From contig NZ_PGFE01000001.1 in assembly GCF_002797595.1 (NCBI RefSeq), positions 124,001 to 188,000 on the forward strand: a stretch of DNA of 64,000 nt, written 5' to 3'. The notes under the pieces are model-generated. The model was not told where the DNA came from, made no database searches, and saw only the letters and a program-made list of their open reading frames with translations. This stretch comes from Sediminihabitans luteus. GTDB lineage: Bacteria; Actinomycetota; Actinomycetes; Actinomycetales; Cellulomonadaceae. Positions within the stretch are counted from its first letter, which is position 1; each line of letters opens with the position of its first letter. The translations under genes and the position numbers were made by a program. Of this stretch, positions 1 to 64,000 are shown piece by piece.

Positions 1-1222
1 CGATCGCGGGCTTGCTCGCGACGGTCGCCCCGACGAGGTCGGGCGGCGGGACGCCCACGAAGAACTCCCCCGCCGACGTCTCGGTCAGCATGCGCGAGAA
101 GCCGCCGACCACGAGCCCGATCCCGAAGATCCAGTACGGGGTGTCGGCGCCGGCGAACGCGAACAGCGCCATCGCGACGGTCACGCCGGCGAGCCCCGTG
201 AGGATCGCCGTCTGCGGCGTGCCGCCGCGCGCCACGTAGCGTCCGGCGGCGAACGCACCGAGCGCCATCGCGATGGTCGCGGGGAGCTGGCCGAGCGTGA
301 CCTCGAGCGGCCCGTACGCGTAGATGTACTGCCACAGCAGCGAGAGCTGCAGCGTCATCACGGCCTGCCACATGTTGAACGAGACGTCGGCGGTGAGCGC
401 GCCCGCGAGGTTCGGGTCCTTGAACAGGTGCACGGGCAGCGCGGGCGAGTCGTGGTGCGTCTCCCACCACAGGAACGCGACGAGCGCGACGACGCCGAGC
501 ACCACGGGGATCAGCACGCGGGCCTCGGTCCAGCCTCCGCTCGCGTTGCTCACGCCCCAGATGATCCCGACCAGCGCGACCGCGATGAGGCTCAGGCCCA
601 CCGGGTCGGCCGGCCTGAACTCCTGCGCCTTCGACCGTGGCACGAAGTGCTTGTTGAGGAAGAACGCCAGGACGCCCACGACGGGGACGACGAGGTAGCC
701 CAGCCGCCACGAGGCGCCGATGAGCGCCCCGCCCGCGATGGTCAGCGGCAGCGCGAACCCCACCTGACCGGTGAAGTAGAGCGACATCGCCTTCGCGACC
801 CTGTCCGGCGCGACCGTCCGGATGAGCGCCATCGACAGGCACAGCGTGCCGGCGAGGCCGACGCCCGTGATCGCGCGGCCCACGACGTAGAGCCCGAAGC
901 CCGGGGCGACGGCCGTCAGGATGCCGCCCAGGAGCAGCGCCCCGCAGGCCCACAGCAGCGTGAGGCGCCGCCCGACGCGGTCGCCGAGGCTGCCGATCGA
1001 CAGGATCGACGCCGCCATGGCGAGCGTCGCGACCGACGCCGCGAACGCCCGCTGCGAGCCGGTCATCCCGAGGTCGACCGCGGCCGACGCGATCGCGGTG
1101 TTGTGCAGCGAGACGTCGGCGGCCTGCGCGACGCCCGCGACGGTGAGCGCGAAGATCGCGAGGCCCGGGCGGTGCGCGACCCCCTCGGTCGAGCGGGTCG
1201 CGCTCGTGCCGTCGGTCGCCAT
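1..1222 (-). CDS. MFS transporter, 3' end cut by window edge
   Basis: The product is a multi-pass membrane protein that runs off the left edge, so the C-terminus is missing; about 407 codons are visible. The N-terminal half carries the MFS loop motif GSLGDRVGRRLT after the second membrane segment, followed by repeated hydrophobic segments. It is clearly related to the MFS protein at 2887-4572: both have SFNMWQAV and a FxVGGFxRMLxET stretch in the same order. The ATG overlaps the stop of the upstream amidohydrolase as TGATG, implying translational coupling. The substrate is unknown; it may export or import a product of the amidohydrolase. A drug:proton antiporter role is equally possible. Confidence 0.85.
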   Translation of the reverse strand, partial: MATDGTSATRSTEGVAHRPGLAIFALTVAGVAQAADVSLHNTAIASAAVDLGMTGSQRAFAASVATLAMAASILSIGSLGDRVGRRLTLLWACGALLLGGILTAVAPGFGLYVVGRAITGVGLAGTLCLSMALIRTVAPDRVAKAMSLYFTGQVGFALPLTIAGGALIGASWRLGYLVVPVVGVLAFFLNKHFVPRSKAQEFRPADPVGLSLIAVALVGIIWGVSNASGGWTEARVLIPVVLGVVALVAFLWWETHHDSPALPVHLFKDPNLAGALTADVSFNMWQAVMTLQLSLLWQYIYAYGPLEVTLGQLPATIAMALGAFAAGRYVARGGTPQTAILTGLAGVTVAMALFAFAGADTPYWIFGIGLVVGGFSRMLTETSAGEFFVGVPPPDLVGATVASKPAI

Positions 1223-2832
1223 CAGGCGTCAAACACCGTGACGCCCCGCTTGAGGGTGCGCACGACCTGGACGTCCTTGATGGCGTCGGTCTCGACCTCG
1301 AGCGGGTTGTCGCTGAGCACCACGAGGTCGGCGAGCTTGCCGACCTCGATCGAGCCGCGGTCGTGCTCGGTGCGGTGCTCGTACGCCGCGTCGATCGTGA
1401 GCGCCCGCAGGCCCTCAAGCGGCGTGATGCGCTCGCCCTCGCCCAGCACGACACCGTTGAGCGACGTCCGGCTGACCGAGCTCCACAGCAGCACGAGGGG
1501 GTTGATCGGCGTGATCGGGTAGTCCGAGTGGTTCGTGGGTCGCAGCCCCTTGTCGATGGCCGAGCGCATCGGCGAGATCCCGAACGCGCGCTCCTCGCCG
1601 AAGTTCTTGATGTGGATGTCGCCGAACAGGTAGGCGTGGATCGTGAACATCGACGGCTCGAAGCCCGCGGCGACGTACTCGTCGAGCTGGTCGTGCCGCA
1701 TGACCTGCGAGTGGATCGGCACGGTGCGTCCCGGCGGGGTCACGCCCGCGGCCGTGACGGTCCGGTGCGCGGAGAGCAGCTGGTCGACCGCCGCGTCGCC
1801 GTTGCAGTGCGCGAACACCTGGACGCCGTTGCGGTAGGCGAGGTCGACGAAGTGGTCGGTCGTCGGCTGGTCGATCACCGCGAGGCCGTGCCAGTGCTGC
1901 TCGCCCCCGGGCCCGCCCGTCACGTACTCCTCGGTCACGTGCGCGGTCCGGCCCTGCGGCGAGCCGTCGAGGATCAGCTTGACACCCTGGACCGTGTGCC
2001 CGCCCGCCGTCGTGCCCATGAGGCCCGACTCGAGCACCTCGGGCAGCTCGTTGAAGATCGCGAGCGAGCGCACGTCGACCAGCAGCGGCTTCTTCTCGGC
2101 GAAGCCACGGATCGTCTCGATCTGCTCCGCGGTCGCCGCGCCGTCCTGGACCGTGGTCACGCCCCAGCGCGCGTACTCCGCGAGCATCGCGTCGAGCTCG
2201 GCCTCGCCGTACGACAGCAGGCTGAACACGAGCGGCATCCACGCCTGCTCCCAGAGCTCGCCCGACGGGACGTCGGTGCCCGGGAGGCGCACGATCGTCC
2301 CTCCGTCCGGGTTGGGGCTGCCCGGCCCGTACCCCGCGTCCTCGAGCACGCGCGAGTTGACGAAGCCGCCGTGGCCCGAGACGTGCACGACGGCGACCCG
2401 GTGGTCGGGGAACTCGCGGTCGAGGATCTCGGCCGTCAGCACGCCGCCGTCGTCCATCAGGTCGGGGAAGTACCCCCACCCGATCACGTACTCCCCCGGC
2501 GCCGGGTCGTTGCGCTCCTTGGCCTCGTGGAGCTTGCGGATCGCGTCCTCGACCGTGCGGGTGTCGCCGACCGGCGGGGTGTGCAGCGCGGCGTGCTTGA
2601 CGTACGGCGCGCCCATCGAGACGTGGCTGTGCGCGTCGACGAAGCCGGGCACGACGGTGCGACCGCCGAGGTCGACGACCTCGGTCGCGTCGCCCGCGAG
2701 GGCGCCGATCTCGGCGGCCGTGCCGACGGCCGAGACGAGCCCGTCGGTCACGGCGACGGCCTCGGCCACGGTCGCGGCGTCGTCGACCGTGATCACGGTC
2801 GCGTTGGTCAGGATCAGGTCAGGTGTGCTCAT
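1222..2832 (-). CDS. Amidohydrolase family protein (YtcJ-like)
   Basis: A 536-residue metal-dependent hydrolase of the amidohydrolase-3 group (YtcJ and N-substituted formamide deformylase relatives). An N-terminal composite beta domain is followed by the metal-binding VDAHSHVSMG near residue 65, a mid-protein ADGRTAH-like segment (SPQGRTAH), FAHCNGDAA, and a late NHSDYPITP that supplies the last ligand. The C-terminus returns to the beta sandwich (GKLADLVVLSDNPL). The start is ATG with GAAGGA six bases upstream. It sits 54 bp after one MFS gene and overlaps another, so uptake or export of its substrate is likely coupled to it. The actual amide or ester substrate cannot be read from the sequence. 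Confidence 0.88.
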   Translation of the reverse strand: MSTPDLILTNATVITVDDAATVAEAVAVTDGLVSAVGTAAEIGALAGDATEVVDLGGRTVVPGFVDAHSHVSMGAPYVKHAALHTPPVGDTRTVEDAIRKLHEAKERNDPAPGEYVIGWGYFPDLMDDGGVLTAEILDREFPDHRVAVVHVSGHGGFVNSRVLEDAGYGPGSPNPDGGTIVRLPGTDVPSGELWEQAWMPLVFSLLSYGEAELDAMLAEYARWGVTTVQDGAATAEQIETIRGFAEKKPLLVDVRSLAIFNELPEVLESGLMGTTAGGHTVQGVKLILDGSPQGRTAHVTEEYVTGGPGGEQHWHGLAVIDQPTTDHFVDLAYRNGVQVFAHCNGDAAVDQLLSAHRTVTAAGVTPPGRTVPIHSQVMRHDQLDEYVAAGFEPSMFTIHAYLFGDIHIKNFGEERAFGISPMRSAIDKGLRPTNHSDYPITPINPLVLLWSSVSRTSLNGVVLGEGERITPLEGLRALTIDAAYEHRTEHDRGSIEVGKLADLVVLSDNPLEVETDAIKDVQVVRTLKRGVTVFDA

Positions 2833-2886
2833 GGTCGTTCCTTCTGCGGGAGTGGTCGTCGACGGTGCGGTCGCGGCAGGCGCTCG

Positions 2887-4572
2887 TCAGGCGCCGGACG
2901 GCGCGGGGCCGGCCGTCCCTGGTCCGCCCGGTCCGTCGGCGTCGGGGGTCGTCCCGCCGTCGGGGTCCGCCGTCGACGTGCCGGCGCCGCCGACGAGGGC
3001 CGCGGGCACGCCGTCGACCGTGAGCGGGCCGTCGACCAGACGACCGTCCCTGCGGAGCTTGTTCGCCCGCATGAAGAACAGCGTGCTGATCACGGCGAAG
3101 AACGTCAGGAACCCGGCGATGATGAACATCGTGCCGTTGAACGAGGTCACGAAGGCGTCCGACGCCTCGTCGATGACCTTCTGCACGACGGCGGGGTCGT
3201 ACTGGTCCATGTCCCCGCCCGAGACGTAGGTCTGGATCATGCCCGTGTACTGGCCCTGCTGCGCCGGCTCGACGTTGGCCTCGGCGAACTTCTCGGCGAT
3301 CGCCCGGCCGTACTGGCCGAACAGGAACGTCGACGAGAGCGCGGTGCCGAGCGCGAAGCTCGTCTGGCCGATCGCGGTCTTGGACGACGACATCGCGCCC
3401 GTGAGAGCCGCCGGCGGCTTGGCCACGAAGTACTGGCCCATGGTCGTCTCGTTGAGCATGCGGGCGAAGCCACCGACGATCATCGGGATCGCGAAGAAGA
3501 TGTACGGCGAGGTCGAGGTCGAGAACCCGAACATGACCATCGTCCCGATGAGCAGCACGTGACCGATGATCAGGTTGAGGGACGCGGGGATGCCCTTGGA
3601 GAGCATCCGGCCGGCGATGGTCGCACCGACGACCATCGCGAGGCTCATCGGCAGCTGGCCGAGGCTCACCTGCAGAGGCTCGTAGCGGTAGACGTACTGC
3701 CAGAGCATCGACAGCTGGATCATCACCACGGCCTGCCACATGTTGAACGAGAAGCCCGTGGCGACCGACCCGGCGAGCTCGGGGTCCTTGAAGAGCTTGA
3801 CGGGGAAGGCGGGGTCGGGGATGCGCGCCTCCCACCAGATGAAGACGACCATCGCGACGACGCCGATCGCGAGCGGGATCAGGACCGAGGACGACGTCCA
3901 GCCGTCGCCGCCCGCGTTGCTCAGGCCGTAGATCAGGCCGATGAGCGAGACGGCGATCGCGCTCAGGCCCACGTAGTCGAACTTGCCGACCTTGTCGGCC
4001 TTGGCCTCGGGGAGCCCGCGCATGCACATGAGGAACGCGACGACCGCGACGATCGGCATGGTCAGGTAGCCGAGGCGCCAGCTGATGCCGGCCATCCAGC
4101 CCGCGACGACGCCCAGCACGAGCGCGGCGGCGGTCTGCCCCGCGAGCCAGAAGGCGACGGCCTTGGGGATGTTGTTCGGGAGCACCTCGCGCAGCAGGGC
4201 GAAGCTGAGGCCGAACGACCCGGCGATGCCGATGCCGGTGACCGCACGACCGAGGATGAAGATCGCGGTGCTCGGGGCGATCGCGGTGATGACGCCGCCG
4301 ATGACCGCGACGAGCAGGCCCGCGAGCATGACCTTGCGCCGGCCGAGCCGGTCGCCGAGCGCGCCCGTGGTCAGGATGAGCGCCGCGAGCGCGAGCGTGC
4401 CGACGCTCGCCGCGAACGCACGCTCGGAGCCGGACATGTCGAGGTCGACGCTGGCCCCGACGATCGAGATGTTGTTGGCGGTCGGGTCGACCACCTGGAG
4501 GCACGAGGCCGCCGTCAGCGCGATGAGCGCGGCGGTGGTCCCCTTCCTCATCGTCCCGGCGTCAGCAGTCAT
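2887..4572 (-). CDS. MFS transporter, 14-TM (DHA2-like)
   Basis: A 561-residue integral membrane transporter. Motif A is visible as GALGDRLGRRKVML, and about fourteen hydrophobic segments can be counted, with a hydrophilic insertion near residues 420-470 before the last pair. The C-terminal tail of about 50 residues is Gly/Asp/Pro-rich and presumably cytoplasmic. An upstream in-frame ATG exists at 4599, but the ATG at 4572 is preceded by GAGGAGG at good spacing and matches the family start, so I chose it. It is paralogous to the MFS protein at 1-1222; both flank the amidohydrolase. The substrate is unknown. Confidence 0.88.
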   Translation of the reverse strand: MTADAGTMRKGTTAALIALTAASCLQVVDPTANNISIVGASVDLDMSGSERAFAASVGTLALAALILTTGALGDRLGRRKVMLAGLLVAVIGGVITAIAPSTAIFILGRAVTGIGIAGSFGLSFALLREVLPNNIPKAVAFWLAGQTAAALVLGVVAGWMAGISWRLGYLTMPIVAVVAFLMCMRGLPEAKADKVGKFDYVGLSAIAVSLIGLIYGLSNAGGDGWTSSSVLIPLAIGVVAMVVFIWWEARIPDPAFPVKLFKDPELAGSVATGFSFNMWQAVVMIQLSMLWQYVYRYEPLQVSLGQLPMSLAMVVGATIAGRMLSKGIPASLNLIIGHVLLIGTMVMFGFSTSTSPYIFFAIPMIVGGFARMLNETTMGQYFVAKPPAALTGAMSSSKTAIGQTSFALGTALSSTFLFGQYGRAIAEKFAEANVEPAQQGQYTGMIQTYVSGGDMDQYDPAVVQKVIDEASDAFVTSFNGTMFIIAGFLTFFAVISTLFFMRANKLRRDGRLVDGPLTVDGVPAALVGGAGTSTADPDGGTTPDADGPGGPGTAGPAPSGA

Positions 4573-4638
4573 GCGAATCCTCCTCGGGTCGCCGGCCACC
4601 GCCGGACCTCGATGGCGGCGAACCGCCCCACGACTCGA

Positions 4639-4644
4639 ACACTA
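4639..4644 (-). promoter_or_regulatory. Predicted -10 box for the MFS/amidohydrolase operon
   Basis: TAGTGT (minus strand) fits the actinobacterial TAnnnT form and lies 66 bases before the chosen MFS start, leaving a short leader that contains the strong ribosome-binding site. No convincing -35 was seen. Confidence 0.45.
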
Positions 4645-4810
4645 GGGGTCAGCACGAGGCAGCGCGCGCGGAACGGACACACCGACCAGCCCGCGCGAGC
4701 CGGGCACGATCGGGACCCGCCCCCGGGCACCGCGGGCCCGTCGGCGCACGGCGGGTCCACGACGACCGGGAGGCCGACGGACGAGGCGCGGACGTCGGCT
4801 GCAGGAACGA

Positions 4811-4846
4811 CGACGCCCCGCTCCCCCGAGAGGGGGCGGGGCGTCG
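4811..4846 (-). terminator. Hairpin terminator downstream of tmRNA
   Basis: A 15-bp GC-rich stem (CGACGCCCCG plus CCCCC against GGGGG plus CGGGGCGTCG, with a two-base bulge) and a four-base loop begins a few bases after the tmRNA 3' end on the minus strand. There is no strong U-tract, as is common in high-G+C actinobacteria. Confidence 0.75.
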
Positions 4847-4851
4847 CGCAG

Positions 4852-5219
4852 GGGTGGAGGTGCGGGGAATCGAACCCCGGTCCGGTGGCGCTTTTCCAGG
4901 ACTTCTCCGGGCGCAGTCCGTTACGCCTTTCTCGGCCCCAGCATTCTCACGGACACGATGCTGACAGGCTCAGTCGGCTGAAAGTCCCCGTGACGTCACC
5001 GACGAACGTCACGAGCAGTGGCTCTCTAGCTGACGCCAGGAACCGGGGCGAGAGCATCCCCGGGCTGACGGACTTCGAAGCCTCGCTCAGGCGGCGAGGG
5101 CGAAGTCGGTGCGCTTGTTATCGGCACCTATAGGTTTGCAGACGTCGTTTACGAGATAAGTCTGCATCCTCGGCCCGCTTCTCCTCGAAGCACGACCACC
5201 GTCGAAACCGATCACCCCC
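4852..5219 (-). ncRNA. ssrA: Transfer-messenger RNA (tmRNA)
   Basis: This RNA rescues stalled ribosomes and adds a degradation tag, working with SmpB (5887-6357). The 5' end GGGGGTGATCGGTTTCGAC and the 3' end with GGGGTTCGATTCCCC followed by GCACCTCCACC form the tRNA-like half. The acceptor stem GGGGGUG pairs with CACCUCC. The tag reading frame lies at 5087-5125 and encodes ADNKRTDFALAA followed by TGA, ending in the ALAA recognised by ClpXP-type proteases. The 3' CCA is not fully encoded (CCC after the discriminator A), so the last base must be added or trimmed. A terminator follows at 4811-4846. The ends are good to a few bases. Confidence 0.95.
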
Positions 5220-5374
5220 TGTGCAGTTGTCAAGCACGCGCCCGGTCGACCCGAGAGCCACCGCACGCGTGCACGAACGGGCTGCCGCCCGACCGTGCAC
5301 CACGATCCTACGCGCTCCCGCCGACACCCGTCACGGCATTTGCCACCGGGAGCAGCGGTTTCGCCGTCGGCGCA

Positions 5375-5788
5375 CTACTTCTCGCGCGTCAGGGCGTCCG
5401 CGACGAGCCCGCCGCCGATGCCCAGCAGGAACACGTCCTTGGCGAGGCCGATGCCCTCGGGGGTCGGCCGCACGCCGTCCGACTGCGTCATGCCCGGGGT
5501 CCGCAGGTACATCCCCACGAGCCCGCCGGCGAAGCCCGAGAGCGCGAGCCCGACCAGGCCCGAGGGGACGAACGGCACGAGCAGCGCCGCACCCAGCGCG
5601 ATCTCCGCGGTCGAGAGCGCCTTGACGAACTCCTGCGGGTCGACGTCCTCGAGGAACGGGTAGGTCCCCGCGGCCATGGCGTGCAGGCCGGCCGCGGTCT
5701 CGGCGTCCGCCCCCCGCTTGCCGAGGCCGGAGTTGAGGATGAACGCACCCGCGGCGAGACGGGGGACGTACTGACGGAGCTTGGCCAC
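5375..5788 (-). CDS. DoxX-like membrane protein
   Basis: A 137-residue protein with about four hydrophobic stretches: LAAGAFILNSG, LSTAEIALGAALLVPFVP, LVGLALSGFAGGLVGMYL and GIGLAKDVFLLGIGGGL. This pattern resembles the DoxX family of small membrane proteins, whose biochemical role is poorly defined. The start is a GTG preceded by GGGAGG four bases away; the open frame extends upstream without another plausible site. It sits between smpB (98 bp away) and ssrA (155 bp away) and probably has nothing to do with translation rescue. The family assignment is by pattern; the function is unknown. Confidence 0.75.
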   Translation of the reverse strand: MAKLRQYVPRLAAGAFILNSGLGKRGADAETAAGLHAMAAGTYPFLEDVDPQEFVKALSTAEIALGAALLVPFVPSGLVGLALSGFAGGLVGMYLRTPGMTQSDGVRPTPEGIGLAKDVFLLGIGGGLVADALTREK

Positions 5789-5886
5789 GGGGCCTCCCGG
5801 TGACGACGACGGCCGGGACGCACCCGGCATGACCGACGTACCGTACGACGCCGGCCGCGCACCCGCGACCGCTCGAGCGCGGCCGC

Positions 5887-6357
5887 TCAGCGCAGCTCGC
5901 GCGAGCGGATCGCGCGGTGCGCCTCGCGGTTGTCCTGCTTCTCGCGCAGCGCGTGACGCTTGTCGTACTCCTTCTTGCCCCGCCCGACGGCGACCTCGAC
6001 CTTGACCCGCCCGTCGAGGAAGTACAGCTGCAGCGGGATCAGCGTGTGACCCTTCTCGCGCGTCTTGATCTCGAGCCGGTGGATCTCGTCCTTGTGCAGC
6101 AGGAGCTTGCGCCGGCGCCGGGGGGCGTGGTTGTTCCAGGTCCCCTGCGAGTACTCCTGGATGTGCACGTTCTCGAGCCACGCCTCGCCGTTGTCGATCG
6201 ACGCGTAGCCGTCGGCGAGCGAGGCGCGTCCCATGCGCAGCGCCTTGACCTCGGTGCCGCTCAGGACGATGCCTGCCTCGTAGACGTCCTCGATGACGTA
6301 GTCGTGCCGGGCCTTGCGGTTCGTGGCGATCACCGCACGTCCCTTGTCCTTCGCCAT
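5887..6357 (-). CDS. smpB: SsrA-binding protein SmpB
   Basis: A 156-residue cytoplasmic RNA-binding protein that brings tmRNA to stalled ribosomes. Diagnostic stretches are [10 protein letters not shown] at the start, [23 protein letters not shown] and [10 protein letters not shown], then [13 protein letters not shown]. The basic C-terminal tail ([23 protein letters not shown], quoted here only by its ends KKEYDKRHA and REAHRAI) mimics the anticodon arm. Length is typical of the family. The ATG follows GGGAGC. The tmRNA partner is encoded 0.7 kb downstream on the same strand, a linkage common in actinobacteria. Confidence 0.97.
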
Positions 6358-6410
6358 CTCGGCCGGGCTCCCTCGTCGCTGCGTTCGCGCGCCGGACGGC
6401 GCGGACGACC

Positions 6411-6416
6411 AATCTA
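6411..6416 (-). promoter_or_regulatory. Predicted -10 box for smpB
   Basis: TAGATT (minus strand) fits TAnnnT and lies 54 bases upstream of the smpB ATG, suggesting smpB can be transcribed separately from the ftsEX-peptidase genes. No clear -35 was seen. Confidence 0.4.
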
Positions 6417-6458
6417 CGCGACCCGACCGACGGAACCCAGGTCATTGCGCTGCGGGCG

Positions 6459-6495
6459 GACGCCGTCCCCGCCGTCGGGCAGGAACGGCGGCGTC
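6459..6495 (-). terminator. Possible weak terminator hairpin after the M23 gene
   Basis: A broken stem (GACGCCG with CGGCGTC outside, CCGT with ACGG inside, one six-base bulge) lies 40 bases after the M23 peptidase stop and before the smpB promoter. It has no U-tract; only weakly supported. Confidence 0.3.
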
Positions 6496-6534
6496 GCACG
6501 GTTCCCGGCGGCCCGACGCGCGAGGTCGGTGCGG

Positions 6535-8028
6535 CTACCGCAGCATCGTCATCGGGTCGACCGTGCTGCCGTTGACGTACACCTCGAAGTGCAGGTGACA
6601 GGCGGTCGAGACCCCGCCCGTCTGGCCCGAGTAGCCCACGACCTGCCCCTTGGAGACCCGGGCGCCCGGGCTCACGGCGAAGCGCGTCAGGTGGTTGTAG
6701 CTCGTCATGATGCTCGCGCCGTCGTGGAAGCCGTGGTCGACGAGCACCTGGTTGCCGAGCCCGCCGTAGTAGCGGGTGTACAGCACGGTGCCCGCGGCCG
6801 CGGCGTAGACCGGCGTGCCGCAGTAGGCCCGGAAGTCGGTGCCGGCGTGCAGCCGGTAGATGCCCAGGACGGGCTGGAGACGGTAGCCGTAGTTCGACGT
6901 CACGTACGGCACCTTGGTCGGGTACGACAGGAACCTGCCCGTGGAGGCCCCGCCGCCTGAGGACCCGCCCGATGACGAGCCACCGCCGGACGAGCCACCG
7001 CCCGAGGAGCCACCGCCCGAGGAGCCGCCGCCCGACTGGTTCTGCTGCGCAGCCTTCTCCTCGGCGGCCTTCTTCGCCGCCGCCTCGCGCGCGGCCCGCT
7101 CGGCCGCCTCCTTGCGCAGCCGCTCGTCGCGCGCGAGCTGCTCCGCGACGACCGCCTTGAGGTCCTGCGAGAGCGCCTTCTGCTCGGCCTCGGTGGTCTC
7201 GAGGTCCTTCTGCGCCGCGGCCTTGCGCGACTCGATGACGGCCTTCTTCGCCTTCTGCTCCGCGATGAGCTTCTCGATCTCGGCCTTGCGGTCGGCCGCC
7301 GCCTGCCGGGCGACCTGCGCCGCGGCCGCGTTGTCGTCGGCCTCCTGCTTGAGGTCGGCGATCGTCTCGCGGATCGCGGTGAGCCGCACCGAGCGGTTCT
7401 TCGCGACCGACTCGGCCTCGCGCAACGCGTCGAGCGTGCGCGTCGTCGACCGCGCGGCCGACATCGCCACGGCGTACTCGTCGACGAACGCGTCGGCGTC
7501 CTGCGCGCCCGTGACGATGTCGAGGCTCGTGGTGCTGCTCCCGCCGCGCATCGCCTGCCGCGCCATCTCCGCGAGGTCGGTGCGCGCGCCGTCCGCGGCC
7601 TGCGCGCTCTCGTCGATGTCCGTGGAGATCTGCGTCTCCTCGGCCTGCGCGTCCGTCAGCCGACCCGCGAGCTGGTCCGCGACGCGCTGCGTGCGCTCGA
7701 CCTCGGCCTCGGCCTCCGCGAGCTCCTGCTGCGCGACCGGCAGCCGCGTCTCGACCGCGTCGAGGTCGAGCACGGCCTGGGCGAGCTCGGCGTCGGTGTG
7801 CTCGAGCTCGGACTCGAGGGTCTCGCGGTGCGCCTCGGCCGCGGCCTGCTGGCGCTCGACCTCGGCCCGCCGGTCGTCGATGTCGTCCGCGGTGGCCGTG
7901 CCGACACCCAGCACGAGGGCGGACGCCGCGACGAGCGCGACCCAGCGCGCGCGTCGTCGGGCCGGGGCGGGGTGCGTCCCCCGGCCGGTCGTCGGTGCGT
8001 CCGCCGTGCGGCGCGTCGTCGAGCGCAT
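6535..8028 (-). CDS. Secreted M23 peptidase with coiled coil, FtsEX-linked
   Basis: A 497-residue protein predicted to be secreted: basic N-terminus, then a hydrophobic segment (WVALVAASALVLGVGTATA). Residues about 55-330 are a long Glu/Ala/Arg-rich coiled coil, followed by a low-complexity Gly/Ser linker of repeated GGGSS units. The C-terminal LytM domain has HAGTDF (zinc His and Asp), the MTSYNHL active-site region and HLHFEV, so all metal ligands appear intact. It follows ftsX by four bases, the arrangement of EnvC- or PcsB-type cell-separation hydrolases gated by FtsEX. Role inferred: septal peptidoglycan cleavage controlled by FtsEX. Confidence 0.9.
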   Translation of the reverse strand: MRSTTRRTADAPTTGRGTHPAPARRRARWVALVAASALVLGVGTATADDIDDRRAEVERQQAAAEAHRETLESELEHTDAELAQAVLDLDAVETRLPVAQQELAEAEAEVERTQRVADQLAGRLTDAQAEETQISTDIDESAQAADGARTDLAEMARQAMRGGSSTTSLDIVTGAQDADAFVDEYAVAMSAARSTTRTLDALREAESVAKNRSVRLTAIRETIADLKQEADDNAAAAQVARQAAADRKAEIEKLIAEQKAKKAVIESRKAAAQKDLETTEAEQKALSQDLKAVVAEQLARDERLRKEAAERAAREAAAKKAAEEKAAQQNQSGGGSSGGGSSGGGSSGGGSSSGGSSGGGASTGRFLSYPTKVPYVTSNYGYRLQPVLGIYRLHAGTDFRAYCGTPVYAAAAGTVLYTRYYGGLGNQVLVDHGFHDGASIMTSYNHLTRFAVSPGARVSKGQVVGYSGQTGGVSTACHLHFEVYVNGSTVDPMTMLR

Positions 8029-8032
8029 GCGA

Positions 8033-8947
8033 TCAGACCCTCGTGAATCGTCGGAGCGTGAGGAAGGACGAGACGATCGCCAGCAGGAACGCGATCCCGA
8101 CGAGCACGGGGGCGATCTGCAGCACGTCCCCCGCGTCGACGTACGCGACCCAGTCGACGGACTGCTCGAGCCAGTCCACCACGAGGTACTTGACCCCGAG
8201 CAGCAGCCCGCCCACCGCGAGACCCGCGCCGAGCACGGCCGCGATCGCCCCCTCGAGCAGGAACGGCATCTGGATGAACCACGTCGAGGCGCCCACGAGC
8301 CGCATGATCCGCGTCTCGCGCCGTCGACTGTGCGCCGAGAGGCGGATCGTCGTCGTGATGAGCAGCACCGCCGCCAGGAGCATGACCCCCGCGAGGCCGG
8401 CCGCGAGGATCGACGCCCGGTTGAGCGCGTGGAACAGAGGCTCGAAGACCGCCCGCTCGTCCTCGACCGACTCGACGCCCGGCCTGCCCGTGAGCACGTC
8501 GTTGACGACCGCGTAGTCCTGCTCCGGGTCGACGAGCTTGAGCCGCAGCGACGCCTGCATGTCGTCCTCGGTGAGCGGCACGCCCTGGTAGCCGTCCGGG
8601 TAGCGCTCGGCGAACGCCTCGTACGCGTCGGCCTTGGTCTCGAGGTAGACGGTCTCGACGTCGCCCGCGAGCTGGTCGTCGACCACGGCCTGCAGCGCGG
8701 CGACCTGCTCGTCCGTCGCCTCGCCCGCGGCGCACGCCGGCTGCGGCGAGTCCTGCGGGCACAGGTACGCCGTGACCTCGACCCGGTCGTACCAGTCGTC
8801 CTTGAGCTTGTCGATCTGCGTCTGCAGCAGGATCGAGGCGCCCACGAACGTGAGCGACACGAACGTCACGAGCACCACGGACACGGTCATCGCGAGGTTG
8901 CGCCGCAACCCCTGGACCATCTCGGCCAGGACGAACGACAGGCGCAC
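8033..8947 (-). CDS. ftsX: Cell division protein FtsX
   Basis: A 304-residue permease-like protein of the FtsEX complex. It has an N-terminal membrane segment (residues about 20-45), an extracytoplasmic domain of about 130 residues containing two cysteines (YLCPQD and PACAAG) that may form a disulfide, and three C-terminal membrane segments around the conserved RLVGAS loop. FtsX does not transport solute; it transmits FtsE ATP hydrolysis to a periplasmic or wall hydrolase, here plausibly the M23 peptidase directly downstream. The gene starts one base after the ftsE stop. Confidence 0.96.
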   Translation of the reverse strand: MRLSFVLAEMVQGLRRNLAMTVSVVLVTFVSLTFVGASILLQTQIDKLKDDWYDRVEVTAYLCPQDSPQPACAAGEATDEQVAALQAVVDDQLAGDVETVYLETKADAYEAFAERYPDGYQGVPLTEDDMQASLRLKLVDPEQDYAVVNDVLTGRPGVESVEDERAVFEPLFHALNRASILAAGLAGVMLLAAVLLITTTIRLSAHSRRRETRIMRLVGASTWFIQMPFLLEGAIAAVLGAGLAVGGLLLGVKYLVVDWLEQSVDWVAYVDAGDVLQIAPVLVGIAFLLAIVSSFLTLRRFTRV

Positions 8948-8948
8948 C

Positions 8949-9671
8949 TCAGGCCTCGCTCACGGTCAGCTCGCCGCGCGCAGGCCGCGAGGAGTCGTAG
9001 ATGCCCTCGGGCTGGTCGCGCACCACGACGCCCTCGTCGAGCTCGATCACACGCTTGCGCCACTGGTTGACGATCTCCTCGTCGTGCGTGGCCATGACGA
9101 CGGTCGTGCCCGTGAGGTTGATCTGGTCGAGCAGGCGCATGATGCCGAGCGACGTCGTCGGGTCGAGGTTCCCGGTGGGCTCGTCCGCCAGCAGGATCGG
9201 CGGCCGGTTCACGTAGGCGCGGGCGATCGCGACGCGCTGCTGCTCGCCGCCCGAGAGCTCGTGCGGGCGACGCTTCTCCTTGCCCGCGAGACCCACCATC
9301 TCGAGCACCTCGGGCACCGCGAGACGGATCGTGTGCCGCTTCTTGCCGATCACCTGGAGGGCGAACGCGACGTTCTCGTAGACCGTCTTGTCGGGCAGCA
9401 GCCGGAAGTCCTGGAACACGACGCCGAGCTTGCGGCGGTGCTCGGGCACCTTCCAGGCCGACATGCTCGACAGGTCACGGCCGGCGACGAACACCTTGCC
9501 GGCCGACGGGCGCTCCTCGCGCTGCACGAGCGAGATGCACGACGTCTTGCCCGAGCCCGAGGCGCCCACGAGGAACACGAACTCGCCGCGGCCGATCTCG
9601 ATGCTGACGTCGTCGAGCGCAGGACGCGGGGTCCTGGCGTAGAACTTGGTCACGTTCTCGAAGCGGATCAC
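8949..9671 (-). CDS. ftsE: Cell division ATP-binding protein FtsE
   Basis: A 240-residue ABC ATPase. It begins MIRFENVTKFY as is typical of FtsE, has Walker A GASGSGKTS near residue 37, signature LSGGEQQRVAIARA near 140, Walker B ILLADEPTGNLD and the switch histidine in MATHDEEI. It pairs with FtsX at the membrane and couples ATP hydrolysis to wall hydrolase activation at the septum. It is the first gene of the ftsE-ftsX-M23 unit, with a predicted -10 box 52 bases upstream of its start. Confidence 0.97.
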   Translation of the reverse strand: MIRFENVTKFYARTPRPALDDVSIEIGRGEFVFLVGASGSGKTSCISLVQREERPSAGKVFVAGRDLSSMSAWKVPEHRRKLGVVFQDFRLLPDKTVYENVAFALQVIGKKRHTIRLAVPEVLEMVGLAGKEKRRPHELSGGEQQRVAIARAYVNRPPILLADEPTGNLDPTTSLGIMRLLDQINLTGTTVVMATHDEEIVNQWRKRVIELDEGVVVRDQPEGIYDSSRPARGELTVSEA

Positions 9672-9722
9672 GGCTGCTCACGGGGTGTCGGAGGAACCGG
9701 CGGGCCGGTACGGACGAACTCG

Positions 9723-9728
9723 ACACTA
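9723..9728 (-). promoter_or_regulatory. Predicted -10 box for ftsE
   Basis: TAGTGT (minus strand), the same hexamer as before the MFS gene at 4572, lies 52 bases ahead of ftsE in the gap after prfB. Confidence 0.45.
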
Positions 9729-9786
9729 AGCAGCGAACGCACGACGCGTCGTCCGACACGCCGCGCGGTTTCACCCACGCCAGGTG

Positions 9787-9809
9787 CCCCGGGCACCCGT
9801 CGCCCGGGG
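9787..9809 (-). terminator. Hairpin after prfB
   Basis: CCCCGGGC and GCCCGGGG form an 8-bp all-GC stem with a seven-base loop, ten bases past the prfB stop and upstream of the ftsE promoter. No U-tract. Confidence 0.5.
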
Positions 9810-9819
9810 TGCGCGCGAC

Positions 9820-10938
9820 CTACTCGGCGGCCTTCTCCATGCCACGACGCCAGCGGATGCCCGCCTCGATGAAGCCGTCGATGTCGCCGTCGAACACGCC
9901 CGACGTGTTGCCGACCTCGTGCTCGGTGCGCAGGTCCTTGACCATCTGGTACGGGTGCAGCACGTACGAGCGCATCTGATCGCCCCAGCTCGCCTTGATG
10001 TCGCCCGCGAGCTCCTTCTTCTTCGCCGCCTCCTCCTGCTGGCGCACCAGCAGCAGGCGGGACTGGAGCACGCGCAGCGCCGCCGCACGGTTCTGGATCT
10101 GCGACTTCTCGTTCTGCATCGACACGACGATGCCGGTCGGGATGTGCGTCATGCGCACCGCCGAGTCGGTCGTGTTGACGCTCTGACCACCCGGGCCCGA
10201 CGAGCGGAACACGTCGACCTTGATCTCCGACTCGGGGATCTCGATCGAGTCGTCCTGCTCGATGAGCGGGATGACCTCGACCGCGGCGAACGACGTCTGG
10301 CGACGGCCCTGGTTGTCGAACGGCGAGATGCGCACGAGGCGGTGCGTACCGGCCTCGACCGACAGGTGCCCGAACGCGTACGGCGCCTTGACCTCGAACG
10401 TCGCGGACTTGAGACCCGCCTCCTCGGCGTACGAGGTGTCAAGCACCGTCGTCGGGTAGCCGTGGCGCTCGGCCCAGCGCAGGTACATGCGCATGAGCAT
10501 CTCGGCGAAGTCCGCCGCGTCGACGCCGCCCGCGCCCGCGCGGATCGTGACGACCGCCTCGCGCACGTCGTACTCGCCCGACAGCAGCGTGCGGACCTCG
10601 AGCTCGCCGAGCGTCTTGCGGATCGACTCGAGCTCGGACTCCGCCTCCGCGAGGGTGTCGGCGTCGCCGCCGTCCTCGGTCGCCATCTCGACGAGCGTCT
10701 CGAGGTCGTCGATGTGGCTCTCCATCGACGTGATGCGCTCGAGCTCGTTCTGCGACTGCGACAGCGCGCTCGTGACCTTCTGCGCGGCCTCCGGGTCGTC
10801 CCAGAGGTCCGGCGCCGACGCCGCCTCCGAGAGCTCCGCGATCTTCGCGCGCAGCGCGGCGGGGTCGCTCACGGCGCTGATGGTCTCCAGCGTCGCTCGC
10901 AGGTTCTTGATCTCGTGCGGAAAGTCGATGGTGGCCAC
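9820..10938 (-). CDS. prfB: Peptide chain release factor 2
   Basis: A 372-residue class I release factor that reads UGA and UAA. The SPF discriminator tripeptide is visible in [10 protein letters not shown], which separates RF2 from RF1, and the catalytic GGQ is in [10 protein letters not shown]. The N-terminal helical domain and the basic stretch near the C-terminus are present and the length is normal. The start is the GTG reading [13 protein letters not shown]; the open frame runs further upstream but that extension has no homology-like content. The frame is continuous, so the programmed frameshift known from many prfB genes is absent. It begins 20 bp after the last Tad gene and may be read from that operon too. 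Confidence 0.95.
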
Positions 10939-10958
10939 GAGGGTCAAGGGTACGCGAC

Positions 10959-11408
10959 TCACCACGCCCGGGCCGTCGCGCCCGCACGCACCGTGACCCC
11001 GCCCGACCACGCCGCCGTGACCCACGAGACCAGCACCGGGCGCGAGACGACCGCGAGCTCGACGTGCGCCGCCCGCCCGTCCGGGGACGACGCGTCGACC
11101 AGCACGACGCCGTCGAGGCTGCTCGGGCCGACCGCCTCCGCGAGGAACTCGACCGCGGCGTCGTGCACCGAGTCGTCCGACAGCGCGAGGCCTCCCCCGG
11201 CCTCCGGGCGTGCGCCGCCCGCGTACAGGTCGTCCGCGGCGACGGCGTCCGCGGCCGCGAGCGCCGTCGCGTCGGCGAGGTCGGCGAGCCGCTTGCGGTC
11301 GAGGTGGATCGCCGTGACCGACACGACCACGGCCGTGAGCGCGAGCGCGAACGCGACGAAGGCCGCCGTGAGCACGAGCACCTGCCCGTCCTCGCCCCGG
11401 GCCCTCAC
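10959..11408 (-). CDS. TadG-like pilus assembly protein
   Basis: A 149-residue protein starting [19 protein letters not shown] with a single N-terminal membrane segment, followed by [19 protein letters not shown], the conserved pattern of TadG/RcpC-type Flp pilus accessory proteins (putative Flp pilus-assembly TadE/G-like). The remaining 90 residues are extracytoplasmic and beta-rich, ending near a second apolar stretch. The GTG start overlaps the preceding tadE-like stop (GTGA). Last gene of the tad unit. Role inferred: minor pseudopilin or assembly factor. Confidence 0.8.
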
Positions 11409-11869
11409 GGCGCGGCCACGTGGTCGTCGACCGGCATGACCTCGGTCGCCTCGACCGGGACCGCGAGGGACGCGCCGTCGCCGATCGAGGCAGGCACGAA
11501 CGGCAGCACGACGTCGTAGCGCACGCGCACCCGCACGGTGCTGCCCGGCGCGCGGCAAGGCGTGCTCGAGCAGGCGACCTCGAACGCCTGAACCGCGTCG
11601 TCGAAGCCCTGGTCGTGCAGCGCGAGCCCGACGACCTGCCGGGCGCGCGCGACGCCCTCGTCGAGGTCGTCGGCGCTCACGACCACGCGTGCGGCCTCGC
11701 GCGCCCCCGACTCGACCGCGAACGTCGCCGCCTGCACCCGGGCGAGCGTGAGCACGAGGTACAGCACGGGCAGGAGCAGCACGACCGTCGCGCCGACGAA
11801 CTCGACGAGCGCGCTGCCCGTGTCGTCGCGCACGAGGGCAGCCCACCGTCGCGCGAGCGCCCGCCTCAC
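11405..11869 (-). CDS. TadE-like pseudopilin
   Basis: A 154-residue protein with the TadE signature: [22 protein letters not shown], where the glutamate after the glycine-serine and the following hydrophobic helix match TadE/TadF prepilins, then AREAARVV. The remainder is an extracytoplasmic domain with two cysteines (VACSSTPC). It starts with GTG overlapping the upstream stop as GTGA and overlaps the next gene the same way, so the three accessory genes are tightly coupled. The probable role is a minor pilin processed by a prepilin peptidase not present in this window. Confidence 0.82.
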
Positions 11870-12273
11870 GGCTCCGCCACCGCATGGCCGGTGACCGTCA
11901 GCGTCCCGGACGGCCCGAGCAGACCGACCACGGGCAGCGGCGCTCGGACCGTCACCTCGACGACCTCGAGACCGTCGAGGGTCGCGGTGCCCGCGCTCAC
12001 GTCCTGCGCGAACCGCGCCGAGACCGCGTCGCGCACGAGCGCCCGCGTCCGGTCGACGCCGTCCGCCGGGGTACGGTCGGCGCGCGCCGCGACCCGCGCG
12101 CCCTCGCCCGCGGCGTCGACCAGCACCGCCCGCACGTGCAGCACGAGCGCGACCTGGACGACACCGAGGAACAGGGCCACGACGAGCGCCGAGACCAGCA
12201 CGAAGTCGACGAGGGCCGAGCCGGCCTCTGGGCGGGCCCTGGCACTGGCACGGGCACTGGCGCTCGCTCGCAC
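11866..12273 (-). CDS. TadE-like pseudopilin (second copy)
   Basis: About 135 residues: a basic Arg/Ala/Ser leader, then EAGSALVDFVLVSALVVALFLG (TadE-type helix, with Asp in place of the usual Glu) and AAGEGARVAARADR, then an extracytoplasmic part. The start is uncertain. The frame is open further upstream, and the GTG at 12273 is the nearest candidate, lying in repetitive GCACTGGCACGGG-type sequence with no clear ribosome-binding site. It probably depends on translation from the small gene upstream, which ends 50 bp away. Role by family: minor pilin. Confidence 0.72.
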   Translation of the reverse strand: MRASASARASARARPEAGSALVDFVLVSALVVALFLGVVQVALVLHVRAVLVDAAGEGARVAARADRTPADGVDRTRALVRDAVSARFAQDVSAGTATLDGLEVVEVTVRAPLPVVGLLGPSGTLTVTGHAVAEP

Positions 12274-12323
12274 GATGCTCGCTCGGGCTGTGCGCGTTCG
12301 AGCTGTGCTCTTCCGGGCGCGGC

Positions 12324-12596
12324 TCAGGGGCCCGTCACGCTCGTCACGGCCTCCTCGAACAGCCGCGTCAGCAGCGGGCCCGCGACGGCCCAGAGGGCGA
12401 TCACGATGCCGCAGGTCATGAGCGTGATGAGCACCCAGCCCGGCACGTCCCCCCGCTCGGCCTCGTGCGACCCGAACCGCCGACGCCACCCCGCGCGGAC
12501 GGCGGCGAGGCCGGCCACCGCCGTCCGCGTCCCGCGTGCTGTTCGCGTCCCGCGTGCTGTCCGCGTCCCGTGCGTCGTCCGTCCTGCCTGCCCCAT
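12324..12596 (-). CDS. Small membrane protein at the Flp pilin position
   Basis: About 90 residues with one membrane segment (WVLITLMTCGIVIALWAV) after an acidic AERGD stretch, and a short C-terminal tail. Its size and place between tadC and the tadE-like genes suggest the major Flp-type pilin, though a classical Flp prepilin motif is not obvious. The N-terminus contains a TRTARG repeat encoded by an 18-bp tandem DNA repeat. The ATG at 12596 has GGAG six bases upstream; a GTG at 12650 is an alternative that would add 18 residues. Confidence 0.7.
   Translation of the reverse strand: MGQAGRTTHGTRTARGTRTARGTRTAVAGLAAVRAGWRRRFGSHEAERGDVPGWVLITLMTCGIVIALWAVAGPLLTRLFEEAVTSVTGP
12523..12576. repeat. 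18-bp tandem repeat inside the pilin-like gene
   Basis: Two exact-to-near-exact copies of GTCCGCGTCCCGCGTGCT (12523-12540, 12541-12558) and a third degenerate copy to 12576. The repeat keeps the reading frame and encodes TRTARG units in the basic leader of the small membrane protein. Confidence 0.8.
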
Positions 12597-12668
12597 GCCC
12601 TGCTCCGTCCTCGCGGGCCTCGCGGCCCGCGTGCTTTTCCCCGCCGGCACGGTGCCGTCGTGGGCCCC

Positions 12669-13601
12669 TCACAACCCCACCTGGAGGGTGCTGATCCCCG
12701 GGAAGACGGCGAAGACGACGGTCACGGGCAGCACGAGCAGCACCACGGGGACCATCATCAGCACCTCCTTCTTCCCGCCCGTCTCCATGAGCGCGGCACG
12801 CCCCGCGTCGCGCACGTCCTGCGCCTGCGCGCGCAGCACGTGCGCGAGCGGCGTGCCGCGCGCGACCGCGACCGCGACCGTCTCCGCGAACCGCGCGAGG
12901 CTCGGCAGCCCGGTCCGACCCGCGAGCGCCTCGAGCGCGTCGGTGAGCCCCACACCCGCGTGGACCTCCGCGGCGACGCGGACGAACTCGCGCGCGAGCT
13001 CGCCCCGCATCGACCGCGCGACCCGCTCGATCGAGGCCGCAGGGCCCTCCCCCGCGCCGACCGCGAGCGCCACGAGCTCCGCGAAGGTCGGGAACTCCTC
13101 GAGCATCCGGGACTCGCGCGCCCGGGCCCTCGCCGTCAGGTCCCGGTCGCACCCGAGCACCCCCAGCAGGCCGCACAGACCGACGAGCAGCACGAGCGGC
13201 ACGGGCTGCGCGTCGCGCAGCACCGCGAGGAGCACGGCCGCGGCCAGCCCTCCGGCGAGCCCGAGGCACCCGACCACGACCTGCCGCAGGCGGAACGCCT
13301 CGACCGTCCAGGGCAGGTCCGCACGGCGGATGCGGCGCGCGACGTCGTCCCGGCTCGCGCCGAGCCGCGCGAGGGCCCGCTCGACCGTGGCCGGGTCCGG
13401 CAGGACGAGTGCCAGCGCCGCGGCGAGACGGCCCGGGGCGTCGTCCTCGGCGAGCAGGCCCGACGTCGCGGACCGTGCCCGCAGGTACGGCGACACGCGC
13501 GCCACGAGCGACGGCCGGCGCGCCGCGAGGGCGCGCAGCACGACGAGCACGCCGAGCCCCGCACCCAGCCCGGAGCACACCCCCACGACCCACGGGTTCA
13601 T
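12669..13601 (-). CDS. tadC: Type II/IV secretion F-family protein TadC
   Basis: A 310-residue inner-membrane platform protein of the Tad secretion machine. It has two N-terminal apolar segments, a T2SSF domain (residues about 160-290) with the pattern FAELVALAVGAGEGPAASIER and LARFAETVAVAVARGTPLAHVLRAQ, and a final double membrane helix (VLMMVPVVLLVLPVTVVFAVFP). The ATG overlaps the tadB stop (ATGA). TadC pairs with TadB to anchor the TadA ATPase. Confidence 0.88.
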   Translation of the reverse strand: MNPWVVGVCSGLGAGLGVLVVLRALAARRPSLVARVSPYLRARSATSGLLAEDDAPGRLAAALALVLPDPATVERALARLGASRDDVARRIRRADLPWTVEAFRLRQVVVGCLGLAGGLAAAVLLAVLRDAQPVPLVLLVGLCGLLGVLGCDRDLTARARARESRMLEEFPTFAELVALAVGAGEGPAASIERVARSMRGELAREFVRVAAEVHAGVGLTDALEALAGRTGLPSLARFAETVAVAVARGTPLAHVLRAQAQDVRDAGRAALMETGGKKEVLMMVPVVLLVLPVTVVFAVFPGISTLQVGL

Positions 13602-14455
13602 CGCAGCACCCGCCGCTCCTCGGGCAGGCGACCGACCCGCAGCATCGTGCGGTAGGCCACGACCGAGCAGAGCGCGCCCGCCCCGAGGACGACGGCCCCC
13701 GCGGTCGAGTCGTAGGCCGCCGCGGCCTCGGGCCGGGTCGCGAGCAGCGCGAGCACGACCCACGGGGCGGCGCACGCGAGGCGCGCTCCGGCAACGGTCC
13801 ACGACTGCCGAGACTCGAGCTCGGTGCGCGTGCGCAGGTCGTCGCGCAGGAGCGCGGACACGGTCCGCAGGAGCGGCCCGAGGTCGGTGCCGCCCACCTC
13901 GCGCGTGATCCGCAGCGACTCGACGATGCGGTCGGCCACCGGGTCGGCGAGGCGGTCCTTGAGCGCGTCGAGGCAGTCACCGAAGCGGCCGGTCACGCGG
14001 TAGTCGTCCGCGAACCGCGCGAACGGTGCGCGCAGCGCCGCCGGGCCGCGCTCACCGAGCTGGCTCACCGCCTCGGGCAGCGACAGCCCGGCGCGAACGC
14101 CCGAGGCGAGGTGGTCGACGGCGTCCGGCCACAGCTCGCGTCGGTCGCGGCGTCTGCGCGCGGCGCGCGAACGCACGAGCTGCCACGGCCCGCAGGCGGC
14201 GAGCGCTCCGAACGCGCACGCGAGCACGACCGAGCCCGCGACGCCGAGCGTGAGCACCGCGGCCAGGACGCCCGCACCCGCCCCGGCGACACCGACGACC
14301 GTCGGCGTCAGCCCCGGGACGCCCGCCTGCACCACGAGGTCGTGGCGGCGGGCGCGACGGTCACGGGTGCGCGCGCCCGGCCCCGTCGGCTCCCACCACG
14401 CGAGCCAGCACAGGGCGAGGCCCGCACCGAGCACGAGCCCCGCGACGACCCCCAT
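13598..14455 (-). CDS. tadB: Type II/IV secretion F-family protein TadB
   Basis: A 285-residue membrane protein. It has a membrane helix at the N-terminus, a pair at residues about 55-100, a T2SSF domain (WPDAVDHLASGVRAGLSLPEAV, then FGDCLDALKDRLADPVADRIVESL) and two C-terminal helices. TadB and TadC form the platform of the Flp pilus apparatus. The ATG overlaps the tadA stop as TGATG, and its own stop overlaps tadC. Confidence 0.88.
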   Translation of the reverse strand: MGVVAGLVLGAGLALCWLAWWEPTGPGARTRDRRARRHDLVVQAGVPGLTPTVVGVAGAGAGVLAAVLTLGVAGSVVLACAFGALAACGPWQLVRSRAARRRRDRRELWPDAVDHLASGVRAGLSLPEAVSQLGERGPAALRAPFARFADDYRVTGRFGDCLDALKDRLADPVADRIVESLRITREVGGTDLGPLLRTVSALLRDDLRTRTELESRQSWTVAGARLACAAPWVVLALLATRPEAAAAYDSTAGAVVLGAGALCSVVAYRTMLRVGRLPEERRVLR

Positions 14456-15708
14456 CAGCGCACCCCCGCCGGGACGCCGGCCGCGACGGGCTCCTGGAGC
14501 AGGGAGGCGACGTCGATGCCCGCTCGCGCGAACCGGTCCAGGGCGGGCGGGAACCCGCGCCCGCGCACGAGCCTGCCCCCGACCCGGCGGAACAGGTCGC
14601 TCGTCTCGACCACCCCGTCCTCCGACCTCCCGGGGACCCCGACGATCTCGGCGACCCGGCGCGTGCCGTCCCGGTCGACCCGCAGGTGCACCACGAGGTC
14701 GACCACGCTCGCGACCGTCGGCACCACGAAGCGGTCGGAGATGTTCGGCCCCGCGAGCAGCGGGAGCGTACAGAGCTTGGTCAGCGCGTCGCGCGCCGAG
14801 CTCGCGTGGATCGTGCAGAGCCCCGGGATGCCCGCGTTGAGCGCCACCAGCAGGTCGAGGCTCTCGGCCTCGCGCACCTCGCCGACCACGATCCGATCGG
14901 GCCGCATGCGCAGCGCCTCCTTGACGAGACGCCGCAGCGTGACCTCGCCCGTGCCCTCGAGGCCCGCCTGGCGGCACTGCAGCGCGACGACGTCCCGTGC
15001 GGCGAAGCGCAGCTCGAAGACCTCCTCGCACGTGATGACCCGCTCGGACGCCGGGATCGACCCCGCCAGCGCGTTGAGCATGGTCGTCTTGCCCGCCTGC
15101 GTCGCGCCCGCGACAAGCACGTTGAGCCCTGCGCGCACCGAGGCGTCGAGGAACGTCGCGGCGTGCGGCGTGAGGCTGCCGCGTGCGACGAGGTGGTCCA
15201 GCCGGGTCGCACGCACGACGTGCTTGCGGATGTTGACCGCGAGGTGCTCGCGCGTGATGTCGGGCGCGACCACGTGCAGCCGCTCCCCGCCCGGGAGCGT
15301 CGCGTCGACGAACGGGCTGCTGCGGTCGAGCCGGCGACCGGAGGACTTGAGCATGCGCTCGACGAGGTCGCGCACGGCGTCCGCCGTGAGGATCGTCGTG
15401 GTCAGCTCGGGCGCCGCCCCGCGCGCGACGAACACCGCCGTGGGCGCGTTGATCCAGATCTCCTCGACCTCCGGGTCGTCGAGGTACGGCTGCAACGGGC
15501 CGAAGCCCGAGAACGTGTCGACGAGATGGCGGCCCGCCGCAGCGGGGTCCGGCAGGGGCGGCACGACCCCCGCCGCCGCCCGCGCGAGGTAGTCGGTCAC
15601 GAGCTCGTGCGCGAGCGCGGTGAACGCGGGCCGGTCCGCGACCGGGTCCAGCTCGCGGCGCCGCAGCACCTCGCGCGTCTCCTCGACGAGCAGCGTCATG
15701 CTCTCCAC
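14455..15708 (-). CDS. tadA: Tad pilus/secretion ATPase TadA (CpaF family)
   Basis: A 417-residue cytoplasmic secretion ATPase that powers pilus assembly. Walker A GATQAGKTTMLNAL is near residue 175; the Asp box and Walker B follow as RMRPDRIVVGEVR, and the HIS box region as LCTIHASSARDAL. The N-terminal domain has INAPTAVFVARG typical of CpaF. An ATG at 15771 is in frame, but it lies upstream of the predicted promoter (-10 at 15751-15756). I therefore prefer the GTG at 15708, preceded by AGGGGG; an ATG at 15699 is the next option. First gene of the operon. Confidence 0.92.
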   Translation of the reverse strand: MESMTLLVEETREVLRRRELDPVADRPAFTALAHELVTDYLARAAAGVVPPLPDPAAAGRHLVDTFSGFGPLQPYLDDPEVEEIWINAPTAVFVARGAAPELTTTILTADAVRDLVERMLKSSGRRLDRSSPFVDATLPGGERLHVVAPDITREHLAVNIRKHVVRATRLDHLVARGSLTPHAATFLDASVRAGLNVLVAGATQAGKTTMLNALAGSIPASERVITCEEVFELRFAARDVVALQCRQAGLEGTGEVTLRRLVKEALRMRPDRIVVGEVREAESLDLLVALNAGIPGLCTIHASSARDALTKLCTLPLLAGPNISDRFVVPTVASVVDLVVHLRVDRDGTRRVAEIVGVPGRSEDGVVETSDLFRRVGGRLVRGRGFPPALDRFARAGIDVASLLQEPVAAGVPAGVR

Positions 15709-15750
15709 GTCCGACCCCCTGTCGACGCGACCCCCCTCGGTCGCAGCGGC

Positions 15751-15781
15751 AGCATAGGACAGACCGGACATCCGGCGTCAG
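15751..15781 (-). promoter_or_regulatory. Predicted promoter of the tad operon
   Basis: On the minus strand, CTGACG (15781-15776) and TATGCT (15756-15751) are separated by 19 bases. Transcription would begin near 15744, leaving a leader of about 36 bases that carries AGGGGG before the GTG start of tadA. Confidence 0.5.
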
Positions 15782-15865
15782 GGGGCTGTGGACAACATGG
15801 GGGCTGTGGACGACGTGTGGCCGGGCCGCGTGGTCGGGTCGCGTGGTCGGGTCGCGTGGTCGGGT
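15781..15865. repeat. Short tandem repeats upstream of the tad operon
   Basis: Two direct copies of GGGGGCTGTGGAC (15781-15793, 15799-15811) are followed by three tandem copies of GCGTGGTCGGGTC (15828-15840, 15841-15853, 15854-15865, the last one base short). Non-coding. Confidence 0.85.
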
Positions 15866-15916
15866 GTTCAAGAGCGCGCGAGAGTCACGTTCCGGCCCCC
15901 TCATTGGGCCCGGAAC

Positions 15917-16037
15917 GGGCCCGAACGTGACGCTCGGGTGACCAGGATCCCCGGGAGGTGCCGGGAGGGGCCCGAACGTGACGCTCGGGTGACCAGGATC
16001 CCCGGGAGGTGCCGGGAGGGGCCCGAAGGTGACGCTC
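15917..16037. repeat. 51-bp tandem repeat between tad operon and aminotransferase
   Basis: A 51-bp unit beginning GGGCCCGAACGTGACGCTCG and ending CCGGGAG occurs at 15917 and 15968 almost identically, with a partial third copy from 16019. Just before it, TCACGTTCCGGCCC (near 15885) is an inverted near-match to GGGCCCGAACGTGA. The rest of the 315-bp gap (15772-16086) holds the tad promoter, shorter repeats and the aminotransferase -10 box; no gene is seen. Confidence 0.88.
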
Positions 16038-16074
16038 GCGCACGGCTCGGACCGCTGCCGCACGCCCCGGGCGG

Positions 16075-16080
16075 TAGCGT
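16075..16080 (+). promoter_or_regulatory. Predicted -10 box for a leaderless aminotransferase mRNA
   Basis: TAGCGT is followed by six bases and then the GTG start, so transcription would begin at or next to the start codon. Confidence 0.5.
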
Positions 16081-16086
16081 CGCAGC

Positions 16087-17394
16087 GTGCCCGACACGAC
16101 CCACCCCCTCCACACCGCCGTTCCCGGCCGCTGGCGAGACGCCGCCCGCGCGACCGGCCTGCTGCGCCCCGACGGGAGCGTCGCGCAGACGGTCTTCGCC
16201 GAGATGACGCAGCTCGCCGCACGCACCGGCGCGATCAACCTCGGCCAGGGGTTCCCCGACGTCGGCGGTCCGGCCTCCGTCCGGGCCGCGGCGGTGGCCG
16301 CGATCGAGGCGGGCCACAACCAGTACGCGCCCGGCCCCGGGATCCCCGAGCTGCGGCACACGATCGCCGCGCACCAGCATCGTCACTACGGTCTCGACGT
16401 CGACCCGGACACCGAGGTGCTCGTGACCACCGGCGCGACCGAGGCGCTCGCCGCGACGATCCTCGCGCTCGCCGGGCCGGGCGACGAGGTCGTGACGCTC
16501 GAACCGTTCTACGACGCGCACGCCGCGTGCATCGCGCTCGCGGGCGCGACGCACGTGCGGGTGCCGATGCTGCCCGCTCCCGCCCTGCCCGACCACGCGA
16601 CGTCCGGCACCGGGAGCGCCCCCGCCCCGGGAGGGTTCCGGCTCGACGTCGCGACGCTGCGGGCCGTCGTCGGCCCGCGGACCCGCCTGATCCTCGTCAA
16701 CACGCCCCACAACCCCACGGGCGCCGTGCTCACGCGCGCCGAGCTCGACGCGATCGCGGCCGTGTCCCGGGAGCACGACGCGATCGTCGTGACCGACGAG
16801 GTCTACGAGCACCTCGTGTTCGACGACGCGACGCACGTCCCGATCGCGACGCTGCCCGGCATGGCGGGGCGCACCCTGACCATCAGCTCGGCGGGCAAGA
16901 CGTACTCGTTCACGGGCTGGAAGGTCGGGTGGGTGCACGGCCCCGCCGAGCTCGTGACCGCGGTGCGGACCGTCAAGCAGTTCCTCACGTACACCTCGGG
17001 CACGCCGTTCCAGCACGCGGTCGCCCAGGCGCTGGCCGACGACGACGCGCCGCGTGCGCTCGCGGCCTCGCTCGCCGCGCGCCGCGACCTGCTGTGCGAG
17101 GGCCTCGCCGACGCCGGGTTCGGGGTGAGCGTGCCGCAGGGCACCTACTTCGTGGTCGCGGACGCCGCGCCGCTCGGCTTCCCGGACGGCGTCGAGCTGT
17201 GCCGTCGCCTGCCCGAGCTCGCGGGCGTCGTCGCGGTGCCCGTCTCCGCGTTCTGCGCGACCGGGGACGACGGCACGCCGTCCGCAACCGCGAGCGCCCT
17301 GGCGTCGAGCGTGCGGTTCACGTTCGTCAAGCGCGAGGGTGTGCTGCGCGACGCGGTGGCGGGTCTGCGAAGGCTCGGCGCCGCGGGCGGGTAG
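16087..17394 (+). CDS. PLP-dependent aminotransferase, class I/II
   Basis: A 435-residue cytoplasmic enzyme of fold type I. INLGQGFPDVGGP near residue 50, NQYAPGPGIPEL, VLVTTGATEALAA, NTPHNPTGAVL, VVTDEVYEHLVF, and SSAGKTYSFTGWKVGW (PLP lysine in SAGK) are all present and match the MetC/kynurenine/N-succinyl-diaminopimelate aminotransferase branch. The exact amino-acid specificity cannot be read. The GTG start follows a TAGCGT box by six bases, implying a leaderless message. It stands alone, convergent with the LCP gene, whose stop lies four bases away. Confidence 0.92.
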   Translation: MPDTTHPLHTAVPGRWRDAARATGLLRPDGSVAQTVFAEMTQLAARTGAINLGQGFPDVGGPASVRAAAVAAIEAGHNQYAPGPGIPELRHTIAAHQHRHYGLDVDPDTEVLVTTGATEALAATILALAGPGDEVVTLEPFYDAHAACIALAGATHVRVPMLPAPALPDHATSGTGSAPAPGGFRLDVATLRAVVGPRTRLILVNTPHNPTGAVLTRAELDAIAAVSREHDAIVVTDEVYEHLVFDDATHVPIATLPGMAGRTLTISSAGKTYSFTGWKVGWVHGPAELVTAVRTVKQFLTYTSGTPFQHAVAQALADDDAPRALAASLAARRDLLCEGLADAGFGVSVPQGTYFVVADAAPLGFPDGVELCRRLPELAGVVAVPVSAFCATGDDGTPSATASALASSVRFTFVKREGVLRDAVAGLRRLGAAGG

Positions 17395-17397
17395 GGG

Positions 17398-18762
17398 TCA
17401 GTCCGGGCACACGCCCGGCGCGGTGGTGGCGGACGGCGCAGGGCTGGGCGTCCCGGCCGACGGGTTTGGGTCGGTGCTCGTGCCGTCGCCGTCATCGCCC
17501 GTCTCACCGTCGCCCGTCCCGGCACCGGTGCCCGTCCCGCCGTCAGTCCCCGGCGCGGGCTCCGCACCGGGCGGCGGCTCGTCGGCGGCGATGCGCGCCC
17601 AGATCTCGTCCGCCTCGGCGGTCCACAGCACGCGGTCGTTGTCCCAGGGCGCGTCGACGACGGGCACGGCCGTGAACACGACGTTCTCGGGCGGGATGCT
17701 GCGCAGGGAGAGCGCGAGCCCGACGAGCGCGCGGGGCGAGCCGAGGTCGGGGCTCGTGCTGATGGACGCGAGGATCGACTCGACGACGCGGTAGAGCTGG
17801 GGTGTGCTCGTCAGGAGGTTCTTCGAGGTGACCTCGTGCACGGTCGCGTCGAGGAACGCCTGCTGGCGCTCGATGCGTTGCAGGTCGCTGCCGAGCTCGA
17901 GGCCGAACCCGGTGCCCTTGCGGGCGCGCAGGAAGTTGATCGCCTCGTACCCGTCGAGGCGCTGCTCGCCGGCGGGCAGGTCGAGGTCGACCTCGCGCCC
18001 GTGCACGGGCTCGGGCATGCACATGCGCACGCCACCGAGGGCGTCGACGATGGGCTCGACGCCGTTCATCTTGACCACGACGTGGTCGGTCGTGCGCACC
18101 CCGGTGAGCTGCTCGACGGTGCGTCGCGTGCAGGCGGCTGCTCCCGCGATGTCCTCCTCGGGCCCGCCACCGTAGGTGAAGGCCCGGTTGAACATGGTCG
18201 TCGAGCGTGCGGGGGTCACGGTGCCGTCGGTGCGCGTGCACGTCGGGATGTCGACGAGCGAGTCGCGCGGGATCGACACGATCTCGGCGCGCGTGCGGTC
18301 GGCCGCGACGTGCACGAGGAGCGTCGTGTCGGACCGCATGCCGTCCTCGACAGCACCGCCGGCGACCGCGATGTTCGCGGCGTCGCGCAGGTCGGTGCCC
18401 ATGACGAGGATGTTGAGCGGCTGGCCGGCGTACGGGTCGGCGGGGTCGGGCGGGGCGTCCCGGGTGGGCGGTGCCACGGGGAGCTGCGCGGGGCGGTCGG
18501 CGCCGAGCAGGGGGTCGACGTCGTCGACCGTGATCTGGGACTGCAGGTCGACGTACGCCGCGACGGCGGCGGTGGTGACGAACACGACCGCGGCGGTCGC
18601 CGTCAGCGCCGTCGCGAAGAGCACGGGGTGGCGGCGGCGGGGCGGGGCGTGCCGGGGGGCGTGCGACCGGCGCGGGGGTCGCCGCGGCGACCCGGTGGTG
18701 GACGCGACGGCGCGCGGGACGTCGTCGTGGGCGTCGTCACCGGTCGTCGTCGCTGCGGCCAC
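17398..18762 (-). CDS. LytR-CpsA-Psr (LCP) family wall-polymer transferase
   Basis: About 454 residues: a basic, His/Arg/Pro-rich cytoplasmic N-terminus, one membrane helix (VLFATALTATAAVVFVTTAAVAAYV), then an extracytoplasmic LCP domain with NILVMGTDLRD, SDTTLLVHVAADR, SIPRDSLVDIP, FTYGGGPE, VKMNGVEPIVDALGGV and INFLRARKGTGFGLELGSDLQRIERQQ (conserved arginines; listed as two motifs INFLRARKG and LQRIERQQ). A Gly/Thr/Asp-rich tail ends the protein. LCP enzymes attach teichoic-acid-like or other glycopolymers to peptidoglycan. It could anchor the glycan predicted from 28901-36948, but there is no direct link. The GTG lies six bases after TACGCT, favouring this start. Confidence 0.9.
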   Translation of the reverse strand: MAAATTTGDDAHDDVPRAVASTTGSPRRPPRRSHAPRHAPPRRRHPVLFATALTATAAVVFVTTAAVAAYVDLQSQITVDDVDPLLGADRPAQLPVAPPTRDAPPDPADPYAGQPLNILVMGTDLRDAANIAVAGGAVEDGMRSDTTLLVHVAADRTRAEIVSIPRDSLVDIPTCTRTDGTVTPARSTTMFNRAFTYGGGPEEDIAGAAACTRRTVEQLTGVRTTDHVVVKMNGVEPIVDALGGVRMCMPEPVHGREVDLDLPAGEQRLDGYEAINFLRARKGTGFGLELGSDLQRIERQQAFLDATVHEVTSKNLLTSTPQLYRVVESILASISTSPDLGSPRALVGLALSLRSIPPENVVFTAVPVVDAPWDNDRVLWTAEADEIWARIAADEPPPGAEPAPGTDGGTGTGAGTGDGETGDDGDGTSTDPNPSAGTPSPAPSATTAPGVCPD

Positions 18763-18768
18763 GTCCTG

Positions 18769-18774
18769 AGCGTA
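18769..18774 (-). promoter_or_regulatory. Predicted -10 box for the LCP gene
   Basis: TACGCT (minus strand) lies six bases before GTG. The context TACGCTCAGGACGTG is nearly identical to that before the MFS gene at 22471. It abuts the upstream terminator hairpin. Confidence 0.5.
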
Positions 18775-18816
18775 CGACCGCCCCCGACCTGCCGCGCGGC
18801 AGGTCAGGGGCGGTCG
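18775..18816 (-). terminator. Terminator hairpin after the glycerophosphodiesterase gene
   Basis: A long stem (CGACCGCCCC plus GACCTGCC against GGCAGGTC plus GGGGCGGTCG) with a four-base GCGC loop and one or two unpaired bases, 21 bp past the stop at 18837. It ends one base before the LCP -10 box. Confidence 0.8.
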
Positions 18817-18836
18817 GGGCGTTCGGCGGGGGCGGC

Positions 18837-21119
18837 TCAGCGTACGGCGGCGACGCCGAGGTCCGGGTCGTCGGTGAAGAACCCGTCCATCCCGGCGTCG
18901 AGGAACACCCGGATCTCCCCGGCGAGGTCGCCGACGGCGTTCGGGTCGGTGCCCTGCCGGAACTCGACGGGCAGGAAGGTGTTCTCGCGCCGGAACGTCC
19001 ACCCGTGCACGTCGAGGCCCGCACGGTGCGCGTCGCGGATCACGGTGGTGGGCGTGCCGAGCGTGCCGGCCGGGGTGCGCGGGATCATGACGTCCTTGCA
19101 CGCGCCGATGCCGTCGGCGTACCGCGCGATCTCCCGCAGCCCGTCACGCGTGACGAGGTCCGCGTACGTGCGAGGATCGCCCGCCGCGACGAGGTCGTAC
19201 GGTGCGCCCGAGCAGCTGACGAGCTGGGCGATCGCGACCGGCGTCGCGCGGTTCAGCTCGCGCAGGTTGGCGGTCTCGAAGCTCTGCACGATCACGGGCG
19301 AGGACGCGCGGTTCATGCCGTTCGCGGCGAGCTGTGCGACGAGCGGCTCCTCGAGGGAGAGCCCGACCTGGTCGAAGTAGGTCGGGTGCTTGGTCTCGGG
19401 GTAGACACCCACGGGTCCGCCGTCGCACGTGCGCGAGTGCCGCGCGAGGTCGAGCACCTCGTCGAACGTCGGGACCGGGTAGAGGCCGTCGAACCGCACG
19501 TTGTCGGGCCGCGTGCCCGGGATGCGCTCCTTCGCCCGCAGCGTGCGCAGCTCGGCGAGCGTGAAGTCCTCGGTGAACCAGCCGGTCAGCCGCACGCCGT
19601 CGACGACCTTCGTCGTGCGGCGGGCCGCGAACTCGGGGTGGGCCGCGACGTCCGTGGTCCCGCCGATCTCGTTCTCGTGGCGCGCGACGAGCACGCCGTC
19701 CTTGGTCGGCACGAGGTCGGGCTCGATGTAGTCGGCGCACTGCAGGATCGCGGTCTCGTACGACGCGAGCGTGTGCTCGGGCCGGTACCCGCTCGCCCCG
19801 CGGTGCCCGACGACGGTCACGCCGTCGTCCTTCGGGGCGCGGACCGTGCGCAGGTCCACGATCGCCATCTCGGTGTCGTCGGGCGTGCCGGGCACGCGGG
19901 CGTCGTCGCCCGGGTAGTTGTTGTCGTTCGCGAGCAGGAGGCGGCCGTCGTGCAGCCGCACGACGGTCTCGAACGAGTTGTAGGCGAAGGCGTACGGGTC
20001 GCCCGTGCCGTCGCCGGCGCCCGCGCCGAGCCCGTCGGGGTTCGCGATGCGCAGCGCGTCGAGCACGAGGGTCTTGTCGACGTACCCGCCGCGGCCCGTG
20101 CGTGGCGAGCCGGGGACGTCCGTGCGTGCGAGGTCGATCTCATACACGCGCTTGGTCACCGCGGCGGCGCCGTCGAGGCTGTCGCGCTCGAGCACGAGCA
20201 TGGTCGAGCGACCCGTCATGAACGCGTCGGCGACGAGGTTCGCGTCGGTGTCCGTCTGGTAGGCCCATGTCCGGTCGGTGTAGCGGTGCGTGCGCGTGTC
20301 GTACTGGTGGATGACGCGGCGCCGCTGGTCGTCGTCCGCCACGAGCGCTCCCTCGAGCACCGGGTAGAGGTACCGGCCGTCGTCCGACCCGGCCATGGCC
20401 TCGAAGCCCTTGCTCGCCCGGACGGTCGGGACCTCCCCCGCGGCGAGGTACGGGTTCTGCGGGGAGCGGACGCCGGGCAGCGGGACCTCGCGCTCGAGCA
20501 CCTTGCCCGTGCGGTCGACGTGCACGAGGAAGGGGCCGAACTCCTCGCCGATCCAGAACGAGCCGTCCTTGGCCCGGACGATCGACTCGACGTCGAGGTC
20601 GGCCCCCGTGAGCAGCCGCTCGCGCGTGGAGCCGTTGACGATGGCGAACCCGAGCCGGCGGTCGGGGTCGCGGAGCGAGACGAACCGGTCGACGCGGATC
20701 TGCCCCGCCCCGCCGCGCGCCGTCTCCCAGCGCGGGGTCACGTGGTAGAACCGCAGCAGGAAGTCCGCCGAGTTGGCCTGCGTGCCGAACCCGTTGTCGG
20801 GCAGCGCCCAGAACGAGCCGTGGGCGTCCTCCACCATGGCCGAGAAGCCGGGCACGACCTGCCCCTCGAAGGGGCCGGTGCGCCCGTTGCCCGGGGTCGC
20901 GAGGGCACCCGAGTCGGGGCCGGGGGCCGAGTAGTCGGCCGACAGGGTCGCCCGCGCGGCAAGGGTCGGGACGACGACGGTGCGCGGCCGGTCGTGGCCC
21001 GCGGACGGCGCAGCCGCGCTGGGCGCCGCCGGTCGCGGTGCCGCGGCCGAGGCCGTCGGGACGAGGAACGAGGCGGTGAGTGCGACCGCCAGGACGGGGA
21101 GCAACGCACGGGTTCTCAT
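18837..21119 (-). CDS. Secreted phytase-like esterase plus glycerophosphodiester phosphodiesterase
   Basis: A 760-residue secreted protein. An Ala/Pro-rich signal peptide (LLPVLAVALTASFLVPTASA) is followed at about residues 65-400 by a domain resembling the esterase-like activity of phytase family (FSAMVEDAHGSFWALPDNGFG, FWIGEEFGPFLVHVD). The C-terminal GDPD domain at about 415-755 has VVGHRGASGYRPEHT, YIEPDLVPTKDGVLVARHE and the glutamate and histidine ligands expected. It would release glycerol-3-phosphate or phosphate from extracellular phosphodiesters or teichoic acids. A terminator follows at 18775-18816. The ATG chosen begins the signal peptide; no strong ribosome-binding site is visible. 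Confidence 0.9.
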   Translation of the reverse strand: MRTRALLPVLAVALTASFLVPTASAAAPRPAAPSAAAPSAGHDRPRTVVVPTLAARATLSADYSAPGPDSGALATPGNGRTGPFEGQVVPGFSAMVEDAHGSFWALPDNGFGTQANSADFLLRFYHVTPRWETARGGAGQIRVDRFVSLRDPDRRLGFAIVNGSTRERLLTGADLDVESIVRAKDGSFWIGEEFGPFLVHVDRTGKVLEREVPLPGVRSPQNPYLAAGEVPTVRASKGFEAMAGSDDGRYLYPVLEGALVADDDQRRRVIHQYDTRTHRYTDRTWAYQTDTDANLVADAFMTGRSTMLVLERDSLDGAAAVTKRVYEIDLARTDVPGSPRTGRGGYVDKTLVLDALRIANPDGLGAGAGDGTGDPYAFAYNSFETVVRLHDGRLLLANDNNYPGDDARVPGTPDDTEMAIVDLRTVRAPKDDGVTVVGHRGASGYRPEHTLASYETAILQCADYIEPDLVPTKDGVLVARHENEIGGTTDVAAHPEFAARRTTKVVDGVRLTGWFTEDFTLAELRTLRAKERIPGTRPDNVRFDGLYPVPTFDEVLDLARHSRTCDGGPVGVYPETKHPTYFDQVGLSLEEPLVAQLAANGMNRASSPVIVQSFETANLRELNRATPVAIAQLVSCSGAPYDLVAAGDPRTYADLVTRDGLREIARYADGIGACKDVMIPRTPAGTLGTPTTVIRDAHRAGLDVHGWTFRRENTFLPVEFRQGTDPNAVGDLAGEIRVFLDAGMDGFFTDDPDLGVAAVR

Positions 21120-21220
21120 GGGACTCACACAACGGGCACTCAGCCACGGCGGCGTGCACCCGCGCGGGCGCGCCGGTGAGCGTCCGGTGAACAGTGCAGA
21201 CCGGGCATTCCGTCCGGACG

Positions 21221-22471
21221 TCAGATCTCGGTGTGCCACCCGCCACGACGGAACGCGGGCGTCGCGGTCGCGAGCACCACGAGCGAGAGCGCGACCGCAC
21301 CGACCATGACGGTCGCCATGGCCGTCGCGTCGCCGCCCAGGACCCCCACGAGCGGGCTCACGACGCCCGCGACGCCCGACTGGAACGCGCCGATGACCGC
21401 CGCCGCGGTGCCCGCCATCTCGCCGTGGCGGGACAGCGCGAGCGCCGAGGCGTTCGCGGGGATCATGCCCTGCATCGACAGCACGAGCCACAGCGCGACG
21501 AGGAGCCCGACGAGCCCCCCGGCCCCGGTGAGCGCGACGACGAGCAGGACGACGGCGAACCCGGCCTGGGCCACGAGGGCGGCGCGCAGCAGCCGGATGG
21601 GTGCGACGCGACGCACGAGGGCGGCGTTGACCTGGGCGGAGATCACGAGCCCGACGCCGTTGACCGCGAACAGCACGGAGAACTGGGCGTGCGTCAGGTC
21701 GTAGCCCTCCTGCAGCACGAACGGCGAGCCGACGACGTAGCTCATGAGCACGGCCATGCCGAGGCCGGGCAGCACCGCGAGCGCGACGAAGTGCCGGTCC
21801 TTGAACAGCGAGGCGTAGCCGCGCAGCACGCTGCGCGCCCCGCCGGTGCGCCGCTTGGCGACCGGGTGCGTCTCGGGCATGAAGAACAGCACGACGAGGC
21901 CGAGCGCGACGCCGAGGATCGCGAGCACACCGAAGACCCAGCGCCACCCGCCGTCGGCGAGGATCAGCGCGCCGATCGACGGCGCGAGCAGCGGGGCCAG
22001 GCCGATCACGAGCATCAGGCGCGACAGGATCCGCGCGGCGGCGGCCCCCGTGAACTGGTCGCGGATCACGGCGATCGACACGACCTGCGAGGCGGCGTTG
22101 AAGAAGCCCTGGAGCACGCGCAGCACGATGAGCGTCTCGATCGAGGGGGCGAACGCGCACGCGATCGACGTCACGACGTGCAGCGTGAGCCCCACGAGCA
22201 CGGGCAGGCGGCGACCGAACCGGTCCGAGAGTGGCCCGATGACGAACTGACCGACGGCCCCGCCCACGAGCATGCCCGAGAGCGTGAGCTGCGCCAGCGC
22301 GTCGGACGCGCCGAACTCCTCCGCGACGTCGGGCAGCGCGGGCAGGTAGGTGTCGACCGTGAACGCGGGCAGCGTTGCTAGCGCGCCGAGCAGCAGGATC
22401 CACCCGAGCATCGAGCGCGACGGTCCGGCACCGCGCGGCGGGGTCGAGGGCGGGGGTCCGGGGGTGGTCAC
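21221..22471 (-). CDS. MFS multidrug efflux protein (Bcr/CflA type)
   Basis: A 416-residue protein with twelve predicted membrane helices. It starts with a Pro-rich cytoplasmic leader, then MLGWILLLGALATLPAFTVDTYLPALP, typical of Bcr/CflA drug-resistance pumps, and motif A as GPLSDRFGRRLPVLVGL. Length is normal for the group. The GTG start lies six bases after TACGAT, which supports this start over upstream in-frame codons. The gap to the next gene downstream (21120-21220) contains nothing recognisable. Substrate unknown. Confidence 0.9.
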   Translation of the reverse strand: MTTPGPPPSTPPRGAGPSRSMLGWILLLGALATLPAFTVDTYLPALPDVAEEFGASDALAQLTLSGMLVGGAVGQFVIGPLSDRFGRRLPVLVGLTLHVVTSIACAFAPSIETLIVLRVLQGFFNAASQVVSIAVIRDQFTGAAAARILSRLMLVIGLAPLLAPSIGALILADGGWRWVFGVLAILGVALGLVVLFFMPETHPVAKRRTGGARSVLRGYASLFKDRHFVALAVLPGLGMAVLMSYVVGSPFVLQEGYDLTHAQFSVLFAVNGVGLVISAQVNAALVRRVAPIRLLRAALVAQAGFAVVLLVVALTGAGGLVGLLVALWLVLSMQGMIPANASALALSRHGEMAGTAAAVIGAFQSGVAGVVSPLVGVLGGDATAMATVMVGAVALSLVVLATATPAFRRGGWHTEI

Positions 22472-22477
22472 GTCCTG

Positions 22478-22483
22478 ATCGTA
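22478..22483 (-). promoter_or_regulatory. Predicted -10 box for the Bcr-type MFS gene
   Basis: TACGAT (minus strand) stands six bases before GTG, in the context TACGATCAGGACGTG. Confidence 0.5.
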
Positions 22484-22573
22484 CGGGCGGACGACGCTCC
22501 TGTCGTATCGTTTCGACGTGACGTCCGCGCGTGCTGCCGTGCGACTGTCGGTGGCCCGCGCCAGGCTGGGGGC

Positions 22574-23371
22574 ATGTGCGGACGCTACGCCTCCTTCACG
22601 AGCGACCAGGACCTCGCCGACGAGTTCGCGATCGCCGAGATCGCGGACGACGCCCGGCTCCTCGGCCCGTCGTGGAACGTCGCGCCGACCGACCCCGTGC
22701 GGATCGTCGTCGAGCGCGCGCCCCGCGGGAGCGCGGACGCCGCGCCGGTCCGTTCCCTCCAGGTCGCCCGGTGGGGGCTCGTGCCCTCCTGGGCCAAGGA
22801 CCCGGGCGTCGGGCCGCGCATGATCAACGCGCGCGCCGAGACGCTGCTCGACAAGGCGGCGTTCGCCAAGCCCCTCGCGGCACGGCGCTGCCTCGTCCCC
22901 GCCGACGGGTACTACGAGTGGCAGAAGCTCCCCGGGCCGGGCCGGCAGCGCAAGCAGCCCTGGTTCATCCGTGCAGCCTCCGGCCCGACGGCCTTCGCGG
23001 GGCTCTACGAGTTCTGGCGCGACCGCTCCCGCGCCGACGACGACCCCGAGCGGTGGCTCGTGTCCACCACGATCGTGACCACGGCTGCGCCGTCGGGCGC
23101 CACCGTCGCCGACGGGACCGAGCTCGCGGCGATCCACGACCGCACGCCGGCCGTGCTGCCCCGCGACGTGTGGGACGCGTGGCTCGACCCCGCGACGTCC
23201 GCCGACGAGGCGCACGCGCTGGTCGCGCGGCACGCGGACCGGCTCGTGGCGCACCGGGTGGCGGCAGGCGTCGGGAACGTCGCGAACGACTCGCCGGCGA
23301 ACGTCGAGCCGGTGGACGTCGAGCCGGTGGACGTCGAGCCCGTGGACCCCGCGGCGGGTCAGCCCGCGTAG
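22574..23371 (+). CDS. SRAP family DNA-protein crosslink protein (YedK/HMCES-like)
   Basis: A 265-residue protein. Met-Cys at the start (MCGRYASF) supplies the catalytic Cys2 that bonds covalently to abasic sites. WNVAPTD supplies the conserved Asn, PADGYYEW the Glu, and AAIHDRTPAVL the His. The family protects abasic sites in single-stranded DNA. The C-terminal 20 residues are three VEPVD repeats encoded by a 15-bp tandem repeat (23303-23347), an unusual tail. It stands alone and its 3' end overlaps the convergent cyclase gene by 13 bp. Confidence 0.93.
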   Translation: MCGRYASFTSDQDLADEFAIAEIADDARLLGPSWNVAPTDPVRIVVERAPRGSADAAPVRSLQVARWGLVPSWAKDPGVGPRMINARAETLLDKAAFAKPLAARRCLVPADGYYEWQKLPGPGRQRKQPWFIRAASGPTAFAGLYEFWRDRSRADDDPERWLVSTTIVTTAAPSGATVADGTELAAIHDRTPAVLPRDVWDAWLDPATSADEAHALVARHADRLVAHRVAAGVGNVANDSPANVEPVDVEPVDVEPVDPAAGQPA

Positions 23372-24498
23372 GCCCGCTGCAGGCGCACGGGCTCGATCAC
23401 GCCGAGCCCCTGGACCTCGCGCTCGGGCTGCGCGGTGAGCGCGAAGCGCGGGTCCCCGCGCAGCGCCGCCGCCGTGTCGCGGTCGATGAGCACGGTCGAC
23501 GGCTCCGCGATGTCGGTGAGCCGGGCCGCGAGGTTGACCGAGGTGCCGAACACGTCGCCGAACCGTGACAGCACGCGCCCCCACACGAGGCTCACGCGCA
23601 CGGGCGGCACACCCGCCTCGTCGGGTCCGCCGTCCGCCCCGCCGGACACCGCGAGACGCAGCGCGACCTCGGCGCCCGTCGCGACGTCGTCCGCCACGAA
23701 CAGCACCGCGTCACCGATCGTCTTGACCACGCGCCCGCCCGCGGCCGTGATCCGGTCGCGCGCCTCCGTCTCGAAGGTCTGCACGAACTCGGCGAGCTCG
23801 ACCGAGCCGAGGCCAGCCGTGCGCTTGGTGAACGACACGATGTCCGCGAAGCCCACGGCCCGCGGCAGCGGGAGCCGCCCCCCGTCGTCGCCCGGCGTGA
23901 TGCGCGCGCCCGAGAACTCGGTCGCGAACCGGCCCGCGACCGCCGCGAGCTGGCGCCGCCACGCGTGCAGCAGCTGGCGCTCGAGCGCGGGCGCCAGCGC
24001 GGGCAGCCGGTCGAGCACGAGCAGGCGCGCGCTCGTGTCGTCGAGGCCGAACCGCCGCGCCATGTGCTCGACGAGACCCTCGACCTGCCACAGCGCGAGC
24101 CGCTCGGTCGTGTGCCCCATCGACCGCACGAGCGTGGTCTGCGCGCGCAGGTCGAGCTCCTCGTCCGCGACGAACCGCGCGACGTCGACCAGGGCGTCCG
24201 CGTCGTCCCGCGTGAAGGCCTTCTCGGACGGGTCGGTCACGGGCAGGCCGAGCCAGCTCCAGTACGCCTCGACGTCCGACGGCGTGAGCTCGGTGACCGC
24301 CGCGAGCTCGTCGAGCGAGAGCGAGCGCTCACCGCCCAGCAGCGCCTCGTCGAGGCGTGCCGCGGTGACCTGCCCGGCCGCGAGCGTCGGGTCCGGGGTC
24401 CCGCCCCGCGGGACGGTCGGGTGCGCGTCGGCGGCGGGTCCGGCCGGGTCGGCGGCGGGTCCGGCAGCGGGGAGGTCGGGGGTGTCAGGGTGGGGCAC
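23359..24498 (-). CDS. Class III adenylate/guanylate cyclase
   Basis: About 379 residues. An Asp/Pro/Ala-rich leader is followed by a regulatory region (residues about 60-170) with LSLDELAAVTELTPSDVEAYW and LVRSMGHTTERLALWQVEGLVEHM, resembling the N-terminal domain of mycobacterial Rv2212-type cyclases. The catalytic domain follows with VGFADIVSFTKRTAGL (first metal Asp), VVKTIGDAVLFVADD (second Asp) and FGDVFGTSVNLAARL. It probably makes cAMP. The GTG at 24498 lies seven bases after TATGAT; two ATG codons at 24507 and 24510 overlap that box and are alternative starts. Confidence 0.88.
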   Translation of the reverse strand: MPHPDTPDLPAAGPAADPAGPAADAHPTVPRGGTPDPTLAAGQVTAARLDEALLGGERSLSLDELAAVTELTPSDVEAYWSWLGLPVTDPSEKAFTRDDADALVDVARFVADEELDLRAQTTLVRSMGHTTERLALWQVEGLVEHMARRFGLDDTSARLLVLDRLPALAPALERQLLHAWRRQLAAVAGRFATEFSGARITPGDDGGRLPLPRAVGFADIVSFTKRTAGLGSVELAEFVQTFETEARDRITAAGGRVVKTIGDAVLFVADDVATGAEVALRLAVSGGADGGPDEAGVPPVRVSLVWGRVLSRFGDVFGTSVNLAARLTDIAEPSTVLIDRDTAAALRGDPRFALTAQPEREVQGLGVIEPVRLQRAYAG

Positions 24499-24505
24499 GG
24501 CGTCC

Positions 24506-24511
24506 ATCATA
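24506..24511 (-). promoter_or_regulatory. Predicted -10 box for the cyclase gene
   Basis: TATGAT, the closest match to TATAAT in the window, is followed by seven bases and GTG at 24498. If used, the two ATGs overlapping it cannot be starts. Confidence 0.5.
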
Positions 24512-24541
24512 GTGACCGCCGTCACGCGCGGACGACGCCCG

Positions 24542-25417
24542 TCAGCGCCCGCCGTCGAGGCGCAGGTGGCGCACGTCGCCCGAGACGACGGCCACGAGGT
24601 CGTCGTCCCCGTGAGCCGATCCGTCCGGGCGCACCACGAGCTCGCCCGCCGCGCCGATCCCGACGGCCTCGCCCACGAGCACCGAGCCGTCGACGCGCTC
24701 GATCGCGACCTGCGCGCCGAGCGTCGCGCACACCTGCGCGACCTCGTCGGCCAGCCCGGCCGCGAGCGCGTCGCCGTCCGCGTCCCGCCAGCGCTCGGCC
24801 ACCTGCGAGAAGGCCTCCTGCAGCGCGACGAGCAGCACCTCCCGGTCGAGCGTGGCCGCGCCGGCGAGCGCGAGCGAGGTCGCGGTGCCCACGGGCAGCT
24901 CGTCGAGGGACTGCGAGACGTTGACGCCGACGCCCAGCACGACCGTGCCGTCGGGCTGGACCTCGGTGAGGATCCCGCCCAGCTTGCGCAGCGTCCCCCA
25001 CCCGTCGACGGGCTCCGCGCCGGGGATCTCGACGAGCACGTCGTTGGGCCACTTGAGCACGGCCTCGACGCCGGCGGTCGCGCGCACCGCTCGCACCGTC
25101 GCGAGCCCGGCGAGCAGCGGGAGCCAGGTGAGGGCCGCGGCGGGCACCTGCGGGCGCAGCAGGATCGAGGCCAGGAGCGCGGCCCGCGGCGCGGTCTGCC
25201 AGCTGCGGCCCGCGCGTCCCCGCCCGGCGCTCTGGTGCTCGGCGACCAGGAGCGAGGGCGTGGGCCACGCCTCGGGATCGGCGCGGCGCGCGGCGGCGAG
25301 CTCGACCATGGTCGAGGTCGACTCCTCGACCACCTCGACGCGCCGCAGGGGCAGCCCGGGGCCGACGAGCATCTGCTGCAGTACCTGGGCGCGCAGGGGC
25401 TCACGGGGCGTCGACAT
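24542..25417 (-). CDS. birA: Biotin--[acetyl-CoA carboxylase] ligase, class I
   Basis: A 291-residue enzyme that activates biotin and attaches it to the carrier lysine, here in AccA (49980-51809). The biotin-binding AGRGRAGRSWQTAP is near residue 63 and KWPNDVLVEIP near 115, followed by GVGVNV. There is no N-terminal helix-turn-helix, so it is a ligase only and not a repressor. The C-terminal beta domain is present. The ATG follows GGGGGC. It is divergent from accB across a 151-bp gap that carries repeated TTGTCGGGTTC-type elements. Confidence 0.93.
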   Translation of the reverse strand: MSTPREPLRAQVLQQMLVGPGLPLRRVEVVEESTSTMVELAAARRADPEAWPTPSLLVAEHQSAGRGRAGRSWQTAPRAALLASILLRPQVPAAALTWLPLLAGLATVRAVRATAGVEAVLKWPNDVLVEIPGAEPVDGWGTLRKLGGILTEVQPDGTVVLGVGVNVSQSLDELPVGTATSLALAGAATLDREVLLVALQEAFSQVAERWRDADGDALAAGLADEVAQVCATLGAQVAIERVDGSVLVGEAVGIGAAGELVVRPDGSAHGDDDLVAVVSGDVRHLRLDGGR

Positions 25418-25483
25418 GCCCCCATGATGCCGTGCCGGGCGGCCCGAGACCAGGGTGCCCGCGCTGCGCCCGACCCCTCGTCG

Positions 25484-25555
25484 TTGTCGGGTTCCACCAA
25501 CGGCGTGCGGCCCCACGCTGGTCACCCTGCTATCGATCTGGTCGTTCCCACCAAC
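25484..25555. promoter_or_regulatory. Possible shared operator upstream of accB
   Basis: TTGTCGGGTTCCACCAACGG (25484-25503) and a related GTCGTTCCCACCAAC (25541-25555) lie before the accB start. The same core, TTGTCGGTTCACCAC, occurs upstream of accA at 49818 and inverted at 49873, suggesting a common regulator of the carboxylase genes. Confidence 0.4.
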
Positions 25556-25561
25556 TACGCT
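25556..25561 (+). promoter_or_regulatory. Predicted -10 box for accB
   Basis: TACGCT is followed by seven bases and the GTG start, predicting a leaderless message. Confidence 0.5.
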
Positions 25562-25568
25562 CGGTCGG

Positions 25569-27197
25569 GTGAACACCGCCGCCACGCCGTCCCCGTCCGC
25601 CGCCGGCCGCTCGACGACCCGTCCCGTCGGGACCGCCGCCAAGCTCGACGACCTCGCCGCGCGCGTCGACGCCGCGACGCTCGTCCCCGAGGAGACCGCG
25701 CAGGCCAAGCAGCACGCGCGCGGCAAGAAGTCGGCCCGCGAGCGCATCGACGCCCTGCTCGACGAGGGCAGCTTCGTCGAGCTCGACGCGTTCGCGACGC
25801 ACCGCTCGCAGAACTTCGGGCTCGACAAGAAGCGCGTCCCGGGCGACGGGGTCGTGGTGGGACACGGCACGATCGACGGCCGCCAGGTGTGCATCTACTC
25901 GCAGGACTTCACGGTGTTCGGCGGGAGCCTCGGCGAGGTGCACGGCCAGAAGATCGTCAAGGTCCAGGACCTGGCGCTGCGCACGGGCGTGCCGCTCATC
26001 GGCATCTCGGACGGCGGTGGCGCGCGCATCCAGGAGGGTGTCGCGGCCCTGACCCAGTTCGCGGAGATCTTCCGGCGCAACGTCGCCGCGTCGGGCGTGA
26101 TCCCGCAGATCTCCCTGATCCTCGGCCCGAGCGCGGGCGGCGCCGTCTACTCCCCCGCCCTGACGGACTTCATCGTCATGGCCGACGGCACGTCGAACAT
26201 GTTCATCACCGGACCGGACGTGATCCGTGCCGTGACGGGCGAGGACATCGGCTTCGAGGAGCTCGGCGGCGCGCTGACCCACAACCAGCGCTCGGGCGTC
26301 GCGCACTACATGGGCGCCGACGAGGACGACGCGCTCGACTACGTGCGCCACCTGCTCGGCTACCTGCCGCAGAACAACCTCTCGGACGCGCCCGCGTTCG
26401 TGCCCGAGGACACCGACCTGTCGATCACCGACGAGGACCTCGAGCTCGACGCGCTGGTGCCCGACTCCGACAACCAGCCCTACGACATGCGGACCGTGAT
26501 CGAGCACGTGCTCGACGACGGCGCGTTACTCGAGGTCCAGCCGCTGTTCGCGAAGAACGTGATCGTCGGCTTCGGCCACGTCGAGGGCCAGTCGGTCGGG
26601 ATCGTCGCGAACCAGCCCATGGCCATGGCGGGCACGCTCGACATCGACGCGTCGGAGAAGGCCGCCCGGTTCGTGCGCACGTGCGACGCGTTCAACATCC
26701 CGGTGCTCACGCTCGTGGACGTGCCCGGGTTCCTGCCGGGCGCCGACCAGGAGTGGGACGGGATCATCCGGCGCGGCGCGAAGCTCATCTACGCGTACGC
26801 CGAGGCCACGGTGCCGCTCGTCACGCTCATCACGCGCAAGGCCTACGGCGGCGCGTACATCGTCATGGGGTCCAAGCAGCTCGGGGCGGACGTCAACCTC
26901 GCCTGGCCCACGGCGCAGATCGCCGTGATGGGCTCGGGCGGCGCGGTCAACATCCTGCAGCGCTCCGCGCTCCGGAAGGTCGCGGACGACGGCGGCGACG
27001 TCGAGGCCGAGCGCGCGCGCCTGGTCGACGAGTACGAGGAGGCGATCGTCAACCCGTGGGACGCCGCGCAGCGCGGGTACGTCGACGCGGTGATCCGCCC
27101 GTCGGAGACGCGCGCGCAGATCACGCGCGCCCTGCGCGCGCTGCGCACCAAGCGTGCGAGCCTTCCTCCCAAGAAGCACGGCAACATCCCGCTGTGA
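25569..27197 (+). CDS. accB: Acyl-CoA carboxylase beta subunit (carboxyltransferase)
   Basis: A 542-residue carboxyltransferase that moves the carboxyl group from biotin to acetyl- or propionyl-CoA. Near the start [12 protein letters not shown] introduces the N-terminal crotonase-fold domain, with [12 protein letters not shown]-like [13 protein letters not shown] and [13 protein letters not shown]. The C-terminal domain has [14 protein letters not shown] and [13 protein letters not shown]. The substrate range is not readable. The GTG start lies seven bases after a TACGCT box. The epsilon subunit is encoded 0.6 kb downstream and the alpha subunit at 49980. Confidence 0.93.
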
Positions 27198-27237
27198 CGC
27201 GGACGGACCAGACCCGACCTACGAACGAGGTGCGCGC

Positions 27238-27765
27238 ATGAGCCACGAGGACCACACGCACGGGCCCGCGCCCCTGGGGCAGGTCGAGCCCGACCCGCTG
27301 CACGCCGCGGTCGACCGCGTCGCGGCGCTGCTGCACGAGTACGTCGACACGGCCGTGGGCGTGCGCGCCGAGTTCGGCGCGGCCGAGGCCGACGAGGACC
27401 CGCGCATCCTCGCGCTCGAGTCCCGCGTGGGCACCCTCAACGCCGAGCTGTACGACGCGCTGCACGGCACGCTCGGCATGCACCCCGACCTGACGTCGAC
27501 CGTCTGGTCGCCCGACGCGGACCTCGACGAGGCCGTGCCCGACGACGACGCGACCGACGCCGACGTGTTCTACCTGGGCTACGTCGTCGGCACGCCCACG
27601 GGCACGACCGACGGCACGCTCGACGGCGTGATGGGGATCATCGACGCCGCAGGCTCGGGGATCGTGCAGCAGCTCGTCGACCAGGGCTACCACGTCGGCG
27701 AGTGGGCGGTCTCGCGCGGCGAGGCCCCCGACTTCTTCGAGGACGACGAGGAGGACGACCTGTGA
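27238..27765 (+). CDS. Unknown protein between accB and accE
   Basis: A 175-residue soluble, acidic protein that I do not recognise. It starts with a His-rich stretch, has helical segments (HAAVDRVAALLHEYVDTAVGVRAEF, quoted here as HAAVDRVAALL and VDTAVGVRAEF), a DVFYLGYVVGTPTGTTDG segment near residue 112 and ends in a strongly acidic tail (FFEDDEEDDL). ATG with GAGG nine bases upstream; the longer open frame from 27154 overlaps accB and is unlikely. Its stop overlaps the accE start (GTGA), so it is co-translated with a carboxylase subunit and may relate to that complex. Confidence 0.8.
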   Translation: MSHEDHTHGPAPLGQVEPDPLHAAVDRVAALLHEYVDTAVGVRAEFGAAEADEDPRILALESRVGTLNAELYDALHGTLGMHPDLTSTVWSPDADLDEAVPDDDATDADVFYLGYVVGTPTGTTDGTLDGVMGIIDAAGSGIVQQLVDQGYHVGEWAVSRGEAPDFFEDDEEDDL

Positions 27766-28019
27766 CGCAGGAGATCCCCGACCGGCCCGCGCTGCGCGTG
27801 GTGCGCGGCGCGCCCGACGAGATCGAGGTCGCCGCGCTCGTCGCGGGGCTGAGCGCGGTCGTGGGCGATCACGAGCCCGACGACGTCGCCCCCGTCGAGG
27901 AGTGGACCAACCGCGTCCGCGTGCTGCGCGGCACGGGCGGCGGCGCGACCGCGAAGAGCTTCGGGGGTCGCGTCGGGCGCCACAACGCCGACGCGTGGCG
28001 CTGGAGCCTGCGCTCGTGA
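27762..28019 (+). CDS. accE: Acyl-CoA carboxylase epsilon subunit
   Basis: An 85-residue protein with the pattern of the small actinobacterial epsilon subunit: PALRVVRGAPDEIEVAALVAGL at the start and a C-terminal AWRWSLRS (WxxSxR-type ending). Epsilon stabilises the alpha-beta complex and raises its activity. The GTG overlaps the upstream stop (GTGA) and its own stop overlaps the next gene. Its place after accB fits. A longer frame from 27702 is an overlap artefact. Confidence 0.85.
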   Translation: MTQEIPDRPALRVVRGAPDEIEVAALVAGLSAVVGDHEPDDVAPVEEWTNRVRVLRGTGGGATAKSFGGRVGRHNADAWRWSLRS

Positions 28020-28765
28020 GCACCGCGGGCCCCGTGCTGCACCAGGTGGTGCTGCTCGAGCTCCCCGCGAGCGCGGCGGCGGTCGACCGGGACGTCGAGA
28101 CGCTCCCGCCCCCGGCCCGCGTCGCCTGGTGGCGCGAGCACGGCTGGGCGGTGCCCGCCGGCCTCACGGTGCTCGGGCTCGTCTACCAGTGGCTCGCCGG
28201 CCACCAGGGGTGGACCGTGCCGGGCTGGGTCCCGGCGGTGACCACGGTGCTGGTCGGCCTGACGGCGCTCGCGTCGCTCGTGACGTACGCGACCCAGCTC
28301 CGGGGCCGCCGGGCGGCCCGCGGCCGGGCCGCGCTGCTCGCCGATCCCGTGCGGGCGACCGGGACGCTCCACCTCGCCACCGAGCCCGAGGTCACGCGGA
28401 CCGGCGTCGTGCTGACCGGGACCTGCACGTACACGCGCACGCCCGCGCCCGACGACGACGAGGACGCGCCCCTGGTCCGGACCGTGCGGTTCACGCACAC
28501 CGTGCGCGACGCCGACGGCGGAGCCGTGGTCGACCTGCTGCCGCGGCGCCGCGTCGTCGAGCCCGTCGCCGTCTGGTACGCGGCGCGCCCCGACGCGGAG
28601 GACGTGGTGCTCGTGCGCTACGCGCGCCGCTGGGCCGACGACGTGATCGCGTCCCTCGTGGCGAGCGCGCCTGACCCGCACGACGAACCCGACCCGCACG
28701 ACGTCCCCGACCCGGGCGGGCAGGACCCGTCAGGCACGCAGGACCCGCCCGGCACGCAGTCCTGA
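28016..28765 (+). CDS. Unknown two-TM membrane protein
   Basis: A 249-residue protein with two adjacent membrane helices (residues about 42-63 and 70-90: WAVPAGLTVLGLVYQWL and WVPAVTTVLVGLTALASLV), followed by a soluble domain of about 120 residues and a low-complexity tail rich in PDPHD and GTQ units. The GTG overlaps the accE stop (GTGA), so it belongs to the same operon. I do not recognise the family. The 135-bp gap after it contains the promoter of the next gene. Confidence 0.75.
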   Translation: MSTAGPVLHQVVLLELPASAAAVDRDVETLPPPARVAWWREHGWAVPAGLTVLGLVYQWLAGHQGWTVPGWVPAVTTVLVGLTALASLVTYATQLRGRRAARGRAALLADPVRATGTLHLATEPEVTRTGVVLTGTCTYTRTPAPDDDEDAPLVRTVRFTHTVRDADGGAVVDLLPRRRVVEPVAVWYAARPDAEDVVLVRYARRWADDVIASLVASAPDPHDEPDPHDVPDPGGQDPSGTQDPPGTQS

Positions 28766-28869
28766 CGAGGACGCTCGAGCCTGACCCGGGCGCACGAGCC
28801 TGACGCGTGCAGCGCCGTCCGGTACCACCGTCGGGCGACCGTCGAGCACCGTTCACCACGGGTTCACCA

Positions 28870-28894
28870 CCCGGACGCGGGATCCTCCTACCGT
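28870..28894 (+). promoter_or_regulatory. Predicted promoter of the first GT2 gene (shared element)
   Basis: CCCGGACG, then 11 bases, then TACCGT, then six bases to ATG. The same CCCGGACG-N11-TACCGT occurs before the GT2 gene at 32198. Upstream, GTTCACCAC is repeated at 28851 and 28862. Confidence 0.5.
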
Positions 28895-28900
28895 CGAACC

Positions 28901-29872
28901 ATGAGCACGCGCGCCCGCCCACGCATCTCGGTCGTGGTCGTCGCCGAACCCGACGACACGCCCGACCCGGGCCTGGCCCGGACCCTCGCCTCGTTGTGCG
29001 TCCAGGTCGTCGACCGGGGCGAGCTCGAGGTCGTCGTCGTCGTCGTCGACGCTCCCGCTTCCGCCTCCGCTCCCGCGAGCACCGCCGCGGTGACCGCCGC
29101 GGCGTTCGCGACGGATCTCCCTCGCCTGCAGGTGCTCTCCGACGTCGCCGGCACGGGGCCCGCGAGCGCCCGGAACCTGGGACTCGCGGCGGCGTCCGGC
29201 CGCTTCGTGACCTTCGTCGACGCGGGGGACGTCCTCGCCCCGCAGCGCCTCGCGCACCTCGCGGGCGCCCTCGAGACGCTCCGCTGCGACGCCGTGCACG
29301 CGGGCGACTCACGGCTCGCGGGGCCGTCGGCGCACGACCGCTCGCCCGTGACCCCTCGCGGGGTCGTGCTCGACCCGCGGGCCGAGCTCGCGCGCGGCGT
29401 CGTCCACGACGTCCGGGGCGGCGTGTTCGACCGTGCGCTCGGGCACGACGGGCTGCTCGACCTGAGCGAGGGTCTGGGCACCGCCGCCGACCTCCCGTGG
29501 ACGTGGCGGCTCCAGCTGCGCAGCCACGGTGTCGCCGTCGTGGACGCGCCGGGCCTCGCGCAGCGCCGACCTTCCCGCCCGCCCGCACCGTCAACGGTCG
29601 TCGCGTCGCTGCACCGCACGGTGCAGGTCGTCCTCGCGGACCGCTCGCCGCAACCGTTCCTGCCCCACCTGTCCGCGGTCGTGCGCGCACGCTGCGACGC
29701 GCTGCTCGCCGCGCCGGCGCCCGACCGGGCCGACCGGCGCACGCTGCGGCGGGCCGTGCGCACGACCATCGCGACCCTCCCGACCACGGCGGCGTCGGTG
29801 CAGACCGCCGGACGCTCGCCCCGGCGCGTCACGACCGAGACGCTCGCGACGTCGTCGTGGGCTCCCGCGTGA
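28901..29872 (+). CDS. Glycosyltransferase family 2 protein
   Basis: A 323-residue probable glycosyltransferase. GT2 features are the RISVVVVAEPDD opening strand, GPASARNLGLAAASGRFVTFVDAGD (nucleotide-sugar site with the DxD-like DAGD near residue 108) and an alpha/beta fold to about residue 220. The C-terminal 100 residues are Arg-rich and match nothing I know. There is no membrane segment. The ATG lies six bases after TACCGT, pointing to a leaderless message. First gene of a glycan cluster, seven bases before the polysialyltransferase-like gene. Sugar donor unknown. Confidence 0.82.
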   Translation: MSTRARPRISVVVVAEPDDTPDPGLARTLASLCVQVVDRGELEVVVVVVDAPASASAPASTAAVTAAAFATDLPRLQVLSDVAGTGPASARNLGLAAASGRFVTFVDAGDVLAPQRLAHLAGALETLRCDAVHAGDSRLAGPSAHDRSPVTPRGVVLDPRAELARGVVHDVRGGVFDRALGHDGLLDLSEGLGTAADLPWTWRLQLRSHGVAVVDAPGLAQRRPSRPPAPSTVVASLHRTVQVVLADRSPQPFLPHLSAVVRARCDALLAAPAPDRADRRTLRRAVRTTIATLPTTAASVQTAGRSPRRVTTETLATSSWAPA

Positions 29873-29879
29873 CCGCCGC

Positions 29880-30884
29880 GTGAGCGGCGCGCGACCCGCG
29901 CACGCGCACGTCGAGTCGCCGCTGCAGCTCCTGTGCGCCGTCGAGGCACACGCCGCGGGACTCACGGGTACCGCGACCGTGGTGCACGCCCGGCGCGACG
30001 TGCCCGCGCTGCGGGCGGCCCGCGCGGAGCTCGCCGCGCTCGGGCTCCCGGCAGGGCTCGACCTCGACGGTCCGCCCGGCCCGGTCCGCCTCCCCCGCGC
30101 CGGGACGTGGGTCGTGGGCGACGCGTTCTCGGGGTCGTTCCAGTCACGGCTCGCCGCGGGCGGCGGGCCGGCGCGCCTCGTGCTCGTCGACGACGGCCTC
30201 GCGACCCTCGCGCTCGCGGACGTGCTGCTCGCCGCCGACCGGCCCGTCCAGCGCGTCGGGTCGTCGCACCACCGGCTCCGCCGGGCGCTCGGGCTGCGGA
30301 CCGCGCGCCGTCTGCGGGCGCTGGCTGCGGACGGCCGGCTGACCTTGTTCACGGCCATGCCTCTCGGTGAGGATGCGGCGCGTCTCGCGGACTCGGGGAT
30401 CACGGTCGTGCGGGACGATCTCGGCTGGTTGCGCTCGCGCCCGGCCGCGGCACCCGTGCCCGAGGCCACGGTCGTGCTCGGCTCGGGCCTGGTCGCCGAC
30501 GGCCTCGTCGACCCGGACGCCTACGTCGCGTGGGTCGGGCGCGTGGTGGCCGAGGGGCCCGTGCGCTACCTGCCGCACCGGCGGCACGACCGCGCGGTGA
30601 CGCGTCGGGTCGCGGCCCTCGGCGCGACGGTCGAGGCGCCCGGCGCCCCCGCCGAGATCCGCCTGCGCTCGCTCGGCGAAGGCCAGCGCGTGCTCATGCT
30701 GCCGTCGACCGCTCTCGTCCTGCTCGGCTCGACGCTCGCGGGCTCGGGCGCGGACGTGGTCGGCGTCCCCGTCCCCGCCGGCTGGTGGACGCGCGACGCC
30801 TCCCCGGCCCTGCGCGCCCACCTGTCGAGCGTGCTGGACCTCGCGGCCCGCCCCGGGACCGGTCGGGCCGGGGGCGCGCGATGA
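29880..30884 (+). CDS. Polysialyltransferase-like glycosyltransferase
   Basis: A 334-residue protein starting HAHVESPLQLLCAVEA, the opening typical of bacterial sialyl- and polysialyltransferases (GT52 and the alpha-2,8-polysialyltransferase group). An acidic VDDG near residue 103 fits their D/E-D/E-G motif, YLPHRRHD near 222 sits where the HP motif is expected (order Pro-His here), and LPSTALVLLGS near 278 supplies the serine/threonine motif. It would use a CMP-activated nonulosonic acid, which the gene at 34786-36948 can make. GTG start seven bases after the previous stop; no ribosome-binding site, so probably coupled. Family call moderately sure, product inferred. Confidence 0.7.
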   Translation: MSGARPAHAHVESPLQLLCAVEAHAAGLTGTATVVHARRDVPALRAARAELAALGLPAGLDLDGPPGPVRLPRAGTWVVGDAFSGSFQSRLAAGGGPARLVLVDDGLATLALADVLLAADRPVQRVGSSHHRLRRALGLRTARRLRALAADGRLTLFTAMPLGEDAARLADSGITVVRDDLGWLRSRPAAAPVPEATVVLGSGLVADGLVDPDAYVAWVGRVVAEGPVRYLPHRRHDRAVTRRVAALGATVEAPGAPAEIRLRSLGEGQRVLMLPSTALVLLGSTLAGSGADVVGVPVPAGWWTRDASPALRAHLSSVLDLAARPGTGRAGGAR

Positions 30885-32134
30885 CCCTCTCCGTCCTCGC
30901 GGTCGCGGACTCCGACTCGTACCTCAAGTGGGCCTGCGCGACGCTCGACGCGCTGCGCACCGCGCCCGAGACCGCAGGCGCGCACCTCACGGTCATGCTG
31001 CTGCGGACCCCGATCCAGCCGACCGTGGCGCAGGTCGCCGCGGCGACCGCGGCCACAGGGGTTGCGACCCCTGCGACCGTCGGCCTGCGCGGCCTGCGCC
31101 GGGCCCTGAACCGCACCCGGCCGGACGCCGTCCTCGTCGCGGCGACGGGCCCCGTGGCCGAGGTCGTCGCCCGGGTCGTGCGGGCGGCCCACCCGGGCGC
31201 GCTCCTCGTGAGCGGGCTACCTGGGATGGCGCTGCCCGCCCGGCCCGACGGCGTCGGGTACCGACGGTGGACGGACCTGCTCGTGGTCCACAGCCACGCC
31301 GAGCGTGACGCGTACGCGGCCGCGTTCGCGGCCCAGGGCCGGGCACCGGAGGTCGTGGTCTCGCGCCTACCGTTCCTCGCACCACGCCCGACGACGTCCC
31401 CGGAGGTGACCCCGGGGGCGGTCCCGGAGCCCGCGCCCGGGCCGGGCGTGCGGCACGTCGTCTTCGCCCCGCAGGCCAAGGTCCCGGCCACCCGCGCGCA
31501 GCGGGTCCGCGTGCTCGACGCGCTCGCGCGGCTCGCCCGCCCGGACCGCGACGTCGTCGTCAAGCTGCGGGCCCGTGGCGGCGAGCGGCAGACCCACGCC
31601 GAGCAGCACCCCTACGACGCGCTCTGGTCGGCGGAGCACGCGCGGCTGGGGCACCCGCGCGACGCGCTGCGCTTCGAGGACGGCCCCATGGCACGCTGGC
31701 TCGCGCCCGGGTCCGCTCTCGTGACGATCAGCTCGACCGCCGCGCTCGAAGCCATGGCGGTGGGGCTGCCGACCGCGGTCGTGGCCGACTTCGGCGTGGA
31801 CGACGCGATGCTCAACGCCGTGTTCCGCGACAGCGGCTGCGTGGTCCGGCTGGACGACCTCGCCGCGGCGCTGTCGCGCGGCGGCCCGGTCGCCGACCCG
31901 GCGTGGCTGCGCGCGAACTACCTGCACCCCGAGCGCGACGAGCTGCCCGGGGCTCTGCACGCGCGCACGCACGCGCCCCGCCCGACGCCCGCGCGCTTCG
32001 AGCCGTGGTCCCGCGCGCGGCACGTACGGACCGTGCTCCGGTTCGCCGTGCCGCCCGCGGCCCTGCGCCCCGCGGCCGCCGCCAGGCTGGCCGTCGGACG
32101 CCGGAGCGCGGGGGTTCGCCGAGCCGCGCGGTGA
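30881..32134 (+). CDS. Putative glycosyltransferase (DUF6716-type)
   Basis: A 417-residue protein beginning MTLSVLAVADSDSYLKWA; the DSxxKWA motif near residue 12 recurs in the gene at 33421 (YDSQLKWA). A C-terminal region has ISSTAALEAMAVGLPTAVV, resembling the S-S/T and donor-binding region of GT-B sialyltransferases and capsule transferases. I place both in the DUF6716 family of putative glycosyltransferases from memory. The middle (residues about 170-190) is a Pro-rich linker between two Rossmann-like halves. The ATG overlaps the polysialyltransferase-like stop (ATGA). Acceptor and donor unknown. Confidence 0.72.
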   Translation: MTLSVLAVADSDSYLKWACATLDALRTAPETAGAHLTVMLLRTPIQPTVAQVAAATAATGVATPATVGLRGLRRALNRTRPDAVLVAATGPVAEVVARVVRAAHPGALLVSGLPGMALPARPDGVGYRRWTDLLVVHSHAERDAYAAAFAAQGRAPEVVVSRLPFLAPRPTTSPEVTPGAVPEPAPGPGVRHVVFAPQAKVPATRAQRVRVLDALARLARPDRDVVVKLRARGGERQTHAEQHPYDALWSAEHARLGHPRDALRFEDGPMARWLAPGSALVTISSTAALEAMAVGLPTAVVADFGVDDAMLNAVFRDSGCVVRLDDLAAALSRGGPVADPAWLRANYLHPERDELPGALHARTHAPRPTPARFEPWSRARHVRTVLRFAVPPAALRPAAAARLAVGRRSAGVRRAAR

Positions 32135-32165
32135 CGTTCACCCCCCGTTCGCCCGGTGCACCCCG

Positions 32166-32190
32166 CCCGGACGATCGCCGTGGCTACCGT
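32166..32190 (+). promoter_or_regulatory. Predicted promoter of the second GT2 gene (shared element)
   Basis: CCCGGACG-N11-TACCGT, identical in sequence and spacing to the element at 28870-28894, followed by seven bases and ATG. Confidence 0.5.
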
Positions 32191-32197
32191 CGCGTCG

Positions 32198-33280
32198 ATG
32201 ACGCTCGCCGACGCCTCCGCGGGGCACGACCCCGCCGCCACCTCCGCCGCCCGCGAGCGGCGCGCCGATCCGCGCCTTCGCGGGGTGAGCGTGATCGCGG
32301 TGGTCCGGGACGAGGGACCGCACCTGCGGGCCGCGGTCCGCTCGGCGCTCGACCAGGACTACGCGGGCGGCCTCGAGGTCGTCGTGAGCGTGGGCCCCTC
32401 GCACGACGACACCCGGGAGATCGCCGACGAGCTCGCACGCGAGGACTCCCGCGTCGTCGTCCTCGACAATCCGACCGGGGCCCGGTCGACCGGGCTGAAC
32501 GCCGCGATCCGCGCGGGACGCACCGACCACGACGTCGTCGTGCGCATCGACGGCCACTCCGTGCTGCCGCGCGACTACGTGCGCCGCGTCGTCGACCGGC
32601 TCGAGTCCACCGGGGCCGTCAACGTCGGCGGCATGATGGTCCCCGTCGGGACGACGTCGGCGCAGCGCGCCGTGGCGTGCGCCATGAGCCACCCCGCCGG
32701 CATCGGCTCGGCCGCGTTCCACACGGGCGGACCCGCCGGCCCCGTCGACACGGTCTACCTCGGCGGGTTCCGGCGCGACGCGCTGCTCGCCGCCGAGGGC
32801 TACGACGAGTCGCTCGTGCGCGCCGAGGACTGGGAGCTCAACGCCCGGCTGCGCGCCCGCGGCGGGACGGTGTGGTTCGACCCCGGGCTGCACGTCGTCT
32901 ACTACCCGCGCGCGACGCTGCGATCCCTCGCGCGCCAGTTCTGGCGCACCGGGATGTGGCGTCGCGAGGTCCTGCGGCGTGACCCTCGCAGCGTGCGGCT
33001 GCGGTACCTGGCACCACCCGTGCTCGTCGCGGTGCTCGCGCTGTGCGTGCCCGTCGTCGTGCTCGGCCCGCTCCTGGTCGGTCCCTGGGCTGGCCTCGGC
33101 CTCGTCCCGCCCGCGGCGTACCTCGCCGCGGTCACGGCCGCGTCCGTGCACGCGGGCGCGCGTCAGCCCGCGCCCGTGCGCCTGCTCCTGCCCGCCGTGC
33201 TCGTGACCATGCACCTCGCGTGGGGTGCCGGGTTCTGGCGGGGCATCGACGACGCCGCGACCCGCGAGCACCGGACCTGA
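32198..33280 (+). CDS. Glycosyltransferase family 2, ExoA-like, with C-terminal membrane helices
   Basis: A 360-residue GT2 enzyme. The catalytic domain has VSVIAVVRDEGPHLRAAVRSALDQD, VVVSVGPSHDDTREI, RSTGLNAAIRAG, the metal-binding RIDGHSVL (DxD-like DGH), VYLGGFRRDALLAAEGYDE and RAEDWELNARLRARG (the ED of the general base). Two or three membrane segments follow residue 285. This layout matches succinoglycan ExoA-type transferases that act on lipid-linked glycans at the inner face of the membrane. A GTG at 32156 is in frame, but it lies upstream of the TACCGT box, so I chose the ATG at 32198. The gap after it (33281-33420) has only a short CCTGA repeat. Confidence 0.88.
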   Translation: MTLADASAGHDPAATSAARERRADPRLRGVSVIAVVRDEGPHLRAAVRSALDQDYAGGLEVVVSVGPSHDDTREIADELAREDSRVVVLDNPTGARSTGLNAAIRAGRTDHDVVVRIDGHSVLPRDYVRRVVDRLESTGAVNVGGMMVPVGTTSAQRAVACAMSHPAGIGSAAFHTGGPAGPVDTVYLGGFRRDALLAAEGYDESLVRAEDWELNARLRARGGTVWFDPGLHVVYYPRATLRSLARQFWRTGMWRREVLRRDPRSVRLRYLAPPVLVAVLALCVPVVVLGPLLVGPWAGLGLVPPAAYLAAVTAASVHAGARQPAPVRLLLPAVLVTMHLAWGAGFWRGIDDAATREHRT

Positions 33281-33420
33281 CCTGACCTGAGATTCGCGTC
33301 GCTGCGACGCACCCGCCACGGCTCGCGACGCCCGGCATCGCGCCGTCGTCGGCACGTCGTGGCGGCATCCCCACGGCCGCCGCGCACCGCGTCGGTCGCC
33401 GCCCGCACCCGGAGGAAACC

Positions 33421-34701
33421 GTGCCACCCACCGCCACCCTCGTCCTCGCCTACGACTCGCAGCTCAAGTGGGCGCTCGGCATCGGCGACGAGCTCGCCCG
33501 GCGGGGGTTCGCCTGCCGGTACGTCGTCCCGACCGACGTGCGCCACGCCGTCTCGGACGGCCAGGCCACCGACCACGGCGCGGGCGCTCTCGAGCGGATC
33601 ACGTGGGCCGAGACGCACGTCGCCGCGGACGGGTCCGACGTCGTCGTCCTCGCGGTGCAAGGACCGCTCGCGTCGCGGTTCCTCGCCGAGCGCGCCGACC
33701 GGCCGAGTGTCGACGGCAGGGTCCCGGTCACGATCACGGGCTGGGTGGGCGTCATCATCGAGAAGCACGTCGCCGGGTACCTCGAACGGTTCGGCGCCGA
33801 CGTGGTCGCGGTGAACACGCGCCACGACCTCGACCAGTTCCGCGAGGTCGCGCGCCGGCTCGAGCTGCCGACGCACAACCTCCTGCTGAGCGGGCTGCCG
33901 CTGCTGCCCGCGGCGCCCGAGCCGCCGCGCGGCGGGCCCGTGCGCACGGTCGTCTTCGCCGACCAGCCCACCGTGCCCCGGCGACGCGACGACCGCGCCT
34001 ACGTGTACGCACGGCTCGTCGAGCACGCGCGCCGCCACCCCGAGCGCGAGGTGCTCCTCAAGCCACGCCACCGACCCGACGAGGACACGTTCCACGTCAT
34101 GCGGCACCACCCCGCGGCGATCGTCGCCGACTGGGACCTGCCGGCGAACTTCCGCATCGACTACACGCCCGTCACCGAGCTGCTGCCGCGGACCGACCTC
34201 CTGCTCACGGTCTCGTCGACCGCGGCCATGGAGGGCGTCGCCGCGGGCGTGCGCACCGCGTTCGTGGGCGACCTCGGCGTGCACGAGCAGCACGGCAACC
34301 ACATCTTCGTCCCGTCCGGGCTCATCCGGACGTTCGACCAGGTCGACCGTGACGACCTCGGCTCCCCGGCACCCGACTGGCTCGCCGACTACTTCCTCGG
34401 CGACGACCGCCGGCCGGTCGAACGGATCGTCGACCGGGCGCTCGAGGTGCTCGCGCTCGACCCCGCACAGCGCGCCTCGACCGCGGCCCGCACGACCGCG
34501 TACTTCCGTGGCCGGGTCGAGGTCGCGGAGTACCGGGACAAGCAGGCGCAGCAGGCCGGGCACTCGACGCGCCCGCGCGCGCCCCGGCCGAGGGCCGTGC
34601 GGACCGTGCGGTGGCGCCCCGGCCTGCGCGGCCGTGCGCTGCTCGTCGCGACCGCGCTCCTGCCGCACCGGACCGTCGGCTGGCTGCGCACGCACCTGTG
34701 A
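33421..34701 (+). CDS. Putative glycosyltransferase (DUF6716-type), second copy
   Basis: A 426-residue protein related to 30881-32134: LVLAYDSQLKWALGIGDEL at the start, VVFADQPTVP in the middle, VLLKPRHRPDEDTF, and TVSSTAAMEGVAAGVRTAFVGDLG near residue 275. This copy also has WVGVIIEKHVAGYLERFGADVVAVNT. The C-terminus is basic with a weak amphipathic end that may touch the membrane. The GTG follows GGAGG at five bases. It converges with the NeuA/NeuB gene across a shared hairpin. Specificity unknown; probably adds or polymerises a sugar of the same glycan. Confidence 0.75.
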   Translation: MPPTATLVLAYDSQLKWALGIGDELARRGFACRYVVPTDVRHAVSDGQATDHGAGALERITWAETHVAADGSDVVVLAVQGPLASRFLAERADRPSVDGRVPVTITGWVGVIIEKHVAGYLERFGADVVAVNTRHDLDQFREVARRLELPTHNLLLSGLPLLPAAPEPPRGGPVRTVVFADQPTVPRRRDDRAYVYARLVEHARRHPEREVLLKPRHRPDEDTFHVMRHHPAAIVADWDLPANFRIDYTPVTELLPRTDLLLTVSSTAAMEGVAAGVRTAFVGDLGVHEQHGNHIFVPSGLIRTFDQVDRDDLGSPAPDWLADYFLGDDRRPVERIVDRALEVLALDPAQRASTAARTTAYFRGRVEVAEYRDKQAQQAGHSTRPRAPRPRAVRTVRWRPGLRGRALLVATALLPHRTVGWLRTHL

Positions 34702-34709
34702 AATGCATG

Positions 34710-34745
34710 ACGACGCCCGGCACGGTGGTCCGTGCCGGGCGTCGT
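34710..34745. terminator. Bidirectional terminator between convergent glycan genes
   Basis: ACGACGCCCGGCACGG and CCGTGCCGGGCGTCGT form a perfect 16-bp stem with a TGGT loop, nine bases after the stop of the plus-strand gene and 41 bases after the minus-strand stop. Confidence 0.85.
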
Positions 34746-34785
34746 CGTGCGTGCGGGTGCCGCGCGGACGCTCCCGCGTGGCCGG

Positions 34786-36948
34786 TCAGGCCTCGACGCG
34801 GCGCAGGCGAGCCATCGGTGCGAGCTCGCCCGGCATGACGCGCTTGACGCCGTCACCCATGGCCTGCTCGAGGATCCGGATGTCACGCACGAGGTGCTGC
34901 AGGCCGGTCGGCTCGAGGGACGACGCGTGGTCCGAGCCCCACATCGTGCGGTCGAGCGTGATGTGCCGCTCGACGGCGACCGCCCCGAGCGCGACGGCCG
35001 CGAGCGAGATCTGCAGCCCGCGCTCGTGCCCCGAGTACCCGACCGGGACGCCGTAGCGCTCCTGGAGCGTCGTGATCGTGCGGAGGTTGACCTCCTCGGG
35101 GGGCAGCGGGTAGGTCGACGTCGCGTGCAGGATCACGAGACCGTCGGTGCCGAGGATCTCGACGGCCGCGTCGATCTGCTCGAGCGTCGACATCCCCGTG
35201 GACAGGATCATCGGCTTGCCCGTCTCGGCGAGCGCCCGCAGGAGCTCGTGGTCGGTCACCGACGCCGACGCGATCTTGTGGGTGGGCACGCCCTGCTCCT
35301 CGAGGAACGCGACCGAGGGGACGTCCCACGGCGAGGCGAACCACTGGATCCCGCGGTCGGCGGCGTGCGCGGCGACCTTCTCGTACTCGCCCTGCTCGAA
35401 CTCGACCCGGTACTTGTACTCGAGGTAGGTCATCTCGCCCCAGGGCGTCTGGCGGATCTTGTCCCGCTGGTCCTTGGGGGTACTGATCTCGGGCGTGCGC
35501 TTCTGGAACTTGACGGCCTGGCAGCCGGCCTCGGCGGCGACGTCGATGAGCTTCTTGGCGATCTCGACGTCGCCGTTGTGGTTGATGCCGATCTCGCCGA
35601 TCACGTAGACGGGCTGGTCGGGGCCGACGAGGTTCTCGCCGATCGCGACGGGCTGGGCGGCGCGCGGGCTCGTGCTCATGGTGGTGGTCCTTCCGGGGTT
35701 CTGCTCGTGGGAGTCGTGCCGGGTGGTGACGTTCTGGTCGGTGGGCGCGGCCCTGCGCGCGGCCGCGACGAGGTCGCAGATCTCGCGCACGGCCCCGGTG
35801 CCGCCGGCGTGGTCGAGGACGACGCGCGCGGCGGCGCGGACCTCGGGGCGGGCGTCGGCGACCGCGACCGGCCACCCGACGACGTGCAGGGGGCCGAGGT
35901 CGTTGACGTCGTTGCCGACGTAGGCGACCCGGTCGGGGTCGAGCCGGTGAGCGGCGATCCAGTCGCGCAGCGCCGCGGCCTTGTCGTCGACCCCGTGCAG
36001 CACGTCGACGCCGAGCTTGGCCGCGCGGGCCGCGACCACGGGGTTGTGCTCGGTCGACAGGATCAGCACGGGCACGCCGGCGCGGCGCAGGGCGGCGACG
36101 CCGAGCCCGTCGCCGCGGTGCACGCGCACGCTCTCGGTGCCGTCCTGCGCGACGTAGGCGTGGTCGTCGGTGTGCACGCCGTCGAAGTCGGTCACGAGCG
36201 CGTCGACGTCGATCCGCTGCGCGGTCGCGCTCGCACGGCCCGACGGGACGGTCTCGGCGATCCGCCGGGCCTCGTCGAGGTCCTCGGGGTCGTCGATCTC
36301 GAGCGCGGTCGCCGGGTCGACGGGCTGCAGCCCGATGCTGCCGAAGAACCGGCGCCCGTTCTCGAGCAGCCCGGCGGTGCGCATGGCGTAGAACGCGCCG
36401 GTCTCGCGGTAGTGCGGGGCGCGGTCCTGACGGCGCTGGCGCTCGAGCGTCGAGTGCCCGACGGCGCGCACCTCGCCCTCGTCGTCGCGCCACTGGAAGT
36501 CGTGGGTGGGAGAGACCGCGAGGACGACGTCGTGCTCGCCCTCGGCGACGCGGCGGACCGCGGCGTCGAGGTCGGCCGGGTCGACGAAGGGCGACGTGCA
36601 CTGCACGAGGACCGTCACCGGCGGCAGCGGGTCCCCGCCCGCGGCGAGGTGGTCGAGCACGTGCACGAGCGCGGACTCCGAGCTCGCGGTGCTCCCGGCG
36701 ATCTCGTCCGGGCGCACGACGACCCGCGCGCCGTGCCGTCGGGCCTCGGCCGCGATGCCGTCGTGGTCGGTCGAGACGACGACCGCCCCGACCGAGGGCG
36801 CCGCGAGCGCCGTGCGCACCGCGCGGCCGACGAGGCTCGTGCCGCCGACGCGCGCGAGGTTCTTGAGCGGCACGCCCTGCGAGCCGCCGCGCGCGGGGAT
36901 CACGACGACCGCGGGCCCGGGGGGCGAGGTGAACGATGGGGCTGACAT
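34786..36948 (-). CDS. Fused CMP-nonulosonate synthetase, KdsC-like phosphatase and NeuB-like synthase
   Basis: One 720-codon frame with three enzymes. Residues 12-235: NeuA-type cytidylyltransferase (IPARGGSQGVPLKN, ILVQCTSPF-like VLVQCTSPF). Residues 248-400: HAD phosphatase of the KdsC/NANP kind (DFDGVHTDD, STEHNPVVAARAAKLG, GNDVNDL). Residues 424-720: NeuB-type synthase (GEIGINHNGD, VKFQKRTPE, ASPWDVPS, ILSTGMSTLEQID, ITLDRTMWGSDHASSLEP) without the usual C-terminal SAF domain. The phosphatase suggests that a 9-phosphate intermediate is made and then cleaved, as for Neu5Ac-9-P or Kdn-9-P. An internal ATG at 35679 with GGAAGGA could also give NeuB alone (297 residues). The ATG at 36948 lies six bases after TACGTT. 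Confidence 0.88.
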   Translation of the reverse strand: MSAPSFTSPPGPAVVVIPARGGSQGVPLKNLARVGGTSLVGRAVRTALAAPSVGAVVVSTDHDGIAAEARRHGARVVVRPDEIAGSTASSESALVHVLDHLAAGGDPLPPVTVLVQCTSPFVDPADLDAAVRRVAEGEHDVVLAVSPTHDFQWRDDEGEVRAVGHSTLERQRRQDRAPHYRETGAFYAMRTAGLLENGRRFFGSIGLQPVDPATALEIDDPEDLDEARRIAETVPSGRASATAQRIDVDALVTDFDGVHTDDHAYVAQDGTESVRVHRGDGLGVAALRRAGVPVLILSTEHNPVVAARAAKLGVDVLHGVDDKAAALRDWIAAHRLDPDRVAYVGNDVNDLGPLHVVGWPVAVADARPEVRAAARVVLDHAGGTGAVREICDLVAAARRAAPTDQNVTTRHDSHEQNPGRTTTMSTSPRAAQPVAIGENLVGPDQPVYVIGEIGINHNGDVEIAKKLIDVAAEAGCQAVKFQKRTPEISTPKDQRDKIRQTPWGEMTYLEYKYRVEFEQGEYEKVAAHAADRGIQWFASPWDVPSVAFLEEQGVPTHKIASASVTDHELLRALAETGKPMILSTGMSTLEQIDAAVEILGTDGLVILHATSTYPLPPEEVNLRTITTLQERYGVPVGYSGHERGLQISLAAVALGAVAVERHITLDRTMWGSDHASSLEPTGLQHLVRDIRILEQAMGDGVKRVMPGELAPMARLRRVEA
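35677..35694 (-). promoter_or_regulatory. Internal ribosome-binding site and start for the NeuB part
   Basis: GGAAGGA (35694-35688, minus strand) stands eight bases before an in-frame ATG at 35679 that begins exactly at the NeuB domain boundary. This looks like a former separate gene start retained inside the fused frame. Confidence 0.55.
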
Positions 36949-36954
36949 GCCGCG

Positions 36955-36979
36955 AACGTAACGACGCCAGGTGGACGGG
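36955..36979 (-). promoter_or_regulatory. Predicted promoter of the NeuA/NeuB gene
   Basis: On the minus strand CACCGCCCG, then 15 bases, then TACGTT, then six bases to ATG. CACCnCCCG-N15-TAC also precedes the GT2 gene at 28901. Confidence 0.45.
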
Positions 36980-37053
36980 CGGTGACGCCGGGGTGCTGCG
37001 TCGCCGAACAGTCGCGCTGCGAGTTGAACGGTCGCTGAACGCGCGCCCGGGGC

Positions 37054-38661
37054 TCAGAGGGTCGCGGCGGCCTCGACGAGCGCGACGTCCGACCCCTGCG
37101 GCCCCACGAGGCACAGTCCGAGCGGGCCGTCGGTCGCGGCGTCCGGCACGGTCGCCACCCGCAGCAGCGGCGCCGAGACCGCGGGGCGTCCCGTGATGCC
37201 CGCGACGCAGGTGAGCCGCAGGGTCGCGGCGCGGGCCTCGTCGAGCCGGGCGGCGTCGTGCCACGCGCGCGGGGCCGCGGAGGCCGCCGACGGCAGCAGG
37301 AGCAGCGCGTCGCCCAGGGCGTCGTCGAGCCGCGCCCGCAGCCCGGCGAGCGCGCGACGCGCGGCGCGGTCCTCGGCCGCGCTCACGCGCGAGGCCGCGC
37401 GGAACCGTTCTGCGACGTCGCCCACGACGGCCCCGGGGTGTGCCTCGATCCAGGCCCCGTGCTGCTCCCACGCCTGCCACGCCTGGTGCGTGCGGAACGC
37501 GGCGAGCATCGCGTCCGCGACGGGCAGCTCGACCCGGACGACCTCGAGGTGCCGCGTGCCGTCGTCGAACGCGGCCCGCACGGCCGGCGCGAGCGCGTCG
37601 AGCAGCGCGGGCGCGACCGCGAGCGTCGGGCCGGGCGCCGACCCGGGCCGCGCGACGCGCCCGTCCCCCAGGTACCTCTCCCCGGCGTCGCCGAGCAGCG
37701 CCGCGGCGGCCCGCGCGAGCAGCCCGGGGTCGCGGGCCAGCAGACCGACCGTGTCGAAGTCCGGCGCGAGCGGGACCAGGCCGTCGGTCGGGACGGCGCC
37801 GTGCGTCGTCCGCAGCCCCCACAGGCCCTGGTAGGAGGCGGGCACCCGGATCGACCCCGCGGTGTCGGTGCCGAGGCCGAGCTCGGCCTCGCCGAGCGCG
37901 ACGGCGGTCGCGCTGCCCGACGTCGACCCGCCGGGAAGCCCGCCGGGCACGACGGCGTTGGGCGGGGTCCCGTGGTGCGGGTTCGCCCCGGCGATCGAGT
38001 AGGCGAGCTGGTCGGTGCGGGCGATCCCCCGCACGGTCGCGCCCGCGTCGGTCAGGCGGCGGACGGCGCTCGCGCTGCGGGTCGCGGGCCGCGAGCCCTC
38101 GAGGTGGGCGGGCACGCCCGCGCCGACGCGGTGCCCCTCGACGGCGAACAGGTCCTTGACCGCGACCCCCGCGCCGTCGAGCGCCCCGGAGCCCGTCGCC
38201 GGGACGAGGGGGTCGCCCACGACCCGCCACACGCGCGGGTCGAACGCGGCGGGCGGGGGTGCGACGTGCGCGGCCTCGACCTGCCACCGGACCCCGGCGC
38301 GACGCCAGAGCTGCGTCTGCAGGCCGCGACCCCCGCGTTCGGGTGCCGTGACCGCGACCACGAGCGCGGCGTCGGGCGCGACCTGCCGCACGTGGACGTC
38401 GAGCAGCACGCGCCGGGGCGCTCCGCGGCGTGCGGCACGGAAGTCGTGGATGGTCCCGTGCCCGACGAGCAGGCCCGCCGGGTCGCCCCGGAGCGTGCCG
38501 GGGCCCGGCGCGAACAGCGCGTCCATCGCGGCCAGGTCGTCGTCCGTGAGGGCACGCTCGTAGGCGCCGAACGCCGCGAGCAGGCCCGCGGGGGCGTCGC
38601 CGTGGACCACGGGGTCGCCGGGCACGAGCGGGTCGCCGGGCACGAGCGGGCCGTCGCTCAT
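37054..38661 (-). CDS. Amidase with N-terminal AtzH-like domain
   Basis: A 535-residue protein. Residues about 25-135 form a SnoaL/AtzH-like domain (FGAYERALTDDDLAAMDALFAPG, then VLLDVHVRQVAPDAALVV). Residues 150-535 form an amidase-signature enzyme: VAVKDLFAVEGHRVGAG (catalytic Lys), PGGLPGGSTSGSATAVALG (serine pair) and GTDTAGSIRVPASYQG. The fusion resembles amidases next to cyanuric acid or biuret pathways, where AtzH-like units stabilise AtzE/AtzF-type hydrolases. The N-terminus repeats VPGDP. The ATG overlaps the formamidase stop (ATGA). Substrate unknown; a small amide or ureide is likely given its neighbours. Confidence 0.85.
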   Translation of the reverse strand: MSDGPLVPGDPLVPGDPVVHGDAPAGLLAAFGAYERALTDDDLAAMDALFAPGPGTLRGDPAGLLVGHGTIHDFRAARRGAPRRVLLDVHVRQVAPDAALVVAVTAPERGGRGLQTQLWRRAGVRWQVEAAHVAPPPAAFDPRVWRVVGDPLVPATGSGALDGAGVAVKDLFAVEGHRVGAGVPAHLEGSRPATRSASAVRRLTDAGATVRGIARTDQLAYSIAGANPHHGTPPNAVVPGGLPGGSTSGSATAVALGEAELGLGTDTAGSIRVPASYQGLWGLRTTHGAVPTDGLVPLAPDFDTVGLLARDPGLLARAAAALLGDAGERYLGDGRVARPGSAPGPTLAVAPALLDALAPAVRAAFDDGTRHLEVVRVELPVADAMLAAFRTHQAWQAWEQHGAWIEAHPGAVVGDVAERFRAASRVSAAEDRAARRALAGLRARLDDALGDALLLLPSAASAAPRAWHDAARLDEARAATLRLTCVAGITGRPAVSAPLLRVATVPDAATDGPLGLCLVGPQGSDVALVEAAATL

Positions 38662-39749
38662 CGCGCCGCCACCCGGGCGAAGTCGGCCTTGCGGATCCGG
38701 CAGTGCACGCCCTTGACGAGGTCGACGACCTGCGAGATGTCGAAGTCCGTCGCGGCGCTCAGGTAGGCGTAGGCGAACGCGGGGGCCATGCCGTAGCGGG
38801 CGCCGAGCAGCGCGATCGCGGCCCGCGTGCAGTCCTGCACGGCGACGTCGAGGTCGGCGTCCATGCCCGTGGGCACGAGGTGCTCGGCGGTCTCGGCGAG
38901 CGGGCCCACGAGCGCCCCGAACTGCTCGAGCGCGTCGGCCGCGGGCACCACGTCGAGCCGGAGGGTCACGCGGAGCGAGGCCTCCATCGCGGTGAGCGCG
39001 ACCTCGCCGTCGCCCTGCGCGAAGTGGGGGTCGCCCACGTACGCGAGCGCCCCCGGCACCTGGACCGGGAGGTAGAGCGAGGCGCCCGTCGTCAGCAGGT
39101 TGATGTCGATGTTGCCGCCGTGCGGGCCGGGCGGGACGGAGTGCGGACGCTCGGTGCCCGCGGTCGCGACACCCATGATCCCGAGGAACGGCCGCAACGG
39201 GAACCGGACGTCGTGCGGCCCGCCCTCGACGAGCGGCAGGGTGCCGACCGCGGTGCCGTCGGCGTCCTCGTCGACGCCCGCGAAGACGCTGTACGACGTC
39301 CCCTCGACCGGGTACTCCCCCGGCAGCGCGCCGCGCCCGTGCCGGTTGGAGACCACGCCGTACGGCACGCGGCGCACGGTCTCGAGGACCGTCATGCGCA
39401 GCAGGTCGCCGGGGCGCGCGCCTGCGACCTCGATCGGGCCGGTCACGACGTGCGGACCGTCGACCCCGGCCGTGCGCAGCCCGCGCGAGGCCGCGACCGC
39501 GACCGCGTCGTCGAGCACCAGGTCGGGGTCGACGCCGTGGCGGCCGAAGAACGCGCGCGGGTCTCGGCCCTGGTCCTCGAGGATCCCCTCGTGGCTCACG
39601 GTGTCGACGGTCACCGTGCTGCCCGGGTCCACGCGGAGCACGGCGGCGTCCGCCGCGCACGGCAGGCGCCCCCACGTGAGGCGGTCGGTCGAGGCGGGCA
39701 GGTACGCGTCGCCCGGCACGGGCCCCTGCCCCGGCTGCAGCACCCTCAC
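38658..39749 (-). CDS. Acetamidase/formamidase family protein
   Basis: A 363-residue enzyme of the FmdA/AmdA family, which hydrolyses short amides to ammonia and the acid. Visible family stretches are VDTVSHEGILEDQG, HVVTGPIEVAGARPGDLLRMTVLE, FLGIMGVA and HGGNIDINLLTTGASLYLPVQVPGALAYVGDPHFAQGDGEV (cited as HGGNIDINLL and GDPHFAQGDGEV). Length is near normal. The GTG start overlaps the regulator stop (GTGA) and the gene stop overlaps the amidase start, making a three-gene unit gntR-fmdA-amidase. Confidence 0.9.
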   Translation of the reverse strand: MRVLQPGQGPVPGDAYLPASTDRLTWGRLPCAADAAVLRVDPGSTVTVDTVSHEGILEDQGRDPRAFFGRHGVDPDLVLDDAVAVAASRGLRTAGVDGPHVVTGPIEVAGARPGDLLRMTVLETVRRVPYGVVSNRHGRGALPGEYPVEGTSYSVFAGVDEDADGTAVGTLPLVEGGPHDVRFPLRPFLGIMGVATAGTERPHSVPPGPHGGNIDINLLTTGASLYLPVQVPGALAYVGDPHFAQGDGEVALTAMEASLRVTLRLDVVPAADALEQFGALVGPLAETAEHLVPTGMDADLDVAVQDCTRAAIALLGARYGMAPAFAYAYLSAATDFDISQVVDLVKGVHCRIRKADFARVAAR

Positions 39750-40456
39750 GCGCGCGACCGCTCGGCCGCGACGAGGCGTGCGACGTCGTCGAGGTGCGCG
39801 GTCATGGCCGCGACCGCCGCGTCCTCGTCGTGCGCGACGACGGCCTCGAGGATGGCCCTGTGCCCGTCGACCGAGGTGCGTCTGCCCTCGCGCGTGGTGT
39901 GCGAGCGCCGCCGCGTCGCCTCTGTCCACGAGCTCGCGAGCTCGGAGAGCGTGACCAGGAGCGGGTTGCCCGCCGCGCGCGCGACCTGGGTGTGGAACTG
40001 CACGTCGAGCGCGAGCGACTCCTCGGGCGAGAGGCCGGCGTGCGACGCGACGAGGATCTGCTCGAGGCGGACGACGTCCCCGTCCCCGGCGCGTCGCGCG
40101 GCGAGTCCCGCGAGCCGCGGCTCGACCACGAGACGCAGCTCGGCGACGTCCGCCTGCTCACGGTCGACGTCGGCGAGGCCGTCCTCGAGCCGGCGCGCCC
40201 GCTCCGACGGCGGCAGGACGACGGTCCCGCGGCCGGGCCGACGGTCGACCACGCGCTCCTGCTCGAGCTCGCGCATGGCCTCGCGCAGCGACGTGCGCGA
40301 CACCCCGAGACGCTCGGCGAGGTCGCGCTCGCTGGGCAGCCGCTCGCCGGGCGCGAGCTCGTCGTCGATCATGCGGCGCAGGTAGGCGCCGATCTCGCCG
40401 CGCACCGAGCGCGGTCGCCGCAGGAGCGGCGACGGGGTCGTGCTGGGGGTCTCCAC
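39746..40456 (-). CDS. GntR/FadR-family transcriptional regulator
   Basis: A 236-residue regulator. The winged helix is at residues 18-85 (ERLPSERDLAERLGVSRTSLREAMRELE, then GRGTVVLPP). The C-terminal FCD domain has the metal-binding pattern LDVQFHTQVARAAGN and DGHRAILEAVVAHDEDAAVAAMTAHL. FadR-type members bind carboxylates. It is the first gene of the amide operon and diverges from the urate operon. A 13-bp palindrome in the shared promoter region is a likely operator. Its GTG has GGAG six bases upstream; the longer frame to 40699 would cross that promoter. Confidence 0.92.
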   Translation of the reverse strand: METPSTTPSPLLRRPRSVRGEIGAYLRRMIDDELAPGERLPSERDLAERLGVSRTSLREAMRELEQERVVDRRPGRGTVVLPPSERARRLEDGLADVDREQADVAELRLVVEPRLAGLAARRAGDGDVVRLEQILVASHAGLSPEESLALDVQFHTQVARAAGNPLLVTLSELASSWTEATRRRSHTTREGRRTSVDGHRAILEAVVAHDEDAAVAAMTAHLDDVARLVAAERSRA

Positions 40457-40490
40457 GCGGGCTCCGGTCTGTCGGCCGGGCCGACCGTCA

Positions 40491-40525
40491 GGTATGTTGG
40501 TCGGACCAAGTTCGCCCAGTATGGC
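40491..40525 (+). promoter_or_regulatory. Divergent promoter with GntR-type operator
   Basis: TTGGTCGGACCAA (40497-40509) is a perfect palindrome around one base and matches the TGGTnnGACCA style of FadR-group sites. It overlaps a -35 TTGGTC that is 17 bases from TATGGC (40520-40525) reading toward the urate genes. CATACC on the minus strand (40496-40491) may serve the regulator. Binding would block both directions. Confidence 0.6.
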
Positions 40526-40674
40526 CCGGGCGCACGACCGGGGGCAACCTCGACGACCCGGGCGCACGACGCGGCAGCGCCCCGAGGGACCTGCGGCCCG
40601 TGACGTCCGAGCCGTGACCGGTGACCTGGGACGCGAGACCCGCCCGACCCGCCCGAGAGAACGAGGACGACCGC

Positions 40675-41391
40675 ATGACCCAGGCCGACCCCGCGGCACG
40701 CGCCCGCACCGTCACGAGCCACCTGCACGTGCCCCTCATGCTCGCCCTGACGTTCGCGACCGGGATCATCGACGCCGTCGGCTACCTCGGCCTCGACCGG
40801 GTCTTCACCGGCAACATGACCGGCAACGTCGTCGTGCTCGGCATGGGACTCGTGGGCGCCGACGACCTGCCCGTGCGCGGACCGTTCGTCGCGCTCGTGT
40901 GCTTCATGGCCGGCGCCGCGCTCGCGGGCGTGGTGCTGCGCCAGGAGACCGCGGGCTGGTCGTCGCGGACCACGACCCTGCTCACCGCGGGCGGGCTGCT
41001 CATGGCCGCGATCGCCGTCGCGCTCCTGGTGATCGACCTCGACCCCGGCGTCGCGCTGACCGTGACCGGCCTGCTCGGGCTCGCGATGGGGCTCCAGGCC
41101 GGCACCGCGCGGCACGTCGCCGTCAAGGACGTCACGACCGTCGTCGTGACGTCCACGCTCACCGGGCTCGCGTTCGACGCGGCACCCGGCACCGACGGCG
41201 CCGCGCTCTGGCGACGCCGCGCCGGCGCCGTCGTCCTGATCCTGCTCGGCGCCTCGGTCGGCGCCCTGCTGCTGCGCTGGCACCCCGGCGCGGGCATCGG
41301 ACTGGCCGCCCTCATCACGCTCGCGGTCGCCCTGCTCGGCCACCGCGTGCTGCGCCGCACACCCCCGACCACCGCCGGAGGACCCGCATGA
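40675..41391 (+). CDS. YoaK-family (DUF1275) membrane protein
   Basis: A 238-residue membrane protein with about six helices. The family hallmark GIIDAVGYLGLDRVFTGNMTGNVVVLG is near residue 25 (GxxDAxxxL, then FTGNMTGN), and a mirrored VAVKDVTTVVVTSTLTGLAFD segment comes later. The function of DUF1275 proteins is not established; its place at the head of the urate operon suggests transport of urate, allantoin or a product. ATG after GAGGA; the stop overlaps the next gene (ATGA). Confidence 0.87.
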   Translation: MTQADPAARARTVTSHLHVPLMLALTFATGIIDAVGYLGLDRVFTGNMTGNVVVLGMGLVGADDLPVRGPFVALVCFMAGAALAGVVLRQETAGWSSRTTTLLTAGGLLMAAIAVALLVIDLDPGVALTVTGLLGLAMGLQAGTARHVAVKDVTTVVVTSTLTGLAFDAAPGTDGAALWRRRAGAVVLILLGASVGALLLRWHPGAGIGLAALITLAVALLGHRVLRRTPPTTAGGPA

Positions 41392-42623
41392 CCACCCCGC
41401 CGCGCCGACCGGCGTCCGCCCCCGTGAACCCGCCCCCGCGCCTGCTCATGGGTCCCGGCCCCGTCAACGCCGACCCGCGCGTGCTGCGCGCGATGTCGGC
41501 GCCGCTCGTGGGGCAGTACGACCCCGTCATGACGGGCTACATGGACGAGACGTCGCAGCTGTACCGCGAGGTCCTCAGGACGTCGAACGAGGCGACCGTG
41601 CTCGTGGACGGCACCTCCCGCGCGGGCATCGAGGCCGCGCTCGTCTCCCTGCTGTCCCCCGGCGACCGCGTGCTCGTGCCCGTGCTCGGGCGGTTCGGGC
41701 ACCTCCTGCGCGAGATCGCCGAGCGCTGCGGCGCGCAGGTCCACACGATCGAGACCGCCTGGGGCACCGTGTTCGAGCCCGAGCAGGTCGAGGCGGCCGT
41801 GCGGCGGGTGCGCCCGCACGTCGTCGCGCTCGTCCAGGGCGACACGTCGACCACCATGAACCAGCCCCTCGAGGCGCTCGGCGAGATCGCGCACGCGCAC
41901 GGCGCGCTCCTGTACGCCGACGTGACCGCGTCCCTGGGCGGCAACACGTTCGCGATGGACGACTGGGGCGTCGACGTCGCGAGCGCCGGCCTCCAGAAGT
42001 GCCTCGGCGGACCCTCGGGCAGCGCGCCCGTGAGCCTCTCGCCCGCCGCGGTCGCCGTGCTCGACGCGCGTCGCCACGTCGAGCACGGGATCCGCGACGA
42101 GCACGACGAGGACCACGGCGTGCGCATCGCGTCGAACTACCTGGACCTCGCGATGATCCTCGACTACTGGGGGCCCCGGCGGCTCAACCACCACACCGAG
42201 GCCACCTCGATGCTCTACGCCGCGCGCGAGTGCGCGCGGCTGCTCGTCGACGAGGGCATGGACGCCGCGGTCGAACGCCACCGGCTGCACGGCGCCGCGA
42301 TGCTCGCGGGCGTCCAGGCCCTCGGGCTGCGCGTGTTCGGCGACCTCGCGCACCGCATGAACAACGTCGTCGCGGTCGAGATCCCCGACGGGGTCGACGG
42401 CGACGGCGTGCGCGCGGCCATGCTCGAGGACTACGGCATCGAGATCGGCACGTCGTTCGGCCCCCTGCACGGCAGGGTCTGGCGCATCGGCACCATGGGG
42501 CACAACGCACGCCGCGACGCCGTGCTCACGACCCTCGCAGCGCTCGAGCAGGTGCTGCGCAGCGCGGGCGCGGCCCCCGTCGCGGGCTCCGGCGTCGGTG
42601 CCGCCCGGGAGGTCTACGCATGA
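41388..42623 (+). CDS. pucG: (S)-ureidoglycine--glyoxylate aminotransferase-like (PucG)
   Basis: A 411-residue PLP enzyme of the alanine-glyoxylate aminotransferase group. LLMGPGPVNADPRVLRAMS opens the protein, VLVDGTSRAGIEA follows, DVTASLGGNTFAMDDWGVD holds the PLP Asp, and SAGLQKCLGGPSGSAPVS contains the PLP lysine. In purine breakdown PucG transaminates ureidoglycine with glyoxylate to give oxalurate and glycine. The neighbours encode urate-to-allantoate enzymes, which favours this over simple alanine-glyoxylate exchange. GGAGG precedes the ATG; both ends overlap neighbours (ATGA). Confidence 0.88.
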   Translation: MTTPPRRPASAPVNPPPRLLMGPGPVNADPRVLRAMSAPLVGQYDPVMTGYMDETSQLYREVLRTSNEATVLVDGTSRAGIEAALVSLLSPGDRVLVPVLGRFGHLLREIAERCGAQVHTIETAWGTVFEPEQVEAAVRRVRPHVVALVQGDTSTTMNQPLEALGEIAHAHGALLYADVTASLGGNTFAMDDWGVDVASAGLQKCLGGPSGSAPVSLSPAAVAVLDARRHVEHGIRDEHDEDHGVRIASNYLDLAMILDYWGPRRLNHHTEATSMLYAARECARLLVDEGMDAAVERHRLHGAAMLAGVQALGLRVFGDLAHRMNNVVAVEIPDGVDGDGVRAAMLEDYGIEIGTSFGPLHGRVWRIGTMGHNARRDAVLTTLAALEQVLRSAGAAPVAGSGVGAAREVYA

Positions 42624-43915
42624 CCGGCACCCACGCACCGGCGGCCGGCCCCGCGTCGACCGGCCCCGCGTCGGCTGACGCCCATGACGCCGCCCGCAGG
42701 GCGCTCGCCCGGTGCGACGAGCTCGCGACCGTGACCGCGGTGCCCGGCCGCACCGACCGCTTCTACCTCACGCCCGAGCACGCCCGCGCCAACACGCTCG
42801 TCGCCGGCTGGATGCGCGAGGCGGGGCTGCGTACCGCGCAGGACGCGGCGGGCAACGTCTGGGGCCGCACCGGCACGCCCGACGTCCCGCTGCTCGTGCT
42901 CGGCTCGCACCTCGACACCGTGCCCGACGCCGGGCGGTACGACGGCCCGCTCGGCGTCGTCGTCGCGGTCGAGGTCGCCCGGAGGCTCGCACCGCGGGCG
43001 GCCGAGCTGCCGTTCGAGATCGGCGTCGTCGGGTTCGGGGACGAGGAGGGCGCACGGTTCGGCGCCACGCTGCTCGGCTCGCGCGCGGTCGCCGGCACCT
43101 GGGACCCGGCGTGGTTCGACCTGCCCGACGCCGCGGGCACGACGATGCGCGAGGCGTTCGTCGCGTTCGGCCTGGACCCCGCTGCCGTGGGCGACGCCGC
43201 GCTCGACCCGGGCACGACCGTCGGCTACCTCGAGGCGCACATCGAGCAGGGCGTGCGGCTCGAGGACGCCGACCGCCCGCTCGGGGTCGTGAGCTCGATC
43301 GCCGCCGCGCGCCGCTTCGAGATGGCGGTGCTCGGCGAGGCCCGGCACGCGGGCGGCACGCCCTACGACCGCCGCCGCGACGCCGCGCTCGGCGCGAGCC
43401 ACGCGGTGCTCGAGATCGAGCGGATCGCCCGCGCCGCGGGCGCCATCGCCACGGTCGGCCGGCTCCAGGCCTACCCGGGCGGCGTCAACGTGATCCCCGG
43501 CCGCGTCGAGCTCAGCCTCGACCTGCGCGCCGAGACCGACGCGCTGCGCGACCACGTCTGGGACCTGATCCACGACGTGCTGCTCGCCCGATGCGTGCGG
43601 CTCGGCCTGCGGCTCGTGGTCGAGGAGACCCACCGCGCGCCCGCCGTGCCGTGCGCACCCGGCCCGAGCGCCGCCGTCGCGCGCGCGGTGACGAGCGTCG
43701 CGGGGGACGTCGCACCCCTGACCCTGTTCAGCCCCGCCGGGCACGACGCGATGTCGATGGCCGCGCTCACCGACGTCGGGATGCTGTTCGTGCGCTGCGG
43801 CGACGGCGTCTCGCACCACCCCGACGAGTCGGTGCGCGAGGACGACGTCGCGCTCGCGGTCGACGCGCTCGAGCAGGCCGTGCTCGAGCTCGCCGGCCTC
43901 GCCGGCACGGCATGA
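42620..43915 (+). CDS. allC: Allantoate amidohydrolase (M20 family)
   Basis: A 431-residue binuclear metal hydrolase. GSHLDTVPDAGRYDGPLGV (ligand His and Asp), FGDEEGARFG (Glu pair), EAHIEQGVRLE, and late SPAGHDAMSMA plus GVSHHPDE match allantoate amidohydrolase/ureidoglycolase and N-carbamoyl-amino-acid hydrolases. Given its position in a urate operon, allantoate is the probable substrate, giving ureidoglycine and ammonia for PucG. The first 25 residues are Ala/Pro/Ser-rich and poorly conserved. Start overlaps pucG; followed by a 170-bp repeat-containing gap. Confidence 0.88.
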   Translation: MTGTHAPAAGPASTGPASADAHDAARRALARCDELATVTAVPGRTDRFYLTPEHARANTLVAGWMREAGLRTAQDAAGNVWGRTGTPDVPLLVLGSHLDTVPDAGRYDGPLGVVVAVEVARRLAPRAAELPFEIGVVGFGDEEGARFGATLLGSRAVAGTWDPAWFDLPDAAGTTMREAFVAFGLDPAAVGDAALDPGTTVGYLEAHIEQGVRLEDADRPLGVVSSIAAARRFEMAVLGEARHAGGTPYDRRRDAALGASHAVLEIERIARAAGAIATVGRLQAYPGGVNVIPGRVELSLDLRAETDALRDHVWDLIHDVLLARCVRLGLRLVVEETHRAPAVPCAPGPSAAVARAVTSVAGDVAPLTLFSPAGHDAMSMAALTDVGMLFVRCGDGVSHHPDESVREDDVALAVDALEQAVLELAGLAGTA

Positions 43916-43916
43916 C

Positions 43917-44014
43917 ACGCACGACTCAGCACGCACGAAGTCACACGTACGAAGCAGCACGCACGAAGCAATCCGCACGAAGTAACACGCACGAAGTAAC
44001 ACGCACGACACCAC
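43917..44014. repeat. 14-bp tandem repeat in the urate gene cluster
   Basis: Seven copies at an exact 14-base step (43917, 43931, 43945, 43959, 43973, 43987, 44001) with consensus ACGCACGAAGTAAC; the copies at 43987 and 43973 are closest to it and the outer copies are degenerate. Non-coding, as the unit is not a multiple of three and all frames are interrupted around it. It is AT-richer than its surroundings. Confidence 0.92.
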
Positions 44015-44043
44015 CAGGACACGCCGCGGTGCGGGCCCCGCCG

Positions 44044-44049
44044 TAGCGT
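44044..44049 (+). promoter_or_regulatory. Predicted -10 box for uraD
   Basis: TAGCGT lies 37 bases before the uraD GTG, whose GGAGG site is in the intervening leader. A promoter here, just after the 14-bp repeats, would let the second half of the cluster be expressed separately. Confidence 0.45.
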
Positions 44050-44085
44050 GACCGCTGACCCGGACCCGACGGACGGAGGCACCCC

Positions 44086-44595
44086 GTGACCGAGCTCGTG
44101 TTCGACACGTTGCCCGCGCACGACGCGCGCGAGGTCGTGCGGCGGTGCGCGGACGTGCCGCGCTGGTGCGACGCGCTCGTCGCGCTGCGACCGTTCGGCG
44201 ACGCCGACCGGCTGCTCGCCACGGCGCGCGGCCTCGCCCGGGCCTGGACGCCCGCCGAGGTCGAGGGCGCGCTCGCGCAGCACCCGCGCATCGGCGAGCG
44301 ACCGGCGGGCGACGGCGCCGAGGCCCGGATGTCGGCGCGCGAGCAGGCCGGCGTCTCGACCGACACGGACGTCGCGGCCAGGCTGCGCGCCGGGAACCTC
44401 GCGTACGAGCGTCGCTTCGGCCGGGTGTTCCTGATCCGGGCCGCGGGCCGCGACGCGCACGAGATCCTCGCGGCGCTCGAGACCCGCCTCGGGGCCGACG
44501 ACGAGACCGAGGCCGCGACGACCGCGGCCGAGCTGTGCGACATCGCGCTGCTCCGCCTCGCCGCGGCCGTCGCCCCCGCACAGGTGCTGCGATGA
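44086..44595 (+). CDS. uraD: OHCU decarboxylase
   Basis: A 169-residue all-helical enzyme that decarboxylates 2-oxo-4-hydroxy-4-carboxy-5-ureidoimidazoline to (S)-allantoin, the third step from urate. HPRIGERP near residue 65 holds the catalytic His, followed by SAREQAGVS (Glu) and NLAYERRFGRVFLIRAAGRDAHEIL. Length is normal. The GTG has GGAGG at seven bases. The stop overlaps the next gene (ATGA). Confidence 0.93.
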   Translation: MTELVFDTLPAHDAREVVRRCADVPRWCDALVALRPFGDADRLLATARGLARAWTPAEVEGALAQHPRIGERPAGDGAEARMSAREQAGVSTDTDVAARLRAGNLAYERRFGRVFLIRAAGRDAHEILAALETRLGADDETEAATTAAELCDIALLRLAAAVAPAQVLR

Positions 44596-44951
44596 GCGGC
44601 GCGACGACGAGCGGCGCGACGACGAGCCACCTGACCACGCACGTCCTGGACACCGCGACGGGCACGCCCGCCGTGGGCGTCGAGGTCGTGCTCGAGCGCG
44701 TCGGCACGCCCACGCCCGTCGCGACCGGCACGACCGACGCCGACGGTCGCGTCACGCGCCTCGGCCCCGACGTGCTCGAGCCCGGCACGTACCTGCTGCG
44801 CTTCGCGACGGGAGCCTGGTACGCGGCGTCCGACACCCCGACGATCTTCCCCGAGGTGTGCGTGACGCTCACCCTCGACGACCCCGCGCGGCACTACCAC
44901 GTGCCGCTCCTGCTGAGCCCGTTCGCCTACTCGACCTACCGCGGGAGCTGA
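44592..44951 (+). CDS. uraH: 5-Hydroxyisourate hydrolase
   Basis: A 119-residue transthyretin-like protein that opens 5-hydroxyisourate to OHCU. LTTHVLDTATGTPAVGV opens the fold, GTTDADGRVTRL follows, and the C-terminal YRGS tetrapeptide that defines the family is present. The first 12 residues are a SGATT duplication. ATG overlaps the uraD stop. Confidence 0.95.
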   Translation: MSGATTSGATTSHLTTHVLDTATGTPAVGVEVVLERVGTPTPVATGTTDADGRVTRLGPDVLEPGTYLLRFATGAWYAASDTPTIFPEVCVTLTLDDPARHYHVPLLLSPFAYSTYRGS

Positions 44952-44953
44952 CC

Positions 44954-45883
44954 ATGACCACGACCGCCCCGACCCCCGCCCCGAGCAGCGCCGCGCGCAC
45001 GGTCCGGCTGGGCGCGAACCAGTACGGCAAGGCCGAGGTGCGGCTCGTGCGGGTCACGCGCGACACGGCCCGGCACGAGATCGAGGACCTCACCGTCACG
45101 TCGCAGCTGCGCGGGGACTTCGCGGCGTCGCACGTCGCGGGCGACAACTCCCAGGTCGTGGCGACCGACACCCAGAAGAACACGGTCTACGCGTTCGCCC
45201 GGGACGGCGTGGGCGCGCCCGAGGCGTTCCTGCTGCGCCTCGCGGAGCACTTCACGGGCTTCGCCTGGGTCGACGGCGGCCGCTGGGAGGCGCTGTCGCA
45301 CGCGTGGGACCGGATCGTGGCCGAAGGCGCCGAGCACGACCACGCGTTCGTCCGCACGGGCCAGGAGACGCGGACGGCGGTCGTGACCCGCGACGGCGAC
45401 GACGTGTGGGTCCTGGGCGGGCTGACCGACCTCACGGTGCTCAAGTCGACCGGCTCGGAGTTCCACGGGTTCCCGCGCGACCGGTATACGACGCTCGGCG
45501 AGACCGACGACCGCGTGCTCGCGACGGCCGTCACGGCCCGGTGGCGGTACGCGGGCACCGACGTCGACTGGGACGCGACGTACGCGAGCGTGCGCGCGAC
45601 GCTGCTCGAGGCGTTCGCGACCACCCACTCGCTCGCCCTCCAGCAGACGCTGTACGCGATGGCCGAGGCCGTGCTGGTCGCGCACCCCGCGATCGTCGAG
45701 GTCCGGCTCTCGCTGCCCAACAAGCACCACTTCCTCGTGGACCTCTCGCCGTTCGGGCTCGACAACCCGAACGAGGTCTTCTACGCCGCCGACCGCCCGT
45801 ACGGGCTCATCGAGGCGAGCGTGAGCGTCGAGGACGCGCCGCCCGCGGGCCGCGCCTGGGAGTCCGTCGCGGGGTTCTGCTGA
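44954..45883 (+). CDS. Urate oxidase (uricase)
   Basis: A 309-residue cofactor-free oxidase converting urate and oxygen to 5-hydroxyisourate. LGANQYGKAEVRLVRV (catalytic Lys), VVATDTQKNTVYAFAR (Thr of the dyad), GLTDLTVLKSTGSEFHGF, LQQTLYAMAEAVL and LPNKHHFLVDL mark both halves of the duplicated fold. Known gene names include pucL and uaZ. ATG two bases after the uraH stop. No xanthine dehydrogenase genes are in the window, so urate may be taken up or made elsewhere. Confidence 0.95.
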   Translation: MTTTAPTPAPSSAARTVRLGANQYGKAEVRLVRVTRDTARHEIEDLTVTSQLRGDFAASHVAGDNSQVVATDTQKNTVYAFARDGVGAPEAFLLRLAEHFTGFAWVDGGRWEALSHAWDRIVAEGAEHDHAFVRTGQETRTAVVTRDGDDVWVLGGLTDLTVLKSTGSEFHGFPRDRYTTLGETDDRVLATAVTARWRYAGTDVDWDATYASVRATLLEAFATTHSLALQQTLYAMAEAVLVAHPAIVEVRLSLPNKHHFLVDLSPFGLDNPNEVFYAADRPYGLIEASVSVEDAPPAGRAWESVAGFC

Positions 45884-45888
45884 ACGCC

Positions 45889-47346
45889 GTGACCCGGGAG
45901 GCGGGCACGCCCGGGCCCGACCTCGTCGTGCGTGCGCGCCGGGCGCTCGTCGACGGGGTGCTGCGCCCCGCCACGGTCGTGGTGCGCGGCGGCGTCGTGC
46001 ACGAGATCCGGTCGGACGACGCCCCCGGCCCCACGTCCGGGGGCGCGGACCCGGCCCGCGTCGACGTCCCGGACGACGCGGTGCTGCTCCCCGGCGCGGT
46101 CGACTCGCACGTGCACGTCAACGAGCCCGGCCGCTCGCGCTGGGAGGGGTTCTGGTCGGCGACCGAGGCCGCCGCGCGCGGCGGGGTCACGACGATCGTC
46201 GACATGCCTCTCAACAGCGTCCCCGCGACCACGACGCCGGGGGCGCTGCGGTACAAGCGCGCGGCCGCCGCGCACCGCCTGCACGTCGACACGGGGTTCT
46301 GGGGCGGGGCCGTGCCCGAGTCGCTCGGCCACCTCGAACGGATGTGGGACCTCGGCGTCTACGGCTTCAAGTGCTTCCTGGCGGACTCGGGCGTCCCCGA
46401 GTTCCCCGCGCTGGACCGCAACGAGCTCGCCGCGGCGGCGCGCGAGATCGCCGGGTTCGGCGGCCTGCTGCTGGTGCACGCCGAGGACCCGGACGTGCTC
46501 GCCGCCGCCCCGCACCCGCCGAGCCGCCGGTTCGCGGACTTCGTGGCCTCGCGGCCCGACGCCGCGGAGACCTCGGCGATCGCGACCCTGATCGAGACCG
46601 TGCGCGACACCGGCGTGCGCGCGCACCTGCTGCACCTGTCGAGCGCCCGCGCCCTCGACATGATCGCCGCGGCGCGCGACGAGGGCCTGCCCCTGACCGT
46701 CGAGACGTGCCCGCACTACCTCGTGCTCGACGTCGACCACCTGCCCGACGGCGCGGCCGAGTTCAAGTGCTGCCCGCCCATCCGGGACACCGGGAACCAG
46801 GACGCGCTGTGGGACGCGCTCGTGGCCGGGGTGATCGACTGCGTCGTGAGCGACCACTCGCCCTCGACGCTCGAGCGCAAGCGTGCGGGCGGCGGCGACC
46901 TCCAGCAGGCGTGGGGCGGGATCGCGGGCCTCCAGGTCGGTGTCGTCGCGGTCGCGGACGCCGCCCGCCGGCGCGGGATCGGGATCGAGGCGGTGAGCGC
47001 CTGGACGGCCCAGGCGCCGGCACGCGTCGCGGGCCTGCACGCCAAGGGGTCGATCGCGGTCGGGAACGACGCGGACCTCGTGGTCTGGGCGCCCGACCGC
47101 GCCCTGACCGTCGACGTCGCACGGCTCGCGCACCGCAACCCGACGAGCGCCTGGGCGGGGCGCACCTTCACGGGCAGCGTGACCCGCACGCTCCTGCGCG
47201 GGCGCACGGTGTTCGACGCCGACCTGCCCGACGACGCGCAGGTCCCGCCGCCCGCGGGCCTGCGGCTCAACCGGCGCGGTCGCGACGGCGTCGCGTGGCC
47301 GGAGCCCGGCGTCGAGGAGTCGCGGCGCGATAACCTCGGTGCGTGA
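45889..47346 (+). CDS. allB: Allantoinase
   Basis: A 485-residue cyclic amidohydrolase that opens allantoin to allantoate. PGAVDSHVHVNEPGRSRWEGF carries the first metal His pair, GVYGFKCFLADSG the bridging lysine, LLVHAEDP and LLHLSSA the next ligands, and VVSDHSPSTLERK the Asp. These match allantoinase rather than hydantoinase (GFKCFL). The GTG starts five bases after the uricase stop with no ribosome-binding site, so it is probably coupled. Its last codons contain the -10 box of the next gene. Confidence 0.93.
   Translation: MTREAGTPGPDLVVRARRALVDGVLRPATVVVRGGVVHEIRSDDAPGPTSGGADPARVDVPDDAVLLPGAVDSHVHVNEPGRSRWEGFWSATEAAARGGVTTIVDMPLNSVPATTTPGALRYKRAAAAHRLHVDTGFWGGAVPESLGHLERMWDLGVYGFKCFLADSGVPEFPALDRNELAAAAREIAGFGGLLLVHAEDPDVLAAAPHPPSRRFADFVASRPDAAETSAIATLIETVRDTGVRAHLLHLSSARALDMIAAARDEGLPLTVETCPHYLVLDVDHLPDGAAEFKCCPPIRDTGNQDALWDALVAGVIDCVVSDHSPSTLERKRAGGGDLQQAWGGIAGLQVGVVAVADAARRRGIGIEAVSAWTAQAPARVAGLHAKGSIAVGNDADLVVWAPDRALTVDVARLAHRNPTSAWAGRTFTGSVTRTLLRGRTVFDADLPDDAQVPPPAGLRLNRRGRDGVAWPEPGVEESRRDNLGA
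47331..47336 (+). promoter_or_regulatory. Predicted -10 box for the DUF885 gene
   Basis: TAACCT lies within the end of allB, six bases before the GTG at 47343, suggesting a leaderless transcript independent of the urate operon. Confidence 0.45.
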
Positions 47347-49106
47347 CGGCACCCACCACGCCCCAGCCCCCCCGCACACCGAGCGCGATCGACGAGATCG
47401 CCGACGCGTACGTCCGCACGGTCGTCGAGCTCAACCCGCTCGCGGCGACCATGCTCGGGATCCCCGGCCACGACCACCTCATGCCCGACCTGTCGCCCGC
47501 AGGCCTCGCAGCCGACGCGGACGCGGCCCGGGCCACGCTCCGCGCGCTCGACGACGCGACCCCGGTGGACGACGTCGACCTCGTGACGCTCGCCGCGATG
47601 CGCGAGCGCCTCGGCCTCGAGGTCGAGCTCTACGAGGCCGACGAGTTCCACGCACGCCTCAACAACATCGCCTGCCCGGTGCAGGACCTCCGCGACGTGT
47701 TCGACGTCATGCCCACGGGCACGGTCGAGGCGTGGGAGAACGTCGCGGCGCGGCTCGCGGCGCTGCCGGGCGCGGTCGACGGCTACGTCGAGTCGCTGCG
47801 CGCGGCGGCCGCGCGCGGGCACGTCGCCGCGGCCCGTCAGGTGCGGCTGTGCGTCGAGCAGGCGCGCGAGCAGGCCGGCGACGAGTCGTTCTTCACGTCG
47901 TTCGTGCGCGGCGAGTCCGCCCGCGCGGTGCTCGACGGGTCGGCCGCGTGCCAGCTCCTCGAGGGATCGCTCGAGGCGGGCGCACGCGAGGCGCGCGCCG
48001 CGTACGGACGCCTCGCGGACTTCCTCGCCGACGAGCTGCTGCCGCAGGCGCCCGCGCAGGACGCCGTGGGCCGCGAGCGCTACACGCTGCTCTCGCGCAC
48101 GTTCCTGGGCGCCGAGGTCGACCTCGACGAGACGTACGCGTGGGGCCTGGCCGAGCTCGACCGGATCGTGGCCGAGCAGGAGGAGGTCGCGCGGCGGATC
48201 GCGGGACCGGACGCGAGCGTCGAGGACGCGGTCGCGCTGCTCGACGCCGACCCGGCGCTGCAGCTCGACGGGACGCAGGCGCTGCGCGCCTGGATGCAGG
48301 AGACGTCGGACGCCGCGATCGAGGCGCTCGACGGCGTGCACTTCACGATCCCCGAGCCCGTGCGCACGCTCGAGTGCATGATCGCCCCGACGCAGACGGG
48401 CGGGATCTACTACACGCCCCCGAGCGACGACTTCTCCCGTCCCGGTCGCATGTGGTGGTCGGTGCCCGCCGACGTCACGACGTTCAACACCTGGCGCGAG
48501 AAGACGACCGTCTACCACGAGGGCGTGCCGGGTCACCACCTGCAGTTCGGCCAGGCCGTGGTCGCGCGCGAGACGCTCAACTCGTGGCGTCGGCTCGCCT
48601 GCTGGGTCTCGGGCCACGGCGAGGGCTGGGCGCTGTACGCCGAGCGGCTCATGGCCGACCTCGGCTTCATGGACGACCTCGGCGACCGCCTCGGCATGCT
48701 CGACGCGCAGCGCCTGCGTGCCGCGCGCGTGGTCGTGGACATCGGCGTGCACCTGGGCCTCGAGGCGCCCGAGCGGTGGCGCGCGGGCGCTGACGACCCG
48801 CGCTGGGACGCCGACAAGGCGTGGCCGTTCCTGCTCGCGAACGTCAACATGCCCGAGTCGTTCGTGCGGTTCGAGCTCGACCGCTACCTCGGCTGGCCCG
48901 GGCAGGCGCCGTCGTACAAGGTCGGGCAGCGCCTGTGGGAGCAGGCGCGCGACGAGGCGCGCGCGACCGCGGAGGCCGCGGGCGAGGAGTTCGACCCGCG
49001 CGCGTTCCACGCGCGCGCCCTCGCGCTCGGGTCCGTCGGCCTCGACGTGCTGCGCGGCGCGCTGGCGGGCACGCTCGCGGACGCCGACGGCGGGGCCGCC
49101 CGATGA
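47343..49106 (+). CDS. DUF885 family putative metallopeptidase
   Basis: A 587-residue protein of the DUF885 family. The mostly helical sequence contains VYHEGVPGHHLQFGQ near residue 395, a His-Glu-x5-His-His arrangement like a zinc site. It also has WVSGHGEGWALYAERLM, VVDIGVHL and WPFLLANVNMPESFVRFELDRYLGWPGQ (cited as VNMPESFVRF and DRYLGWPGQ). No signal peptide is seen, so it is cytoplasmic. The GTG overlaps the allB stop. Substrate unknown; a peptidase role is inferred from related proteins. Confidence 0.87.
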   Translation: MTAPTTPQPPRTPSAIDEIADAYVRTVVELNPLAATMLGIPGHDHLMPDLSPAGLAADADAARATLRALDDATPVDDVDLVTLAAMRERLGLEVELYEADEFHARLNNIACPVQDLRDVFDVMPTGTVEAWENVAARLAALPGAVDGYVESLRAAAARGHVAAARQVRLCVEQAREQAGDESFFTSFVRGESARAVLDGSAACQLLEGSLEAGAREARAAYGRLADFLADELLPQAPAQDAVGRERYTLLSRTFLGAEVDLDETYAWGLAELDRIVAEQEEVARRIAGPDASVEDAVALLDADPALQLDGTQALRAWMQETSDAAIEALDGVHFTIPEPVRTLECMIAPTQTGGIYYTPPSDDFSRPGRMWWSVPADVTTFNTWREKTTVYHEGVPGHHLQFGQAVVARETLNSWRRLACWVSGHGEGWALYAERLMADLGFMDDLGDRLGMLDAQRLRAARVVVDIGVHLGLEAPERWRAGADDPRWDADKAWPFLLANVNMPESFVRFELDRYLGWPGQAPSYKVGQRLWEQARDEARATAEAAGEEFDPRAFHARALALGSVGLDVLRGALAGTLADADGGAAR

Positions 49107-49804
49107 CGCTCGTGCTGGCCTCGCAGTCCCCGGCGCGCCTCGCGACCCTCCGCGCGGCCGGGATCGACCCCGCGGTGCGCGTGTCGCACGTCGACGAGGA
49201 CCGTCTGCTCGCCGACGCCGCGGCCCGGCCGGGCGGCGTCGCGCCCGTCGAGGCGGTCCTGCTGCTGGCTCGTGCCAAGGCCGAGACCGTCGTCGCGGAC
49301 CTCGCCGCCCGCCCGCTCGACCCGACCGAGGCCCCGGACGCCCCGCGACTCGTCGTGGGCTGCGACTCGATGCTCGAGCTCGACGGCGAGGTGCTGGGCA
49401 AGCCCCGGGACGCGGACGACGCGCGCCGCCGTTGGCACGCGATGCGCGGTCGCACCGGGGTGCTGCACACGGGGCACTGGGTCGTCGCGGTCGGCGAGCG
49501 CCCCCGGGACGAGGAGCAGGCGGACGACCCGGGCCACGGGCCGGCCGCCCGGGGCGCGACGAGCTCGACCACGGTGCACTTCGCGGACGTGAGCGACGCC
49601 GAGGTCGACGCGTACGTCGCGACGGGCGAGCCGCTGCACGTCGCGGGCGCGTTCACGACCGACGGCCTGGGCGGCGCGTTCGTGCGCGGCATCGAGGGCG
49701 ACCACCACGGGGTCGTGGGCATCAGCCTGCCGTTGCTGCGCGAGCTCGTCGGCGCGCTGGGCGTGCTCTGGACCGACCTGTGGAGCGACCGCGTCCGACC
49801 CTGA
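49103..49804 (+). CDS. maf: Maf-like nucleotide pyrophosphatase
   Basis: A 233-residue protein. LVLASQSPARLATLRAAGI is the Maf opening motif, VVGCDSMLELDGEVLGKPRD the metal/nucleotide part, VHFADVSDAEVDAYVATGEPLHVAGAF the conserved specificity segment, and GIEGDHHGVVGISLPLLRELV the ending. Maf proteins hydrolyse non-canonical or ordinary NTPs and affect septation. The family is about 190-215 residues; the extra length is an insertion near residue 140 (RPRDEEQADD). ATG overlaps the DUF885 stop. Confidence 0.9.
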   Translation: MTLVLASQSPARLATLRAAGIDPAVRVSHVDEDRLLADAAARPGGVAPVEAVLLLARAKAETVVADLAARPLDPTEAPDAPRLVVGCDSMLELDGEVLGKPRDADDARRRWHAMRGRTGVLHTGHWVVAVGERPRDEEQADDPGHGPAARGATSSTTVHFADVSDAEVDAYVATGEPLHVAGAFTTDGLGGAFVRGIEGDHHGVVGISLPLLRELVGALGVLWTDLWSDRVRP

Positions 49805-49817
49805 CCCACGGGTCCGA

Positions 49818-49887
49818 TTGTCGGTTCACCACAACCGGACGCCGTCGGGCCACGGTCCGCACGGGCGGCCATGTGGGGAACCGACAA
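49818..49887. promoter_or_regulatory. Possible operator upstream of accA
   Basis: TTGTCGGTTCACCAC (49818-49832) and GTGGGGAACCGACAA (49873-49887) are inverted copies matching at 14 of 15 positions, 40 bases apart. The same core occurs upstream of accB at 25484. Confidence 0.45.
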
Positions 49888-49924
49888 AAGTCTCAGGAAC
49901 CGGTTGGGACCTTCTCCAATCTTG

Positions 49925-49965
49925 CGTCGGACGGCGCCCGGAGCGTGTCCGGGCGCCGTCCGACG
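49925..49965 (+). terminator. Terminator hairpin after maf
   Basis: CGTCGGACGGCGCCCGGA and TCCGGGCGCCGTCCGACG form a perfect 18-bp stem with a five-base GCGTG loop. It lies 120 bp after maf and only four bases before the accA -10 box, so it also overlaps that promoter's upstream half. Confidence 0.7.
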
Positions 49966-49968
49966 CGT

Positions 49969-49974
49969 TACCGT
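49969..49974 (+). promoter_or_regulatory. Predicted -10 box for accA
   Basis: TACCGT stands five bases before the GTG of accA, predicting a leaderless message. Confidence 0.5.
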
Positions 49975-49979
49975 GAGCC

Positions 49980-51809
49980 GTGCCCGACAACGCCCCCCTC
50001 GCCAGCGCCCCTGTCAGCAGCGCCCGTGTCACCAAGGTGCTCATCGCCAACCGCGGTGAGATCGCCGTCCGAGTCCTGCGTGCGTGCGCGGACGCCGGGA
50101 TCGCCTCGGTCGCGGTCTACGCCGACCAGGACCGCGACGCGCAGCACGTGCGCCTGGCCGACGAGGCGTACGCGCTCGACGGGGCCCGCGCGGCCGACAC
50201 CTACCTCGACATCGCCAAGATCGTCGACGTCGGGCGTCGCTCGGGCGCGGACGCCGTCCACCCGGGGTACGGGTTCCTGGCCGAGCGCGCCGACTTCGCG
50301 CAGGCCGTGATCGACGCGGGCATGACGTGGATCGGCCCCTCCCCCGCGGCGATCGACGCGCTGGGCGACAAGGTCAGCGCGCGCCACATCGCGCAGCGCG
50401 CGGGCGCCCCGCTCGTGCCGGGCACGCCCGACCCGGTCGAGAGCGCGGCCGAGGTGCACGCGTTCGCGGCCGAGCACGGCCTGCCGATCGCGATCAAGGC
50501 GGCGTTCGGCGGCGGCGGGCGCGGCATCAAGGTCGTGCGCGAGGCGAGCGAGATCGACGAGCTCTACGAGTCCGCGGTGCGCGAGGCGATCGCGAACTTC
50601 GGGCGTGGCGAGTGCTTCATCGAGCGCTACCTCGACAACCCCCGCCACGTCGAGACCCAGTGCCTCGCGGACCAGCACGGCGGCGTCGTCGTCGTCTCGA
50701 CGCGCGACTGCTCGCTCCAGCGCCGCCACCAGAAGCTCGTCGAGGAGGCCCCCGCGCCGTTCCTGACGCCCGAGCAGGTGGCCGAGCTGTACCGCGCGTC
50801 CGAGGCGATCCTGCGCGAGGCCGGGTACGTGGGTGCGGGCACCTGCGAGTTCCTCGTGGGTGCCGACGGCACGATCTCGTTCCTCGAGGTCAACACGCGC
50901 CTGCAGGTCGAGCACTGCGTCTCGGAGGAGGTCACCGGGATCGACCTGGTGCGCGAGCAGCTGCGCATCGCGGCGGGCGAGGCCCTCGGGTACGACAGCA
51001 CGCAGGTGCGCGGGCACTCGTTCGAGTTCCGCATCAACGGCGAGGACCCGGCCAACAACTTCATGCCCGCCCCCGGGCGCATCACGACGCTGCGCTACCC
51101 CTCGGGGCCGGGCGTGCGCGTGGACTCGGGCATCGTCGAGGGCGACACGGTCTCGGGCGCGTTCGACTCGATGATCGCCAAGCTCATCGTCACGGGCGCC
51201 ACGCGCCGCCAGGCCGTCGAGCGGGCGCGCCGCGCGCTGCGCGAGCTCGAGGTCCAGGGCATCCCGACGGTGGTGCCGTTCCACCGCGCGGTGCTCGACG
51301 CCGACGACTTCGTGCCGGCCGACGACTCCCCGTTCCGGGTGCACACCCGCTGGATCGAGACGGCGTTCGCGGACGAGCTCAAGGCCCTCGCCCCCGCGCC
51401 GACGACGCCCGCGACGTCCGACGACGACGCCCCGGCCCTCGCGACCGAGCGCGTCGTGGTCGAGGTCGGCGGCAAGCGTCTCGAGGTCGTCATCCCCGCG
51501 GGGCTCGGCGGGGCCGCAGGCCGCGCACGCACCGCGAACGCGGCCCGCCGCCCGGCACGGCGCTCGGGCGGGCGGGCGGCCGCGGCGACGTCGTCCACGT
51601 CCCTCGCGTCGCCCATGCAGGGCACGATCGTCAAGGTCGCGGTCGCGGACGGCGCGCAGGTCGCCGAGGGCGACCTCGTCGTCGTCCTCGAGGCCATGAA
51701 GATGGAGCAGCCGCTGCTCGCCCACCGTGCGGGCACCGTGCGCTCGCTCGGCGCGGGCGTCGGCGCGAGCGTGAGCGCCGGGACCGTCATCTGCGACATC
51801 GTCGACTGA
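49980..51809 (+). CDS. accA: Acyl-CoA carboxylase alpha subunit (biotin carboxylase and carrier)
   Basis: A 609-residue biotin-dependent enzyme subunit. Residues about 18-465 form the biotin carboxylase: [44 protein letters not shown] (ATP loop), [12 protein letters not shown] and RINGEDP. A variable Ala/Arg-rich linker leads to the biotinyl domain at 535-609 with [15 protein letters not shown], the lysine that BirA biotinylates. It works with AccB (25569) and AccE (27762), supplying malonyl- or methylmalonyl-CoA. GTG start five bases after TACCGT. Confidence 0.95.
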
Positions 51810-51829
51810 CGGGTGCGAGAGTGGGGGGC

Positions 51830-52384
51830 GTGAGCATCCCCACCGTCCCCGACCCGTCCGACCCCGCCGGGCCCCGGCCGCGGCACCTGCAGCCCGGCGA
51901 CGGCTGGGTCGAGTGCGTGTGCGGACGCCGGCACTGGGGCCTGCACGGCGCGGCCGGCCTGCTGCTGGGTCGGCTCGACGACGCGGGCCGGCTCGAGGTC
52001 GTGCTGCAGCACCGTGCGCCGTGGTCGGACCAGGGCGGCACCTGGGGCGTCCCCGGCGGCGCGGTCGCGCCCGACGAGACTGCGACGCAGGGCGCGCTGC
52101 GCGAGACCTCCGAGGAGGCCGGCGTCGACCCGGACGACGTCGTGCCGTTCGCCGAGCACCTGCTCGACCACGGCCCCTGGCGCTACACGACCGTGCTCGC
52201 CACGGTCCGCCCCGGGGCGCTGGTCCTCCCCCGCCCGGCCGACGCCGAGAGCGTCGACGTGCGCTGGGTGGCCGCGGACGACGTCACCGCCCTCCCGCTG
52301 CTGCCCGCGTTCGCGCAGGCCTGGCCGGGGCTCCGCGAACGGCTCGAGGCCGCCACCCGCCCCTCCCCACCGCCGACCGCGTGA
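51830..52384 (+). CDS. NUDIX hydrolase
   Basis: A 184-residue protein. The Nudix box reads GAVAPDETATQGALRETSEEAGV near residue 82 (G-x5-E-x7-RE-x2-EE-x-G; quoted as GAVAPDE and RETSEEAGV). An N-terminal WVECVCGRRHWG segment with Cys and His precedes the domain, and the C-terminus is normal. It hydrolyses a nucleoside diphosphate linked to another group; the substrate is unknown. GTG after GGGGGGC, 20 bases past accA. Its last codons form the left arm of a long inverted repeat. Confidence 0.88.
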   Translation: MSIPTVPDPSDPAGPRPRHLQPGDGWVECVCGRRHWGLHGAAGLLLGRLDDAGRLEVVLQHRAPWSDQGGTWGVPGGAVAPDETATQGALRETSEEAGVDPDDVVPFAEHLLDHGPWRYTTVLATVRPGALVLPRPADAESVDVRWVAADDVTALPLLPAFAQAWPGLRERLEAATRPSPPPTA

Positions 52385-52438
52385 TCCGTCACGGATCTGG
52401 CCGCGAAAGCGTGACGGATCGCACGGTCGGCGGTGGGG
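52365..52438. repeat. 28-bp inverted repeat at the NUDIX 3' end
   Basis: Arms 52365-52392 and 52411-52438 match in 26 of 28 positions, with an 18-base loop. The left arm includes the last codons and stop of the NUDIX gene. The RNA would fold into a very stable hairpin and may act as a terminator or protect the 3' end; there is no U-tract. Confidence 0.8.
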
Positions 52439-52463
52439 TGGACGCGCCTGAGAGACTGGGGCC

Positions 52464-52961
52464 ATGCGCATCCAGATCACCGCGGTCGAGGCCGCCCAGC
52501 TCGCGACCGCCGCCGACGCCCTCCCCCCGGGCGTGACCCGCCTGACCGGCAGCGGCCCTGCCGTGCGCGCCGAGATCGACCTGCGCGAGATCCCGGACGC
52601 CCCTGCGGGCCTGCGGTTCGCGGCGCGGCTGCTGCCGGTCGTGCACGCGACGCTCGGATTCGTGTCGTACGACAACGGGCACGCCGTGGTCCAGGTCGCG
52701 GTCGACGCCGCCGGCCTGCCCGCCGAGAAGCTCATCGGCTGGGCCCTGCCGCCGCTCGACAAGGCGCTCGTCAAGCAGGGGCTGCCGCGCGGCCTCGTGC
52801 GGCTCGCGACCGGCCCGGGCACCCGGGTCACGGTCGACGTGCGCGCGGCGCTGGCCGCGAAGGTGCCCGGCGTGACGGTCACGAGCGTGACCTACGACGA
52901 CGGCATCTTCACGGTCGACGCGTCGGTCGACGCCAAGGCCGTCGCGCTGCGCCCCCGCTGA
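52464..52961 (+). CDS. Unknown protein, 165 residues
   Basis: A soluble protein starting MRIQITAVEAAQLATAADALP that I do not recognise. It is mostly alternating beta/alpha with no cysteines, no signal and no membrane segment. Segments such as LRFAARLLPVVHATLGFVSY and KLIGWALPPLDKALVKQG look amphipathic, and the C-terminus is beta-rich (VTVDVRAALAAKVPGVTVTSV). ATG preceded by GGGGCC. It stands between the NUDIX hairpin and the convergent lpdA gene, 17 bp from the latter's stop. Confidence 0.75.
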   Translation: MRIQITAVEAAQLATAADALPPGVTRLTGSGPAVRAEIDLREIPDAPAGLRFAARLLPVVHATLGFVSYDNGHAVVQVAVDAAGLPAEKLIGWALPPLDKALVKQGLPRGLVRLATGPGTRVTVDVRAALAAKVPGVTVTSVTYDDGIFTVDASVDAKAVALRPR

Positions 52962-52978
52962 CGACCGGGGCGCCCCGG

Positions 52979-54412
52979 TCAGCCGTGCCGGTGGTGCAGC
53001 ATGCGCGCGACCTCGGCGATCGACCCGCTGAGCGACGGGTAGATCGTGAACGCCTCGGCGACGTCGTCGACGGTGAGCCGGTGCGACACCGCGAGCGTGA
53101 TCGGGAAGATCAGCTCGCTCGCGCGCGGCGCCACGACGACGCCGCCGAGCACCACGCCGGCCTCCGGGTGGGCGAACAGCTTGACGAACCCGTCGCGCAT
53201 GCCGAGCATCTTGGCGCGCGGGTTGCGCGCGAGCGGCAGCGTCGCGGTCACGTACTTCGACGACTGCGCCTTGAGCTGCTCCTCCGAGTACCCGACGGTC
53301 GCGATCTCGGGTGCGGTGAAGATGTTCGCGGCGACGTTGCGCAGGGTGATCGGGCTGACGGCGTCGCCGAGCGCGTGCGACATCGCGACGCGGCCCTGCA
53401 TCGCGGCGACCGACGCGAGGGGCAGCACCCCCGTGCAGTCGCCGGCCGCGTACACGCCGCGCGCGGTGGTGCGCGAGACCTTGTCGACCACGACGTGCCC
53501 GCTCGGCGAGAGCTGCACCCCGGCCTCCTCGAGGCCGAGCCCCTGCGTCGAGGGGATCGACCCGACCGCGAACAGCACGTGCGAGCCCTCGACGACGCGC
53601 CCGTCGGCGAGCGTGACCGCGACGCCGTCGGCGGTGCGGACCGCGCCCTCGGCGCGCGAGCGCGACACGACGTTCATGCCGCGTGCACGGAACACGCCCT
53701 CCAGGAGCTCGGCCGCGTCGGCGTCCTCGCCCGGGAGCACCCGGTCGCGGCTCGAGACGAGCGTGACGGTGCTGCCGAGCGCGTTGTACGCGCCCGCGAA
53801 CTCGGCGCCGGTGACGCCCGACCCGACCACGATCAGGTGCTTGGGCAGCTCGGTGAGCTCGTAGAGCTGGGTCCAGGTGAAGATCCGCTCGCCGTCGGGC
53901 ACGGCCGTCGGCAGCACCCGCGGCGTGGTGCCGAGCGCGAGCAGGACGACGTGGGCGTCGATCCGCTCCTCGCCGGCGGCCGTGGTCACGACCACGGTCG
54001 AGGGCCCGTCGAGACGTCCGTCGCCGATGACGACGCGCACGCCCTCACGCTCGAGGCGCCCGCGGATGTCCGCGGACTGCGCCGTGGCGAGCGCGCGCAC
54101 GCGGGTGTTGACGGCGTCGAGGTCGACCACGTGCTCGGCCCCGGCACCGGCCTCGGTGACCTGCGCGGCGGCCGCCGGCCGGATCCCGAGGTCCGGGCCG
54201 AGCTCGGCGTTCGTCATCCAGTCGGCGGTCGCGATGAGCGTCTTGGAGGGCACGACGTCGGTCAGCACCGCGGCGCCACCGAGACCGTTGCGCTCGACCA
54301 CGGTCACGTCGGCACCGAGGCGCCGCGCGACGAGCGCGGCCTCGTACCCGCCGGGACCACCCCCGATGACGACGACGTTGCCGGACTGCATGGGTGGGGT
54401 CTCGATGCTCAC
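52979..54412 (-). CDS. lpdA: NAD(P)H-quinone reductase LpdA-like flavoprotein
   Basis: A 477-residue FAD protein of the disulfide-reductase fold. VVVIGGGPGGYEAALVARRLGADVTVVE binds FAD, and LIVVGSGVTGAEFAGAY binds NAD(P). ARGVYAAGDCTG closes the FAD site. The redox CxxxxC pair is missing: GLGGAAVLTDVVPSK replaces it, as in mycobacterial LpdA (Rv3303c), which reduces quinones instead of disulfides. The dimerisation domain is at residues about 350-477. The start is uncertain: GTG at 54412 with GGAGGG very close, or ATG at 54421. Confidence 0.9.
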   Translation of the reverse strand: MSIETPPMQSGNVVVIGGGPGGYEAALVARRLGADVTVVERNGLGGAAVLTDVVPSKTLIATADWMTNAELGPDLGIRPAAAAQVTEAGAGAEHVVDLDAVNTRVRALATAQSADIRGRLEREGVRVVIGDGRLDGPSTVVVTTAAGEERIDAHVVLLALGTTPRVLPTAVPDGERIFTWTQLYELTELPKHLIVVGSGVTGAEFAGAYNALGSTVTLVSSRDRVLPGEDADAAELLEGVFRARGMNVVSRSRAEGAVRTADGVAVTLADGRVVEGSHVLFAVGSIPSTQGLGLEEAGVQLSPSGHVVVDKVSRTTARGVYAAGDCTGVLPLASVAAMQGRVAMSHALGDAVSPITLRNVAANIFTAPEIATVGYSEEQLKAQSSKYVTATLPLARNPRAKMLGMRDGFVKLFAHPEAGVVLGGVVVAPRASELIFPITLAVSHRLTVDDVAEAFTIYPSLSGSIAEVARMLHHRHG

Positions 54413-54460
54413 GCCCTCCATTGTGTCAGCATTCGGACAGCCGGACCGCAGCCGAGCGAC

Positions 54461-54466
54461 TAGCCT
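54461..54466 (+). promoter_or_regulatory. Predicted -10 box for the purine nucleoside phosphorylase gene
   Basis: TAGCCT is followed by seven bases (CGGGAGC) and ATG at 54474. Confidence 0.45.
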
Positions 54467-54473
54467 CGGGAGC

Positions 54474-55322
54474 ATGACCACGACGCACGACTCCGACGCC
54501 CTGGACGACCCGACGACCGACCCCTTCGTCGTCGCCCGGGAGGCCGCCGCGCACATCGCCGCCACGAGCGGCATCGAGCACCACGACCTCGCCCTCGTCC
54601 TCGGCTCCGGGTGGGGCGCGGCCGCCGACCTTCTGGGCGAGACGGTCGCCGAGATCCCGACGCACGAGATCCCGGGCTTCTCGCGCCCGGCGGTCGCGGG
54701 GCACGGCTCGACGACGCGGTCGATCCGGGTCGAGCGGCCCGACGGCCAGGTGCGACACGCGCTCGTGCTCGGCTCGCGCACCCACCTGTACGAGGGCCGC
54801 GGCGTGCGGCGCGTGGTGCACGGCGTGCGCACGGCCGCCGCGGCGGGCTGCGAGACCGTGATCCTGACCAACGGCTGCGGGGGCCTGCACCCGTCGTGGA
54901 AGGCCGGCACGCCCGTGCTGATCCGCGACCACGTGAACCTCACCGCGACGTCCCCGCTCGAGGGCGCGACCTTCGTCGACCTGACGGACCTCTACACGCC
55001 GCGGCTGCGCGAGCTCGCGCGCTCGGTCGACGACACGCTCGCCGAGGGCGTGTACGCCCAGTTCCCCGGGCCCCACTACGAGACCCCGGCCGAGGTCCGC
55101 ATGGCCGGGTTCCTCGGCGCCGACCTCGTGGGCATGTCCACGACGCTCGAGGCGATCGCCGCCCGCCACGCGGGCCTCGACGTGCTCGGCATCTCGCTCG
55201 TCACCAACCTCGCGGCAGGGATCAGCGTGACCCCCCTGTCGCACGCCGAGGTCATCGAGGCGGGCCAGGCCGCCGGGCCCCGGATCAGCGCCCTGCTCGC
55301 CTCGATCGCCCGGCTGGTGTGA
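54474..55322 (+). CDS. Purine-nucleoside phosphorylase
   Basis: A 282-residue trimeric-type PNP that splits purine nucleosides with phosphate. LALVLGSGWGAAADLL binds phosphate, PAVAGHGSTTRSI follows, VLGSRTHLYEGRGVRRVVHGVR is the family signature region, ILTNGCGGLHPSWKAGTPVLI comes next, and GMSTTLEAIAARHAGLDVLGISLVTNLAAG (cited as GMSTTLEAIAARH and SLVTNLAAG) ends the core. The ATG lies seven bases after TAGCCT. The next gene, a phosphosugar mutase, starts one base after its stop, linking ribose-1-phosphate production to its isomerisation. Confidence 0.93.
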   Translation: MTTTHDSDALDDPTTDPFVVAREAAAHIAATSGIEHHDLALVLGSGWGAAADLLGETVAEIPTHEIPGFSRPAVAGHGSTTRSIRVERPDGQVRHALVLGSRTHLYEGRGVRRVVHGVRTAAAAGCETVILTNGCGGLHPSWKAGTPVLIRDHVNLTATSPLEGATFVDLTDLYTPRLRELARSVDDTLAEGVYAQFPGPHYETPAEVRMAGFLGADLVGMSTTLEAIAARHAGLDVLGISLVTNLAAGISVTPLSHAEVIEAGQAAGPRISALLASIARLV

Positions 55323-55323
55323 C

Positions 55324-57141
55324 ATGACCCGAACGCCCCCCGTCTACACGTACGACGCCGACGACCCGTCCTACCGCGCAGACACCGCGGTCACGGAGGT
55401 CGACGACCTCCTGGCCCGCGTCGAGGCGTGGGTCGCGGGCGACGTCGACCCCGACGACCAGGCCGAGCTGCGCACGCTCCTCGAGCAGGCGCGACGCACC
55501 GACGTGCGGTCCCAGGACGCCCGCGCCGCCGTGCTCGACGAGCTCCGCGACCGGTTCGCGGGCGACCTCGCGTTCGGCACCGCGGGTCTGCGCGGGCGCA
55601 TGGCCGCCGGGCCGCACCGGATGAACCGCGCGGTCGTGACCCGTGCGGCGGCCGGACTGGGCGCGTTCCTCCACGACGAGGTCGGGCCAGGGGCGCGCGT
55701 CGTCGTCGGATACGACGCCCGGCACCGCTCGGAGCGGTTCGCGCTCGACACCGCCGAGGTCCTGACGGCCGCGGGCGCGCAGGTGCTGCTCATGCCCAAG
55801 GCCTGGCCCACGCCGGTGCTCGCGTTCGCGGTGCGGCACCTTGACGCCGACGCGGGCGTCATGGTCACCGCGAGCCACAACCCGCCCGCGGACAACGGCT
55901 ACAAGGTCTACCTCGGCGGCCGCGTCGTGACCGACGCGGGCCAGGGCGCGCAGATCGTGCCCCCGTTCGACGCGTCGATCGCGGCGGCGATCGACGCGGC
56001 TCCCCCGGCCGCGGACGTCGCGCGCGCGCCGTCCGGCTGGACGGTGCTCGACCGCAGCGTCGCGCGGGCCTACCTCGACACCCTGGGTCGTTGGGCCGAC
56101 GACGGCCCGCGGCGTCTGCGCATCGTCACGACCGCGCTGCACGGCGTGGGTGGCGCGATGCTCTCGCGCGCCCTGGGCGAGGCCGGGTTCCGGGACGTCG
56201 TACCCGTCGAGGAGCAGTTCGCCCCCGACCCGACGTTCGGGTCGGTCGCGTTCCCCAACCCGGAGGAGCCGGGCGCGATCGACATGGCGCTCGCGCTCGC
56301 GCAGGACGCGGGTGCGGACCTCGTGATCGCGAACGACCCGGACGCCGACCGCTGCGCCGTCGCGGTGCTCGACCCGAGCGTCGGCACCCACCAGGGTGCG
56401 GAGACCGCGCGCAGCAACGGCTGGCGCATGCTGCACGGCGACGAGGTCGGCGCGCTCCTGGGCGAGGAGGTCGCGGCCTCGGCGCCCCCGGGGTCGGTGC
56501 TCGCGAGCTCGATCGTCTCGTCCCGGCTGCTCGCCCGGGTGGCCGCGGCGCACGGGCTCGAGCACCGCACGACGCTGACGGGGTTCAAGTGGATCTCGCG
56601 CGTCGACGGGCTGGTCTACGGGTACGAGGAGGCGCTCGGCTACTGCGTCGACCCCGCGACGGTGCGCGACAAGGACGGCATCAGCGCCGCCGTCGTCGTC
56701 GCCCGGCTCGCGGCACGGCTGCACGCCGAGGGCCGCACGCTCCTGGACGCGCTCGACGACCTCGCGCGCACGCACGGCCTGCACCTGACCGACCAGGTCT
56801 CCGCCCGGTTCAGCGACCTGTCCGAGATCCCGGCGACCATGGAGCGCCTGCGCGCCCGCCCGCCGCGCGTCCTGGGCGGCATCGGGGTGCGCGACGTCGT
56901 CGACCTCTCGCGCGGGCAGGGCGGCCTGCCGCCCACCGACGGCGTGCTGCTGCGCGCGGACGACGACACCCGGGTGATCGTCCGCCCGAGCGGGACCGAG
57001 CCCAAGGTCAAGTGCTACCTCGAGGTCGTCGTACCCGTGGACGCCGACGCGTCGCACGACGCGGTCGTGGGAGCACGCGTGCGCGCCCGTGCGCACCTCG
57101 ACGCGGTCGCCGCGGACGTGCGCCGGGCGCTCGGCCTCTGA
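55324..57141 (+). CDS. Phospho-sugar mutase (phosphopento/glucomutase family)
   Basis: A 605-residue alpha-D-phosphohexomutase superfamily enzyme. FGTAGLRGRMAAGPHRMN is near residue 85. VMVTASHNPPADNGYKVY carries the catalytic phosphoserine, IANDPDADRCAVAV the metal loop, TGFKWISR the sugar loop, and VRPSGTEPKVKCYLEV the phosphate-binding loop. This long, TGFKWI-containing type includes phosphopentomutases of the PGM2 kind. Being co-transcribed with PNP, interconversion of ribose-1- and ribose-5-phosphate is the likely role. A bidirectional terminator follows. Confidence 0.92.
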   Translation: MTRTPPVYTYDADDPSYRADTAVTEVDDLLARVEAWVAGDVDPDDQAELRTLLEQARRTDVRSQDARAAVLDELRDRFAGDLAFGTAGLRGRMAAGPHRMNRAVVTRAAAGLGAFLHDEVGPGARVVVGYDARHRSERFALDTAEVLTAAGAQVLLMPKAWPTPVLAFAVRHLDADAGVMVTASHNPPADNGYKVYLGGRVVTDAGQGAQIVPPFDASIAAAIDAAPPAADVARAPSGWTVLDRSVARAYLDTLGRWADDGPRRLRIVTTALHGVGGAMLSRALGEAGFRDVVPVEEQFAPDPTFGSVAFPNPEEPGAIDMALALAQDAGADLVIANDPDADRCAVAVLDPSVGTHQGAETARSNGWRMLHGDEVGALLGEEVAASAPPGSVLASSIVSSRLLARVAAAHGLEHRTTLTGFKWISRVDGLVYGYEEALGYCVDPATVRDKDGISAAVVVARLAARLHAEGRTLLDALDDLARTHGLHLTDQVSARFSDLSEIPATMERLRARPPRVLGGIGVRDVVDLSRGQGGLPPTDGVLLRADDDTRVIVRPSGTEPKVKCYLEVVVPVDADASHDAVVGARVRARAHLDAVAADVRRALGL

Positions 57142-57208
57142 GAGCCGCCCGGCACCGCCGGGCTGGGGCACAGTCGGGCTGGGAACCGCCGGGCTGGGGC
57201 ACGGCCGC

Positions 57209-57244
57209 GAGCGGGGCTTCCCGGAATCCCGGGACGCCCCGCTC
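57209..57244. terminator. Bidirectional terminator between convergent operons
   Basis: GAGCGGGGC and GCCCCGCTC with an inner TCCCGG/CCGGGA pairing form a long hairpin between the mutase and siderophore-interacting genes. Just before it, CCGCCGGGCTGGGGCAC occurs twice (near 57157 and 57187). Confidence 0.8.
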
Positions 57245-57247
57245 GAC

Positions 57248-58090
57248 TCAGACGCGCGTGAGCGTCGCGTCGTCCTGCTCGAGCGACGCCTGCCAGTCGC
57301 GCTTCTCGGCCCGCCAGCCCTCGTCGTCGCGGCCGAGCCGCCAGTAGCCCGAGACCGAGGCGTCGGCGCCGAGCAGCCCGTCCGTGCGCAGCGCTCGGCG
57401 GATGGTGCGCACCGCGCCCGCCTCGCCGTGCAGGAACACCTGCGGGACGCCGCGCTCGGCCGCGAGCGCGCCGAGGCCGAGCCGTGCGACCGCCTCGACG
57501 AGCGCGACGCCCGGCGTCGGGCTGCTCGCGGCCGTGCGGTGCGCCCAGACGACCTCCAGCTCGCCCGACGACGCGAGGGCCTGCTCGTCGGACGCGTCGC
57601 CCACCTCGACGACCGCCAGGACCCGCGCCCCCGCGGGCACGCGGGACGCGGCCACCGCGAGCGCGGGCAGCGCCGAGTCGTCGCCCACGAGCAGGTGCCA
57701 CGGCGCGTCGGACGACGGGTCGTACGTCCCGCCCGGACCACGCAGGTCGATCGTGTCACCCGGCCGGGCGGCGTCCGCCCACGGCCCGGCCAGGCCCTCG
57801 TCCCCGTGCACCACGAAGTCGATCGTGAGCTCACGGGCCTCCGCGTCCCAGTCGCGCACGGTGTACGTGCGCATCACGGGGCGCGCCTCGGCACCGCTCG
57901 TGCCGAACAGCAGCTTGACGTACGCGTCCGCGCAGGTCGGCGCGAACCCGTCGAGGCCGTCGCCGCCGAGCACCAGGCGCACCATGTGCGGGGTGAGCCG
58001 CCGGGTGCGGCGCACGGTGACCGTGCGGGTCGTGCTGCCGCGCGGCGCGCGCTCGCCCGCCGCGACCGCGGCCCCGGGCACCGCTGCCAT
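57248..58090 (-). CDS. Siderophore-interacting protein (ferric reductase)
   Basis: A 280-residue flavoprotein that uses NAD(P)H to release iron from siderophores in the cytoplasm. RLTPHMVRLVLGGDGLDGF opens the FAD domain, and MRTYTVRDWD binds flavin. FVVHGDEGLAGPWADAARPGDTIDLRGPGG follows (cited as GLAGPWA and RPGDTIDLRGPGG). WHLLVGDDSALPALA and VFLHGEAGAVRTIRRAL form the SIP reductase half, ending in GYWRLGRDDEG. The ATG overlaps the deoC stop (TGATG). Its place in a nucleoside operon has no obvious reason. Confidence 0.92.
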   Translation of the reverse strand: MAAVPGAAVAAGERAPRGSTTRTVTVRRTRRLTPHMVRLVLGGDGLDGFAPTCADAYVKLLFGTSGAEARPVMRTYTVRDWDAEARELTIDFVVHGDEGLAGPWADAARPGDTIDLRGPGGTYDPSSDAPWHLLVGDDSALPALAVAASRVPAGARVLAVVEVGDASDEQALASSGELEVVWAHRTAASSPTPGVALVEAVARLGLGALAAERGVPQVFLHGEAGAVRTIRRALRTDGLLGADASVSGYWRLGRDDEGWRAEKRDWQASLEQDDATLTRV

Positions 58091-58818
58091 CAGTAGCCCG
58101 CCCCGCCCTCGCTGCGCGCGCCGGCGCCCTCGTCGAACCCGGCGAGCACCGCGGCGGTGCCCGAGAGCCCGAGGCGGGTCGCGCCGTGCTCGACCATCGC
58201 GAGCGCGTCGGCGAGCGTGCGGACGCCGCCCGAGGCCTTGACCCCGAGCCGGCCGCCCACGGTCTCCGACATGAGGGACACGGCGTGCGTGCTCGCGCCG
58301 CCGGCCGGGTGGAACCCGGTCGAGGTCTTGACGAAGTCGGCGCCCGCGCCGACCGCGGCACGGCAGGCCTCGACGATCTCGTGGTCGTCGAGGGCGGCCG
58401 ACTCGATGATGACCTTGAGGACCTTGCCGTCCGGCACCGAGGCGCGCACGGCCTCGATGTCGGCCGCGACGTAGTCCCACGACCCTTCCTTGGCGGCACC
58501 GAGGTTGATGACCATGTCGACCTCGTCGGCGCCCGCGGCGATCGAGCGCTCGGCCTCGAAGGCCTTGACGTCGCTGTGGTGCTTGCCCGACGGGAAGCCG
58601 CACACGGTCGCCACGGCGAGGCCGCGCTCGCGCGTGGCCGCGGCGTCGAGCGGCAGCATCGACGGCGACACGCACACCGAGAACACGCCGAGCCCGACGC
58701 CCTCCTCGACGAGCGCCGCGACGTCGGCGGCCGTCGCCTCGGGCTTGAGCAGGGTGTGGTCGACGAGTCGGGCGAGCGCGGCGCGGTCGAGCGGCGCGTG
58801 CGCGGAGGTGGCGCTCAC
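58090..58818 (-). CDS. deoC: Deoxyribose-phosphate aldolase
   Basis: A 242-residue class I aldolase that cleaves 2-deoxyribose-5-phosphate to acetaldehyde and glyceraldehyde-3-phosphate. [11 protein letters not shown] opens it, [24 protein letters not shown] and [11 protein letters not shown] follow, then [13 protein letters not shown] with the Schiff-base lysine and [13 protein letters not shown]. It consumes deoxyribose phosphate made by DeoA and a mutase. The GTG overlaps the add stop (GTGA). A Gly/Glu/Arg-rich C-terminal tail ends it. Confidence 0.95.
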
Positions 58819-59912
58819 AGCTGGGCTCCTTCGATCTTCTGGTACCCGGGCAGGATCACGTCGTCGACGAGCGCGCGACGCTCGTCGTGGTGGACGAACG
58901 CGCTCCAGGCCGCGGTGATCGTGACGTCGGCGAGGTCGTCGATCGTCCATCCGGCCTCGTGCACGAGACGCGTCATCTCGTTCGTCATCGACGTGCGCGA
59001 CATGAGGCGGTTGTCGGTGTTGAGCGTGACCGCGAAGTCGAGCTCCTTGAGCCGCGTGATCGGGTGGTCGCGGATCGTCTCGGCGACGCCGGTCTGCAGG
59101 TTGGAGCACGGGCACAGCTCGAGCGTGACCTGGTGGTCGCGCACCCAGTGCGCGAGGCGCCCGAACGTCGCGGTGCCGGCCTCGGCGTCGAACGCGATGT
59201 CCTCGACGATGCGCGCGCCGTGGCCCAGGCGGTCGGCCTGCCCCAGGTGCACGGCCTCGCGGATCGACTCGACGCCTGCGGCCTCACCCGCGTGGATCGT
59301 GGTCGGGAAGTCGTTCTCGGCGAGGTAGCGCCAGATCTCCGGGTGGCGGGACGGCGGGAACCCGTCCTCGGCCCCGGCGATGTCGAAGCCCACCACGCCG
59401 TTGTCGCGGTTCGCGACCGCGAGCTCGGCGATCTCCTGCCACCGGTCGGCGTGCCGCATGGCGGTGACGAGCTGGCCCACGCGGATCGTGCGGCCCTGCT
59501 CGGCGGCGAGCGCGGTGCCCTCGACGATCCCGGCCTGCACGGCGTCGACCGTCTCCTGGAGGCTCAGGCCGCGGGTCAGGTGCTGCTCGGGCGCCCAGCG
59601 CTGCTCGGCGTACACGACGCCGTCGGCCGCGAGGTCGAGCACGGCCTCGCGCGCGACACGACGCAGCGCGTCGGCGGTCTGCATGACCGCGATCGTGTGG
59701 TCGAACGTCTCGAGGTACCGCACGAGCGACCCCGAGTCGGCGGCGTCCTCGAACCAGTCGGCGAGCGCCGCGGAGTCCTGGGTGGGCAGCTCGTGGCCGG
59801 CGTCGGCCGCGAGCTCGATCACGGTCTGGGGTCGCAGGCCGCCGTCGAGGTGGTCGTGCAGCAGGACCTTGGGCAGCTCGGCGATGTGGGCCTCGAGCTC
59901 GGTGGGTGTCAT
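58815..59912 (-). CDS. add: Adenosine deaminase
   Basis: A 365-residue zinc enzyme converting adenosine to inosine. [12 protein letters not shown] carries the HxH zinc pair, [13 protein letters not shown] the third His and catalytic Glu, [11 protein letters not shown] follows, and [12 protein letters not shown] holds the last ligand region (TDN instead of the common TDDP, as in other actinobacterial members). A GTG at 59921 is in frame but overlaps the TAGCGT box, so I chose the ATG seven bases after it. Together with PNP it feeds purine salvage; followed by deoC. Confidence 0.93.
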
Positions 59913-59919
59913 GGGGTCC

Positions 59920-59925
59920 ACGCTA
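59920..59925 (-). promoter_or_regulatory. Predicted -10 box for add
   Basis: TAGCGT (minus strand) with seven bases to the ATG at 59912; it lies at the very end of the small upstream gene. Confidence 0.5.
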
Positions 59926-60129
59926 CCGGGGCGGCGCGTCGTCCGGGTCCTCCTCGGGCACCTCGGCGGCCTGCTCGACGACGTCGGCCTCGTCGGCGAG
60001 CCCGTCGAGGTCGGGGCGGGGTTCGTCGGGTCGGTGCTCGAGCGGGTCGCGCGCCGCGTCGACGACGCGGTCGTCGGGGGGCGTGAGCCCCGCGTCGTGG
60101 AACGACTCCTCGCCAGGGACGGTGCTCAT
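59923..60129 (-). CDS. Small acidic protein of unknown function
   Basis: A 68-residue, Asp/Glu/Pro-rich protein (DPLEHRPDEPRPDLDGLADEADVVEQ, quoted here as DPLEHRPDEP and DEADVVEQ) with no hydrophobic core, probably disordered. The ATG has GAGGAG at five bases, a strong site, and overlaps the stop of the upstream peptidase-like gene (ATGA). This supports it being real and translated with that gene. Function unknown; it could be a partner or substrate of the upstream product. Confidence 0.65.
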   Translation of the reverse strand: MSTVPGEESFHDAGLTPPDDRVVDAARDPLEHRPDEPRPDLDGLADEADVVEQAAEVPEEDPDDAPPR

Positions 60130-60851
60130 GAGAACTCCTCGGTCCGGGGACCTTCATGGTCACGCGGCCCACGGGTGCTCGCCACCGGCAGCACCGCCCA
60201 GGTCGCGCGCGTCCAGCCGCCGAACGCCGCGCGCCGGGCCGCCGACGCGCCCGGGGCGAGCACGTCGCGCTCGGGCACCCGGTGCAGGCCGCCCGAGCCC
60301 GGTTCGAGCACGGTCCACACGGGGTCCTCGTCCAGGCCCTGCGCGGGGTCGGTGACGAGCACGACGTCGGTCACGAGCACGACGTGCCGCGGGACCGGCG
60401 CCGGCCGACCGCCGCCCACGTACAGGGGCACGGGGACGCCCTCGCGGACGGCCGCCGCCACGGCGCGCAGGGTCGCCCTCCCCCGCCGGGTCCGGTCGGC
60501 GACGGGCACGTGCCGGTAGCGCACCGGCCCCCACCGGGCCGTGCGGGCCAGCCCCCACGGCGGGGTGCCGAGGGCGCGCGGCCACGCCGGGAGACCGTGC
60601 CAGGTGGTCGCGGCGCGGTGCGCGGCCCGCTGGAGGTCCCGCCAGGCCTGCTCGCCGCCCTCCCGGACCCGCTCCTGGACGCGGACGTCGCCCGCCGCGG
60701 CCAGCGCGACGAGCACCGCCGCGCCGCACGTCGTCCCGTCCACCTGGCGGGCGCGCACACCACCGACGGTCGCGAGGCGCGGGTAGGCGTCGCGCCCGGA
60801 CCGTCCGCCGCCCGACGGCACGCCCGACGGCACCCCCGACGGCACGCTCAC
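60126..60851 (-). CDS. Unknown protein with C39/papain-like cysteine pattern
   Basis: A 241-residue protein. VRARQVDGTTCGAAVLVALAAAGD near residue 35 resembles the Gln...Cys nucleophile region of C39-type or papain-like peptidases (QxDxTTCGAA), and PVPRHVVLVTDVV near 155 could supply the His. The N-terminus repeats GVPS. No signal peptide or membrane helix is seen. The GTG overlaps the DUF202 stop (GTGA) and the stop overlaps the small acidic gene. The peptidase call is only a motif inference; substrate unknown. Confidence 0.65.
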   Translation of the reverse strand: MSVPSGVPSGVPSGGGRSGRDAYPRLATVGGVRARQVDGTTCGAAVLVALAAAGDVRVQERVREGGEQAWRDLQRAAHRAATTWHGLPAWPRALGTPPWGLARTARWGPVRYRHVPVADRTRRGRATLRAVAAAVREGVPVPLYVGGGRPAPVPRHVVLVTDVVLVTDPAQGLDEDPVWTVLEPGSGGLHRVPERDVLAPGASAARRAAFGGWTRATWAVLPVASTRGPRDHEGPRTEEFS

Positions 60852-61162
60852 CCGCGCAGGATCGACGCGACGACCGCGGCCGCGCCGACGAACCCGAGCG
60901 TCGCGACGAGCACGACCATACGCACGAGGAACCACCACCCGTGCAGACGCCCGTGCGAGGGCACGCCGCCCTGCGGGGCCCGGAACACGAAGGGCAGGAA
61001 CGCCGCGGCGGCGATGCCGACGGCGACCACCGCGATCCAGTGCGTGTCCATGCGCACGCCGGTCGCCGCGAGCACGAGCGAGCCGATCGTCACGGACAGC
61101 ACGGTGCGCTGCCAGGCGAGCGCGGTCCGCTCGGGCTGCGCGCCGGAGTCGCGCTCGACCAT
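60848..61162 (-). CDS. DUF202 family membrane protein
   Basis: A 104-residue protein with PERTALAWQRTVLSV near the start, the DUF202 hallmark, then three membrane segments. Function of the family is unknown. The ATG overlaps the stop of the neighbouring DUF202 gene (TGATG) and the two are probably made together, perhaps as a hetero-oligomer. Confidence 0.87.
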   Translation of the reverse strand: MVERDSGAQPERTALAWQRTVLSVTIGSLVLAATGVRMDTHWIAVVAVGIAAAAFLPFVFRAPQGGVPSHGRLHGWWFLVRMVVLVATLGFVGAAAVVASILRG

Positions 61163-61665
61163 CAGAACGCCTCGAAGAACGCGTAGACGCAGAGCCCGAG
61201 GCCGAACCCGATGACCCCGACCACGAGCACGGGCAGCGACGTCGGCGAGGGCAGCGGCTCGCCGAGCCGCATGGCCCGCTCGTTGCGCCGCCACGCCACG
61301 AGCGACCACAGCGCAAGGCTCGCACCCCCGAGGCACGCGAGGCCCGCGACGACGTCGAGCACGCCCGAGAGGTTCGCGAACGTCGCGAACGACGTGAGCG
61401 CGACGCCCCCGGCGACCAGGCTCAGCCCGGTGCGGATCCACGCGAGCGCGGTGCGCTCGTTCGCCATCGAGAACCGGTAGTCCGGGTCGGTGCCGACGCC
61501 GTAGACGTCGTACGGGCGCCGAGCGCGCACGTGCTGCGCGGCGTGCTCGGCGGTGTGCTCGGGCACGTGCACGGGCTGCGGGTCGAGCCGCTCGGTCGGG
61601 CCGTCGGCGACGTCCGGGTCGACCGGTGCGTCGTCGTCGCGCCCGCGGTCCGTCTCGTCGTCCAT
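61162..61665 (-). CDS. YidH-type DUF202 membrane protein
   Basis: A 167-residue protein. A charged, His/Asp/Glu-rich N-terminal region of about 60 residues precedes RFSMANERTALAWIRTGLSLVAGGVAL (NERTxLAWxRT hallmark, cited as NERTALAWIRTG) and three membrane helices. The family is widespread but uncharacterised. It lies 18 bp after deoA and overlaps the shorter DUF202 gene. Confidence 0.87.
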   Translation of the reverse strand: MDDETDRGRDDDAPVDPDVADGPTERLDPQPVHVPEHTAEHAAQHVRARRPYDVYGVGTDPDYRFSMANERTALAWIRTGLSLVAGGVALTSFATFANLSGVLDVVAGLACLGGASLALWSLVAWRRNERAMRLGEPLPSPTSLPVLVVGVIGFGLGLCVYAFFEAF

Positions 61666-61683
61666 GCCGCCCTCTCCGTCGGT

Positions 61684-62973
61684 TCAGGCCACCCGGTCGA
61701 TGACGACCTCGGTGCGTCCGGCACCATCCTCGCCCACGGACCAGGCGCCCGCGAGCGCCTCGTGGGCACGGGCGAACTTCTCGGGCGTGTCGGTGTGCAG
61801 CGTGAGCAGCGGGTCGCCCGCGCGGACGACGTCGCCGGGCTTGGCGTGCATCTCGACGCCCGCGCCGGCCTGCACCGCGTCCTCGCGACGCGCGCGGCCC
61901 GCACCGAGCCGCCAGGCGGCGACGCCGACCGCGTAGGCGTCGAGCGAGGTCAGCACGCCGTCGTGCGCGGCCCGCACCACGTCGGTCTCGCGCGCGAGCG
62001 GCAGGGGCGCGTCCGGGTCGCCGTCCTGCGCGGTGATCATGCGGCGCCACACGTCCATCGCGCGCCCGTCCGCGAGGGCGGCGCGGACGTCGTCCTCGCT
62101 CGTGGGGCGGTCCGCGCCCGCGAGCATCTCGACCGCGAGGGCGACCGTGAGGTCGACGACGTCCGCCGGCCCGCCGCCCGCGAGCACCTCGACCGACTCG
62201 CGGACCTCGAGCGCGTTGCCCGCGGTCAGGCCGAGCGGCGTCGACATGTCGGTCAGGAGCGCGACGGTGCGCACGCCCGCGTCGGTGCCGAGGTCGACCA
62301 TGGTGCGCGCGAGCTCGCGCGCCGCCCCGAGGTCCTTCATGAACGCGCCCGAGCCGACCTTGACGTCGAGGACGAGGGCGCTCGTGCCCTCCGCGATCTT
62401 CTTGCTCATGATCGAGCTCGCGATCAGGGGGATCGCCTCGACCGTGCCGGTCACGTCGCGCAGCGCGTAGAGCTTGCGGTCGGCGGGCGCGAGACCGCTG
62501 CCCGCCTGGCAGATCACCGCGCCGACGTCCTCGAGCTGGCGCAGCATCTCGTCGTTGCTGAGCGCGGCGCGCCAGCCGGGGACGGACTCGAGCTTGTCGA
62601 GCGTGCCGCCCGTGTGCCCCAGGCCCCGGCCGCTGAGCTGAGGGACTGCGACGCCGAACACCGCGACGAGCGGGGCCAGCGGCAGCGTGATCTTGTCGCC
62701 GACGCCGCCCGTGGAGTGCTTGTCGGCGGTCGGGCGGGACAGCCCCGCGAAGTCCATGCGCTCGCCCGAGGCGATCATGGCTGCGGTCCAGCGCGAGATC
62801 TCGGTGCGGTCCATGCCGTTGAGCAGGATCGCCATCGCGAGCGCCGACATCTGCTCCTCGGCGACCACGCCGCGGGTGTAGGCGTCGACCACCCAGTCGA
62901 TCTGCGCGGCGTCGAGGGTGCCGCCGTCGCGCTTGGTCCGGATCACGTCGACCGCGTCGTGGGTCTCACTCAT
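61684..62973 (-). CDS. deoA: Thymidine/pyrimidine-nucleoside phosphorylase
   Basis: A 429-residue enzyme splitting thymidine, deoxyuridine or uridine with phosphate. DVIRTKRDGGTLDAAQIDWVVDAY opens it (cited as DVIRTKRDGG), TADKHSTGGVGDKITLPLAP binds phosphate, SGRGLGHTGGTLDKLES follows, and LVLDVKVGSGAFMKD is the substrate lysine region. The C-terminal barrel-sandwich domain has the MHAKPGDVVRAGDPLLTL pattern. ATG after GGAGCG. Preceded by a 144-bp gap from cdd in which nothing recognisable was found. Confidence 0.95.
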   Translation of the reverse strand: MSETHDAVDVIRTKRDGGTLDAAQIDWVVDAYTRGVVAEEQMSALAMAILLNGMDRTEISRWTAAMIASGERMDFAGLSRPTADKHSTGGVGDKITLPLAPLVAVFGVAVPQLSGRGLGHTGGTLDKLESVPGWRAALSNDEMLRQLEDVGAVICQAGSGLAPADRKLYALRDVTGTVEAIPLIASSIMSKKIAEGTSALVLDVKVGSGAFMKDLGAARELARTMVDLGTDAGVRTVALLTDMSTPLGLTAGNALEVRESVEVLAGGGPADVVDLTVALAVEMLAGADRPTSEDDVRAALADGRAMDVWRRMITAQDGDPDAPLPLARETDVVRAAHDGVLTSLDAYAVGVAAWRLGAGRARREDAVQAGAGVEMHAKPGDVVRAGDPLLTLHTDTPEKFARAHEALAGAWSVGEDGAGRTEVVIDRVA

Positions 62974-63117
62974 GCGTTCGCTCCTGCTCTGCTCGGCTCG
63001 CCGACCCGGTCGGGCCGGCCGGTGCGGGGCGCCGCGTCGGCGTCCCGGTGCTCTCGGTGTCCTGTCGTGCTCTCGCTCCCGTGACGCCGCGGACCTCGGG
63101 CGGGCGCCCGCATCACC

Positions 63118-63531
63118 TCACCGGGCGAGGTCCTCGGGCCCGAACGCGTCGGGCAGCACCTGCGCCATGGTCCGCAGGCCCTGCACGGTCTCGAGCACGA
63201 GGTCGCGCCCGCCGTGCTCGTGCAGGAGCTGGCGGCAGCGCCCGCAGGGCATGAGCACGGTGCCGTGCCGGTCGACGCAGGTGAACGCGACGAGCCGCCC
63301 GCCGCCGCCGGTCACGAGCGCACTCACGAGCGAGCACTCCGCGCACAGCGTGACGCCGTAGGCCGCGTTCTCGACGTTGCAGCCGACCACGACGCGCCCG
63401 TCGTCGACGAGCGCGGCCGCCCCGACGGGGAACCCCGAGTAGGGCGCGTAGGCGAGGGTCATGGCCTCGGTCGCCGCGGCACGCAGCGCGTCCCAGTCGA
63501 CGTCCAGGTCGGGGGCGGGCACCCCGGTCAC
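63118..63531 (-). CDS. cdd: Cytidine deaminase
   Basis: A 137-residue tetrameric-type deaminase giving uridine. AYAPYSGFPVGAAALVDDGRVVVGCNVENAAYG is the opening fold (cited as AYAPYSGFPVGAA and CNVENAAYG), LCAECSLVSAL holds the zinc Cys and catalytic Glu, and MPCGRCRQLL the other two zinc cysteines. The GTG overlaps the stop of the ABC permease (GTGA). It supplies uridine or deoxyuridine to DeoA. Confidence 0.95.
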   Translation of the reverse strand: MTGVPAPDLDVDWDALRAAATEAMTLAYAPYSGFPVGAAALVDDGRVVVGCNVENAAYGVTLCAECSLVSALVTGGGGRLVAFTCVDRHGTVLMPCGRCRQLLHEHGGRDLVLETVQGLRTMAQVLPDAFGPEDLAR

Positions 63532-64000
63532 CCCTTCACGTACGGCTCGCCGGCCGCGGCGGGACCGCGGACGCGCCCCACGAGCCCGGCGACCGCGAAG
63601 ATCGTCACGATGTACGGCAGCATCAGCATGAACTGGTTCGGGATCGGGGTCTGCAGGACTCCGAGCACCTGCTGGAGCTTGTCGGCGAAGCCGAAGAGGA
63701 GTGCCGCGGTCAGCGCGCCCACGGGCGACCAACGCCCGAGGATCATCGCCGCGAGCGCGATGTAGCCCTTGCCCGCGGTCATCTCCTCGCCGAACGCACC
63801 GACCGAGCCGATCGTGAAGAACGCGCCGCCGAGGCCTGCGACCGCGGAGCCGAGCAGGACGTTGCCCCACCGGGTGCGGTTGACGTCGATGCCCACCGTG
63901 TCGGCCGCCTGGGGATACTCGCCGACGGCGCGCACTCGCAGTCCCCACCGCGTCCGGAACAGCGCGACGGCGATCACGGCGACCGCGACGTAGAGCAGGT
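63528..64000 (-). CDS. ABC nucleoside/sugar transporter permease, 5' end cut by window edge
   Basis: About 157 C-terminal residues of an inner-membrane permease. FRTRWGLRVRAVGEYPQAADTVGIDVNRTRW is the cytoplasmic coupling loop found in the basic membrane protein/nucleoside uptake group (YufQ- or RnsD-like; cited as VGEYPQAADTVGI), followed by LLGSAVAGLGGAFFTIG, GKGYIALAAMILGRWSP and LPYIVTIFAVAGLVG. The true start is to the right of the window. Together with cdd and deoA it forms a nucleoside uptake and breakdown operon. Confidence 0.88.
   Translation of the reverse strand, partial: LLYVAVAVIAVALFRTRWGLRVRAVGEYPQAADTVGIDVNRTRWGNVLLGSAVAGLGGAFFTIGSVGAFGEEMTAGKGYIALAAMILGRWSPVGALTAALLFGFADKLQQVLGVLQTPIPNQFMLMLPYIVTIFAVAGLVGRVRGPAAAGEPYVKG

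Follow-up and report, generated by a model that had tools for sequence, protein, structure and literature searches.

The question raised by the six genes at positions 28901-36948 of our window (the whole stretch of DNA analysed, 64,000 nucleotides of the Sediminihabitans luteus genome) is what surface glycan they make, and under what conditions. A preliminary description had placed five transferase-like genes on the + strand (A to E) opposite one nonulosonate gene on the - strand (F), and these coordinates and strands are confirmed. We think that the locus is a Kdn teichulosonic-acid gene set induced by phosphate starvation, and from the sequence data put the probability of this at roughly three in four. 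Systems of this general kind have already been described in Streptomyces and, at the level of structure, in Promicromonospora citrea.

The grouping of A to F is not due to chance, as B, C and D recur around relatives of F in other actinobacteria. We fetched 80 named loci by means of gene F, and took the neighbour counts from tblastn because clustering of gene neighbourhoods from 18 sources under a stricter filter on genes had overlooked real ones. B is matched over 200 residues beside F in 67 of the 80, C is near F in 72, and D is present in 17 with identities of 53-68%. The 72 loci with any DUF6716 gene have a single copy each, whereas the S. luteus locus has two, C and E.

Gene F (34786..36948, - strand) is a single ORF of 720 aa that includes a NeuA-like cytidylyltransferase domain (36253..36909, - strand, residues 14-232; PF02348, CTP_transf_3, 3.4e-21), a KdsC-type or Kdn-9-phosphate phosphatase-like HAD domain (35758..36198, - strand, residues about 251-397) and a NeuB domain (34813..35610, - strand; PF03102, 1.1e-81) without its C-terminal end, which we take to be the SAF part. 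The relatives of F are in one open frame in 74 of the 80 loci. At the phosphatase/NeuB junction there is a ribosome-site-like GGAAGGA with an in-frame ATG (35677..35694, - strand), and a like site is found in all 19 of loci L001-L019 and in none of the four Streptosporangiales loci inspected.

The phosphatase domain was not part of the preliminary description. It matches the KdsC model (4.3e-32, 111 bits) and the Kdn-9-phosphate phosphatase model NF058599 (1.9e-26, 93 bits), in both cases below the curated cut-off (93.1 bits against 180 for NF058599), and its nearest PDB chain is 3mmz (6.1e-51). With the alignments lined up by eye, E56, R64 and K67 of the Kdn-9-phosphate phosphatase 3e81, which presumably have roles in that enzyme, are E, R and K in F, and R, R and A in the KdsC structure 3n07. 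The structure 3e81 is reportedly that of the phosphatase of the Bacteroides thetaiotaomicron CMP-Kdn pathway, BT1713-BT1715, said to consist of separate proteins. F, compared through 3e81 only, is like that pathway in its set of synthase, 9-phosphatase and CMP-synthetase and in keeping the three residues, and differs in having all in one ORF. The fused phosphatase implies a 9-phosphate route, for which an epimerase is not needed, so that the missing epimerase, which had seemed to leave the sugar open, is no puzzle. The surface-glycan locus first described is supported in a Kdn-like form, with a poly-Neu5Ac type less fitting. We propose F as a candidate CMP-Kdn factory, and such a one-piece sugar-activating enzyme looks new.

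It is unlikely that F activates Neu5Ac or another nonulosonate, with the NeuB domain taking ManNAc or ManNAc-6-phosphate. N-acetylneuraminate synthase is the top NCBIfam model for the NeuB domain (1.2e-80), but F falls short of the cut-off for TIGR03569 (NeuB_NnaB, Neu5Ac synthase), with 271.1 of 399.65 bits and a match that reaches only position 273 of 329. Animals also make Neu5Ac by a 9-phosphate route, and the genome has a weak match to NanE, but this match is below the cut-off (25.6 bits, 1.1e-5, cut-off 27), and the single UDP-GlcNAc 2-epimerase gene in the genome is WecB-type, with 66.8 bits for the NeuC model against a cut-off of 235.9. Kdn is furthermore the nonulosonate reported for a Promicromonospora wall (PMC6801904), and this genus is in the same GTDB-type family as the S. 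luteus genome.

With regard to regulation, gene A has 34 nt upstream of its start the PHO box GTTCACCACGGGTTCA (28851..28866, + strand), an exact copy of the actinobacterial GTTCA-N6-GTTCA, and F has another exact box, GTTCAGCGACCGTTCA (37025..37040, - strand), 76 nt upstream of its start. Before D there is a PHO-like box with one mismatch, GTTCACCCCCCGTTCG (32136..32151, + strand). There are -10-like sequences 6 nt before the ATG of A (TACCGT, 28889..28894, + strand), suggesting a leaderless start, 6 nt before the ATG of F (TACGTT, 36955..36960, - strand), and 7 nt before ATG 32198, a possible alternative start for D (TACCGT, 32185..32190, + strand). The 3.42-Mb genome has five exact boxes, two of them at the locus, and none in the whole genome when the pattern is read backwards. 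Another is before a pstS-like gene adjoining phoR-phoP-like genes, one is before a GT29 sialyltransferase-like gene, and the fifth, by cinA/clgR (L088; genes named by eye), looks like a chance occurrence. Allowing one mismatch, the window has five sites, of which two lie beyond the locus.

The box recurs before F in other genomes. We used 40 of the 48 family genomes with a strong F match (E<1e-100, counted by hand), leaving out seven with split genes and our own genome; some of the 40 share their records with named loci. In 14 of the 40 genomes F has an upstream box with no more than one mismatch, and in 26 it has none; the remaining 106 kb gave no box, while 59 permuted cores gave a mean of 0.53 genomes (maximum 5) and other spacers one or two genomes. 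The -10-like arrangement is before F in 23 of the 40, the controls being random positions drawn inside F and its flank. For the 80 named loci there are four exact boxes upstream of F and one elsewhere; with one mismatch allowed the numbers are nine upstream (71 loci having none) and 69 elsewhere in 1.66 Mb. A 5-nt spacer is also enriched upstream of F (5, with 21 elsewhere), and four other cores gave 0-2 upstream. Of 11 matches to G[GT]TCA repeats, 7 are located in the 220 nt before F, and one of these 7 has the opposite orientation. The cinA/clgR box, one of five genome-wide, would fit an explanation in which the boxes arose by chance and the product, a capsule or an exported exopolysaccharide, has nothing to do with phosphate supply, and the locus itself has no anchoring gene. 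We consider this very improbable, given the share of exact boxes that falls at the locus, their recurrence before F, and the reported PhoP-dependence of the Streptomyces locus (PMC13011467, PMC2267785). The regulation of the locus points to phosphate starvation.

Gene A (28901..29872, + strand) encodes a divergent GT2-like protein of 323 aa, and D (32156..33280, + strand) a GT2 protein with C-terminal hydrophobic segments seen by eye. Both were first described as GT2 genes, and PF00535 matches both (1.1e-11 and 2.1e-17), but A is probably inactive: it has no [DN]D[GA]S and is missing both the E of AED and the third residue of DxDD, each present in 14 of 14 aligned relatives and in motifs that we take to be catalytic. 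The usual partner of an A-type GT2 gene is a POLYST-like gene, present in 67 of the 80 relatives but without a match in the 64-kb window or the whole S. luteus genome; comparison of its profile (A3) with solved structures gave nothing better than 0.25. With A apparently inactive and POLYST absent, the polymer may have changed, or its synthesis may have ceased. The stronger form of this, that the locus is decaying and the remaining genes yield little or no polymer, would also fit three other genomes of the genus (one 87% complete) with no match to F or GT29. We think it distinctly improbable, as the reading frames of F, B, C and D are open and show good conservation, the PHO boxes match exactly, a second DUF6716 gene is present, and the 13 of 80 relatives that have neither A nor POLYST still hold F and mostly B, C and D as well.

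S. coelicolor SCO4873-SCO4882 is said to have been described as a teichulosonic-acid locus by Ostash in 2014. In published accounts SCO4873-81 are PhoP-dependent and include neuAB, with the product called teichuronic acid (PMC2267785), the same name being used for the product of the Pho-activated Planobispora rosea counterparts (PMC8269224), and SCO4873-4882 are named as teichulosonic-acid genes and PhoP targets (PMC13011467). Published gene correspondence and gene order, not sequence, point to our locus as the counterpart of SCO4873-4882. Both have nonulosonate synthase and activation genes, a GT2 gene, hypothetical proteins and, in the accounts cited, Pho regulation (PMC13011467, PMC2267785, PMC8269224); in our locus the functions of a nonulosonate synthase, a phosphatase and CMP activation stand beside transferases, and the sign of phosphate control is the PHO boxes. 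In contrast to the published table, which lists the synthase separately, synthase, phosphatase and cytidylyltransferase are in one ORF here, and S. luteus has no POLYST, a degenerate A, DUF6716 doubled and a PHO-boxed GT29 gene elsewhere. The POLYST-type gene beside GT2, which we infer to be the equivalent of SCO4877, is absent here and is not known to be a defining trait. The wall of P. citrea, from a related genus, contains a Kdn teichulosonic acid for which the structure is given (PMC6801904); Pfam found no pyruvyltransferase among A to F, and the passage cited names no genes for the polymer. One relative of the locus, G008, has PS_pyruv_trans genes nearby, which would fit a pyruvylated Kdn.

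C (30881..32134, + strand, 417 aa, its start overlapping the end of B) and E (33421..34701, + strand, 426 aa) are confirmed as DUF6716 putative glycosyltransferases by PF20471 (6.1e-119 and 7e-80; 397 and 269 bits, cut-off 27). The predicted structure of C (AF2, pLDDT 89.4) has a GT-B fold, and comparison of the DUF6716 profile (A2) with solved structures gave nothing better than 0.068. Structure comparison puts the DUF6716 model nearest to UDP-sugar GT-B enzymes, which leaves C and E as no more than possible users of a CMP sugar; the preliminary description had named UDP- or GDP-sugar families as evidence against its reading, and this applies in part.

The product of B (29880..30884, + strand) had been described as polysialyltransferase-like, which agrees with its predicted fold and motifs but not with any family match: there is none in Pfam at E<=1 or in NCBIfam at E<=0.1, and none of the 43 members of the B family matches PF07388 at E<=0.1. 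The predicted structure (AF2, pLDDT 92.5) has a GT-B fold, with the polysialyltransferase 5wc6 as best VIA match (Z 15.2, rmsd 5.1, 297 aligned, 9% identity) and plant UDP-glycosyltransferases (Z 13.9) only about 1 below it. On GT52, also suggested for checking, no Pfam model matched B, but the Neisseria sialyltransferase structure 2yk7, presumably GT52, is third by Foldseek (TM 0.43). Q16, D104-D105-G106, H233 and S276-T277 are invariant across 43 sequences, and B holds the D/E-D/E-G base, HP-type acid and S-T pair of polysialyltransferases, matched by motif and spacing rather than superposition, with PHR instead of HP. In comparison with the Mannheimia haemolytica polysialyltransferase as reported (GT38, 5wc6; PMC5517516), B is alike in fold, motifs and similar spacing, but differs in its low identity and lack of a PF07388 match. 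The B profile (A1) has no match among solved structures up to E 10, and hhalign with the POLYST-like profile gave a probability of 3%, though the His and Ser-Thr fall in register. A relationship of B to DUF6716 was rejected (profile comparison probability 1%). B looks like a new, undescribed transferase family, and is a candidate CMP-nonulosonate transferase.

The GT29 gene lies outside the window and matches PF00777 with 49 bits (cut-off 23, 7e-13), over profile positions 58-104 of 272 only; the phmmer match to 2wml (6.6e-5) covers motif L alone. Six aligned GT29 sequences, ours included, share VVGNGPG..D.HD.V.RFNN, PTSGAQ..W, HY.D and H....E, which by their letters may correspond to sialylmotifs L, S, III and VS. 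To our knowledge GT29 is the family of all animal sialyltransferases. It is present in 16 of 150 family genomes, and all 16 also have F (Fisher test 1.6e-9; with B at order level 8.5e-5; relatedness ignored). A tblastn search of the 80 named loci, with flanks of up to 10 kb, gave no GT29 match. This linked animal-type sialyltransferase looks new.

Kdn teichulosonic acid would be an acidic, phosphate-free wall polymer replacing phosphate-rich polymers at low phosphate. PhoP would bind direct repeats of 11 bp in front of the A-B-C genes and of F, and perhaps in front of D too. The NeuB domain of F would make Kdn-9-phosphate from mannose-6-phosphate and PEP, the HAD domain would remove the phosphate, and the cytidylyltransferase domain would convert Kdn to CMP-Kdn. 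B, and perhaps also the GT29 protein, would transfer Kdn from CMP-Kdn onto a lipid-linked chain. Neutral sugars would be contributed to this chain by D, C and E, and the donors for C and E would probably be UDP sugars. No exporter had been described at the locus, but there is a candidate elsewhere in the genome, a TagG-like ABC exporter that would carry the chain outward, and an LCP enzyme would attach it. The LCP gene at 17398, earlier proposed as partner, is a real LCP gene (PF03816, 6.9e-37), but its association with the locus is unsupported: in a tblastn search with the LCP domain (E<=1e-8) the sole match among the 80 loci is one of 25% in L065.

A 2018 survey reported that the role of bacterial GT29 proteins is not predictable from its trees (PMC5811610). 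That GT29 is a phosphate-starvation Kdn transferase in actinobacterial walls, that B opens up another family of CMP-nonulosonate transferases, one not yet listed, and that F is a single polypeptide for all steps from mannose-6-phosphate to CMP-Kdn, is a combination to which we give slightly less than even odds. It would provide a predicted and testable function and donor both for bacterial GT29 proteins and for the conserved family of B, which matches no Pfam or NCBIfam model here. The one-ORF CMP-Kdn enzyme, if true, would be a handy reagent, and phosphate control would give a simple condition under which to seek the polymer.

The locus at 28901-36948 of the window has five genes on the plus strand opposed by a single gene on the minus strand. 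Profile searches against Pfam and NCBIfam assign genes A (28901-29872) and D (32156-33280) to GT2 and genes C (30881-32134) and E (33421-34701) to DUF6716, which bears out the pairs named in the preliminary description, and give no family match for gene B (29880-30884). The minus-strand gene F (34786-36948) is a single ORF of 720 aa in which the same searches find a cytidylyltransferase, a KdsC-type phosphatase and NeuB. The one NeuB and two DUF6716 matches in the genome of S. luteus are all inside the locus. DUF6716 is also present in the E. coli control genome and is thus not confined to actinobacteria. Elsewhere in the window there is a tmRNA gene at 4853-5219.

The phosphatase lying between the cytidylyltransferase and synthase domains of F points, on established pathway knowledge, to the 9-phosphate route, for which an epimerase is not needed. 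There is indeed no epimerase at the locus, as first described, but its absence is not a puzzle. The phosphatase domain scores 111 bits for KdsC and 93 bits for KDN-9-P phosphatase, each below its own cut-off. At the positions of E56, R64 and K67 in 3e81, which we take to set Kdn specificity in the Bacteroides enzyme, F has E, R and K and the KdsC protein 3n07 has R, R and A. The only UDP-GlcNAc 2-epimerase in the genome is of WecB type, and the NanE match falls narrowly below its cut-off (25.6 vs 27 bits). On these grounds we favour Kdn, built from mannose-6-phosphate, as the sugar.

When GTDB genomes were scanned with F, at least 591 stretches came up, at least 535 of them relatives. The best 80 were kept; judged by record title these are from actinobacterial genera throughout, and the F frame is open in 74 of them. 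The phosphatase/NeuB junction was inspected in 25 of 81 cases, and there is a stop codon between the two in five Promicromonospora loci; the frame of Thermobifida fusca runs for 406 aa. A start codon and a ribosome-site-like stretch are kept at the junction in the window (35677-35694) and in all of the relatives L001-L019, and are absent from four Streptosporangiales loci among the junctions inspected. As this internal start is kept, NeuB may also be made alone, giving F a possible dual product.

Near F in the best 80 loci, B is found in 67, C in 72 and D in 17, each recovered over at least 200 residues, and A in 67 at a looser cut of 140 residues. Each of the 72 loci with DUF6716 has a single copy, against two in the window. 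The usual neighbour of A in relatives is a polysialyltransferase-type (POLYST-like) gene, and tblastn finds such a gene in 67 of the best 80 loci, the two tested matching PF07388 at 2.2e-16 and 2.9e-24; the 13 loci without it have no A either. The window differs in that A is kept and the polysialyltransferase-type gene is absent. Its A lacks [DN]D[GA]S, residue three of DxDD and the E of AED, all of them present in each of the 14 aligned relatives, and judged by sequence it is probably inactive.

The AlphaFold model of B is confident (pLDDT 92.5). With VIA-align the top match is the Mannheimia polysialyltransferase (5wc6, Z 15.2; 5wcn, 14.9), by a narrow margin since a plant UDP-glycosyltransferase (13.9) and a bacterial sialyltransferase (13.8) follow closely. 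The Foldseek list is headed by UDP-glucosyltransferases, followed by 2yk7, epimerases, 5wc6 and 4v2u, each with E of 1e-3 or better and TM of 0.40-0.47. Polysialyltransferase catalysis is described as involving E153 (in D/E-D/E-G), H291 and S339/T340, with Q41/Q44 as helpers (PMC5517516), and in 43 sequences of B the residues D104-D105-G106, H233, S276-T277 and the N-terminal Q16 are invariant, with motif spacings of 128 and 43 as against 138 and 48. None of the 43 matches PF07388. The earlier likening of B to polysialyltransferases thus holds for fold and motifs but not for family, and we take B as a candidate transferase of an unlisted family, with CMP-nonulosonate as the inferred donor. The closest structures to the predicted DUF6716 model (pLDDT 89.4) are those of non-hydrolysing UDP-GlcNAc 2-epimerases (Z 23) and UDP-sugar GT-B enzymes, so UDP sugars may be the donors for C and E.

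A canonical Pho box consists of two or more copies of GTTCACCC in direct repeat, the CA pairs being separated by 9 bp, which gives an 11-nt period (PMC7244524). GTTCA-N6-GTTCA occurs five times in the genome and the reversed pattern not at all. The five are 34 nt upstream of A, 76 nt upstream of F, about 100 nt upstream of a pstS-like gene (PF12849, 1.9e-41) that is preceded by genes read by eye as response regulator and kinase, upstream of a GT29 gene outside the window, and by cinA/clgR; D is preceded by a copy with one mismatch. Allowing one mismatch, 14 of 40 family genomes have the box upstream of F, each directed at F, and there is none in 106 kb of F-body and downstream sequence from the 40. 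As controls, 59 permuted cores gave a mean of 0.53 genomes and a maximum of 5, and spacers of 4, 5, 7 and 8 gave 1-2. The signal is weaker in the 80 named loci, with 9 boxes upstream of F vs 69 elsewhere and spacer 5 enriched as well. TAnnnT lies 6-7 nt upstream of the start of A, of F and of the second start of D. In 23 of 40 family genomes it stands 5-8 nt upstream of a start codon in the vicinity of F, vs 0 of 800 random places, from which we infer leaderless starts.

The GT29 gene (L089:9976-12366, contig C2) is unlinked to the window and has an exact box just upstream. Its 797-aa frame is a fusion of GT29 (PF00777, 7e-13, profile positions 58-104 of 272) and GT1 domains, and phmmer matches it to alpha-2,3-sialyltransferase 2wml at 6.6e-5. 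In four homologues within the family (L097-L100) the box recurs in the equivalent place with 0-1 mismatch, 571-591 nt upstream of motif L in all five genes, and homologue L092, from another family, has none. In the remaining 13 of 19 GT29 loci there is a box (at most one mismatch) within about 3.1 kb, at any place, in 8 and none in 5. Of 150 family genomes, 16 have a PF00777 match (14 above cut-off), and every one of the 16 belongs to the 48 genomes that match F strongly; at order level the match occurs in 6 of 119 genomes, each of which also has B. GT29 is 12-21 kb from F in six of the 16 (G008, G027, G193, G212, G231 and G258), and far from F or on a different contig in the other ten, including S. 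luteus; the distance to the neuA-like match is about 2 kb in G069, which belongs to another family. Three other genomes of the genus (G116, G156 and G171, the last 87% complete) match neither F nor GT29, so within the genus the system is patchy. A relative has a GT8 protein with a CST-I match (L153:12652-14571; PF06002, 2e-9) and a GT29 gene in the same stretch, and similar N-terminal parts occur in L001, L007 and L019. In a 2018 survey with 23 bacterial GT29 sequences, 19 came from alphaproteobacteria, and the function of the 23 could not be predicted (PMC5811610). In literature covering few subscription journals we found no title dealing with GT29 in the wall polymers of actinobacteria.

With regard to the rest of the pathway, genes for UDP-galactopyranose mutase and polysaccharide pyruvyltransferase lie around the locus in relative G008, together with those for an ABC ATPase and permease. 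The permease matches PF01061 below cut-off (9.8e-5), has close homologues in 8 of the best 80 loci and is 57% identical to an unlinked homologue in S. luteus. The ABC export pair adjoining the locus in a relative is at L152:17281-19099, and its permease has S. luteus homologues at C4:187048 and C3:45921, the latter adjoining the wecB-type gene.

Promicromonospora citrea has a 7,9-pyruvylated Kdn teichulosonic acid (PMC6801904). SCO4873-81 are PhoP-dependent, include neuAB and were assigned to a putative teichuronic acid (PMC2267785), and another paper lists SCO4873-4882 among PhoP targets and assigns them to teichulosonic acid (PMC13011467). In Planobispora rosea, the genes corresponding to SCO4877-4880 and SCO4882 are given as Pho-activated teichuronic-acid genes (PMC8269224). 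In Streptosporangiales relatives the succession of GT2, polysialyltransferase-type gene, DUF6716 and B fits the published order of locus tags, a mapping drawn from order. Going by published gene correspondence and order, the S. luteus locus appears to be a variant form of the SCO4873-4882 kind, which we read overall as serving a Kdn teichulosonic-acid wall polymer that would be made under phosphate starvation.
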